From Hyphochytrium catenoides (taxonomy: Eukaryota > Sar > Hyphochytriomycetes > Hyphochytriales > Hyphochytriaceae), in contig FLMG01002456.1 in NCBI GenBank assembly GCA_900088475.1, forward strand, positions 19,277 through 83,276: DNA of 64,000 bases. Reading direction: 5' to 3'. Under the pieces are notes generated by a model. It was not told the origin of the DNA, searched no databases, and worked only from the letters and a program-made list of their open reading frames with translations. Both the position numbers and the translations under genes were made by a program. Positions 1 through 64,000 of the stretch are shown here, in pieces. Position 1 is the first letter of the stretch, and every line of letters begins with the position of its first letter.

Positions 1-271
1 TCATTCCCTGCTTTCTTGGTGCTCCTCCAGAAGAAATGATGTACTTGGCATCCCGCAGAGCCTCGCCGATGTCGGTTGTCCAGGTCAAGTTGGCTCCGGG
101 GAACGCACAGTGGTTCATCTCTTCACACGCGCCTTGTAGGCCCTTTTCAAAGGGGTCATACCCGCAGACGTTAGGTGAGACCTCCAGAGTCAGAAGGATT
201 TGGAGCATATTGCTTCCAATAGCACCACCGGCGCCCAAAACAACCACTTTCTCATTAGTAAGATACGGCAT
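1..271 (-). CDS. NAD-dependent malate dehydrogenase, N-terminal part (cut by window edge)
   Basis: Converts malate and oxaloacetate using NAD. The first ~90 residues are visible, starting at the ATG at 271-269; an in-frame TGA three codons upstream fixes this as the first possible start. The protein opens with a Rossmann fold whose dinucleotide motif reads VVVLGAGGAIGSNM, followed by YDPFEKGLQGACEEMNHC and, near residue 82, ISSGGAPRKQGM. The YDPF...G.EE..HC and SSGGAPRK.GM pattern is what I know from the Bacteroidetes-type malate dehydrogenases, not from the usual mitochondrial or cytosolic eukaryotic enzymes, nor from the LDH-like enzymes of apicomplexans. No intron is seen in this part, unlike almost every other gene in the window. 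No targeting peptide is evident, so a cytosolic location is the simplest reading. The family call is strong; the donor lineage is inference. Confidence 0.85.
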   Translation of the reverse strand, partial: MPYLTNEKVVVLGAGGAIGSNMLQILLTLEVSPNVCGYDPFEKGLQGACEEMNHCAFPGANLTWTTDIGEALRDAKYIISSGGAPRKQGM

Positions 272-3200
272 GACTCCTCAATTAGTGGACAGGAAGTGAA
301 CCTCAAAGGTTGGCGGCACCTGATTTTACGATGGTTGCAAGTTCGGCTTGGAGAGAAGATTGAATAATGACGAGGCAGAAAGAGATTAGATCGGCAGAGA
401 AGGATGCCACGGATGGGCCTGTGGGCTGATGCTCAACAATTTTGGAGGCGCTTCTTTGTTCCAAGGACGAGCTGGAAGGAAGAGACCAAGCATGAAGTAT
501 GAAGAGGTGAGTGAGGAGGCCAGTGAGGGCTTTGACATAGTGCTCTTTTATGCGCAAGCAAGGACATCCTGCACCGCTTGGGAAGGGCACAGGTGAGGCC
601 GCTCTTATCAGAAGGTGAGTGACGCCTGGTTTGGGGAGACTTCCAGCGAAAGAGGATCCTCACCTTACGGGTTCTGAATATTAGTGGAGTACGCTTCCTC
701 AGCCCTTGGGCCCCCTAGGGAGGGGATACTCCCCGATCTTTCCTGCCTCTTGCCTTGTCAATAAAGGATCTTCGTCTATTTTTATCGGTCTATTTTCAAT
801 ATCCAGTTCGTTGTTGTCGTTATCTACAGATTGAAGCGTGATGTAAGGACTATTGCCTATGTACAACGCCTTCGACCTCCAACACGTTGTGTGGGACAGT
901 CAGTACACCGCAAATGGACGCTAGAAGGGATGGATGATGCACGGCTAACTTGAACCTGGAAGTTGGAAGTGGACCAATAGGAAAACACAGCATAGTGGCC
1001 GTTACTGGTAGGAGGACCGTGAAAGGTAACCCACAACATGTTCTTGTTTATTTAACCTGACTGATGATGATGCAAATGGGCCAAGCAGTAGGTGAAGATT
1101 CATACGATTGTTTACGATGTCGCAATGAAGATTGATTATGATGGTGAAGACTATAGAATGGTGAGTTATTGAAGACCTAGGTCGCACCTGCGACCTACTA
1201 TCTTCTTGTCATAATGAAAGAGCACTAGTAATATATAATAGGTGGTGCTGCTCTTCTTCTTATTATTATTACTTAGAGCAATAATATACCACCAGCCAAC
1301 TGATCAACGGACTATTCTTTCGTACTCTTGCTCCGAATAAGAGAGCACCAAACTAACACTTCAAAAAACCAGGCATGGCAGAAGTAAAGTAGCAACGAAC
1401 AGGCGAGAACCGAACGATCATCGTGACAATTTTTTATGTTTCTTGGTAATAATATAGCTATCTGTCGGCCCATGATGATGACACAACAATGCACTGGCAC
1501 CGCACCCGACTCATAATGACAGTTCGTCAACGTACCCGCTCTCTCTTTGGTGTTTATATTCAAGTCGCTATCTTCAATCAAGTGACTAAACAATAGTAAT
1601 AGGTATTTATTGGTTGAGTTTTTGAATATTTTGTCCTGATGAAGAAATAACAAGATAGAACTACTTCTGGATGTTTATAATATCACTCAAGAATCGAATG
1701 AATCAACCTCGGACTACTCCATCGCTCACCATTCATCCTTCTACTTACTACAGCAGCAGCAGCAGTTCATTGGTAAGAGTCATCCAGCACCGATCTAGAG
1801 GAGACGCTCGTCACTTTATGGACTGACCTTACGGTTGGGATTTAGGACGTATTATCATTAAGTAATCTATCCTCCTCTACTACTGCTGCTTGCTGAATTG
1901 AGGCATTGGACGCAGTAGTCGTATCAATAGGAGCAAGACTTCGTCCTTCCTTTTCGGCGCTGAAACAATACCATTATCTGGGAGAAACAAGCATAACTTG
2001 TCCCCCTTATTACTTGATGAGACCTTTGCTAACTGGGAAAACAGAAGAGGAGGACCGACCAACCGACCTATCGAAGATGCAGATCATAGGCTGAATCTGC
2101 TTGGAAGAATTGGCTACTACTACCTCCCTCTCTATCAAGTGGGAGGCAACAACCAACTAGCTCCCTCGGAAACAGCAGTATTTATCCGATATTTTATAGA
2201 TGGAAGTAGAAGGGGATGACTGGGTCAGCGCTTCATCACCACTAATAATCACAAGAGGCGCCGCAGCACCCGCACCATCGTAAGATATCGACCCCAGAAA
2301 CTTGATGCTGAATAGTTTGAGCAGCTCGCTTTGTGGTCCAGACTTCACATATTCATCACCCCGCTAAACGACGATGCCCTTATTATTATTTTGCATTGTT
2401 GTGGGCCAGTCCACTGGGACAGAAGAAGGGTAGTACGGTGCTGGCACATTGTGCTTGCCCCCTAAGAACCTCATTCTCCATCCTCCGTCGCTACCAACAT
2501 TCATAGTAGTTTACTGTAGTCATTGATGAGTGGCCGTGTGAGCTACCTCTGATAAATAGAACGCACTCTGCTGTTCGCTGGGTAGCTGTAGTAGGCGTTT
2601 GTCCCAGCTGCACGCAACAGTAGGTCCCACGGACGATGATCAGGCACCTCCTCAATAAGCAGCTTCAGTACTGGAACACGACAGCGAGTAGTTGCAGTAC
2701 AGACGATCCGATGATGTCACCACGATCTGGTATACTGTGTAGAGTGACTAACCAATCCTCCGCCTAAGCAAGAACGAAGAAGGGAACTCGACAATAAGCT
2801 CCTCCGTCAAATCCCTTTCTCTACCATCTCATCTTCTTTCCAAAAGTGGTCCTTCCTGCTTAGGGTTGGTTATCTTATTTTAGTTGAAAGACAGAGAGAC
2901 GAATTGAGAAAGATGTTGACAACAGAAGAAGAAGACATCATCGTATCATCGCCACGGACTCTGGACAACATCCTTGGTGCCTGCGTGTCCGACGACACCA
3001 TTGTCCATCCGTGGGTGCAAGTATCATTCATGCAGTAGGAAGATCGTCGCTCGCTACCTCCTTCCCCTTCTTTCTGGACTCCAAAGTGTTGTCCTTGTAA
3101 CTGTAACCTCGAATATTTCAGAAACCTATAGTATGCGATACTCAATTTATGGGATAATGTACAAGGGCGAGTTATTTGGGGGATTGTGTAGGAGGCAAAG

Positions 3201-3542
3201 CTTCAACAAGTCTAAAGAAACGAAAGATTCACGACGCTCAAAGACGCTCAAAGCACTAAAAAAAAATAGGAGAAAGATGCCTTTTGAAGCTTCTGGCTTG
3301 GCTTCTGACCTCGGCTGTTGGAGCACACGGTCATCTCTTCTGCCTGGCCGCTGAGCACAGATCGCACATCCTAGCTTGTCGCATGCTAACCTGCTAACCC
3401 CAACCTGCCTCGGCGAGGCTAAGAAGAGTTCACGGTTCCTATATGGACTCCGGGCTGCTTGGCCATTGCGTTCGCCTCGGTGCGCTTCTTACATCGCCAC
3501 TACTGCCAAGACGAGAGCTAGGGTGAGTGGGTCCAACGGAAG
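272..3542. other. intergenic region between divergent MDH and PH-START-ORD genes
   Basis: About 3.3 kb with only short ORFs that show no domain, no conserved motif and no splice-compatible chain. It must contain the upstream regions of the two divergent flanking genes. A short CAG run (1751-1765) and several A/T-rich patches (for example around 1200-1280 and 1590-1680) are visible. I see no RNA gene and no mobile element. Confidence 0.6.
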
Positions 3543-6500
3543 ATGGCGTCGACCCCCGCCGTAGACGGTGCTCAACCACAATTTGCTAGTGCCCCTGAGG
3601 TATCAAAATAGCTCATTAGCGCAACATGGCTGTTCGTATGCGCTAAGCATGTGTCAACAGAGCAATTTCCGAGAGACAAAGGACACGGAGATAATCAAAG
3701 CGGGATACCTGTACGACTAAGAACCGTCTGCTCTTTATGCTTGCTGATTCTCTCTAATTCACTTCTCGAAAATGAAATGTAGGCAAAAGAAGGGTCAGCT
3801 CTTCAAAGGCTGGAAAAAGCGCTGGTTCACCTGCGATGGGCGGACCTTAAAGTACTACATCTCTTCCTCCGTAAGCTGTACGCTACTTCACTTCTTCATT
3901 CTTTGAATTGCTAAATCCGGTGTACCTACAGGATACCAGGCCAAACGGAGCAATAGATCTCGCGGCCTGTACCGTACAGGTATGTCTTCGGTACACGACG
4001 CAAATTCCTAATGTCGCTGTGTGACTCAAGTGTGATGGCTAGGATGGAGGCCTCAGTGAGACATGGAATTCGCCTCGCATCTACTTATCGGACAGCAACA
4101 CTGGGACGATGTACTGTCTAAGTTCTGAGGTTGGCAACGAGGTTAAAGAGTGGCTGACAGTACTAACCAACGCTATCAACAAGCTCCATGGTATCCAGGT
4201 AAGCCACTCAGAGGGTTAGCCTAGAGAGACATCTTTCGTCATGACCGTGCCTTCAAAGGTTGAACCTATCCAGTCCTTTGACACTGAGGAAGTGAGGCGA
4301 CGGATACCTGGTCAAAGAAAGCCCCAAGGAGGAAGGAATGTTGCAGGTTCTATCTCCTTGTCTGCTCCCGTGGGCGCTAGTGTCCAGTTGGGTCCGTCCC
4401 CAGGTCATATCGGCGTCTCGCCGCAGAGGTTACAACATCGAAGATCTAATGCGGTCAACGGTAACTTCGTGAGAAAGATGAAGAAGCTATCCGCAACAAA
4501 TGCGAATGTAGAACAAGATCTTATCGCGGCATCTCAAGTGGCCGATGCCATCCTAAAACAGAGAAATGGTTGGACTCTAGTGGCATCTCGCAGAGGTGTC
4601 CGTATCTTTGACGGCCGATCTCCAGAAGGACACGAGCTGATCAAATCGTCTGTAGTTCTAGACGCCCCTCCGGATGCGTTATCTAGGCTCATAAGTGATG
4701 TGAGCAGACGCCACCAATGGGATCCCGTCTTCTCCTCGAGCTCCTTGGTGAAGAGGTGAGCCAGTTTGGATATGTATCTTATGATCAGGGGTCCTAACAA
4801 TAAATCCCGAGCAGCCTAGGCGCCAATACCGAAATCGCCTATTATGCTGGACGTCTGGTCTGGGGAAAAAAGCCGCCTTTACTTATGAATGGGTCTCCAC
4901 TGGCAGCTGTACTCGTATCTGCTATTTTGTTTCTAGGCATCAGCCATCTGTTGCCTTTGATGGATAAGCCCACAGCTGCGGCCGTCAGTCTAGTCGGAGG
5001 TTTTGTCATGGCCCATCTAGATATATCTGCTTGGCTCCAGCCTAGGGATCTGCTGGTCGTTAAGCACGTGCGAGAACATGCTTCTAGCGCTTCGTATATA
5101 ATCCTCGAACGCTCAATAAGCTTGCCAGAGTAAGTGGAGCTATTCTATCCCGCATCATATCTTGGCTGCAGGTGTTCCACACCCGGCTGTCTGTCTACCA
5201 CTCTCTCACGGCTGGGCTGACTGCCGTTCCCTTTTACAGCGAAGGGACGGGTCATGGAGTGCGAGCCCATACAGGGGCTACGATTTACCTCATTGAACCG
5301 CTACACTCAATCTACTACACGAAGAGCTTGGTGACCTTCATCACTGATATCGACCCGCGGGTATGCCTTAGTCAACCTTACTTGTGTTCAGTTACATTTG
5401 GCACCTCCCCCGCCTATTGCTCCCTAACCCCTCTTTGGCGATAGGGCTATCTTCCACCAAGTTTAAAGAATACATTCCGCAGACAGCGGGCAGAAAGTCT
5501 CTCTTTTCTAAGAGACTACGTTGAGGAACTGTTGGCCTCCAGCGACACGCTAGGCTACGGAGACGATGGAGCAACGGAGGAAGTAGAGTCTGAGGTTGGC
5601 GTGACAGAGGATTTGGATATCGACAGCAGGGATTGGATGAGGGGCATGGTGAGAGTGGCGACAGGAGGGCTGAAATTCACGGATAAGGACCAGCTAAAGA
5701 AGCAAAAAGGTCGGCTTCCGATGTTCTTTATTTCACTCCCTGAGAGGGATTCTGTGCTACAGCTCTTCCGTCCTATCGCCTGGGCTTATCTTATTGCATT
5801 ATAAGCCACCCTGTTGCGCGTATCATCTGTCGACATACCACCATAGTTTGGAGAGTGACTCCCTACTCTCAAGTAGGATGGGAGGCATCCGCTTCACCAA
5901 TTCTTCCCTGATAAGATGATTGGGAAGGAAGTAATTGTTGCTCTGCTGTGTTGTTTTGCGCAGGAGTTCTACTAGACGTGCTGAAGTCCTTTGGTTCCGA
6001 CGTACTTTCCGGAAAGACGGCGGTTAGTCTATCCCTTCCTGTGAGAATTTTTGAACCTCACAGCATGCTTGAGAGGATAGCAGACTGTTGGCTCTATGCG
6101 CCAACCTTCCTTACCAGGGCTTCAAAGGTATCGGTTTCTCTCCAGGTGGATCCTTAAGACTTCGAACGGTTGCCTCACACTCTCTCTTGGCCGCCCCTGT
6201 CACTCTCTCCACATACTAGCCCGGCACGGATCCTGTAGAGAGATTGAAGCTAGTAATGTGCTTTGCAGTATCGGGTCTACATTTCGGAGTGGGACAGCTC
6301 AAGCCCTTCAATCCTATTCTGGGAGAGACTTATCAGGTAATGCCTGATGGCTGATTTGGGGAGATGGGGTATGCGTGCGCGCGGTATGCAAGTATGCAAG
6401 CCCACAATCCTATTTTCGAAGCGTCCCATCAGATATATTGACGAAACCTTGGAGAGAGGATAGGAGAGTGGGCGAGAAGGAAGACGTGCCTCCTATTATC

Positions 6501-7679
6501 GAGGATAAGCCGGCACCTAGTCGCGATCTGGGGTTGTAGAGGCTATGTTTCTAAGAATCTCACTGCTGTCTCGATTAGACTAAGTTTGCCGATGGCACCG
6601 AGATCTATATGGAGCATACCAGTCATCACCCTCCTATCAGCAATTATCAAGTCGTCAACGGCAGTGCTGGTTACCTGTTGTGGGGCTACGTTATATTGGG
6701 AGGATCTTTTAAAGGTAATGCAGTGTTGAGTACACAAACCGGTCCGAGCTACGTGGACTTCTCGGATGGAACCAGGTAGGAAGAATCAAACGCATATTGA
6801 CCTCAGAACTCCAGTAGTCTTCGGGTCCCTGTACTTGAATCCCAGACGGTAAACGACCTCATTGATGAACATCTTCGTAGGATAAGCTACAATCTCCCTA
6901 CAATGAAGATTTCTGGAGTTCTGTGGGGAGATCGGACAGGTGCGATGATACAGCTATCATCCTGACGCGAAGTCCATATTTCTATGTGCCTCTCCTGACT
7001 TCGAGTATCCGTATGATTAGTTGAGCTACAGGGTACAATGCTATTTGAAGACCAAAAGAATAACCTTCGCTGTGAACTGCGATTCAACCCTTACGAGAAT
7101 AAGGGCTACAGCAGCATGTGGGCGGCTGCAAAGTCCCCCAGCGACACCGTCGCAGGGTCGATCGTCCGTACTGATAGTGGGGACGAAATCTGCCAGGTTT
7201 CTGGGTCTTGGCTGGAGGAGTTGGCCTTCAACGGCGAGAAGTACGTTTACATTTACTCCATCTAACCGGGAAACTCCGATGACCGCTCTTAGGAGCCACG
7301 CTCCTACTTTGTCAGTCCACGTCGGAAGGCTGACTGTAACCTTCGCAGGTACTGGAGCATGGATAGAGAAAAAGCAACAAATTTTGTTCGACCATCAGAT
7401 GATGAAGTGCTCCCGTCAGACTGCAGATTTAGGGAGGATGTCCAGCTGCTTGCGAAGAAGTGAGTCTCTCTGCTTCCTCCTGGACTGAATGAGTCACTCA
7501 CTCATAACTATCTTCATTGGTTCCCTCGTCTATTAATTATTCCTCGTATCATTAGGGACGAAGATGCTGCGCAAGAAGCCAAGCTTCGACTAGAGAAGTT
7601 GCAAAGGGCGGATCGAAATAAGCGGAAGGACGGACGACGCCATAACCACTGGGCAAACTCTAGTGAATCGGGGCATTAA
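3543..7679 (+). CDS. PH-START-ORD lipid-transfer protein (oxysterol-binding-protein related), 16 exons, ~860 aa
   Basis: Predicted to tether membranes and move lipids between them. Exons: 3543-3599, 3661-3710, 3783-3870, 3932-3979, 4043-4198, 4259-4755, 4815-5129, 5240-5360, 5445-5709, 5964-6127, 6220-6336, 6585-6775, 6881-6939, 7021-7240, 7349-7459, 7556-7679; all phases agree. Residues ~30-133 are a PH domain (KAGYLQKKGQLFKGWKKRWF). Residues ~205-475 are START-like (VVLDAPPDALSRLISDV, then a late IYLIEPL strand). Residues ~530-850 are the ORD, with LPVRIFEPHSMLERIAD, KPFNPILGETYQ and the hallmark HTSHHPP, a variant of EQVSHHPP. The C-terminus has the family's SDCRFRED and LEKLQRADRNKR. One or two weakly hydrophobic stretches (residues ~310-350) sit inside the START region. 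PH-START is the CERT layout and PH-ORD the OSBP layout; this protein joins all three. The 5709/5964 intron (254 nt) is the least certain junction. Confidence 0.9.
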
Positions 7680-7999
7680 GACAGATCACTATCATCGCTA
7701 TTAAGTGATAGAGAAGTAATCAGACAAGGAGTTGCACTGTCACAGTCTTCTTTTTGTATTGTCCTTATCTCAGTTAAGAGGTAAGAGCAATTTCAGTCTT
7801 GTGCTTCTTCCGAATTTGATGGGGTTGAGCTCCTGGAGAGGTGATGACAGTCACCGCGCAGCACTCATCCGGCGATCTAGATTTTCTGATCAACACCAAC
7901 CGCGATTAGAGCAGGTTAAAGCCCATGGCAGAGCGCAGAGATGGGGGTAAGAAGTATGCGTTCAATCGTCAGAAAACAGTATCCATAGCAGCCAAACCA
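7680..7999. other. tail-to-tail spacer
   Basis: About 320 bases between two converging genes, serving as the 3' ends of both. Nothing else is recognisable. Confidence 0.5.
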
Positions 8000-9210
8000 T
8001 CAAAGTGCCGTCCGACTGCTTTATAGAGTAGGGTTACAGATAGATGCAAGTCCGAAGGTTGATTAGACAGGCACTGTCACGAGGTCAATGCTTACCTTTT
8101 CCGTGAAGTCACGTATTCTCCGCTCTCTCTCTCCTTCTTCAGCTGACCCTGTAGTTCTTCAATTTTCACTGCCGCCTCAGAATGCTCTCGCTCTAGTGTG
8201 CGTCGGAGACTCTCTATCTGGCTCTTCATTTGCCTGATAGAGTATATCGCCAAATCTTCTTCGGCGTTGTCGCCAGCATATCGCTCCAAAATAAGATCTT
8301 TCATTGCCTTCGCGGTGCTCGAAGCTTCGCCATTGCAGTTCACATTTTCCTCAATCTGCCCTAGTACACCCTTCAAAGTGGCTCCATTGTCAAGGAGCAA
8401 TGTAAAGAGCTTTAAATTGCCATCTCTAGCCGCATTTTGTATAGCGGTGCGACCGTAGCAATCCCTGGCGTTGATTTTGATGGTTGGATGACGGAGAAAT
8501 AGTTCTGCTAAACGTAGCCGTTCTTCCTTTTTGTCGGTCCATCCGGGAACCGGGGTGTTAAGATTGGAGGCGATGTACGCACTAAGAAGAGGCCCATGCG
8601 TGTAGGCTTGGTTGACATCGAATTCTTCCTTGTTGCTCAGGAGCTCGTTTACTCGGTCAGCCTGGCAGAACCAGACAGCATACACTAGCCTTTCAAAGCC
8701 AGAGCGCTTCCTAGACCCTTCAGAGACGAATGGAAGTGCTGAAGGATAAATATCTTCCTTTGGCTCTATGATCAGGTTGCAGTTGAGCTCTACTTCGTCT
8801 CCGTCCGTCAACCCCAAATCAGCCGGGCTTTCCCCTCCATCCAGTGTCTTCTTGTCACCGGTCGCTGCGTCTTTCAATAGCGCTGTCCAACCGTCTCCGA
8901 GAATAGTACGCCCGCAGTAGCTAGTCCGAGTACTGAAATATTGCTGAGCCTTGGCCTTTGATGCTACAACGCCGAAGACCTCGATAAGAGTTGCCGTTTC
9001 GTTGATTTTGACTTTTACAGCTTCAACGACTCTCCACCCTGGCGTAATTGTCAGAGTGACGGTACTCGTAAGGTCGACCAGTGCTAGAGACTTGCGTCTG
9101 GAGCTGTTGGTTGACAAGGCAAGCTGTCCTGCTGAGGGAGGCGGCCCTGTTCTGTTGGGGCTACCGTTATCGGTGCTGCCACGGCCTAGGTCAGAGGCTG
9201 CATTACCCAT
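8000..9210 (-). CDS. N-myristoylated ubiquitin-like/ankyrin-repeat/coiled-coil protein, ~377 aa
   Basis: Function unknown; probably a membrane-tethered adaptor. The chosen ATG (9210) begins MGNAASDLGRGS, a good N-myristoylation signal with Gly2 and Ser6; an upstream TTG in the same frame is not needed. Residues ~45-150 look like a ubiquitin-type fold: alternating strands from LTSTVTLTITPGW, a helix, and the ending SPADLGLTDGDEVELNC, as in ubiquitin-like domains. Two ankyrin-type units follow, the clearest being NARDCYGRTAIQNAARDGN plus a leucine-rich second helix (LFTLLLDNGA). The last ~70 residues are a charged coiled coil (IESLRRTLEREHSEAAVKIE). The long exon ends at 8096 in a GTAAGC donor; a 19-nt final exon (8018-8000) gives an in-frame stop, but this last exon is a guess. 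The gene converges with the PH-START-ORD gene. Confidence 0.65.
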
Positions 9211-9898
9211 AGCTACGGACAATAGCTTCACTCCCAAGTTTGAAGCATATATGACAAGCAGTGGTTAAGTATGGTTGGTGCTAATGCTTCCGAGCAGAGT
9301 AATCAAGTCATTGCTTGGCGTGGACGCAACTCCTGACGCGGCGATTGATAGCGCTGACTTCGAGGTATCTTTGCAGTCGGGAACTCTTGTCAGCCCTTCA
9401 GTAGCCTTCTGAGGGAACTCGAACGACGATTGAGAGTTGACCAAGAAGGAGAGGATGATAGAACTACACTCTTCTCATGAGGAAATTTCTGCCATAACTA
9501 TGCATGTTTGCCTCCTTCAAAGCCAAGCAAGCTGTTCAAGTCCTTCTCCCTCTCTTGGGCTCAGCTCCAGGCTCCAAGCCATCAACTTTGAAGTCACGAA
9601 CCGTTAGATGGGCGTTACCGGTCAAGATTTTATTGGTAGCTGAGCAACTAAGGAGCCAATATGAACTTCATCTGCTTATGACTGTGGAGCTCTTCATGTT
9701 CCTTCGTGATGACAGGCGGATGAGGACGAAAACATTGAGGTGATATGCTTACGCTCGGTATGGGCGATAGCAGTAGGAGAGAGGAAGCACAGACTTGCAT
9801 GAAAGGCGAAAAGAATATCATTACTGGACGTTAATAAAAATAGGAGTAAGGCTGGGCTGATCTGCTTCAGCCATTAAGAACGCTGACAGTGGTCAATT
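9211..9898. other. spacer between two minus-strand genes
   Basis: About 690 bases downstream of the fusion gene and upstream of the ankyrin gene. It probably holds the ankyrin-gene promoter. A short plus-strand ORF (9504-9743) has no recognisable domain. Confidence 0.5.
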
Positions 9899-12800
9899 CT
9901 ACCGCTGCACCTGGTGCCGAGCACCATTCTCTCTGTGGATAAGCTCGCTCTGGTGCACGCCATTGAAGGATAACGAAATCTCCTTTGGTGTTTCCAAGAA
10001 GCTGTAGCTGCCTGAGTGTGATGATAGCACGCCTCCTTCCCGAACAGAGTTGCCTTTGAAGCGGAAGCGGGCCGACGACCGCGTGCTGAGCGCGGGAGAC
10101 TCGATAAGATTGTCCTGCGCCAACCTAGCTGCCTTTTCTGACTTCATGCAAATAGCTCCTGACGCAGTGCTGGCGAACATCCCAAATATCATTACGACAA
10201 TTGGAACTGAGACTGCGACGTATACAATGAGGGGTATCTGTAGAAAGCAGGCCAATGTGTCAGCATGAGACGACCAACCAAGACATCAAGACCACTTTAG
10301 AATTACCAGCAGGTTCTTGTACAATGAATCCTGGAAGAGTTCCTTGGTAACTGCTGCATCTAGGTTCACAAGATAGAGCGCCGCCTGCACAAGCCAATAG
10401 ATAAAGAAGCCTGGCACGACATTTGCGAGCCTGTGCCCAGCTGGGAATACTTCCATCGCTGAGACCCAGGTAGCCGTGCCATAGCTTGTAGCCCCAACTA
10501 GCACCAAGAGAACAAAGAAGGCTGTGTAGACTGTACGAATGGTCTCAGTCACGCTGTACTGTTGGTAGCCGACGGCAAACAGAACGACACCGGCGCAAAG
10601 GATCACAAGCGGCAGTCCATCCTTGAGAATAGTCTTTCTTTTCACCCTGTCCACCATCGCCAATCCTGCGCCCACTCCAAGGGCGTAGAACAACGGATAA
10701 GCAATCCTATTGAACCTGAGGATACAAGCACAGGATAATTTAGAAGGCGACGAGCGGAACTCCTCAAACACGGACGTTGTTGGGCAAGCAAAAGGTACAG
10801 TCTTTAACTAGTTCCACTCTGCTCACCTGACGAAGTTGGTTGCGCCGTTACCAGTGTCTTGTTCAGCAACAGGTGCATTCTGCGATTGATAGAAGATGAA
10901 CGTTGAAGTGGAAATCGCGAATGCAACCTGAAGAAGGATTATTAAGATTCTTCTAGGCACCATCGGGGCAGCCGAAGACGGCAGAGAGAGCTGCGAAGCA
11001 ATCAGCTCCAACTCGCTGTGGACATCCTGAAGAGGAAATAGGACAAGAAGAAACCCACGTCAGCAGCAATAGCTAACAACCATCAGGGGGGAAGGACTTA
11101 CATGACGACGCCTTAAGCGGATGAGACAGTCCTCACACGCGGCACGCCCAAACTTCTTGTAGAGGTAAAGAGGGCTCTCCACGAAATAAAGAGACACAAA
11201 AATCATCAGCAACAGCGGGATGTTGGCATAAAGGAGGTTCAACTTCCAGATGTTTGCCTTTGCCTGCAGCTGATCAATACCAGCCAGAGAAGCCATCGTG
11301 AGGTTGCCCACAGTCATCCCCACCAAGAAAGTAAGTACCCCCTTCCCTCTGTGCTCCAATGTGGAGATCTCAAAGTTATACAGAGGAACAGAGAGAGAGA
11401 GCATTCCTGCAGCAAGGCCCATGAGGGGGAAACCAACTGTCACTCCTAATAGACTGTTGTTAGAAGCGACTCCTGCCAAGATTCCACCACTGATACTGAG
11501 AACGCACGCAGCGATGACAGTCTTGCGTCTTCCAATCAAACCGAGGAGTAGTCCAGCGATCAAAACACCAACTGCTGCAGCGGCATTGGACGCCGGCGAG
11601 AGATACTTCACCACAAAGTCGACACCGCTAGGGTTGCTCTTTTGGATGCCCTCCAAGAACTTCACGAAGTTCATATCAATGTTGAAGCCGCCCGTGATGT
11701 ACATAATCATACCAGTACCGAAGCCTGAGAGCATACCAGTCACGAAGAACACACTGATCGCGTACTGGCTTGCACCAGAGATAGCCCTCGTGAAGCCCTT
11801 GTTGTACATCATACGCGCCTGCATGACCGACACAAACGGAATGGCCGAGAGCAGGAAGAGGATAATGGCTTGCGTGGATCCCGCCAGGAAATCGAAGAAG
11901 AAGCTAATCTCCTGGATGAAGAAGGATGTACCTAGAGGAGCCTTGTAATGATTGAAGGCCAAGAGACAGTACATAATGCCGTAGAGACAGGTGAGAGAAG
12001 ACACCAAAGCGGTAAACATGTGATTGAAGTCTGTTTCGTTTTCCTTCTTGCTAAACACCTGGACACCTACACCTGCCAGCACCACAGTCACCACGTACAC
12101 CAGCGCATACACCGTGGCCTTAACAAATACGGGGATATTTGTCAAACGCACTGCCAGCCCAATGAGGGTCAGTATGCCTAGGATGGCCATGGCTCCAGCG
12201 TAAGGTACCCAAAATGACTGGTAGTCAAAGTAGGATATCCATACAATGTAGGCAATCATGAAATGGCGAGATTCCCTCAGTAGAAGGGCGACACGCGAAG
12301 AGGACGACATGCAAATGTACTGCGCCCATTCCTCCCCAATCCACACCTGCCATGCCTTCTTTGCATCGGGTTTGTCGCCTGCACAGAGAGCCAAGTATGT
12401 AAGTATGATGCCCAACACGCCCGAATAGTCCACAGCTTACTAAGAGCAGAACAAACAAGATACGTCTTCCCAAAGAATAGGGCTATAAGATGAGAGGTCA
12501 TTATTTCTTTATGCTCACCAAGAGGGATCGGCGCAAACATCCATTTAAACCAGAGCCCAATGTCCTGCTTGGTCTTTCTGTACTCGAACCCCTCTGTATT
12601 GAACAGGAAAGGCGAAAGAATGAAGCAGATGGCAATGAAGTACACAGCGAAAGACGCCACGCCATAGTTCTGCGGGGTTTTGCACCAGAGGACCACTAGG
12701 TCGTTGTTCGTCTCGAGACCGTTTTCGGCACATACCTGCATATAAAGCATAGCATTAAGACTGATGAAAGACGTCCGATACACAATCAACAAATGAGATA

Positions 12801-15800
12801 GAGGAAGTCCAAGAGTTCTTAGAGTGACGGCCAACACTTCTTGGGAACTGGTACCCTAAACAGCGAAGGCAAAGGCAAAGTCGAAGGAAGGGTGAATACT
12901 CACCCTGACAGTGCCTAGGATGCCATAGATTATCAGCAGTCCAACAAGCTCCCAGCCCATCCTGAAGTGGCTCATGGAGTATCTCATGAAGATCTCAGGC
13001 ATTGGATCACTGCACAGTGACGTATAAACCAGCGGATTAGGGCGCGTCTTGAAGCAATAAGAGCACAATAATAAGACCGCAGATCAAAGAAATAGAGCTT
13101 AACACAGGAACGGGGAGAGTAGTACAAACTGGCATTTACACGGTCTTACCGAGAGATGGTGAAGCCTCGACCTGTTGCTCTGTACTTAGCGCCGCCCCTG
13201 AGCAGGCCCTCCATGTAGAAGTGATGTCTTGTTCCCATTTGAAATGAGTAGAAGAGCGGACCCATTGTGATGATCAGTGTCAGTAGGTTCCCGACCGCCT
13301 TGAGAACTCCCTTCTCGGTCATCAGGCAGAGGAACAGAGGTAACGTAAAAAGCCATCCAAGCTGCAGAATGAACTGAGTGTTCAGGACGTTGTCCAGCTG
13401 GTTAAGCTCGAACTGCCCGATATTCTCTACGATATCTCTCAGTACTTCTCCCTGCAGAGACAGGTAGACTTTGCTAAACATGAACATAAAAATGCCGAAA
13501 ACCGTCAAGGTCGTGTTGATGTAGAACCCGTTGTGCGCGTAGTACATTGAGCAAAGCCGGAAGAAGTCGAGAGTGCTCCCCATGCGGTGGATGTCTCGTG
13601 AGAGAGACGACTCCGCATTGCCGTTAGCAATCTTCGTCTCGAAGAGGGTAATTTGCGTCAAGGCTACATCCCTTCCTTTCCCGCACTGCATAAACTCCTC
13701 ATGAATCACAAGGCCGCCTCTGACAGTGGTGTTGAATCCCGCAAATATGTCTTCTGACAGATTGATGCCTTTGCTTGGTTTTGAGAGCCCGCCACGGGTA
13801 ATCGCAAAGATTTTATCAAAGAAGTCAGGATGACCGTAGTGCATACGCACACGCAGCGGATCAGCTAGCACACGCTGGTTGAGAGTAACGAACACTAACT
13901 CCTGCCACGCCATGAACGTAGAGAGAGAGGAAGCTGATCCAGTGAAAATATGCTCCCTCATACCAATAATAGTTGGTGGGGCACCATCCACCAAACGATC
14001 AGCGGTAGCTAGAAAGTTGGCAATCTTCAGTGTCTCTTCGAAGTAGTGTTCCTGGTTCATGTCAATAGTTTGGACAAACTCTCCTCGAGAAAATGCAAGG
14101 GCAACATTTTGGTTCTCGGGTTTGCCTTCACCCAGAATAGGGTTCCCAGGAAGCTCATACCTGTACACCTCAACGATCTCATTATTCTCACTCTTCACAA
14201 GAACAGCGCTGAACTTGCAATTGGCAGCATTGCCGTCTGGGCTACTAATCTCATCCACGTAGGCCACGCGCCAGTTGGGGTACATTTTCATCAAAAAGTC
14301 GATATCCTCTGCTTGCTGATGACCATTAGCCTTCTGCCAGCCATAGACTTGGCAACCAGTAACGTAACTGAACTTGAGACGGACCATCTCGTCCATGCGC
14401 CTAATCTTGATGTCGTGGCTGATTGACTCATCTCCACCTATTTCCAGCCAGTGAAGCATCTTGATTGCATCCTCGTAAAGCATCATACCGCGCACCGTTC
14501 TCGCAAGTGTCTGACCGCGGTAAGAGGCCCATAGACGAACCTCCATTGGAGTCCGTCCGACAGCCTCATCGACGCTGTGGACACCCATGCGTTCAAGGAA
14601 GTTGCCCCATTCGTCAGGGTACACAGTGGTCAGGTACTGAAGAATGGTGATATCCATACGGTCCAGCTGCTCACTCTCCGCAAAAATAGGGTTGCTTTTC
14701 TGGACTGGAGTGTTTAAGTCCTCAATGGAGTAGATAACTGGCTCCGCATAATAAGGCGTGATCACACAAAAGGAGTGTGAGTCCTTGATGGAATCAACCG
14801 ATGGAATGTCCATGGAGAGAGAGTGTAAAAAGTATCCGATACGACGTCGAGCTTCTTCGCAGCGAGGTAGCGCATCAATCGCCTCCACGGTCAGCATGAG
14901 GAATGCCCTAGATGCCATTGCCATGGCGTTACGGTCATCATACAGCTTTCTTAGTTGCTCCGCAGCGAAGGCTCCACCCCTTTGACGATCGAGAATGCGA
15001 CAAGACGACAAGTCATAGGCATTAGGCGCCTGACTGGCTTGCGAGATCTGGTAGATAAGCTCCTCGAACCGGTCGAGCACTGCTGACATTTCAGAAGCGC
15101 GATGAACAGCAACGTTTCCAGCTTCCAAATAAGTGGGCTCAGGCATGTCCAGAATGGCACCCAAGAACTCGACCAGGGCCTGTGAGATAACCCGCATCTT
15201 GTTGAACTTTATCAAACGAGAGAGCATCAGATCCCGACAGTGGCGGTCGACGAGGTCAAAGAATGCTGCAATTGCAGGATCGTTGTCGGTCAGAAAGAGC
15301 ACCACCTCTCGCACAGCAGTGTAGCAACCATAGGCCGAGCTGAGGCAACCTTGCTTATGCAGCTTATTCCGCAAGGGCCCATCATTGTTCTTGGATCTGT
15401 ACTTTTCAGCAATGTCGATAGCTTTCTCAACACTCCCTGCTGTGAGAAAGATTGGATCGTTCACGAGTCCCTTGTCTCTGATGTCGTACTGCATCACAGT
15501 TGCCTCTCTGTCATCGAGCAGGTCAGCTAGCCTGAAGCTGTTGATGCACTCGTTCCAGACTACGGCAAAGCGCAGCCGCGACTGGCTCTTCAACTCCTCC
15601 GGACGATTGGCAGCTCCCAGAGCGTGCCTTGCGATTCTGGTTACAATTTTCTGATCAAACAGGAAGGGTGCCATCTGAAGGCGCTTCCGGACATCGCGGA
15701 GGTTATGAGCGTCCCCAATCTTCTTCTTCCACCCCAAGATCGCACCAGCGAAGCCCTGAAGTACAGCGAACCAGATTTGCGCGTCATAGAAGAAGACGAT

Positions 15801-17961
15801 GACAGTTGGCAGCCAGAAAGCGAGAATGACACCAATGTTAGAGAATTGCAGTGGCCAGCCTCCAGGATAGGCAATCTCTTTCGGATCGAGCTCCACCATC
15901 TCCATTGTAGGGCCCATTATAGGACAAATGAAGAACTGGAACGAGACCCATATCTTAGCCAGCCAAAGCACCACCCAAAAGAGCGAATAGCGCATCACTG
16001 TTTTAAACGATTGACGAACATGTCCAACATATTGGTCCCGCCCTCTCCGAACATACTGCCAAAAGGAAGAGTTTCTGATGGCATTGGGAGAGAAGGCAAG
16101 GAATGACCACAGTATCTGAGGCAGGAGATAAACACCCGCGACAATAGGAGCCGTATTCAACAAGGTAAAAGAACCTGAAGGAGAGAAGCAATCAGAATGA
16201 GTATTCTGCAGGTCTCACGGATGGATAAACTCGTAATAATCTTACCAGCTAGCGCAGTGGCAGGAGAGAAGACAATCGCCAGCGATAGCGCTACGAAGAT
16301 CGAGTGCCAGACCAGGCGGACGAAGAGTGCAAAACCATAAGACGTATTGCCGAACACCAGCAAACCCCCAATCCATAGTTCCAGGAGCACCTTAAAGACT
16401 GCTATTACCGCGAATGTAATAACAACGGAAAAGAGTGCAATTTGTGCCTGATCCGTGGTGGAGTTGGTTGTCAACGCGTCCCAAATGCCCGAGTAGATGT
16501 CCAGTCCAGACGGCATTTGGTGAGTTCTCTTTGAGTTGACGGCAGTCCCATTAACCGAGGCTTGGGTGTTCGGAGTCCCTAGCCATGCGACATAAGCGAG
16601 CGCGACACTGTGACAGAAATAACACCAGTCAGTGCTCTGTCACACGCACGAGCGACACAAACAAAAAAAAGAGCCGATATCCCTCTCTTGAGGCGAAGCG
16701 AGGTTCACTACTCTCCACAGCAGAACGGATGTCGTCAAACTACCTCCGGTCCCCTGCTTCTACCACTTCGTAACCTGAAAACTCTTCCTCCTGCCAAAAG
16801 CAGTTAAGGCGTACCTCAAGTGGAAAATCCACAGGTGGAACTTGAATATGCGAATATAGCCCAGGAACGGGTTAAAGATGCTTCGCTTCTCTTGAAAGGT
16901 CTTCTGATAGTTCTTATCAAGTACCAGCGCAACAGTCCGCTCATCGAAGCGAAGACAAGCTCTGGACCAGAAGAACTCATTAAAGTCATCGTAGTTCCTG
17001 ACCTTAGTGTGCTCCGCCAGACCACCATCTGGCTTCTTGAACTGCTTCATCTATAACGCAAAGGTAGAGAGGTACATGAGGTTACATGCTCATAATAACC
17101 GGGGCGCAAGTATTCACGAGATGCAAGGAAGGAGGCGGAAATAAGGGGAGTAGTAAGCTTATCGTCTGTACAGACCTTGGCAAGCTGGACGTAAAGAGGC
17201 TTGACAACTTCTTCTAAGAAGGATCCTGGAATAGACCTTTCAACTGGACCTTGCTGGGTATACAGCTTCTTGGCCATATTGTGGTATATGAAGCAGATAC
17301 ACTCAGGACAGAACCTCAGATTGCCTGCCTCTCCCCATACGAGCAAGTACAGAGCGATATCCATCTCCGGGGTCTCTCTTGAAAATATTGTTTGAAGCCC
17401 CAGGAACCTGCACCACTGAATATAGTTCCCGAAGAACTTGCGATGCAACGCCCTTACATCGGCCTAACCAGAAAGTGAACATAAGATTACTCTCTGATAC
17501 GCTGAGACTACTATCAATGCAAACCAAATCTTGTGTTACCTGGACGGAGTCTCTACTCTTGGCTCTAACACGAATGTTTGCAATGAGAAGTGCCAGATGC
17601 TCCTTTTGATTGTCAACATTGCCCCGCTGGAAACCGAAGCGAAGCGCAAGAAATTCGAAGATGTCTCCGCCGTCGCCATACTCAGGATCGTGAATCTGCG
17701 CACCGACCTTTGCCACACCGCTACAGAGAGACAACCTGTTAAAAACAAGCTTTTAAGTCTCGATCAGCTGTGTTGCACTTACTGGCGTAGAGCCTCCAAA
17801 GACTCTCGCATGTGCAGCGGTCCATCCTGATCCAAATTGAAATAGTTGGACTGCGCATGTCTGCGGTTCAGAGTGAGCGTGCTCTTACTCCGCGCCCGGT
17901 TGAGCAGCTCTGCGTCTACGTCCTCTAGGAGCCTATAGAGAGATGGGATTAGCGCCAGCAT
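9899..17961 (-). CDS. beta-1,3-glucan synthase (GT48) fused to a sugar-porter MFS transporter, 12 exons, ~2340 aa
   Basis: Polymerises glucose from UDP-glucose into beta-1,3-glucan at a membrane; the C-terminal third is a sugar carrier. Exons: 17961-17783, 17735-17540, 17463-17176, 17050-16775, 16636-16246, 16174-13150, 13009-12904, 12855-12519, 12378-11102, 11026-10827, 10715-10307, 10237-9899; phases all agree and the total is divisible by three. GT48 landmarks in order: FGFQRGNVDNQKEHLALLIAN, LLVWGEAGNLRFCPECICFI, NYDDFNEFFWS, YRGQTLARTVRGMM, ILGEGKPENQNVALAFSRGE, QTIDMNQEHYFEE, GGAKYRATGRGFTI and FVSVMQARMMYNKGFTRAI. Within the same exon, from about 11770 (residue ~1800), the MFS begins: GRRKT, PLYNFEISTLEHRGKG, VESPLYLYKKFGR, VDRVKRK and YGTATWVSAMEVFPAGHR, each at its expected place among ~12 helices. 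The 17176 donor could instead lie at 17086 (intron of 35 nt). The first exon start is provisional: an in-frame TAA lies just upstream of the 17961 ATG. Confidence 0.93.
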
Positions 17962-20900
17962 AGACCATTAAGAGGGCGTTGTCAGGACCTTTCATCTCCG
18001 AGGAAAGTGCTGGCACTGAGGATTCTAGAACTTCCACCTCCAACAGCGCCATGTTTGTGCATGTTATCACCCTTGTCAAACATCCAGCAACCCGCTCAAA
18101 GAGCTGGTTTATAACGCGGATGCTGAATCTTGCAACCCGGCCCAGCACCTGACTGCCAGCCTCAAGCGCCCTACTTTGAAGCTTTCATATGCGGAAGCAG
18201 AAGAGCTATTGTCGAGTCGTATATCTACAGCTGCCCAAGTATCTCCCTGCTGCCCGCTTCTAAGCGCGAAAGAGAGGTGATTGCAGAGATTGTTGGTAGA
18301 ACCCGATGCCGCTTAAAGGGTCTCTAAATAACCTTCACAAGCTCTTATTCTTCAATCTCTCCAATACAGCTCTCTCTTCCTTGCCCTGCAGCTACTGACG
18401 GAGATCCCACCCAGGAAGAACCAGATCAGAGGAGGATGAGCTCTTGCGCCAACCAGCGGGGGCAGGGTCAGACAGAGGGTAATAAACAAGCACGTGAGGC
18501 GGGAAGGGCTGGCTGTATGTGCTGCAGCAGTTCAGAACGTTCACTTCTCTCCCTGATGCGCTGGCTTTGTGATGAAGCGCCTGTCTGTAAAGAGGAAAAG
18601 TGTGAGAGGAGGGATCAGAGAGAGACAGACCGACACAGAGAGAGAGCGAGAGAGAGAGGGAGAGAGAGGGTAGAAAGATCGAGAGAGAGCGATAGCAACA
18701 AAGGAAGAGACAGAGACAGAGACAGAGAGAGAGAGAGAGACAGAGATACAGAGAGAGAGAGGCTCAAGGGACGAGCCAGTGGAGTGACGGGCAAGTAACC
18801 CCAACAGGGAACAAAAGGGATGGGGAGGGGACACAGTCCAAGTACGACGTGGGAGAAAGAGAAGGAGACAGAGAAAGGAAAGAGCAGGAAGGACGGAGAG
18901 GAGGAAGAACACAGGAGAGACATCAAGAGATTGTGCAGAGACAACAGACTGTATGTGGTATTATTACATTAACCCCGCTTGTAACCTCTATATGTCGGTA
19001 TTACTAATCCTGCTGCCGGTTCTGCTGCAGCGGAGGGCAAGACAGGCAAGTGAAAAAGGGCCAAAGGAGGTGGGACACTGGCATGCACAACGGCATGCCG
19101 TTAGCGGCCTCCAAAGTACACAGTTCACCCTCTGTGACCCTGCCCACCCTTCGTAAATATAAAGCCATCACTTAGTCTTGCACCGCCCATCCATCCTCTG
19201 TATACTTGTGAGCCGAGGGTGGGTGTGACCTCTCGGACTGGACCGGAACTAAGCCTTACAAATTTCTAGCAAATAAGATGGGTGTTGGCTCTTTCCTTAG
19301 CGGCCTTTATAAACTGTTCTGCACCGGTTTCCTACCCGTGCACCCAATTAATACCTCTGTTCTTTTTCTCTTTTGGCATCACCACCAACTGGCTTCCCTC
19401 TTTGCATGTACTCATCTTGTCACTCTGTCTCTCGCTCTTGCTTCTCTTTCTCTCTCTCGTGTTCAGGTCTCCTAGTTCCAGCAGTTCAGCTATATAGAAT
19501 TGGGTTTCTCCATCTCAATCTATCTCAATCTTGTTCTGTATCTTTTCTTTCTCTTTTCTTTTATCGCTCTCCATGATGCCATTGTACTACAACCTTATAA
19601 GACTCAGAAGCGAGAGGTTCAGGTTCGGCGGGGTTTAGAAATAAAGGAAGGATAGTTCCAGTACACTACCTGAACCTTCTAGGCAGAACTCTACCAAGAT
19701 CGGACAGATGTACAGTTAAAGGGGAGGTTTCCTAGTTTAAAATGTACTCCGGAGTATTTCCTAGCTTCTTGAATTGCTGTCATGATGAGGCGAAAGACGA
19801 GCCATCGCAAAGAGAGGATCGGCCAAAATGCTCAGCGACACATTTTTATCAGAAGCGGAAACAAGAGCCGCAAATAGGAAAGGGCTAATAACCCGTAGCG
19901 ATAGTCTAGAACGGTGTTTATTGGTCTTTGGTTCTGTCTCTTTGTACTGTTGGTCGATGACTGTCTCTTTTCGCTAACCAGATAAAATTCGGAAATAAGG
20001 ACATATGGACCACTAGGACGAAAATTTTGGTCTCCCGGAGTCACCTCTCGCAAGCTCTGACTTCCCCCTTGTTTGCTTGGGGCATTGTTGCTTTTTTGGA
20101 AGGCTACTTGTACGACGTAAGAAGTACGCCCTACAAGGAAATCTACAGACGTTATTGTTCGCTGAAGTGCCGTTATAGCTTACCTTGTACCTCCTAGTTG
20201 TATCACTCTGAGTGCAGGCAGATTCTATCTTGGCTTTTGGCGGGAGCACAGGACCTACGAAGAGAACAAACAGCACATCAGGATTGGCTTCTCCGTCAGC
20301 ACCTCCATCTCGAAGTTGCTGCAAGCTTGCCAGCAGTGAGCTTCTTCCCTTGTAGTAGTCTGTTGCCAGGCGCAGGGGATGATAGAGGAACATTATTGAA
20401 GGCATGAAGACTCCAAACTACTTTATGCAGCCTCCTATTATGAAATATGTGGTCTTCTCTTTCCCGAGCTGACGATAAGGTACTAGGAGTATGATGCCGA
20501 AAGCTACGGCTTTACCAGATCCTAAGTTTATAAAGACTTTCCTACTTCATAGATGAGAGAGTGCACTCCATCCATCCAACATAAGCCAATAAAAAATACT
20601 CCGGAAGTTAGATAATCATGATCTGTCGTTTCGGTTTCTAAAGCAAGATCACCTTTTGCAAGACGCGTAACCCTCGCTAGTAGTGGAGCAAGACAACCCA
20701 CTGCTGCACCTCCACCAGAGCTCTTTACAACATATACAAGCGCCTCGTTGCTGCTTGATCCTCCGTCAGAGTTGAAGGGTTTTTACATCATCATCCCCCT
20801 CACTCTCTTACCTCCTAATGACTAAGCCCCATCTCTTTCGTTCTTTTTGTTTTAACCTTGGTCTCTGCTGCTGCTACTGTGTCCCTAGACTGATATTCGT

Positions 20901-22980
20901 CGTGTCTCTCAGTCTCAAGTATTATCATCATAGAGATGTGATAATTATAATGATAGAAGGATCCGTTGCTATGGTCCTTCCACCAAGAACAAACAACCTA
21001 CTATCTAATAAGTGCTCTTCTGCTTAACACACCGCAGTCTGCTGCCATATCATTGCAAAGAATTTCACTCCTTTTATCGAAGATTGTGGCGTAGTTCTAG
21101 TAGTGAGTGTAGCATTACGAAGATGATTGAATTCTTTGTTGCTTAAGATTGCCTCAACACTCAGCAGCAGAAGCACTACGTAAGGTAAACGATGTGGAAT
21201 TTGACGAGCAGCAGTACCACATGAAGGAAGAATAGAGGAATTTATAATAAGTTGACGGAGAGTGCAACTTCCATCATGTAGTTGGGTGGAGGCGATGGGA
21301 TGATGAAATAATAAGAATGTCAAGAGCGGAGGAAGATGACTTGCCGCTGCTCCATCAGGCCATCATTCGTATCATCCATGCCGGCGACCCACCTCCCTTC
21401 TCCTCCTCCTCCTTGCTCTCAAGCGTCCTTCAGCATCACTGCTTATTAGCTCGGTGAAGGCTTCTCGTTGGTATGATCTTTTTTTTATAATATAGGATAG
21501 ACAAACCAGAGAAACTCCACCTCGATGAGTAGTAGTAGCACTCCAAGCAGCAAAGAGGGAGGAGTGCTTGTTGGAAGAAATGAGGTAGTAGAAGAGTTTT
21601 CAGCCTTTGTGTGTGAGACGAGGCCTTGATCAGAACTTCAGACGAACCCTCCACCCGGCCCTCCACGGTTGAGCCCAGTAGGTAGTTCTACTTCTCCATC
21701 ACTATGAACAAATCTCCTTCTCGCCACCGACGATCAATTCATCACAAGTGCCAACGTCCGTCTTTATCTGGCTTGCAGACACTGCTAGAGTATGTAGTAC
21801 TTCTTGTATCTTTGACTATCGTCATCCAAAAAGAAAAAAAGGAAAGTGGGAGACCTGTCTCCTCCTTCAGCTGAGTAGTTGTCTGGACTCCCCATCACAC
21901 GATTATAAAGATAAGCCCTTGGGAGAAAGAGTACAGTTGTTGTTTCACTGCTGCTGCCAAAGAAACCTTTGCAGAAGTTCGTGCCTTTGACGGCAGGCAG
22001 CAGCAGCCGCGGACGGCGGTTCTAATAGAGTTCTGTCTTACATCAATGCAGCTTCTAGTGAAGACGAGAAAGTGTGATTGGGCATTGTAACATTTTCAAC
22101 AATCGAGGCCTCAAATTGAAGTTTTTGTCGCAGGGTCTATTAGGAGGTGTTTCCCTGGAAAGGTTCCCTTTCTTTCGTTTCAGTGAAACTTATCCATCAG
22201 CGTTTATGAGTGGAAGTGCCCCCCCATTGAACTGAAAGGTCATTTATAGTTTTGCCCTTATTTGCAGCTTGTTGGCTCGCCCAGCTGTTGATGCTGTTCA
22301 CCGTCCTCTTGTCCGCGCAACAACTAGAATTTGCTTGTCTTTCTGCTGCCGCTACCCGTTCTTAGCTTCCTTTGGCCTAAAGTCTCTTCGGCTGTTGAAA
22401 ATGAGGAAGGTTATCTTCTGCCATGTTGCTGACAGAGTCTCTTCTGGGTAGTACTCGTCCCTCTTGCAGGCTGTAGATTGTATGGCCACCAGATACAAGT
22501 GCCGGCAGCGGTGTGCCTGTAGAAGCTTCCGGTATAAGCGCCTCTTAGTCTACACTACCAAACCTGCGCTTCTCACTTTTGATACTCTTATTAGTTTGTT
22601 AGTGCTTCTTGGTCTAGGCGCACAACATTAGGAGGAGTCAATGGATTAGGGAATCCATCCTGTAGATAGTGCGATCGCCCTTACTCAGTGCTTCTTCAAG
22701 TTCTGTACTCTTGTCCTTACTGCGTTAGACAGGCCTAATCCGACAGCTGGTATAGTCTTCCGTAATACACGGTATTGATGAGAAGGGAAGACGAGAGATC
22801 AGAGAGTGAGGATGCACGCGTGCTGCAGCCGTGAACCTTCCTTCTTGCTCTTGGAATGACCCCGAGGCATGGCAGTAGGGGTGACCCCTCATATTTGAAT
22901 TCACTCCCACCTTCACAGCTTTGAACCTATTCAGTGTACCTGGCACAACCACAGCTGGAGTACAAGAGGACGTGGGAAAC
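17962..22980. other. 5-kb intergenic region between the divergent glucan-synthase fusion and orphan gene
   Basis: No convincing gene. The track contains a GA-rich simple-repeat block (separate entry), T/C-rich stretches near 19380-19570 and 20780-20900, and ORFs without conserved motifs. A minus-strand ORF at 20405-20180 ends in a good GTAAGC donor, but no continuation could be found. It should hold the promoters of both flanking genes. Confidence 0.5.
18604..18770. repeat. GA-rich microsatellite
   Basis: Interrupted GAGA/GACAGA repeats. They create long spurious ORFs on both strands (Arg/Glu-rich on plus, Leu/Ser-rich on minus) that have no other coding signal. Confidence 0.85.
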
Positions 22981-24135
22981 ATGCCCCAACAATCATCATA
23001 CGATAAGGTATTATCACCTAGTTCGGAACTGGCGACGGTAGATGATGGCCGATCTGGTATTGTCCCTAGTGAAGCTGAGACTGATGGGAACAAGAGTCGA
23101 TCTAAGCTCAACAAAAAGCTGCTTGTAAGCGGCATTATCGCCCTAGTGGCGGCCGTCGTCATCATTGGCACCACCTTTGCTTTTACTGACTCTGCTACCG
23201 CCCGAGCTCCGGATCAACCTGGTAGTCTTAGCGACTTCGCTGATATAGGCGGTCAGCAACAGGAAAGTGGGGTTGAAGGCTCTGTCAGTTCTGTCGACGC
23301 ACAGAAACGGGCTGAAGCGAACTTGGCAATGATGCCAGACGGCGGTGCCATAATGGTGGCTCCTGGAAATCTGCAGGGAGGTCTACCGATTTTGAACAGT
23401 GTTGATCTAGGGGAAACGGTGGGGCCAGGTGGACTCATGCTTGAGGCTAATAACATGGTAGAGTTTTCGGCAAATCTAGTTAAGGCTTGCGGCCAGCCTC
23501 TTATGCAAATGCTGATGAGAGGAACCTGGAGTACTTCAGCAGCAGCAAGCAACGGCGTCACACCTATGGCCAATGGTGGCCTCAATGCAGGAGTTACAAA
23601 TGGAGCGAATGGTGGCCTTAACGTTGGCGTGACTACTGGTGTCAGCAACGGAGGAAATACAAATGGCCGCACCGTTAATAGCCAACCTATGAGCGGAAGG
23701 TTTGGTCAGGCTGGCGTGATTATGAATAATGCTATCGTCAATGGGCTCGCCTGTGCTTGTGAGTGTAAGCAACTATCAAGTAGAAGCTACTCATACAGCG
23801 GAAGAAGCTCTTCTCAGGGCTCCTCCTATCGAAAATTGGAGGACTTTAGCAGTTCGGAAAGCCGATATAGCAGCGATGATGACGATGACGATAGCTGGTA
23901 CGGAGGCGAGCGGAGCTATGGCGGCCGTTCTCGAAGCACGAACAACTTTACCAAAAAGCTCTGCGCTTGCCTCTGTACAGCTCTTCCAACTATGCCCATT
24001 AGCCAAAGTCAGCCAAGGGTACAGTCTATCGGGAGGGCGAGCGGCTCGTTAACCAGTGGCATGACAGGAGTGCCTCGACCACCGTTGAACCCGATCACCT
24101 CAGGATCTACGAATGCTGTACCACCCATGAAGTAG
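22981..24135 (+). CDS. orphan single-pass membrane protein, Asn/Gly-repeat and Ser-rich, 384 aa
   Basis: I do not recognise this protein. It is an uninterrupted exon; the first ATG is at 22981 (upstream in-frame sequence has only a TTG). Residues 1-45 are polar and end in a basic patch (SRSKLNKK), followed by one hydrophobic segment at ~47-69 (LLVSGIIALVAAVVIIGTTF), which suggests a type II membrane or uncleaved-anchor secretory protein. The outer part has imperfect Asn-Gly-rich repeats (for example ANGGLNAGVTNGANGGLNVG), a serine/tyrosine-rich stretch, a run of six aspartates followed by SWYGGERSYGG, and two small cysteine clusters (CACEC, CACLC). Low-complexity surface- or wall-protein character is the best description. 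The lack of introns is unusual for this window. It is divergent from the glucan synthase fusion across 5 kb, but no functional link is shown. Confidence 0.7.
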   Translation: MPQQSSYDKVLSPSSELATVDDGRSGIVPSEAETDGNKSRSKLNKKLLVSGIIALVAAVVIIGTTFAFTDSATARAPDQPGSLSDFADIGGQQQESGVEGSVSSVDAQKRAEANLAMMPDGGAIMVAPGNLQGGLPILNSVDLGETVGPGGLMLEANNMVEFSANLVKACGQPLMQMLMRGTWSTSAAASNGVTPMANGGLNAGVTNGANGGLNVGVTTGVSNGGNTNGRTVNSQPMSGRFGQAGVIMNNAIVNGLACACECKQLSSRSYSYSGRSSSQGSSYRKLEDFSSSESRYSSDDDDDDSWYGGERSYGGRSRSTNNFTKKLCACLCTALPTMPISQSQPRVQSIGRASGSLTSGMTGVPRPPLNPITSGSTNAVPPMK

Positions 24136-25164
24136 TACCCTTAAGGGCCCTGGTGGGCAGTTCATTGTGCGTCTCTTATTTCATATTCTCGTGCCTCTTG
24201 AAGAGCACAGTAGTCTAGATGTAACTATCTGCCTTTGTAATGATCCTATACTGGCAGAGGAGTTAGTTAAACGCTACATTTTTGCAAACGTGTTCCTTCG
24301 TTCTCTCTACAAAGAGTAAGGAGCTCCATCAAGGCCGCGGTGAGATGAGAACTGCGCTTGGTAGTGTGTGGGAGAAGGCACCTCATAGCCCTATTGGACC
24401 TGTGTTCAGCGAGATCGGCAGAACAGTGCACACAGTCCTCATGGTTCAGCAAAGCCAAAGAACACCCCAGCATATTCTTATGAGCTATGAGCTCATCAGT
24501 GGTTAGGGTTAAAGAACCAGTGTTGCTGGTCGGGAGAATGATCAGATGAATCGAAATGCGTCGGGCAAGGCGTCAGGCGGGACTGCATCATCATTTCATC
24601 ATCAGCTACGAGTAGCTGTCTCTCTGTCTATGGCACCAGCACTTCGGAAGAGAATGGAACGCATTTTACTGTATCACAAACACCACAGGAACACACAGAG
24701 ACGGAACACTATCACCCTTTATTGATTACTGATAAGCTGGCTGTTCAGTGATAACTAAGTTCATTCTGTAAACCTCAAGAAAGGGCAAGTGAAGGTTGAA
24801 GTAGTGAGCCAGTTCTCATGTCATGTATTGTAGGCCTTTGGTAGTTGTTGGCTGCCGCTTCTGATGATGAAGACCCGACGCCAGGCTCTTCCAACGAAGA
24901 GGTTAGAGGGGCGGAGGACGAAGAATGACAGTGACAATGCTGTTCTCTGAAGCTTGACGAGTATGCTGATGTTGAGGCCCTCCCAGGAATCTCATAGTAG
25001 TGTCGGCGGTACTAAGCCTTCCCTTAGGCTATTACAAGCTCTTCAGTAGCCAAAAGCATATTTAACAGGTAGGCCGCTTTGGCTCCATCTTTTGCCTCCT
25101 ATACTCCAGCTAAGTCGCGCTCATAGAGAGTAGTGTGGTCGTGTGGAACAGCTTTAAGGCAGCG
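24136..25164. other. spacer with no recognised gene
   Basis: About 1 kb between two plus-strand genes; only short ORFs without domains. It should contain the 3' end of the orphan gene and the promoter of the S41 peptidase gene. Confidence 0.5.
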
Positions 25165-28120
25165 ATGACTGGCAGAGGGCCGGGTAGGCTGTCCACTTAT
25201 GGTAGTGTACCCTTAGGGTACCCCTGTAAATCAGAATTCACAACGTCCTGGTCACAACCGCCTGCCGGAGGGACTCGCATCTACCGGCCTGGAGACCCTC
25301 GGCAAAGGGCATGGGTCCATAACCTTGGACTCTGGTGCTTGCTAGGTGCCACCTTCTTCCTCTGGCACTGGACTTCCTGTAGCGGCCCACGTGAAGAGAC
25401 AGAGATTGTAAATGAAAGGTTAAATCCCCTTCTTATGGTCAAGGCCTCTCATCAGGTGCGCCAGGAAGGGCCAGAATTGAAAGGAAATCGAGCTTGGGTC
25501 AAAGACCCTCCGGTGGCGCTAGAGCACTGCCAATCATCTTTCTTTATGACATACGGCATGACTAAGCAATGCATGGAGGCTCTGCCCTATGATGACGCCA
25601 AGGCGAAGAGCACAATATCTTCGCTCGAAGCCATGGTAACCCACCTTTGGTCACTAACATTTCGGCTGATACAACGGTGCACTAACTCTGTTCATGACTT
25701 TAGATCCCTTCATATGCCTTTACGGGATGGGTGGAGAAAGAAGTAGAGTTTTCACCGAGCACTACTCTACCAGCCGCCTCCATACTCCAGAAGCTCGCCG
25801 AGTTGAAGGCTCACCAACACTTCCGCTCAGACTCTCACTTCCAGCAAGCTTTAGCTGAAGTTTTCATTCCGTTGGCAGACGCACACACTGCCTATCTAAA
25901 GCCTAGTCGGTATGCGCCTCTGCTGTTTCTTCAACCCCTGCGATTCAGGCACGTCCAAGGCAACCGATTTAGCGGTCAAAATGCAACGAGCAGCAGGATG
26001 AAGATTATTGCACTAGGATTTAATCATCTTGATGTTCAGCAGTACACGGCCTTATACGGAACGAATCCATTCAATGAGAAAGACCTCTCAAATTGGGAAG
26101 TCACACACATTGATGGCGTTGATGCTATCGAACACCTTCGGTTATTTGCGTTGGCCACAGTAGGCTTGGTGAAGGACACGAGTGGGCGGTTCAACCTCGC
26201 TGTCGAAGGCAGTGGACAATCTGGCCGAGGGTGGTTTCTTTGCCGCAGCCAGCGACATTATGGCGTTCCCCTCTCTGAATCGATCCAATATCGCTTCCAG
26301 AATCCCGAGAACGTAAGTGATGTTGTGGAGCTGTCCATCAAATGGATAGGTGTGAATTTGACTGCTAAAGCTGAAGACAACAGCTCCTCCAACAGCCACA
26401 CTCGAAGTGCCGCAGTCACCGATCAGATATATCGTAGAAGCCATCGCGGGACTTGGAACCCTCAGCATAACCTGATCAGCTTGATAGAGGGTGATGTGGC
26501 TGCATTAGAGGGGTCGCTGCATTCAGAGGAGGTTACTTTTGATGCAACTCTTCTGGAAACCAAGGACCGAGTCGGAACCCTTACGGTCAAGAGCTTTAGT
26601 CCTATCAACACCTCAGCAGTCATGGACTATTCTACCTGGCTTGACAACTATGCCGACTCTGTGATGGACGCACTTGAGACTTTTAGGGCCAAAAAGGGAC
26701 GATACTTGGTACTCGATCTAAGGTCCAACGGAGGAGGAGATATCTGGTAAGATAAAGCTATCTGGCTCAATCACCCGCTGCATTTCTCTTGCCATTCGTA
26801 TGCCACCATATACTGTACTTGCCGTTCCCGTCGTGTTCTGCTTTTCTTCTATACTTCTGATCCTTTTGCACTTCCCTTCCTATTCTCTCTGAGCCCTCCC
26901 CGTGCCCACTGCTATTACTCCGTAGCCTACCTTCTCCCTTACCAGCCTAAAGAAACTTCAGTGTAGAGTTCTGTTTAACTTTGCGCGGTGCACTTGCGTG
27001 ACCTGCGACTTCCTACTATGTGCACACAGCCTTGGGTATGCCCTAGCACGCTACCTCTTTCCAAATGTGTCAATTCAAACGGGTCTTAGCGAGGGGTCGG
27101 GCCCGCACCAGCATGCACGCTATCACATTAAACAGAGCCCCCTCCTTGTAGCTCTGGCACAACAAGGGGCTCTAGCAGCCCGTAAGGCCGCCGGACGCGT
27201 AAAGCGTACTCAGTGGGACCCATCTGCGTGGTTTAGGTAAACACCTTGTAATGGGTACTCATAATCTTAGCTGGTGGTCTAATCAATGTGTAATTAGCGC
27301 TGAGGACTCCCAACAGTTCGTCGACGAGGGCTGGATGCTAAGTGGTCAAAGGATTCTTCCCAGCGACACTCCATGGTCTCGAGGCTTGCGTTTCGGTTGC
27401 GCCCAATACTCTTCGCACTTTGAAGCCCCTGGGGTTGCTTGGACAGGTCTACCCCCTGAGCAGATTATCCTTCTGTCAGATGGCTTGTGTGGCTCGACTT
27501 GTGCCGTCTTTTCAAGTTTTGTGCAACACCACAAGCTCGCCAAGCTTGTCGTCGTCGGTGGTGTTGAATCTGCCACCGGACAACAGGTATGTGGGGAAAG
27601 ACCTTTTGCGGCAAGATAAATGGATGGGATTAACGTGCCCCATGATCTCGCAGTTTTGGGGCTTTCCTGGGGGTGAAGTGTACCGACTATCAACCCTTCT
27701 GCATGATGCAAAGCTGCTTGAGCTGGAAGAGAAGGTGCTCATGCCTAAGCCTTTACCGGACGGTGCGGATTTCTCCTTTACCCTTGCGGCCATTTACCCC
27801 TGGGGCGAACCTCAGAGCGTTGTCCCTCTAGAGTTTAGGTACAGTACGACTCAAGCTTATTCGTTATCGGTTTGACCTCATCCTCTCTGGACCTTACTGC
27901 AAGTCTTTCGAGCGCTTAGCTCAAGCCCCTCAGCGACCTACGTGCCACAGCTCATTCTGTGACCAACCCTCGCTGTTGCTCACAGTCCCTTTTTGGTTGT
28001 ATTCTAATGGGTATCATCTGCAGGTTTTCCCCAGCAGACTATCAGGTACAGTATGCCTCAAAAATTGAGAGCTTAGTCGCAGAAGTTGTGACCATAGTCA
28101 AGAGTACAATGACGGGCTAG
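25165..28120 (+). CDS. membrane-anchored S41-family (tail-specific-protease-like) peptidase, 6 exons, ~763 aa
   Basis: Predicted serine peptidase facing the lumen or outside. Exons: 25165-25635, 25704-26746, 27030-27236, 27298-27586, 27654-27838, 28024-28120; phases agree. The ATG at 25165 follows an in-frame TAG. Residues ~51-70 form a signal anchor (LGLWCLLGATFFLWHW). S41 features follow: an early ADAHTAYLKPSRY, the core LVLDLRSNGGGDICLGYALARYLFP spanning the second intron (first part LVLDLRSNGGG), the nucleophile region LLSDGLCGSTCAVFSSF, VVVGGVESATGQQ, and a terminal PLEFRFSPADYQ typical of the eukaryotic, fungal-like branch of the family. At 763 residues it is in the usual size range for that branch. 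The start of exon 4 could alternatively be at 27271. Substrates cannot be inferred. Confidence 0.85.
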
Positions 28121-29610
28121 CGCTCCTGCCTGCGCTGAAATGTTGGTTGGGCATAATAACCGAAGCAGAGCGTAAATATTGGAACAGCAATTCTCAGCAA
28201 GTCGAGGTTGCAGCACACTCCCTGTACGGTGTGCCTCTGATGTCTGCTCTCCTCCTTTCTGCAAACCATTAGGTGGCCATTCGGCCCATCATCGATCAAC
28301 TATCCCTTTTGCTATTCTAATTCATTGAGAGCAAGAGGGAAAACTGCAAGACAATCTTCATCTGACCTTTCATGCTTTTCATTGAGCTGGAGGCTCAACT
28401 GCAGCTGAGGGGCCAAAAACGGATCGTTCTCCACAATAGTTATTGGGATTCAAGAGGAAGGAGCCGTTTAGGAGAGAAATGTGAAGACTAAGAGATCTCC
28501 ACTGTGGTATTACCACGACAGGGGACGTTTTGATAGTGTCATACATACTGTTAGGAAGAAAGTACAAGAACCGCAAGCTGCAAGCTCGCGTATTACTACG
28601 GCCATGTGACTAATGGATTTACTAGGACTTCTGTGCGACAATTATCGGAAGGAATACCTCACCTCATAACGGTTATATAGTGCCTATACGAACAAGACTA
28701 GGTAGGATAGATAAGGTGAACAAGCTCATAATCTGAGCGCTGGTGTTATACGTCAACCTTAGGACGAAAAAGTGTTTTGTCTTGACAGTTCATGGGCCTT
28801 GCAGAGAAAAGACAGCACACAGACGTTGGGCTTAGTAATACGATTCTAGATGTCTGTGGCTGGGATCTGCAGCTTAAGCTGTAATAGTGCTGATGAGGAT
28901 CCCATAATTAACGGGTAGGGTAGGATCATTCTTCGTTTTCAGTAGTAAAACCATTTTTTGATAGAGAGCAAGGAAGAAGAGTGAGAGACAGGGGAGGGGA
29001 GGTACAGTCAGGGGAGACAGAGTAATGAGATATATATACCGATAGCTATGGGAATGCACTAAATGGGAGAGAGTCAGAGCGAGCATGAGATCATGTATGA
29101 GAGAGACAGAGTGAACATGCAAGAACATCCTGTTGCAAGAAGGGGAAGTATGGCGCTGTGATGATGATGGTCTTGTCTTAGACTGGTTACGGCAGCATCT
29201 GCATCATCAGCTTTGCAAAGCACCGGATCCCTTTATACCTCTACCTTCCAAATAAGGTTGATGAGACTACATTGAGACTCTCTCTGAGCCAGGTCCAGTT
29301 TCTCCACACCATTGCCATGCTCTACTCTCGATGGTGATTGCCACCTTGAGAGGTGAAGTGCTAGAATAGCAACAAGTTGGCTTTCCAAAGAGACATTACT
29401 GAAGACAAGGCCACCACGATCGACGTGGGCCGTCAGATAAGAGGTCTGAAACGCTACTCCTCGAGATGAGCATTTGAGGCCAACTGAATACGCCTATGTT
29501 CTCAGCACGGCAGATGATGTTAGAAGCAGGCGGATAAGACCGCTGTCGATCACAGGCAGGGAGAATCCGATTTAGACCGTGCCATTCCCTCCTGTAGGAA
29601 TCCTCGGAGA
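28121..29610. other. intergenic region, no gene seen
   Basis: About 1.5 kb with short ORFs only and a weak GA-rich patch around 28960-29110. It precedes the HECT ligase gene on the same strand and presumably contains its promoter. Confidence 0.5.
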
Positions 29611-32600
29611 ATGGCAGTCTCAGCTGGGTGCTTCTGGCTCTATTTTTTTGCCTTCGCGACTATTGGGATCCAAGTATGGCCGGTGACGGCGGAGCTCCTA
29701 GTAGAGCTCAAGCCGCTTCATGCACTCCGGCGCCTTCAATCCTCCGTCGTGGGCACGCCTATGGTCCCGTTACCTGCGCCTTCAAACTCTACCGCAAGCG
29801 GTCCTTCTCAGACGCCAGCGCTTGACAGCAGTAAGTCGGTCGTGTCAGGGATTGGCCATGAGCTATAACCATAATGATGGTAACAGAGTATCGTACGAAG
29901 AATGGGCAGAGGGAAAGAAGAGGAGAAATGGGTGCTGCTTCCGATACCGCACGAGGCCAAGGCTAACAAACACTTCTCGTACCCGCTCTAGACGTCGCGA
30001 TATATATTTATGTCTTCTTTGGCGGCATGTGCGGCGTCGGCACCCTAGCACTGCTGGGTTACTGTTATCATCAACGGCGACTACGTCGCTTCGTAGACAG
30101 TGACAACCTTAACAACAATATGCAGCGCTACACCCTGGTGGATAGGTATTCCCAACGAACAGAGTTCAACCATCGTATATCGCTTACTATTCCCTTTCGC
30201 CGATTCAGTTTCTTGGATGCAGGCTTGGCCGAGTGGATGTGCTCTATCTGCTATCATGAAAATCACCCAGCTAAAAAAGAATGTGTCATGTGCGGTGCTC
30301 CGCAAGGTCTGATTGACATGTTTCTTCGCCCTCAAGACTCTGTATCACCTCCCGCAAATCCGTCGGGATCTCTGATCTCTGCTACCATGCCCTAACAACT
30401 GACACTGTTTACTTGCAGTGATAACGGAGAATTCTGCCACTGACCAGAATCGCAACCGTCAGACTTCCGGGCGACTTGATCGCCAGATTTCGGGTCTCTT
30501 CGAAGGCTCCGGAGCTGGAGCTACTCAAATCTCCTCTGCTGCAGCGAACGGGGTGGACATGGCTGCGAGGCAAAGGTCGCTGCACGTCCGGAGGCTAAAT
30601 ATGCACACGTTGACGCAGAGGCAGAGAGGGGCTCGGCGTAGAACTATCTGGAGGCGAGTAGCAGCAGATGATGGGCAACTGCGATGGGTAGGACTCTCGA
30701 CTCCGCTACACTCCTCCTCTTTATCTTCACACTCAAAAGCTCATAAGGGTGGTGCTAGGTCCGCTTCGAGCCTGGTCCTACATCTAGGGTGAGTGTGCTG
30801 CAGGGAAGTGGGTCCACAGAGCCCACAGGCGATTACGTTAGTGCGGATAGCCCAAGTAGTCGAGGAGAGTCAAACGCTACAAACGGCGATACTAGTAAAA
30901 GAAAAGATCTAAAGCGGGGCGCATCTCAAGACTTCACTTCCCAAGGCATGCAAGTGTCAGTGGGCTTTGTTCGGCAGGTTGATGAGAAAGGAAATGTGAA
31001 CTGGGTAACTGCAGGTAACACCATCAGACATCGTTTTGTGATCATTTCTGTCTTTGTATCTCCTAGTACGTCGGATCTGTCCGTCATGCACTTGCCGCAT
31101 TTTGTAGCCACATAATTTACTGAGTCATGACATACATCTTTTGACTCAGACCAAGTTAAGGTGGGAGAAATCGTCCAGCTTGAAGACGATGAAGTGCCAC
31201 CGCATCGGGCCATTGTTGATGTGGAAGAGATTATGGCTAAGCCTTTCAGAACAAAGCTTCGCTGGTTCCTTGAAGAGTTAGAGCACGTCGGCGTTCCTTG
31301 GGAGGAGGGGCATTTACTTCTTAGTAAGTGCCAAAGAATATTCGACTAGATGAGGCCTAGTTTGACCCTTTCGTCTCCCTCCCACAGAGATCAGGAGGGA
31401 AGCTGTCTTGCAGGAGAGTATGCACCTGCTAATGCTCGTACCAGCTTCAGATCTGCGACAAAGACTAAGGATAGAATTTATTGACGAGCCTGGGCTTGAC
31501 GCCGGAGGCTTAATGAGGTTGGCCTTTGTCTACTCCGTCTCAACCTATCGACGGTACCTGACGACGTATCTATGTATGCAGGGAATGGTTCCTTCTGCTC
31601 TGTAATCAACTTTTTGACGAGAGTTTAGGCCTGTTTCAGCGGACTGAAGCGGAAAACGTTGGGTATTACATCAACCCGGCTTCGGGTGCTGTCTGCGCTG
31701 ACCACCTGAAGTACTTCCAATTTGTCGGACGCCTTATAGCGAAGGCCCTCTTGGAAGGGCAGGTATTCACTGCACATTTCGCGCTTCCTCTGTTCAAGGT
31801 AGGTCCTTCAACTTGCAATATGAGCCCGTGCGATCAATCGGCGATTAATGCGACTCCAAAGCATCTCTTAGGGGTTCCCATCTCCTTCTCGGACCTGGAG
31901 TTTCTGGATGAGGAGCTCTACCGGAATTGTATGTACATAGCCGACAACGAAGGCGTAGAGTCCTTATCACTAGATTTTAGCGTGGTAAGTTGTTGAACAC
32001 CTGCCGCAAACCTCCATTATGTTTCTTTCCAAGCCCGCTTGCTCATGGAGCATCTCTTGATCAAAGTGGCTTTGGCCCGTTATGCCCTACCCTTTGTGTA
32101 AGGCTGTTCACTGACTTCGTCCCTGATCTGAACTTTGTCCAGCAACGCCTTGATGCTCCAGGAGTGGTAACAACTATTGACTTGAAGCCGGATGGACGGA
32201 ACATCGAAGTGACGGACGAGAACAAGTTTGAGTATCTGAACCTCTTGCTGAAATACCGTATGCTGGATAGCATCAACGACCAAGTGTCGGCCCTTATCAA
32301 GGGTCTCTATGAGGTGCTTCCGCAGAGTTTACTAGTCGTCTTCGACTACCAAGAGCTAGAGTTATTACTTTGCGGTAGGTTCGAGACCTGTTAGTGACGC
32401 GGCTATATCCTTCTAGCTTCTTCTTTTGCCAATCACTTGTGGTCAGGTTAAACCTCTCCAGCGTTAGGCCTTTCATGTTGCAATGCGACTCACATTAATC
32501 TTTCTCTTCAGGCGTACCCGAGATTGATGTGGACGATTGGGAGGCTCATACAGATGTCAAATATCGCGATATGGACAAAGGGACTAAGCAGGAGAAAAGG

Positions 32601-33279
32601 GTGGTCAAGTGGTTCTGGGAGGTCCTCCGCTCCTGGAGTCAGCCAGAGCGTGCTAAACTTCTACAATTCGTTACTGGTGCGTTGAGTGCCGTTAAATGCT
32701 CCTATCTTGATCTCTGTTTCTGCGTCCTCCGGTTGCTGAACTAAGACATACCTCATTCCCTATACGGGGCTCGCACTGTCTTTTCTGATCTCGCTTGCCT
32801 CCTGTCAATCTCCTCTTCATCTCTCGCACCTTTTCTCTGACGCCCAAGGGGTCACCCTGTTGTTGTACAATCACATGCTTCTGCCGCATCTCTCCTCGGT
32901 CCTTTGGACACCTCATGTCTCCAAGTTCCGTTTTCCCATTGCCTACCTTACTTCCCAACTGAGTGCTTGAAATACACTTCAGCTCTTTCGTAGTCCTCAT
33001 TGTGTCTCAGCCGGGAGTTTTGCTAATTGTCCTACATGCGTGGCAGGTACTTCACGTGTACCCATCGAGGGCTTCAAGGCATTAGTTAGTAATGACGGCA
33101 GGATTAGGCGGTTCAACCTTCACGTGGTGCCCAAGGGTATTCCTCCAGCAGGCCTGTTCCCGAAGGCTCACACGTGCTTCAACCGGCTAGATGTTCCTCT
33201 CTACGACTCCAAGGAAGACCTGGAGACTTATCTATCACTTGTCGTAAATATGGAGATCACGGGGTTCTCTATGCAGTGA
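29611..33279 (+). CDS. membrane-anchored RanBP2-zinc-finger/HECT E3 ubiquitin ligase, 11 exons, ~762 aa
   Basis: Transfers ubiquitin from E2 to substrates through a catalytic cysteine. Exons: 29611-29830, 29992-30306, 30419-30687, 30804-31014, 31150-31323, 31388-31517, 31582-31798, 31862-31984, 32143-32374, 32512-32676, 33047-33279. A hydrophobic N-terminus (CFWLYFFAFATIGIQVW) looks like a signal peptide. A Ser/Pro-rich linker leads to a second hydrophobic segment (YIYVFFGGMCGVGTLALLGY) followed by QRRLRR, the stop-transfer pattern of a type I protein. Next is a RanBP2-type zinc finger, WMCSICYHENHPAKKECVMC, which fits W-x-C-x2-C...N...C-x2-C. The HECT domain runs from ~residue 430: FIDEPGLDAGG, REWFLLLCNQLFDESLG, GRLIAKALLEG, HLLGVPISFSDLEFLDEE and the catalytic AHTCFNRLDVPLY. 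Zinc finger and HECT would both be cytosolic. The second/third exon junction is the weakest. Confidence 0.87.
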
Positions 33280-33919
33280 GGTTGTCACATTCGTAAAGGG
33301 GTTCAGCCCCATATCTTCCTGTCTTTTCTTATATCTATCTCCTACTATTTATTTGTTAATACATCGATGTACCCTAGTTCGCCTCAATGGCCTCGCTTAT
33401 AGCCGTACGGCCTGGTGATATTTCTTGTATTTGTATGGGGGTTGCAAGGGTTGAGCCAGGGAATTCGGCCGGGTTTGAGACCTAGCTCCAGTCCTCGATT
33501 GCCCAGATACAATGCCAGGCTGGTGCTTTGTAGTAGGTCATCAGCAAGGTCATCAGTGTGAAAAGCCCTTCTACCAGGCCAAGCACAATATTATGAAAAA
33601 GAGGGCCCGACTAGTTCCCCATCAATGCACGTCCTCCTGATAAAAGTATGGGAGGTCTTGTTGAGGGCAATGGCAGTGTAAGATGGTAGAGCTTCCTCAT
33701 CTCCATTAGCTGCTATCAAAGTCAGGAAGATCTCTTTTGCCTCTCTGTCTCGATCACCTTCAACCTCCACCGGGACGATTAGTAATGAAAGGGGCTATAT
33801 ACGGAATATGGTGAGAAGTGGAAGACCCTGTGCTGTGGTTGTTCGGCACTAGGGCTGCGGGGGTTACAGACCTCCTTCCGCCAGTGTCTGAAAGGTAACG
33901 CCCAACCGACACCGCGTTG

Positions 33920-33961
<42 letters not shown>

Positions 33962-34405
33962 NNNCTCTCTCCTCTCGCTCTCTCCCTCTCCCTCCATTCC
34001 TGTCTCTCTCTCTGTTTGCTCTCTCCCTCTATACTTTTCTCTCCATCGGTTCTTTTTCTGTCTTTTCCTCAAAAACGCCTTCTCCTACGCACGTTAGGAA
34101 TCTTTCTCTCATCTTCTGCCACCCTGATCTCACCAATGAAGCAAGATTAGGTTATATCTGCCTTTCGTCTAACGTCCCCGGATTGTAAAGCGAAAGCACC
34201 CACCTCCAGGCACTGAGAACAACCTATGAAGCATAGGACGGAGTCGCCAGACAGAACATCGGTGCTGATCTCTGCACGGCGTTTGGACCAAGCGCTACGT
34301 ACAACCTATTCCCAATTCGGTTGACGAGCCGCTCAACTTTGCGCGTGTGGTCCTGAAAAACAGAGACCGGCAATCGAGTTGTGAAGATATCAAGATAAGC
34401 AAGAG
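33280..34405. other. spacer with CT-rich repeat and small assembly gap
   Basis: About 1.1 kb between two plus-strand genes. Apart from the CT microsatellite (separate entry) I see nothing recognisable. It should hold the promoter of the pyrophosphatase gene. Confidence 0.5.
33921..34030. repeat. CT microsatellite containing a 3-nt gap
   Basis: A nearly perfect (CT)n run, then interrupted CTCTCC/CTCC repeats; the NNN at 33962-33964 marks where the assembler could not resolve its length. Confidence 0.9.
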
Positions 34406-37400
34406 ATGTCAGATCCCACCAAGCCAACCGAGTCCCCTGGGCATGAGGCGAGTCAGAGCAGAATCCCAGAGCTGACAATGCCTCCTACCCAAGCATTGGA
34501 AGGCTTACCAGGCAGTGCTAGGTCGATCAGCACAGCTGAAATGGAAGCACTCACTCCAGTGGAGGTGAAGTCAGCACGCGGAAGAGTTATGCGGCGGAAG
34601 AGTCAAGTGGAGCAGGCTGTGGTGTTGCATCGTGATGAGAGCGACTTCCTCCTCAAGCAACTTGAGGCAGATATCACGCATGAACCGAATAGGCTGGAGG
34701 TGAGTGGTCAGATGACAGAAAAGGCGGGAGGGGAAGGCGAAGCTGCCGCTTGAGTTGACGCTGCTCATAGACCAGCACGAAGAGATACGAGCAACTACTG
34801 TGTGCAGGGCACAGGGGTGGATGTAGGTAGGGAGTAGTGAGACTTAACGCTCGAATTTCGTTAAGAGACTACATTAGCGGTATAGGCAAGACGAGGTTGT
34901 CAACCTTTGACCGTCAGGGTGACCCTTTATACGACTCTTGCCTTACTTTAGGCAGACAAGTCTCTACTGGATGCTCTCAAAGGGGCCGTGTTCGTGGGGC
35001 ATACCAAGACCGACATGGACTCCATTGGCTCAGCCATCGCCTGTGCTTTACTCTTCGACGGGACGGCCGCCAGGGCCAGCGATATAAACAGCGAGACGGA
35101 GTTTGTTCTCAATCACTTTAAAGCGGAGCTTCCTCCGCCTTTTAAGGTCCGTCAGCTCATCACCTTTGAGCACTTATGTTGTCGGCTACGTTCTTTCTGG
35201 TCTTCATCCACAATCTCTCAATGCTTTCACTTGATCTAATTAAACGCTCGCTGGGCCTTTCTGTGTTCTATGCCGTACATCGGGATCTCATGGAGCCTAG
35301 AAAATTTGGGCTCGTTCGGCCATTGACTCCTTGGCAACTATTTGCTCTTGCTCTAGTCCTCGACCTCGTCCTCGTCCTCTTGGAGGATAGCTTCCTTCTC
35401 CTACCTCATTGACCCCTATCTGTGGCCCAGGAGTTCCAGAATTGTTCGAAAGTCGTCCTGGTGGATCACAATCAGAGGAGTCAGATGGCCGAGGGGGTTG
35501 ATATGAAGAAGATTGTGGGCATTATTGATCATCACGCACTCCAGGTAAGCTCAGATTGTTGATACTCGAACTGTTGGAGTGACAAGCGAAGATAGAAGTA
35601 GAGAAGGGATTGGAGGCATAGAAATGGAGATGAAGAAGGCAACATCATATGTTCAACAAGCCTTGTACTACGGAATAATATCGGAGACTGTAGGTACTAT
35701 TAAAAGGAACAGAATGATGGAAAGGACTCTGGGGGGTTCCAAGCTGAGAGACCAGACCAGTGGCCCAGTGTCCTGTTGACCGCAGGCTGTCTTACAGCTA
35801 CCTAACGCCTCTAACTACTTGATTGTTGCCTCGCCGTATGTTAGAGCGGCACCGTGGTGACTGATCACCCTATCTACATCGACATTCGTCCTTGGGGCTC
35901 GGCGTGCTCCATCGTGGCTCATCTTTTCCTTACTCTTAGGAAAAAGATTTCCCCAACGGTGGCAGGCCTTCTCCTAGGGGGTATCTTATCAGACACCCTC
36001 GCATTGCGGTCTCCGACCACCAGAGAGGTGAGGGACTGCGATACGCGTTCACGTCAGAGTCTTTTGCTCTCCCAATTTTACTGATTTGGTGGGAGGTCTC
36101 TCCGTTCTTTTCCTGGGCTGCCTTAAGGACGAAGATCCCACACTTGGTAGCTGAAAGTGAACTAGCTGTCGCATCTCTTTCTCCCCAGTCAACTTGAAGC
36201 TACCGCCTCCAGGGAAGAGTTGATGTTTCTCTTTCTGCCTATCCTTCCACTCTCTCACTCCAGGTGGACCGCCTTAATGTCGCCATGCTCTCTAAGCTGG
36301 CCGGAGTGCATGACTGCGACCAATTGGCGCGGGACATGTTCAAGGCCAAGTCCAAGAATTTCCTCTCAATGTCTGCCTACGCAGTCTGCACCGGTGATCA
36401 GAAGGTAACGTCATAATCCCGCCAATCACCGATCACCTTTTCCATTCCGGGGGCTCTAGGTCTTGCTTTCCTCCTTCGACCGTTTTGGACCCTGTCTGAC
36501 ACCAGACATGCAACTTCGCTTTTTAGGTATTCAAGTTTGAGGGTCCTGGTAAGCAGGAGTTTAGCGTTGGCTTTGGCGTCGTCGAGACGACGGACCTGGA
36601 TGGGCTTATGACAAGGAAGGAGGAACTTAGGGAGGAACTCCGACATGTGAGGGTGGAACAGAAAACTGAGGTAACGTCAATGTCGTCAGCTAGCTTCATG
36701 CTCGATGGGCGGGCAACAACGTAGTCTTTTAGGCGCTAGTCTATTGTCCTTGGACAAACCAAATGTATCTGGCACATGATAACCTTCTCAAGTTTGGGCT
36801 TGAGCTACCTTCCTGCATTCTTTTCTGTTGTCTGATGCACGTGGGATTGATAACCCTGGCATTCACATAACCTTTCTGTCTCTCCTGTCCTCTGCAGTTT
36901 TCCTTCCTAGCACTGGTGGACGTCGTCAGCTTGCAGGCCAAGTTGCTCCTATGCGGTCCTGCGGAAGCAATTCTTGCAGAGAAAGCTTTCAAGGGAGACA
37001 TGCTGGAAGACGGCGTCATGGCATTAGGTAAAGAGCTCAGCTAGAATCTAACATGAGATGGGGATAGAACTTCCCTAGAAACAAGAACCCACTTTTCGTC
37101 TGCCACTCTTCAGGCAACCGAGTAAGCCGCAAGTTGGACTATATTCCGCCTATTTCGGATGTACTCTCTTCCGCCTCTTTCAGTCATTCTCCTGAGGACC
37201 TGAGACAAATGGGACGACCTTCAGAGGAGACCGAGCTGTTCGTTCCCAAGGGCGCTTGTTGCGCTAAGTTGGAGCGGAGAAAGAGCTCGAGGCTTGGCCT
37301 GCCAGTAGGTGAGGCCGCTCATGGCTGCACCCCTCCATCCTGCTCTACGGAGAAGACACAGTCTAGGCAGAGCCTAACGGGTATCGCTCTCCGCTCATGA
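34406..37400 (+). CDS. manganese-dependent (family II, DHH-type) inorganic pyrophosphatase, 8 exons, ~495 aa
   Basis: Hydrolyses pyrophosphate to phosphate. Exons: 34406-34699, 34952-35146, 35431-35544, 35845-36027, 36264-36404, 36527-36670, 36898-37027, 37114-37400; all phases agree. DHH motifs in order: VGHTKTDMDSIGSA (motif I, with D-x-D), VVLVDHNQRSQ (the DHN of family II rather than the DHR of Prune exopolyphosphatases), GIIDHHAL (DHH), PWGSACSIVAHL and GILSDTLALRSPTTRE. The C-terminal DHHA2 lobe ends with VSRKLDYIPPISDVL, the substrate-binding SRK motif of family II enzymes. Compared with the ~310-residue bacterial enzymes it carries ~95 extra residues at the N-terminus (polar, with RRKS) and a ~75-residue polar, Cys/Ser-rich tail. 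Family II enzymes are mainly bacterial, which makes the gene unusual for a eukaryote, although it now carries local-style introns. Confidence 0.88.
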
Positions 37401-37900
37401 TAAGGGAAAAATTTGAGATTTGTACCAGTTCTATTGACTTTACTGGGCAACTATCTGCCCTGCCGTGCTTGGGCTCTATGATGAATAACCCAATGTCCAA
37501 TGCTGATTAGTATTTATGTTCGCCAACTCAAATCGCCAGATATACCACTAACTATAGTACTTTCGTAAACGGCCTCAACTGGAGGCGCAGTCACTGAGTA
37601 AGTGGTCGTGGGGCCGGAGATTTTTGTATTGACAGACAGACGTGTAAAACCAAAATCACTTCGGTTGTCTGATCTGAATCTTTAGCAGATGTGGTGGGTT
37701 GAGATGGTCTCACAATCTCTGTGAGGTGTTACCACTGCTGTCCGGACACCAATCATAAATAATTTCAGCCGGCCTCCAGTTGAGACGCTTTGGTGTGACA
37801 GTTGAGTCCACTCCCTGTGCACATAATTGTTAAGGCAGCCTCCCCTCCTTAGTCTTGAAAGGAACCATCAAGAAAGTCTTCAAAGGTTCGATAGTAGAAA
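37401..37900. other. tail-to-tail spacer
   Basis: About 500 bases between converging pyrophosphatase and helicase genes. It contains a short inverted element: a self-complementary CCTCAACTGGAGG near 37572 and a related copy in the other orientation (GGCCTCCAGTTGAG) near 37771. Nothing else is recognised. Confidence 0.4.
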
Positions 37901-40900
37901 CTACACATCGGTCCGCTCCAAGGGCTCTTGTAACAGTCCCTCAGGATAGTTAGGGACGGAAGGCAGCCAGCTCTTGAGGATAGAGAACTGCTGAACCTTG
38001 GCAGACTCCATACGTTTAGCGCGTGCAAGATCAGAGGCCCTGGAAACGGGAAAATATTATGAAATAACAACATAAGGAATTGTAAGAACCTTCCTTATCT
38101 CTGTCAGGAAAGGATGAAGAGACTGGATGGTGGAGAAAGATTAGCGGTATTGCAGTATAAGAAACTCACCTTCGCTTGACCTTCGTTGGACTTAGTCCAA
38201 GAATAATCTCTTTCCGTCTCTTCTCTGCTTCCACCTTCTCCTCCTCTTCTTCTCTTCCTTCTCTTGTTTGCAGCTCTTTGAGAATCATAATGGCTGCAGC
38301 TTTGTCTAAGACATGGTTGTACTCGGAGCACGAAGGATCAATGACGCAGCAAAGACATCCATGGGAGCACTCACAGCCCAGTATGGTGCGAGCTACCACT
38401 TCAAATATCTGTAAGAAGAATATAAAGGGGGAAGTAAGTGGGTGCAGCAAGGCCCATCTACATATGGAATAGCTTTCCAAGAGGACCAGATACTTGCCCA
38501 GACGAAAAAAAAGTGAGACAGAATGCCGAGATCAATGATATGCAGTTCTTAGACCTGTTAAGTCAATGGAGAACCCACCTCTCCGGCCCGCTGGTAAATC
38601 GCCTCAGCAAGACCAACTCCACCAGAAACTTTATCAGCTACCATAATGCGGTGGCGGTTTCTAGAGGTAAGCCGTCAGTTCTACCTAGGTTTCTGCGACT
38701 ACTATCGCTGTGGCAATACGGTCTCTTGCACCGCAGACTTTGCTAATTACTCTTGTACGTTGCATAAAGCACTACCGTCCCACGCCTTTCCCGTAATACT
38801 CCAAATCTCTTGATCCCTTCCCATTGTTTCTCTTCTGATGCCTTACCCCATTTTTTGGCGCTTCTCAGCTACATGCTCAGTCTGGAGGTCACCCTTGTCG
38901 CATTTGATAATTAGAGGTAACATGCAAACTAAGCAATGCGCTATAGCATGTACTCCGCCATAGAAGTCCAGGCCAGCTGCATCAACCATGACCTGGAGAG
39001 AGACAAGTGCCAGGGTTAAGGAGACTAAAAGCTATCCCAAAGCCCTCGGACTTCGCGTCAAATTATAGCAGAAATACTATCATACTTAATAACATTTCTC
39101 TAATCACATCGGTGGTCTTGAACATTCTTCAGCCTATATTCACTGACCTGCACCTCGAGTGGAATGTTAATCCAAAACGCAGTTGTCAGATACTCCAGAG
39201 GCGGCAGGGTCACTTCACAGAACTCGAACACTTTTCCTGAGATCTTCCAGACCTTCTTGTATCCATAGATGTTGGTTAAGACCTGATGCGTTCAAGATTA
39301 GAGACTCGAGTTCGAAGACTTATGTTTAAGAGTTACGATGATACCCACTCACTCATGCTTACTAGACGGAATCGATTGGGACGAAGGCTGAGGGAGGTCA
39401 ACAGTAACATTCAAGGTGCGAGACCTTGAGGAGCAACAAAAGAACTGTCCCTTGTGACCGGAAACATAGCAGGCAACAACGGGGTATATAGCGAGAAGAG
39501 GAAGTGATATTTCCATGAATCATATCTGCTGCGTTGCTAAACAAAGACCGCCATGGAGAGAGAAGTATAGCAGCTAGTATAGCAGCTGGTTTTAATCCGG
39601 GCACCCCCTCACCTGCACCGCTCCATGGTTGTACCTTCCACCTTTTTTGCCTTCGAAGGTCTTTAGGATATTTACATCAGTGATGTCCTGACAGGAGGTG
39701 AAGTACTTCAACCGTACTGGCCTAGCATGAGCCTTGTAGTCTTGGAGGTCGAGATGTTGAATTAAATACTGTCGCCCCTATTGTAATAACGCGCGGTGAG
39801 CTTGCGCCAGAACGCACTACCTAGGTAAATGTCAGAGACTTCCAAGACTGAACCTCTTCGGACCAGGTCCTGAAGTTCATGTGTTATTCTAGAAGTATAG
39901 AATGGGACGTGATGGTCGACCTGATGCAAGTGCACGGCACCCTGGAAGAGACAGAAAAATGCACGACTGTACTCCACATAATCAATAACTTGGTTGGTGC
40001 TGTCATCTATCACCTGCAAGACATCAGAGTCATCTTTCCAACGACATCACGAAACGTATGAAGCTGGTGGCTGGTCAGCAATGAGCCCGAATATACAAAA
40101 TGCATCAAGGCACGTGATAGTCAACATGCGGCAGAGTCGCCATAGGAAAGGACTGTAGCAGTGGCCGGGAGCGCCTACCTCGAAAGTCACGGGATCGATA
40201 ACTCGCAAGCTTATCAAAGATGCAGGATTCTTCACAACCGGATGGGTTGTCCACCCGAAAGCATCTCCCTTCACTTTGCCTATATGACAATTCAATAAGG
40301 TGGTGGAAAATAAGGACAGCTATTACAACCCTTATGGCAGGTAGGGATGTGTATATGAGTCTAATGCCGAAGAAGCGCTGAGCAACAAAAGCCAGCGTTG
40401 CCGCGAGTATCACCTGCAGGCATCAGCTTCCCCTGCGCAAATAAATCGCCTATCAAAAGACGGGCAGCATTATCTTCTGGAGTGCTCTGAAACAGCCACC
40501 TACACATCAGAGGTCAATATAAGTCCCAGAGCAACCCTCCTTCCCTAGGGACATCGCATAAGTTTGCTTTCACCTCCACATCATCGGCATCACTTTACCT
40601 ACTTCTGTGACGTACCTGTCTAGCCCTCTAATCAGAGGCTGGTTCTCGGCAAAGAGGGGCAGCTCCTCTGCTGCGCAAAGCAAATGTTGCATCATCACTG
40701 TCCACATACGGTCCGCGTTAACTTCGTGGGGGTAAAATTTAGAAGAGTAGCTATACATCAAAAAATGAATTGTGGATGAACTAAGAGCAATGTAAATGCC
40801 CACCATGCGTGTTGGAAGGATCCACCACAGCGGCTTCCGCCTCTTTATCAAATAGGAGGCGAGGATTTTTGGCGAAGAACTGGTCCAAAGGAGCATCGAA

Positions 40901-43900
40901 CAAAACCATAAAGGAGAGAGAGTCCTGAGAAAGGAATACGGATGTTGTGAGTGAATGATCTCTCAGGACGAATGAGAGGAACATTATGCAGACTCAAGCG
41001 GCAAAGGCCAAGACAAGACAGAAGAACTTGCCAAAGAACTTATGTTGGCGCTCTTAGGGTCAGTCACGTATCTTTTGTGCTTCGGCTTTAAAGTGCATAT
41101 ACTTTCCCCTTCCTACCTACCTTTGTTCCTCTCCCAGCTCTTCCGGCTTGCTGCCATAATGAGGCAATCGATCCTGGAAAGCCAAGCTGAATGGTAGCAT
41201 CCAGAGAGCCCAAGTCGACCCCAAGTTCCAAGGCGCAGGTGGCTGTTACAGCCAACAAGCGACCGGCAAAGAGATCACGTTCGATGGTACGACGATCACT
41301 CTTCCGAATAAGTCAGTAAGGAGACAGTTGTACAGATCGAAAGGTTGAAGAATAAAAGCAGGATAGCCAGATATTAATCTGGCAAGCAGAAACAAAAGCA
41401 GAATGAGAAGGGAGAACAATCAACTATGTCGTGGAAGAGCATTCTATTGCTGTACAATGTGCGATAAAGTACAAGCGACTCAGCTGAGACACTTACCTTG
41501 GTATAACCACCGCGATACCCCTTGACTAGTGGACAGAGCTCGGGCGAATCTTTCTTTAGCTTCTCTAAAGTGTAATCAAGCACCAGCTCTGAGCACTTTC
41601 TAATATCGGCAGTAGCAAAGGAGTAAAGAGATTTCAGAGAATGCTCATATTGTACAGGAATAATCACCACTGCAATTGCCACCAATAGAATTGGAAAGGT
41701 ATGGCAATTACAATAGAAGTGAAAGGCAGCGGTGGACCCGACCTCATCCTTACCTTGACTTGCAGAATGCTAAAGTCTTCATTCTCATCTTCACCAGCTC
41801 CGCTAGGAGGCCGGCAGTTTCCACAAAGGGACTCAAACGCAGTCGAGGGGCAGCGACTCTTACCAACTTCCCTCCCCTCTCGATCACATGAGCAAGGCGC
41901 ATTTCTCTTTTTGTTGGTTCTAGGAGTCTCGATTCGCACTGTAAGGATGACGAGTAAAGAGTTTTGCAACTTGAGCATGAGTCCTCAAGCATCAATGGGG
42001 ATATCATGAACCTCAACTGCTGCATCGCCCGTATCTTCTGAGTCTCCTGGTCCTGCACTTTCCTTTGTGTTTTTGCCTTAGCATTTGAACTCGGACGACA
42101 AGCAAGCTTTCCTAGACGTACCGTCCTAGCACCCCTTTGAAAGTGCCTGCTTGAGGAAGAATGCACGACATCGCCAAATGTCGACTGCCCTGCCTTCTCT
42201 TGTCTAGTAGCAGCTGCCTCAGAGCTTTCTGTCCTAAGGCCATGGGAGGTATAAGTGTCTCTGCAACTATCTTGGTTTCCGTCGCTTTCTATCAGCTCAG
42301 CCAAGTAGGGTAGTGCTCCTTCTTCCGTTATGGAGGAAAAGGCAGCAAGCTCCTTGGTCAGCGCCATCTCCTGTTCCTTTTTCTTCTCGGGCGGATTCCA
42401 AAGGATGAAATGCTTTGCCAAAGCTCTATTAGATTTGCTTCTGAACTTAAGCAGGAGTCAAAGAGAGGATCAGGATTGCGACGCACCTTAGTTCCACAGG
42501 GGGAATAGTCCTTTGTTATGACGCATAACTTCCTTGGCGTTATGACCTCAGGACTAGATGTAGAGCTCCTCAGTGGCCCGTTTTCCTTTTTGAGTAAGTC
42601 TATGTTCTTATTCTCCTCCTCTCCATCGAAACATATAGAGCTTATCGCTGCGGGCAATAGTTGCTGAAAGTGCTGAGCAGGGTTGGATATGGTGGCAGAG
42701 CAAGAGATAAATTGGGGTGAGGAGCCGTATACGGCGCAGAGACGGACCAAGCGTCGAAGGACGCAGCTAACGTGAGCGCCAAACGCGCCTGATCAGAAGA
42801 GCAGGGACATGCTGTAAGACGGAGGTCACATTTTGACAAGTGTTGAGGACAGACGCTAAAATGGACTTGGTCGCAGGGAGTACCGAAGGGAATGTGGAGC
42901 ATGAACAGTCAATATTCGCAATTACAACGCAGATTTACCTGTATACGTATGAGCTTCATCGATAACAACAAATCTACATGTTTGAGCGTAGGTGAGAGAT
43001 GTGACAGGCTTTATCATTGCAGAAGAAGGAGGGCTAGCAAACAAGAGACAACACTACTGCTTAGCTCCCTCTCCTTAACTCTTTACTTACCTCAAAGCCT
43101 GCAACACTCTTTTCCACTGCTTATGCTGAGGAAGCAGAGATATGTGAATTATGTCAGGATTGGTGAGAATCACGTTACTCTCTTTGCGCGTGACGTCTCG
43201 ATTAGCGTGTGAGGTATCCCCGTCCTAGCATAGAGCGCATGTAAGACACTCGTCTGAATAAGATCCCAATATCTTACCCCGACCTCCCTAACATCTAGCC
43301 ATTTTATTGAAACGACAAAGGCAGAATAATGAACAGGACACTAATAGAGATCGAGGTCAGAGTATGTATATCAACAGAGAAAGAGTAACGTGTCATTGAT
43401 AATGGTTATCTCACATAAGTAGATATCTTCACCATCCGCTCTTCGGTAAGCCTGCCCGCTGCGAAGTCCTGTAATGAACGGAGTTGATCTTGCGCGAGGG
43501 CCTAGGAATAGGTAAGGTTCGACAAGCGTTAACAACTATTAGGAAAAGGAACCAGACGACCAGCAGCGAGGGTGTTGCCCCAGACGCCATTTCCTGGGCT
43601 CACGAGGTGCAGGCGAGCTACGCCACATCAGGTGCTCTAATCCTTTTTCTATTGCCTCTGGCCTAAGCCCATTGCCTATTTCTCTCACTTCATCGGCACT
43701 GCTTACTTCTCCCTCAAGTCAACTTTTCCATGGGGCGCGAGTACCTTCGTTGGGAAAATAAAGAGCGAAACTGAACCTGGATCATCTAGAATTGAAGAAA
43801 GGACTGGGATGGTATAGACCATAGATTTCCCGCTAGAGGTGGAGGTGGAGATGGTGACATGGTGGCCCTGGATAGCAGCTGCAATGCCAGTAACCTGTTC

Positions 43901-44123
43901 TCACTCATTAGGATGCCTGGGTGAATACAGAGGTATGCTATCGACTTACTTGGTGCCGAAATAGCTTCTTGACTCCTTTCCTTTCAAGAGAAGCCTTCAA
44001 TAACGGATGAAGAGGAAGGGGGAGGTCTGCGAAGGTCGCCTCACGAGAAGGTATCACCTCCACGTGAACAATCTGGTCCGAGTAGGATGGAAGCCCTTCA
44101 AGCTTCTCTATCGCGTTCAGCAT
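37901..44123 (-). CDS. HRQ1: HRQ1-type (RecQ4-related) DNA helicase, 20 or more exons, ~1078 aa
   Basis: An ATP-dependent DNA helicase of the genome-maintenance HRQ1 family. Exons: 44123-43950, 43894-43745, 43501-43415, 43224-43091, 42973-42939, 42788-42487, 42412-41754, 41599-41497, 41300-41121, 40924-40804, 40721-40616, 40499-40414, 40279-40179, 40013-39921, 39777-39613, 39282-39148, 38992-38847, 38660-38579, 38408-38170, 38039-37901; phases agree throughout. Motifs in order: [22 protein letters not shown] (Walker A), [36 protein letters not shown] (Walker B, DEAH), [42 protein letters not shown] and [14 protein letters not shown], then QAGRAGRG. The C-terminal MZB/DUF1998 part has [15 protein letters not shown] and the four-cysteine cluster [10 protein letters not shown]...C ahead of [11 protein letters not shown] short exon between 39613 and 39282 may have been missed. 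The 42412 exon carries a long charged insertion between motifs. The start ATG is provisional. Confidence 0.92.
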
Positions 44124-44524
44124 TGTGCTTTCCTCTCCCAATCCTCCAGCGTTTTGCCGTGCTTGTCTGGTGGCAGATGGACGTATTACTAAGCAGGCTT
44201 CACAATTGATGTCTTAAATGACAGGCCGGGGAATTTGGCCGCAAAGACGATCACGTGTACCGTATGAGCTTCGAGAAGGGACGAAAGGTAAGAATCGATT
44301 TTCCTTCTTTGACTCTTACGTTACTTCGTTCTTGGGATGCAGGGGCACGTCTTGTCCAGCTGGTGTCTCCTTATTCCCCAACCCTACCTCCCCTAGCGGA
44401 TGCTGGGGGCAAGGAAGTAGAGGAGGCCTAACGGTAAGTGTATCAAAAGCTGGATGCAGCTTATTCAGGTTGTCGGCGCTATACCCGGATTCAACGCCTA
44501 AAGGTCGATGCAAGTGTTAGAGGC

Positions 44525-45256
44525 TCAGTTCACCGTACCATAGCGACTTCTGCTCTGCTCAACCTGCCTCACCCTGGTGCTGTCCAAGAAATCGGCTGTA
44601 CGCGCTCCGTAGTATGCTAACCAGCAACTTCGTAGCAGCTTCCTTCCTCTTCTTCTGCGCCCGGGTACCAAGGGGACCTGTAAGAGTGAACTATACGAAG
44701 ACGGTGACCTCATAGCCGCACAAATAAGAACGCTGCAAAATTCTTCACCTGTAGCTGAAAACTCTCTCGATCCTCACTGCCCTGAGGGACGAAGGTGTAG
44801 TTCTCGCAAGGCACATACTGAAGCTGGCCGACGCGGAGAGCTGCCAGATGCTGTAAATCCTCAGTGGTGATCTGGAGGATTCGACATAGACGTAACTATT
44901 GAGAAGAGGAACATAGAGAAAGGGCCGACTTACCTCGAGTGTATTACCGGAAAAAGATTGTGCCAGGGTCTTGATGTTCTTAACACTGGGGGCCAACTTT
45001 CCCCGTGTTAGAAAGCTGACAGCAATCTCTACCGTTGATAAAACCTTGAGAAGGCGCAGGAAGTGGGCTGGCAGATCAACATCCTCTTGTCTCGCTGCTC
45101 GGCATGGGGAAGGGATGAGTCCGGAAGGAGGTAAAGTTTATAACGGCATCAACTTCGCCCAGGCACACCTTCCTTTGATGGGGTCCGAGACTTCTTGGCC
45201 TTGGTCTCGCTCCCACCAGCAGCAGGACTGCCTCCTTCCCGCTTCTTCTTCATCAT
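44525..45256 (-). CDS. Cdt1-like replication licensing factor (partial model)
   Basis: Would load MCM helicase with ORC/CDC6. The model starts MMKKKREGGSPAAGG (45256) and joins 45256-45169, 45094-44934, 44871-44749 and a last exon from 44687. The core has the Cdt1 winged-helix pattern: LPAHFLRLLKVLSTVEIAVS, FLTRGKLAPSVKNIKTLAQ, TTEDLQHLAALRVGQLQYVP and YTFVPQGSEDRESFQLQ, which parallels the family's LP..Y..L...F...E....L, a repeated helix pair, and the pattern 'L..I....P..Y'. The last exon reads open to 44525 in the phase-consistent frame, but the next frame encodes KKRKEAATKLLVSILRSAYS, closer to the helix that follows this domain in Cdt1, so the last junction is probably not right. Additional 5' exons may exist near 45300-45490. 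The family resemblance is moderate and only by eye. Confidence 0.5.
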
Positions 45257-45877
45257 GAGAGGCGCAACCACCTTCTTCGGTGACTAGGGGTAGTGTCAGG
45301 TAGAGCGCTTACCCTGTTGCGGTTTGGTCTGGAAGAATAGTCTCCTCCACAGCGCGTACAGCTTCCGAATTGTCTGGGGCGGGTCAGGATGTCGAGCGAA
45401 TGAACAAGTGGGCTTGAGATGTGGGCGAGAAGGCCAGGAGCGAGGAGGGTAGATGAGGCAATGATCGTGATAAACTTCCCACAGCAAAAAAATAAGAACT
45501 CACATCACCAACATTGCTTATAGGTGAGAGGCTCTAACAACGCGTGTTGAGGCTGGTTACTTATTACTACCAAAGACTGGGGAGTGGCGTCGGCTACCCT
45601 ACTCTGGTAGCGTCATCAAGAGCTTGGCGGGAGTTGTGAGACAACCCAAAGCCCCCGCCTCGCCTCCCACAGATCTTCTGTTCTGAGGTAAGAACCGCTC
45701 GCAGCATTTCGCTTCTCCGATTTAAGAGATTTGCTGGCTGGTTTCGGCCCAACATACACAAGTCGGAATCTGACGATCAGAAAGCCCTTGACGAGCTTCA
45801 GCTGATGCTGGGCTCTAGGGCTCTCAAAGCGGAGGTGAGCTCAGGCTGTGGCGCTCACAGTTTCATATAGAGTAGTG
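45257..45877. other. divergent spacer between Cdt1-like and AKR-like genes
   Basis: About 620 bases, probably a shared upstream region. A short open stretch near 45310-45390 on the minus strand ends in a GTAAGC donor and could be an upstream exon of the Cdt1-like gene. Confidence 0.4.
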
Positions 45878-47730
45878 ATGACGCCCTTCCCTCTGGTCTT
45901 TCGCGTGGTCATCGGCCACACGGCCAGAAGAGAATGGATACGGGCTCGCCCTTTCAGCAATCTGAGTAGGGGAGACAGTAAGTACGCGATGTTCCCGCGT
46001 CTAGAAGGGACAGCTACGCATGAAGGTTGTCAAAATTTCCTGAAACGGCACGGCGTCCAGACAGCCTTTCAGATACCGCACACAGGGTTCGCAGTAAGCC
46101 GTGTCGGCTTTGGCAGTCCTTGGTCAGGTAGCATCCCCATAGACCAGATGCTTGCCTTACAGGATGCAATAGCGCTTGGGAAGACAAATTTCATTCAGGT
46201 TGGTTCGGCATACGTGATCTTCTCTTATCTTTGATTCACGGCACTCTTCCCAGCTTCAAAGCCCTCCTCCAGGTTGGCGGACTCTTGGAGAGGTAAGAGA
46301 GTTAGAAGCACCTCGACAGAAAGGCGCCTATAGTCTGAGTTGGACTCCAATATGCAGGATGTCATGCGACAGCCGTACCCTAAGGACCCTCATGCCTCAT
46401 GGGAGGCGACGGCAATACAACGTTCCATAGCTAGGGGAAAGGTCAAGCGCGAAGAGCTTGTCCTTTGTGGGCTTCTTGCTAGCAAGGATACTGATCAGCG
46501 TACGTACACTCTACAGATGTTGGAGGTGTTGGCAATATACATATCGACTCCCCGTGGTGGCTCTAGGCGTGTCACGGTTCTTGGATCACGGTTATATTGC
46601 GGGGGAGTTAAGGAGAACTTTGGAGCACTTGCAAGCGGATGCCCTTGACGGGCTGATAGTTCAAGTGCCCACTCTGAGAGGCTCTGGCATCACCCATCGT
46701 CAACTCTCGGAACACTTAGTGCAAGCGATTACCTGTCTCGAAGACGAGGTCTGTAAAGGACGAATCAAGTTCTACGGCTTCAGTAGTGCCACGGATTTCT
46801 CCCTTGCGGACGAAGCCACAAGCGGTGACCTAAATCAAGCGGCAGAAGCCATATCCCTTCCAAGACTCTTACATCTTGTAGAGGCTCAGACAGGGGTGGA
46901 CGAGCACCACATGCGACTTTTGCAATACAGACTGAACATCAACGAGGCTCAGAACTACTTCAAGGGTCTGCAGCACTGGTGTAAGGGAAAGAATATCGGC
47001 TGTATTGCAGACCAGCCCCTACAGACCTTGGACAGGAGACGCGCCCTTATCCGCTTTGAGCCGCAACTGCAGGAGCAGAATCCCGAGGAGGTGGTCAAAA
47101 GAGTCAACGAGGCTATGAACAAGGCTCTATTCTGGGAAAAACAGTATGAGGAGCTGTTCAAAAGTGGCAAGATCCCGGGAGATCTGCCGGAACCCAGGGA
47201 CGTGATGTGGGCACATAGCCTGGGTAGTCAGCGTGGGAAGATTCGGACGTACTCCGAGTGGCTACATGCTGAAGCCACAGTGGTGAAGCCCCGTCTCCTC
47301 GAAACTGTGCAGGCACTACGAGCTCGCCAAGAAGCGCGACCGTGGGTGGACGCGTACTTGGAACTCATCGCAGATGTACTAAAAGCCTTCGATACCTGGA
47401 CCATGGTAAGTCTACACCGTCTTGACGTCAGTGAAAGTGATGATTGACAAATGGAAACACTGTATCTAGTGGGAATCCTATCCTCATCAGCAGGCGATGA
47501 TAGAGCTCGCTGATAGACTTGCCCCATCATTGGAATCTAGTCCGAAGCTAAGCCACAAGGCACTCCGAGTGTTAATGTCGTCTGGTGCAGATCTACTTCT
47601 GACCGAGAGTGATCCTGAAGATAGAGCTGTCTTAAGTGAGGCCGACATGTTGATCAGCAAGGAGCAGAGCGAGAGTATTTATCGAAACTTTACTGTGGAC
47701 TTTGATGGAGAGTCTGAAGCGAATAAGTGA
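45878..47730 (+). CDS. aldo-keto-reductase-like protein with degenerate catalytic site, 5 exons, ~541 aa
   Basis: Exons: 45878-46198, 46254-46292, 46334-46499, 46567-47405, 47470-47730; phases agree. The N-terminal ~75 residues are rich in Arg and hydrophobic residues and could target a mitochondrion. The AKR barrel is recognisable in VSRVGFGSPWSGSIPIDQML, then LQDAIALGKTNFIQ, the predicted barrel piece HLQADALDGLIVQVP (usual 'yiDl..lH.P'), CKGRIKFYGFSSATDF (usual 'vr.iGvSn'), LLQYRLNINEAQ and KNIGCIADQPL. The region where active AKRs carry the catalytic Asp and Tyr ('D.A..YG.sE') reads FIQLQSPPPGWRTLGE, so both appear to be absent, and the expected catalytic Lys and His are not evident. The C-terminal ~200 residues are helical and have no AKR counterpart. 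It may be a pseudoenzyme; I cannot assign a substrate. Confidence 0.7.
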
Positions 47731-48744
47731 TTCCAGTATATACCTTCTACACGCAACATTAGCCACTGACCACCGTCTCCTGGGCAAAGAAAGATTGGAG
47801 AATGCGATATGCTTCTAGCAGGAAGAAGACAGGACACGAGTTTACTTTTAGGACGATGAGCAGCGTCCACAGCGACGCATTACAACGACGCATCACAATT
47901 TCTACGTTCCCTAGCCTATCAGGTCGTTTTCTCTGGTGCCGCCGTTTCTGCTGTATATACTCTAGCTCCTTGGCCTTGTTCTAATGCCCTAGACTAGCAA
48001 CAATGATTGTTACCCACTTCTTGGCCTTCATCGCTGCGCCGTTGGTCGGGTCGAAGACTGGCAAACTTCGCGATAACGAACTCTGGACAGCGAGGATGTT
48101 GGGGAAGAAGATGTGAACTGCCAAAAGCAAAGCTTGAAAAGCCAAAAGCGGCATTCTTGATAGGATGTGCCCACTGTACTGGATTCGGAATAGGACTAAC
48201 TTGATAGCCAGCCTATTTCAAATTACGTAAAACAATTTGAATTCCCGCCCAACGTAAGAGAACGACGAAGTTCACAGCCGCCAGATGACGGTGGAGACTG
48301 TGGAGTCTGTTCAGTGAAGACTCGACAACTGCTGCGACTTGGAGACTCATCACTCCGATGACGGAGAGAACTAGCCTCTTATTACCCGGGAATCAATCGC
48401 TCCAGCACAGGTCGCCTGATCACTAAGTACTACTCTACGCGCAGTCTGTCAAAACGATCTCTACGAGACAAGTGCCTTTTTCCTCGGTTCTCTGTTCAAC
48501 GTCTAAAGCCCGCTTGTTGATACTCTCCTTGACGTTGCCCAGTGGATGGGAGTGCGATGCAAGGGTTTTCTTGATGAAGCATAATCTGGTAGCAACTGTC
48601 ATTATCGCAAGACTGTGACGGACAGCTCATCTCCGCGTATCGGCCGGCAAAGTGGGAGTAGCCGCATTGCTAGCATACTGACGAGGCCCACGAGGAGCAA
48701 AACTCCACGTTAGAGTTAGCACTGACCCAAATTGTTGGGCCACT
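47731..48744. other. intergenic region, no gene seen
   Basis: About 1 kb upstream of MCM3 on the same strand. The ORFs are short and motif-free. Presumed promoter region of MCM3. Confidence 0.5.
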
Positions 48745-51995
<3,251 letters not shown>

Positions 51996-52279
51996 CGATA
52001 AGAGGAGTTTGTTCTCTTTCTCCTTTCCTCTTCTTGACGCACCATTGTCCAAAGCCTCAACCTGTACCATACAGAGGGCAAGGTAGGAGGAGGCTTTGTG
52101 TTGCCTCCCAGAAAGCGTCTTAAGGCTGGGGCTATTGGTCCTCTATGCCATCTCTATTATTTGGTGGTTGAACTATAAATATCATGCCCACAACTCGGGA
52201 TCGAAACTTTTTTGGCCTTTGTTCCTTAGATACGATCTTCCCGTGGGTCAGTATCCCCCTATCGCTCCACTGCCCCATT
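51996..52279. other. tail-to-tail spacer
   Basis: About 280 bases between the stops of MCM3 (plus) and the PI4 kinase (minus); serves both 3' ends. Confidence 0.5.
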
Positions 52280-55200
52280 CTAGGGCAGAATTCCATTCGA
52301 GCGCTTCTGGAAGTTGTCGTACCTGAAAAGTCAAAGAGAGAGGTTAAGGCATGGAACCAGCGACATATTTATCGTAAAGGTGGCGAGAGGACAGCAGAGC
52401 TAGAAATATATGGTCGCTATCCTGCGGGCATCGTGCGGCCCAAGTCCGAAGAACCGTCACACTAGAGAGTCTACACCCCAGTGAACGCCCAACCAAAGGA
52501 TAGGATCAGAAACACTTACTGCGTCGTTCCCCAGTGGTTGTAGNNNNNNNNNNNNNNNNNNNNNNNNNNNNNNNNNNNNNNNNNNNNNNNNNNNNNNNNN
52601 NNNNNNNNNACGCAACAAGGGCCAGGATCTTCTGACAGTTTCGGCGGGCGGCAGCAAATCCCGCTAGGAACTTCTGTTGATACTCAATAAAACCCTGGGA
52701 TCCCAGTCCTCCCATGATGTCGACCATCTCTACCGTCAGCTTGAACGGAGCTGTTTCCAAACTGAAGCGGCCACCTAATCACAAGCACTGAGTGCGACAG
52801 CCAAAGAGGGTCTATCTAGAGGAGGTACAAACGAGATGTGACAAGGATTGAGCGGGCTTATCCCGGACCAGCAGAAGCTATGAGCCTAACTAGTGAAAAG
52901 GATAGGGGCAAAGGACAACTCTTCACTGACATCATACCTGGTGCTATTCCTAGTATGAACCCGAAGTCAATATGAATGACATGACCGTCCTTATCCACCA
53001 TGATGTTTCCATTGTGCCGGTCTTTGATCTGAAGAAAGTAACAGACGGCGCTGTACGCAGCCATAGAGCTGATAAAGTTTGCGCGCGCGTTTTCAAAGTC
53101 GGGTGAGCCTTCAGGCCCAAATCTCTCAAGGAAATATCCCCACAATCCTCCTTCTCCTGTCTTCTCCTGCTGCTTCTTCTTGACGCCGTCAATGGAGTTA
53201 GAGTCATGCAGAGTCTCAATTAAGCCAACACTAGGGCCCGTACAGACAATCCTGTGAGAGGGAGAGCCAGCGCTGCGGTTAGAATGGCGGCACAATGTGT
53301 AACCTCCTTCCCACCTAAACGTAAGTAAAAACTTGTTTGAAGCATTCGGGCATTTTCAAGCCTATGTGGATTTTAGATCAGGAGATCGATGAAGCGATTT
53401 AGCTTCTCTCGAATGCCCAATTCTTACCTGTACGGAAGGAGCCAGAGGTCCAGATTGTTCTCTAGGAAGATATTGTTGAACATGTCGATGAGTTGGAGCG
53501 TGAACACTTCCTGGCGCATGTCGTCGAACGACTTCGCAATGACTGACTGCATACTCCATCCTGGAAGGTGGCCATGCGGCGACACGGCGCGTCGCTTCGC
53601 AATCTACAGGGAGCAAAACCTGACTAAGAACGGACCATCTAAGCCTTTTAGCTTAAACGAATCCCTCGCTCTTAGCAGATTATAAACGTCAAGCCGCTCA
53701 CAGCTGGAATGTTTCTGAATCTACTTGCGGTCTGGGTCCCGGCCCAAATGTCCTCACTTTTTATCCCTGTTGCACATGCGCTCTTTCTAACGGGCTTCCC
53801 TTACCTTGTCTTCCCAAGTCTCGAAGATGGCTCCGTTAGCATCGGTCTCTTCTGGTTCGGATGGCGGGGGTGCAGGCCTGCTACCGGGAACAGGGTCAGC
53901 GGCTCATGGGCGTTGCTAGCTAATCAGGCGGTCGCGGTCGGCGTCTGGGCAAAAGTTTCTCGGGTATACCTTTCCTTGAGTAGATTCTCAAAATGCTCCA
54001 TCTTGGAGGAATCCGAAGTAAGATCGTCAAACTCGCTTTCCTCAGATCTTTCCGAGTGAGTTCTCATTCCCCCAATTGCTTGAAGAATCATCTGCATTTG
54101 TCCTATTGATATGGCATGGTAAAAAACCAGCATGGCCTTTCACTAGGAACTAGAAATTGATCACCTTCTTCTTCCGCTTCTTCAGGATTATCGCCTGAAG
54201 CAGCGATGCCCTTTCGTACGCTTCCAACCTAAGATTGAAGGCGAGCTTTATGTCCGGAACCACTATCCAAGCCATTCAAGGATAAAATTTCTAGTTCTCT
54301 TTCGAGCTCTCTCTCTCATACTCCGTCCCAGGTCAATCCGTCTCATCTCATTCCGCCTCAGCCCCATCGTTTGCCACCGCATACTCAAGGGATCATCTTA
54401 CAATCTTCACCACAATTCTTTAACATTTGTACCCTGACTGACCTTCTGCAAAGCGTTGAGCTTGGATTTGCCCTTGGTGTCCGCGGGATTTGAGTTACCC
54501 TTATCTGAAGGCGCATAAAGAGTTTTACATACAGGTTCGGACGTGCACAGGACTTCGAATGCAACCAGCGTTGGTGCCCGCGCCTTCGTTGAGAAGACTG
54601 TGCTGTCAGACTCGACAACTTCAATTATCTAAGAGATAGGGACAACAACTACAATGAGCCTTATTGAAACCGTCAAAGTAAGAAATGGGCATCGCTGAGA
54701 CCCACGGATAGAACTTTGTTCAAGCGCATTGGGGAGAATCATACGAAGAATGAACTAAGGAACAGCAACATAAACAAGAAGATCCAAACTGCTCTCATTA
54801 GAAGATGGTCTCTACGGTTCAACAAAGGCGAGGATCAAGATACATCCTTCAGCCAGAGAAAGCAGTGAATTCCTCTTGATCACGGCCATAGACACCCCTA
54901 AGCTTTCCTCACACCTTCTTCAAGGGATCTCCGCCACTGCACGTGGGAATGTACAATGTGCCCTTAAGGTGCTCGCGGAATTCGCCAAGCTTTGATGGTA
55001 GAATCTTCTTCCTTTCTGACCTTTCCACGTGGCGAAGGTCCTCCGCTATGTCGGTCAGGTGCTTGACGAAGTTGGCCATGCCTGTAGAGTTGCGACATAT
55101 TAGCCGGCCACACCCCATAGCATACCTAGCCGCATCTGCCAAATGACGCCTACCCTCGAAACAAAGCTCTGATGCGTCACCCGCGAAGCTGGAACTGGCA

Positions 55201-58200
55201 GTGCTTTGGCTCATCCTCGACGCGTTTGAAGGGGTAAGGGAAGGCCCATCGCATGTTTGTCCTTCAACGCCAATCGTCTTCAGTTTCCCACTCAGATGAC
55301 CCGAAAGTCCAGATCTAAGGTTTGACCGTCAGAATTGGCATCTGCTTGCGCCGTTAAAGGAGAATCTTAGTTACCGAGTTCCCTGGTAGCCTCTAGGCTC
55401 GAAAGCATCCGTGTCTTCGGGATAGATGCTGAGGGCGTCAAAAAGAGTTCCTGCAGCCTCATGTTGAAGGATAGCGGCTCGGCAGGACGTTATATCCTGG
55501 TAAAAGCATTGAAGACAAGGTTGGTTCTAGGCAGAGCTATAAAACGCCCCGTCAAAAGGGGAAGTCGGTCTCTTTTCCTGAGCCCAAGGCTCATGTCGTA
55601 TATAGTAACCATGCGACGAAGAACTGAGAGATCCAGAAGCAAAAGGGTCAATCCAATAGCTCGTCGAGTACAGCAGAGTATGAAAGAAGATATAAACAAG
55701 CACAGCAGAGTAACAGCGATGGTAGAGGGCGCCCCTATTAGGGACTAGAGATGGTGTCACCTCATCTGAATCAGCGAAGAGCCAGTTCCAGAAGAGAATT
55801 GAAGGCATTTTGGCTTCAAAAGACTGGACCGCAATCTCCATCTCCGCATAGACACCGGTCATGTGCTCCATCTGGTGCTGGGGGACATCTCGCAGCCAAA
55901 GATCAGAGAAAAGACCAAATTCCTCGGCTGAAACCACCATTAGAAGCATGAAAAAACACTGGTGAGCCAGCAAGAAATTGCTGCTTTGGACAGCGTCGTC
56001 GTAAATCGCCAGGAACTCCCACGCCGCTAAGAGCTTCAAATGCGGGCTTCGCCGAGCGATGGCGCGGATGAAGTAGGAGTAGAGAACCAGCTGTAGCGTA
56101 CAAAGTGCCGTGGTGGGTTAAAAAGGCCATCTTTATAGAGAACTACACAGTGGCAAACAGAGCTTCTGCAGAAAAGGCGCAAAGGACCATTCGAGAGCCG
56201 TACAGGCCGATGAAAAGCATAAGAACTTCAAGGACGTGCAAGGGATAGAAAAGGAAGGTTTTGCTGACTATGTACCTGGACTCGATTAAACCGTTCTCCA
56301 AACGATATCATGAGACTTCGCACAAAGCCCGTCAACTGCGTCCAATAGAACTCAATCTCTTGGTTGTGGCATTCCACGAACCTGAGGTGCCAAAAGGCGT
56401 AGATCTGATTAGACGACATGCAATCCTCTTCCATAAGGGCCCAGACGACCAATCACCTCGTCATTTGGGCCAAAACAACGACAAATGGCTCAGGTTTGTC
56501 CCTAAGGAAGTGTAGAAGCGAGAGACCATAGAGCAGGTCGAAATTTTTGCTCTGCATGAGTTTAGTGATCTGGTCTCTGACACTTGGCTTCAGCACAGAA
56601 CCTGCTCACGGAGACGGAAAAGTAACGCTTAGTAACTTGAAGTCATGACTCTGGCGCGTTCAGCGAGATATTGCTTGGTGGCGTATCACCACATACCCAA
56701 TCCGGCGTACACAAGCAAGCCTTCAATAATTAGGGCAAAAGCGCGCTTGACGCACCTCTTACAATAGAGTCTACATGCCCGTCAAACTCATCTAATGTGC
56801 GCACGAAGTGCATAAGAACAAAGATGAAGTTGATAAAGTCCTGACGTTGATAGCACTGATCGCAGACAGCAACGGGATCGCATTCGCCGAGCTGCGGTAA
56901 CAGAATCTGGCGGCTACAATGCGGTAGACAGTAGGGCAGGCAACAACTGACACAATACTCGCGACGCTTAGAGACCTACAAGTTCCGACGACTGTTAGCC
57001 CAATGGGGTCGATATGACTATATTCCTAAGCTAGCTTCTCAAGGAAGCTCCTTTCTTGAGAGTTGACAGAACTCCCTTACCGAAAATTCGACGTTACATT
57101 TGTAGCAATGCGTGTCGATGACCTTTAAGCGAGCGTAATCCTCCTTTCGAACAGCAGCGGCTAGTGCCAACATGCTGATTAGCGAGAATTCTAGTCTCAT
57201 TTGAAGCCAAGACAACAGTGGGCTGCATAGGGGTTCAATTATCTTCGACCTATCTCATACCTCGAGCCTTGCGGTCCCGTCGAGCTTTTGTCCGCCGGTT
57301 CACCCAATAACCACCAATAGCGGCTCCCACGGCAGTTCCGACTACCGGAAGCAACATGCTACCCAACAGAGCGCCACCCACCACGCCCCCAGCAGTGAAG
57401 CGCCCAACCTTGAATCGTTGATAATTGAGGTATTAGCCCATCTAAGCTGACGTCTACGATGTGGTACCTTGGTCGTCTTCCTCTTCTCTGCATCTGCTTG
57501 TAGATCTACAGCGCCCCAACTTCCGCTCCTTGAGTCTCTTTGTGAAACGTCTGATCCTGCTGGCCATTGCAGCTTTATGGCTGAGGCCACTGCCTCCATC
57601 CAACGCTGCTTCTCCTCTGGCGTCGACGCGGCGCACTTCAGAAAGTATTGATGCTAGGAGAGAGAGAGCGCGTGGCAATCAGCAACTAACTTCTCGGTTC
57701 TTATGCTCAATAGTAACCCATCACTACGTTGATACCTTATAGGATTGGCCGACGACAATGAAGCCATTGCGGTAATGGCCAATTCGCCCCTTTCCGTCCC
57801 ATTCCTCAACTGCAACCGCCCGTATCTCTCCTAGTAAGTTCTTGCTGAGCTGGGCATCCTCTTTATGCTTGAACCACTGTACCCGTGTGCCTAAAAGAAC
57901 GCAAAAGCGTTCCTTCAGATGGTGGTGGGAATTCTTAGCGAAATGCAATCGTAGCTTCAGGGGCCCTTCCAGATATGAAAGCTCTTGAGGCATAGAGACA
58001 GAAGCCTCAATATATGAGGCACTTGTCTCGGTTAAGGGCACTGTAGCAATTGAAAAATAAGAACGTTGACCGCGCTCCCGCTCAGAGAGAAGAAACATAC
58101 AAACACATAGCAAATGGCAGCAATAGACCACTTAGTAACGTACGAAAAGCCGAAATCATGGACGAAAAGGACGGCCAAGAACCGTTCACGACATCAAGCA

Positions 58201-58601
58201 GAAAAAGGCGGACCTGTGCTGACGTCCTCCGGCTTCGTCCTCATGGCAGCCTTCAAGACCTCATCTTCGTAAGCCGCCGTGGCCTCTTTTACTGCGGTGG
58301 CAAAAACTTCCATGGTCAGTTGGCTCATTTCCTGAATCTTTCCAGACCTAAGAAGGTACTCCAGGCGCTGAAGGTGCTCTAAAACATCAATGCCGTGATC
58401 CACGCGCGTCTCGGGATTAGCCACCTCGCTGCTCCGATCTTCACCTTCCTTCAAAGAGCCAGCATACTGCCGAATAGAGGACTCGCTCTCTTGTCCATCT
58501 TCACTAAGGGAACCAAAGCTTTGATGTCGTGAAGTCATCAGTTGGCTCTGACCAGCACTTCTCTGAGAAACGCTCTCTAGCTGATTTGAAAGCTGATCCA
58601 T
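52280..58601 (-). CDS. phosphatidylinositol 4-kinase (type III beta-like) with N-terminal PH, glycine-zipper and FYVE-like domains, ~20 exons, >1210 aa
   Basis: Makes PI4P at Golgi-type membranes. Exons: 58601-58214, 58040-57736, 57653-57468, 57408-57261, 57190-57081, 56975-56756, 56601-56457, 56381-56276, 56090-55761, 55496-55375, 55314-54915, 54628-54443, 54228-54165, 54102-53970, 53880-53805, 53603-53428, 53251-52938, 52774-52610, gap, 52543-52520, 52322-52280; phases agree throughout. A PH domain (LEGPLKLRLHFAKN ... YFLKCAASTPEEKQRWMEAV) covers residues ~145-260. Next are a glycine zipper (TAGGVVGGALLGSML) and a zinc finger (CYKCNVEFSVSKRREYCVSC, PHCS, VCDQC). After a helical region comes the kinase: FSTKARAPTLVAFEV, SPHGHLPGWSMQSVIAK (Lys), DMRQEVFTLQL, IKDRHNGNIM, HIDFGFIL, FKLTVEMVDIMGG and the tail YDNFQKRSNGILP, matching the YD.FQ...NGIL end of PI4KIII beta. 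The 66-nt N gap falls in the kinase C-lobe. Confidence 0.9.
52544..52609. other. assembly gap (66 N) inside the PI4-kinase gene
   Basis: Run of N within the C-terminal kinase exons; the exons on both sides are in PI4-kinase sequence, so the gap hides only a short stretch, probably including an intron boundary. Confidence 0.95.
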
Positions 58602-61247
58602 ACGAGCTCGGTTTCCCTTCCGGAGAAATAATGTCTATGGGCTAATCCTTTTCAGGCTTAGCTGCTCCTGGACAAATTTGACCTCTGAGCAGAGCACACT
58701 CAGTAGCAAGAAGAGCCCGGCAAGTCAGAAAAGATGGTGTGAGAGATGAGGACCCAATCTCTGACAATGGTGCGGCGCAGCTGCCAGGCCAGATCGGCAT
58801 GTGGTACGGTACGACTCCTTTGACCATTGAGAACAGGGGTTCGAATGATGCAGCAGCAATCTTTGGCCAAAACCATCCAATCCGTTCAATGAAGTTATTT
58901 AGCGAAAATCTCTGGAATCGCCATCCATCCTTACTTGAAACGCTCACCATGTACAGGGTCCACTACATCCACGGTTTGCATGGTACTTACAAAAGTGAGT
59001 ATCTTCGAGAGATAAAGGAACGCTCCACAATCTGACTCCTAATAAAAAGCTTCTATCCAGAAATGACGAAATGACGGCTTGTTTTCTAGGTCGTTGTCAG
59101 AACCCATCTCCTGATTTTGTCATATTTAGAGTTTATAATTGGTGATGCAGTGATGCTCTGTCTTGCTTTATTATTCTCTAGAGTTGAAAGTGCCCTGCAG
59201 TTTTACAGCAACAAATAGGACACAATAGCCCTCTATTTTGTTCTCGAGGCTATCGGCTTGTTGTTTCCTTCCTCTTCTTATGTTATTTATTCTTCAGGAA
59301 GTCTCCCATCGCCTTGCTCTGCAATAGCTCTTTTATTGATGAGGGAACACAAAGAGTTGTTGTGCAACCTACCGCTTTTTCTGAAAAAGCTCATGGTCCT
59401 CATGTCCAGTACGTACCAGGGGTCAGCCGGGTCAGCAGCTGCTCGCCGGTCAGCGGGTCAACAGCTGTCCGAATCAGTAAGGTTAGGGTCCGTACTGCTT
59501 ATTATGTCCACAGTAATTAGCACCATAATCAAGGGTTTACTGCTTCCTCCACCTAACTACTTCTGGAAATACTTTTAGCAGTAGGACGAAGCAGAGACTA
59601 AAGGTGTGCTCCCTGGCCGGTAGACTCCCAGAAGGGCTCAGGGAGGTTTGCTATGAGGCAGCACTAAGGACGTTGGCACTCTAACAGTTATCCTAACCGT
59701 TTTTCATAATCTGGATAATAAATGCGTCATAGTATGATGCTTTCTATAAGAGATCCCGTTACTTTGAAGGTCCATTGCCCGAAGCAATCCCAGAAGACAT
59801 ATCTACCCTGGGGTTGGGGTCTTCTTGATTATTAGCTTATCATTACTAGTACGGGGCTGACCAATAAATGTATAAGGTTTTTGTGCGGGCGGCAGTGTCA
59901 CCTAATAGATCAGAAGGTACCTGCTGCTTCAAATAGGCAAGTCACAGCAGTGGTCTATTGACGGAGAAGAAAACAACGAACAACGAGCAACTACTAGGAC
60001 CAGAAGGACGATAGTAGCAGAAGAAAATGAAGAGTGAGAAGTACTCCATTCGCTCTAAGAGTCGTCCTAATAAGGGCCATGTGGAGAGCAAGGCATGGAG
60101 TACTAAGGCGGCGTTAAACGATTACAAAGTGGTGATGTGGAGAGCAAAGCATAGTACATAAGAAGTTCTTAAAAATTCTCTGGAGACGCCACACACGGTT
60201 TGACAACCGAGCCCTGGAAGACAAAAGTTCGATGGTGGTCCAAGAAGGGTCCGCATGCAACCAGCTGTAATAGACCAAGGAAGCACAACTCGTAGACAAT
60301 CAAGAGAGCTGAAGAACAAAATTTTGAGGACAGTGATCAGAATATGGTCGTGTGGCTGCAGGAAGTTGGAAGCGACTAACTTATTATCGCCCGCTTGCTC
60401 TGGTCATTATGGCGGCTTTGTTGTTGCCTTATTACCTGATTGATGTCCTCTCAAACAGCAGTCTTAGCCCAAACATCCATCTCGCGGTAACAACTGAGAA
60501 CATCCTTGTACGTCCTGGCCCATTGATCGGTTGACCCTTCCTCTTCTCTTCTAGTCATTGAGTGCGCGCATCAAGCCAAGGATTGGACCCAGTAGTCCAG
60601 AAGCCCACGCTCCATAAAACCAAAGACTACAGAAGAGTGGAGTTGTTGGAGTTGTTTGATATTTATTGCTTCTTGCCCATCCGCATCCCTTCAGCGGTCG
60701 GTGGCCGTTACCCGCTAGAAATGTAACGATGCTCTTGAAAGCTCTTGCTGTTTGCTTGCAGTGGTCATTTCAAAGGTAGTGAGTACCGTGTGTCTTTGCC
60801 ACTAGCGGGCGTAGTAATCCTCAGCTTTGCTCGGCATGCCTACCGCAGATCAATAGATCGGTCCGATCAGGGACATGCCCCCCGAGCAGCGGCACGAACG
60901 GACATTAGCCTAGTCCATCAGCGAAGTAGACAGGCACCAAGCCATAAGAAGAAAGCAACTCTTGTAGCAGGCCCTTAATGTATCTGGGCATGGGAAACGC
61001 AGTGCTAGTACTAGGGTAGCTTTCTTATCGGCTTACACTCCTTGTTAGTCTGGGCCCACCATGAGGAATTCACGGATGAATCTCGACCTTACAAGCATCA
61101 GCCGTCATCCTGGAGGTCCAAAGCAAAGAGTTAGTTTAAAAACGCCAGCAAGTGACAACTGGCGTTATCAGGAAGTGACTGCCCCAAAGGTGACATAGAC
61201 TTCATCAGATCCCCACATATAGCTTCACCAATTTGACCTTAGACCCT
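58602..61247. other. intergenic region upstream of the PI4-kinase and unknown genes
   Basis: About 2.6 kb between the divergent PI4 kinase and the gene at 61248. No confident gene. A weak candidate for a small membrane protein lies at 60255-60978 (separate entry). The remaining ORFs lack domains. Confidence 0.45.
60255..60978 (+). CDS. possible small membrane protein (uncertain)
   Basis: I do not recognise this. An ATG at 60255 opens MQPAVIDQGSTTRRQSRELK; a downstream open stretch (about 60372-60498) encodes LALVIMAALLLPYYLIDVL, a plausible membrane segment, ahead of a GTAACA donor. A further open stretch (60762-60978) has LPLAGVVILSFARHAYRR and ends in a basic tail (SHKKKATLVAGP) with stop TAA at 60976-60978. 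I could not join these pieces with fully consistent splice phases, so this may not be a gene. Confidence 0.2.
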
Positions 61248-62342
61248 ATGGCCTCTGCGCAGAACACAAGCGACATTAGCGCTGACCAGGCTAACCTTAG
61301 AGAATTGAATGAGGCCCTCCTTTGGGATGTTGTGAGTAAAGACTCTACTGGAACACCAGGTATTAGCTAGTAATGGGTCCTTGCCATAGCGGATTGTAGC
61401 TCAGGGGTTTGTATCACCACCTAAGGCCAATCAAGTCTACAAAATACGTATAACACGTCTAGCAGCTCAGGCGTGCCAGCTCTTGTCCGGCCAGCCGAGA
61501 ATGTTGATGGCATTGCTGCAGCAAGACGGTTAGCGCAGGAAACTCCCAGACCACCATCGAGGAACAAAATATGCGGCAACCCTGATAGTGCCCGGAGCAC
61601 CATTAGCTTAGTAAGTCCAGTCATCTTGCACTTGCTCAAGGAACAGAGACTAAAACTCATACATGTCGACTAATCAATCCAGGAAGATTTCGCCACTTGC
61701 AGTCCTCGTCTCATTCGAAGCATCGCCTTTTCACCACAACACACACCTATTGATGACGGCTTTTACTCCATCGATGAGTCCATCCCACCGCCATTTAGAA
61801 TCAAGGTCACCCACTCGAAGACCAATAGGAAGGACTATCCCAGAGCCCACATGAGGAATGACAGCTTCAGTCAACCTCTCGATACAGAGAAACTAGACGT
61901 TGATTTGGTTTCTGAGGTCACCGACGATTTTAAGGGACTGGCTCTTGACCCCTGGTGTCCTATTAGCCGCCCCAACACCTCAATGTCATGCAGCAGGTAC
62001 CTTCTTTAGTATTGATTGTCACTGAAGATCTGCGCTTATGATATCATAAGGAATCTCGAGCGTTTGTCTAGTCGTGGGAGCAGTCGAACACATATGACAG
62101 GGGAGACTGAGTGTCTTGGGTGGCTGGAAGGCTTCGAAAGTATGGCAGATCAGGGTCCTGAGGGTTTGTCACTCTCGAAGCCGGAGCCTTCCTTTACATT
62201 GCCAGAAGAAGATTTTGAGTCGGAGTATGGAAGCGACTTCGATATCGCTGGGGAAGTGGAGGTAAGGTGGAGATTGATTTCGAGAGAAGTACAGGACCTC
62301 AACTCCCTGTTAGGAGTTTCCCCAGGATGGTTTGAAGAATGA
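61248..62342 (+). CDS. unknown protein with acidic C-terminus, 4 exons, ~300 aa
   Basis: Function unknown. Exons: 61248-61359, 61426-61610, 61683-61996, 62051-62342; every junction is GT-AG with matching phase, and the total is divisible by three, the main reason to believe in the gene. The start is the ATG at 61248 (MASAQNTSDISADQANLREL). The middle is polar with Pro/Ser/Arg (RRLAQETPRPPSRNK; IDESIPPPFRIKVTHSK), and the end is acidic (LPEEDFESEYGSDFDIAGE) followed by LLGVSPGWFEE. There is no membrane segment and no recognised domain; a largely disordered nuclear or cytosolic protein is likely. It converges with the ORC1/CDC6 gene across 190 bases. The final segment may contain a further 33-nt intron (62262-62294), which would not alter the frame. 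Confidence 0.6.
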
Positions 62343-62532
62343 AAGCACAGAGCCTGCAATGTTCATTACCAATCTTGACCAGGTACGAGCTATTTACCAG
62401 TCGTCGCCAGTTCCGTCATTTGTTTATACTAACCTTGTATTTAGGACTTTCTAAACCTTTTTGCACAATAACCATCCCATGGGACAATATAAATAAAGTG
62501 GCAGATCAAGTCGAACTTTAGGAGAACAGAGC

Positions 62533-64000
62533 TCAAACCCTGCCAGATGCGGCACACTTCATAGCTGCATCCACAAGTCCTTTATCATATTGGACTAACA
62601 AGGAGCTTAGCAGTTGATCTCGGTCCACTTGTATGGAAAGGGGCTTCTTCATATTTGAACCGGATCCGGTTGCATGCACCAAACCTTTGTCGACAAGGCT
62701 ATGTACCAAGCTCCAAAAGTCAGACTCACTTGGCGGGCACCCAAGACGTTCTCTGCGCAGAAAACTAGAGAAACCCTGGTAGAGTGACTTTACAATCTGG
62801 GCTTCGCTGTGGCCGAGGATGAAGCATAGGAGAAGCTAGATATAGAAAGTCAGGAAGGTCAGACTGTGATAAGGCCTCAAAATGGGCGTAAGTCACTCGC
62901 CTTAGCTTGCGCGGGAAGCTTCTGGAGTCTGGTTGATAGACCTGCTCTTTGCGTCCTGCCTAGATACCCCGTTAGGTCTTTTAGTGTTACCAAGGTTCCG
63001 GGCCTATTCATTCGATTCGACAAATCTTGGCCAGCAAGGAGTTCTCGAATGACTTCTCTAGGATAATAGCAACGCTCAGCTCATTTGATCTGTAATAAAT
63101 TATACGAGAGCAAGATACCTGCAGATGGTCAGGGCTCTTCTGGCATCCCCTGAAGTGGCTGACACGGTCCTAGCGCAAAGAGTCAAGGCTTCTGGCTCAA
63201 TGATCGGCGAACAATAATGTTGATCAACTGAGGACAGTCGATGTTGGAGGATTTTCTCCAGCTCCGCGGCAGTATAGGTGGGGAAAACTATTGTGGATGG
63301 ACGTTCTAAGAAAGTTATGGGTCAGACAATGTCGACAACTAAATGGCGTCAGCAAGTGGTTATACCTGACGTCGTGGCGGCAATACCTCTTTCAGAGATG
63401 TCGATGGCATTGGATATCCCTGTTTCAGTTCGACCAGAGGTAAGAGGAGGTGGACCATGGCATTAATATGGCTGAAACGAGACTGTCACGAGACTGGCTT
63501 ACCTATCAGAATCAGCGTTGAGTCAGGAGAGGCCGCGCCCTGAAGCAAGGCATCCATGTAAAGCCTTTCCCGATGTAGAAACTGTTCCACCTCGTCTAGA
63601 ACAATGATGCTGGTTCAGGGTGAAGTAGACCTTAGTCACTATGTTAGAATAGGGGTTCATCGGTGACTTACTTCATGCAGCAACTGGCTGCCTTCGATCG
63701 CTTAAAATAGCTACAAAAGTCGGGGGCGCCTTGGTTTGAAACATGTGCTAAAGCCCTTGAACTTAAATGACGACAGCGGCGGCGCAGCTCTGACGTCAGA
63801 TCTTCTGGAGACATCGAGAAGACATTGACCACTTCATAGTGGAAAGCGTGTGGCTCGACCTGCAGTGACATAGGTTTATGAGCAAGGCCCTTTCAAAGAT
63901 ATAGTTTGTTCCATCTTCAGCGTACCTCTTTAAACTGCGCTAGGACTTGTGTAACTAAAGCTGTCTTTCCAGTGCCTGGAGAGCCACAGATAAACAGAGC
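62533..64000 (-). CDS. ORC1/CDC6-family replication-licensing AAA+ ATPase, C-terminal ~357 aa (cut by window edge)
   Basis: Acts in origin recognition and MCM loading. Exons seen: 64000-63926 (continues off the window), 63859-63672, 63609-63503, 63419-63366, 63305-63119, 63057-62901, 62835-62533; phases agree. Motifs in order: CGSPGTGKTALVTQVLAQF (Walker A), IIVLDEVEQFL (Walker B), GISNAIDISERG (usual GI.NA.DL.ER), VFPTYTAAELEKILQHRL (usual PY....L..I...R) and SATSGDARRALTICR (sensor 2, the ORC1/CDC6 hallmark). A winged-helix end follows (ESDFWSLVHSLVDKGLVHAT). CDC6 and ORC1 cannot be told apart without the missing N-terminus. The junction 62901/62835 works only with a GC donor (AAG|GCGAGT), an uncommon but accepted GC-AG intron. 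Confidence 0.9.

Follow-up and report, generated by a model that had tools for sequence, protein, structure and literature searches.

Oomycete walls depend centrally on the synthesis of beta-1,3-glucan, and fusions of a GT48 glucan synthase with a transporter of the major facilitator superfamily (MFS) were reported in 2018 and again in 2024. The accessible text of the earlier paper (PMC5795050) describes a glucan synthase-transporter fusion in Hyphochytrium catenoides that is common to Pseudofungi. That of the later one (PMC11302233) describes three Saprolegnia fusion proteins enriched in the detergent-resistant plasma membrane, calls the MFS domain unique to oomycetes, reports it absent from glucan synthases of other eukaryotes and speculates that it aids glucan extrusion; across the available parts of both papers, either substrate transport or glucan extrusion is suggested for the MFS part. 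Searched by term, the main text of Morris 2009 (PMC2705460) mentions neither glucan nor callose nor transporter, and the accessible portions of PMC7965971 and PMC2926784 do not mention the fusion. The GT48-MFS architecture is therefore already known and not new. For a loss of the hexose site in the fused MFS domain, we found no report in the accessible parts of the literature searched.

The window, by which we mean the whole 64,000-nucleotide stretch of H. catenoides DNA analysed here, carries a gene of this type on its minus strand. Twelve exons between 17961 and 9899 splice into a single 2302-residue frame with a terminal stop ending at 9899, and all 11 introns are GT..AG, with splice sites inferred from sequence and homology. 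The original prediction had put the length at ~2340 residues. Its choice of start codon, at 17961, is putative but close, as homologue alignments open at residues 7-33. The features are as follows.

9899..17961, minus strand: fused GT48-MFS gene (in-frame join, GT..AG introns, end-to-end alignment with oomycete proteins)
17961-17783, minus strand: exon 1
17720-17540, minus strand: exon 2
17463-17086, minus strand: exon 3
17050-16815, minus strand: exon 4
16607-16246, minus strand: exon 5
16174-13150, minus strand: exon 6
13009-12904, minus strand: exon 7
12735-12519, minus strand: exon 8
12378-11102, minus strand: exon 9 (1277 nt, residues 1562-1987), spanning the junction (~11770) and coding for the first half of the MFS domain
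11026-10827, minus strand: exon 10
10715-10307, minus strand: exon 11
10237-9899, minus strand: exon 12
16952..17361, minus strand: FKS1 domain 1, residues 155-279, crossing introns (Pfam PF14288, E 1.5e-26)
12332..14549, minus strand: GT48 catalytic domain, residues 988-1577 (best Pfam stretch)
10172..11770, minus strand: MFS domain, residues 1765 to about 2212, crossing introns (Pfam Sugar_tr and alignments)
9902..10171, minus strand: cytosolic-type tail past the last MFS helix, from near GAICMKSEK at residue 2217

Pfam finds FKS1_dom1, Glucan_synthase (E 3.2e-182, best stretch at residues 988-1577) and Sugar_tr (PF00083, residues 1774-2170) in this order within the one frame, along with a match to MFS_1 (E 1.4e-9), as expected if a GT48 synthase and a sugar-porter MFS domain share one polypeptide. 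The junction falls within a single exon, as had been claimed: base 11770 corresponds to residue 1765, inside 12378-11102. The GT48 helices run on to about residue 1760, and this half terminates in Q-x-R-x-M-[FY]-N followed by F, as do five unfused oomycete and two plant synthases. The first MFS helix begins about 10-15 residues beyond this usual GT48 C-terminal motif, with no linker. Third-position GC is 0.60 in both halves alike. Just after the last MFS helix, a G and, seven residues on, an E are invariant in seven aligned sequences (GAICMKSE in the window protein).

The accessible text of PMC12715860 gives K1082, N1085, D1102 and E1221-D1222 of Fks1 as substrate-binding or catalytic positions. 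Alignment to the yeast GSC2 chain, whose numbering is offset from that of Fks1 by 19, places K1130, N1133, D1150 and E1253-D1254 of the window protein at these same positions, which are the ones covered by the comparison (Y849 and E851 lie outside the aligned part). The DAN motif reads DMN in the window protein.

We searched for relatives with the GT48 region (residues 930-1764), which gave 4153 matches, and took the best 120. The combination of PF02364 and PF00083 in one protein, a search for which had been proposed as a check, was found in 94 of these best 120 of 4153 matches, the remaining 26 being without PF00083. Those of the 94 that carry an organism name are oomycetes. BLASTP against oomycete fusions gave single alignments at 37-39% identity, spanning the window protein from residues 7-33 to residues 2226-2283 (at least 12 rows), and a search with the MFS region gave four matches, all of them Phytophthora or Peronospora fusions, at 28-30% identity. 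The suggestion that related SAR lineages may share the architecture thus proved correct, the fusion being common in one oomycete GT48 clade.

Could two adjacent genes, or two loci joined in assembly, have been taken for one protein? The available text of PMC5795050 allows for an operon-like structure where protein data are absent. Yet the junction sits in one open exon, the same colinear protein is encoded in many independent genomes, and, according to the accessible part of PMC11302233, membrane proteomics detected three Saprolegnia proteins of the fusion type, though not necessarily by peptides from both halves. We consider two genes or an assembly join highly improbable because the homologues are colinear across genomes. 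Misassembly or chance is ruled out by the colinear proteins of many other genomes, with at least 12 end-to-end alignments.

To place the window protein, we built a FastTree phylogeny from the GT48 region of 118 of the 120 matches (P0104 and P0119 are absent) together with the window protein. The bipartition uniting it with 101 fusion-type tips had a support of 1.0, with 11 unfused oomycete synthases falling outside. This set comprises all 95 proteins with a tail of more than 380 residues past window residue 1700, plus P0037, P0066, P0071, P0078, P0085 and P0094, among which PF00083 is annotated in P0066 and P0071. An arrangement with the window protein as sister to all oomycete fusions is not borne out: read as a bipartition, the FastTree branch that puts it outside both oomycete groups has a support of only 0.18. 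In quick IQ-TREE runs with a selection of 25 fusions and nine unfused sequences, the window protein came out beside group A, with SH-aLRT values of 81 (GT48) and 87 (both halves), while a position outside both groups was not rejected in this subset (p-AU 0.161). In a tree of the MFS domain only, the window domain joins a 58-tip group at 0.914, and the 96 fused domains come together at 1.0. Each oomycete group was united at 100 by IQ-TREE to the exclusion of the window protein, and both hold Saprolegniales-type, Albugo and Peronosporales-type members, which argues that the window lineage lies outside the sampled oomycetes. Judged by its sequence, the window protein is a true fusion and a deep-branching member of the pseudofungal GT48-MFS type.

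We then asked what the MFS half retains of a sugar porter. We take Q161, Q282, Q283, N288 and N317 of GLUT1 to be polar hexose contacts, and the role of W388 is likewise assumed. The alignment contained 95 oomycete tails, the window protein, GLUT1, STP6, GlcP and STP10 segments, three stand-alone relatives and, from the same genome, three further MFS proteins. Before counting, we excluded nine proteins that did not align across residue 1700 and another 16 because their tails were shorter; P0041, P0070 and P0096, which are without PF00083 annotation, are among the 95. PF00083 has at least 10 matches in the genome, of which L009, L010 and L017 were tabulated, the others being partial or more distant.

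The window protein has none of the five contacts. L1913, F2023, A2024 and T2029 replace Q161, Q282, Q283 and N288, and the N317 position is also replaced. In the 95 oomycete fused domains, none of the contacts is kept in 74, one in 13 and two in eight; by position, Q161 is kept in 0/95, Q282 in 2/95, Q283 in 0/95, N288 in 21/95 and N317 in 6/95. All five contacts are present in GLUT1, STP6, GlcP, STP10 and L009, a single-exon stand-alone porter of hexose type in the same genome (C363:94649-96058). Of the other MFS proteins, L010 and L017 scored 0/5 and 1/5, and the stand-alone relatives P0121, P0122 and P0123 scored 3/5, 2/5 and 1/5. The alignment-free motif QQxxGxN is present in the four solved porters and in L009, and absent from the window protein, from all 95 fused domains and from L010, L017 and P0121-P0123. 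Residues of the fold and cytosolic signatures persist in the fused domains (E146 in 95/95, R92 and R93 in 90/95 each, and W388 in 92/95), and the window protein has equivalents of R92, R93, E146, R153, R333 and W388, the last as W2137. One paralogue group, comprising 35 of the 95 fused domains, pairs G at GLUT1 E393 with H or L at R333; R333 is kept by the other oomycete paralogue group and by the window protein. The original description of both halves as complete thus stands for their fold signatures and fails for the hexose-contact residues of the MFS half: as far as the sequence goes, "complete sugar-porter" holds true of the fold and not of the binding site.

These data bear directly on the proposal that the MFS half imports glucose for local UDP-glucose synthesis or acts as a hexose sensor (transceptor). 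Several features speak for it, namely the Pfam Sugar_tr match (3.1e-24), the nearest solved relatives, which by profile are glucose or hexose porters (GlcP at 4.2e-31), and W388, kept in the window protein and nearly throughout the family. Against it stand the missing contacts, 0/5 in the window protein and mostly replaced family-wide, and the absence of QQxxGxN from every fused domain, whereas L009 of the same genome has all five contacts. The proposal is weakened by these results, and we regard it as improbable. The residue data over 96 domains argue against hexose transport, and the question becomes directly testable.

The contact test can tell porters of hexose type from other MFS proteins, but it does not distinguish a porter that no longer works from one that carries a different substrate. 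In the main rival reading, the MFS half works as a transporter, and the movement of a solute other than free hexose (an oligosaccharide, polyol, ion or other) supports wall synthesis. The sugar-porter fold and its conformational signature residues are largely kept; the motif-A and PESP residues together with W388 could reflect a working conformational cycle. Moreover, the loss of contacts in these sequences does not exclude transport, as the non-hexose MFS proteins L010, L017 and P0121-P0123 are likewise without the full five and score alike. Yet the residues at the contact positions vary (Q161, for instance, is replaced by L, G, A, V or I, and Q282 mostly by F, S, Y or L), and on the 96 shared tips the MFS tree has approximately double the length of the GT48 tree (29.3 versus 15.2). 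Variable contacts and a long MFS tree are easier to reconcile with weak constraint on the substrate site than with a single substrate common to all, and we consider a non-hexose transporter rather unlikely, less so than a glucose importer or sensor.

Our preferred reading, which we consider probable from the sequence comparisons, is a GT48-MFS fusion-type beta-1,3-glucan synthase in which the MFS half has been repurposed as an accessory module and imports no hexose, because the contacts are lost in the window protein and in most fused domains. At the level of sequence, the analysis establishes one frame, conserved GT48 active-site positions, descent of the MFS half from sugar porters and an ancestry in common with the oomycete fusions. 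In such an enzyme, the GT48 half would make glucan from cytosolic UDP-glucose and extrude it. The MFS half would import no hexose and would be a repurposed porter retained in the chain, where it would regulate, scaffold or help translocation; a structural or translocation role may fall to it. Its profile kinship to glucose and hexose porters and the N288 kept by 21/95 fused domains count against this reading. More tentatively, and with somewhat less than even confidence, we propose that the hexose site was lost no later than in the common ancestor of the window lineage and oomycetes and that the porter stayed on as an integral subunit of the synthase with a regulatory or chain-translocation role, i.e., a covalent pseudo-transporter cofactor. 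A profile search for a stand-alone donor of the MFS half gave three proteins from 7993 candidates scored, too few to indicate a source.

The genome searched comprises 42.5 Mb in 1105 contigs, and counts from it are lower bounds. PF02364 occurs in at least four places, the window and contigs C1058, C705 and C714. The latter three each carry a further GT48 gene with many exons, at about 15.4-18.0 kb of C1058 (L019), 10.3-14.3 kb of C705 (L020) and 45.7-50.1 kb of C714 (L021). A fused-MFS profile detected no MFS exons at these loci in 10-kb stretches reaching about 3, 2 and 2 kb downstream, respectively; its weak matches there fell on the final GT48 helices, a part that the profile also contains. 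It matched MFS exons solely in the window gene. In the same lower-bound search, no match to the light-harvesting protein family PF00504 was found in the genome, and a photosynthetic host is thus not supported. Two other frames of the window gave faint domain matches. Directly downstream of the fused gene, a 390-residue frame (8092-9264, minus strand) shows weak ankyrin similarity (Ank_2, E 3.5e-5, below the curated cut-off). In a 348-residue open frame further along (25704-26750, plus strand), similarity to Peptidase_S41 is borderline (E 3.2e-5, at the cut-off), and a match to a CPAF-like PDZ domain falls below the cut-off.

Compared with known systems, the window protein has the GT48 domain and active-site positions in common with fungal Fks1/Gsc2 and plant callose synthases. 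It differs from Fks1, for which the accessible text of PMC12715860 describes no MFS domain, and from plant GT48 enzymes, six named examples of which are among the best 120 of 4153 matches without an annotated MFS domain. With the sugar porters GLUT1, STP10 and GlcP, the window protein shares the MFS fold and signature residues, but its MFS domain has lost the polar hexose contacts and forms the tail of a synthase. Saprolegnia parasitica SPRG_09073, SPRG_20212 and SPRG_15364 and the Phytophthora 'callose synthase' have the same domain order and junction position. Oomycete fusions form two paralogue groups. Only one fused gene was found in the window genome, and its product falls outside both groups, its branching point within the clade being weakly supported. 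The oomycete GT48-MFS fusions are colinear with the window protein from end to end and, like it, are mostly devoid of the hexose contacts, of which the window protein has none.
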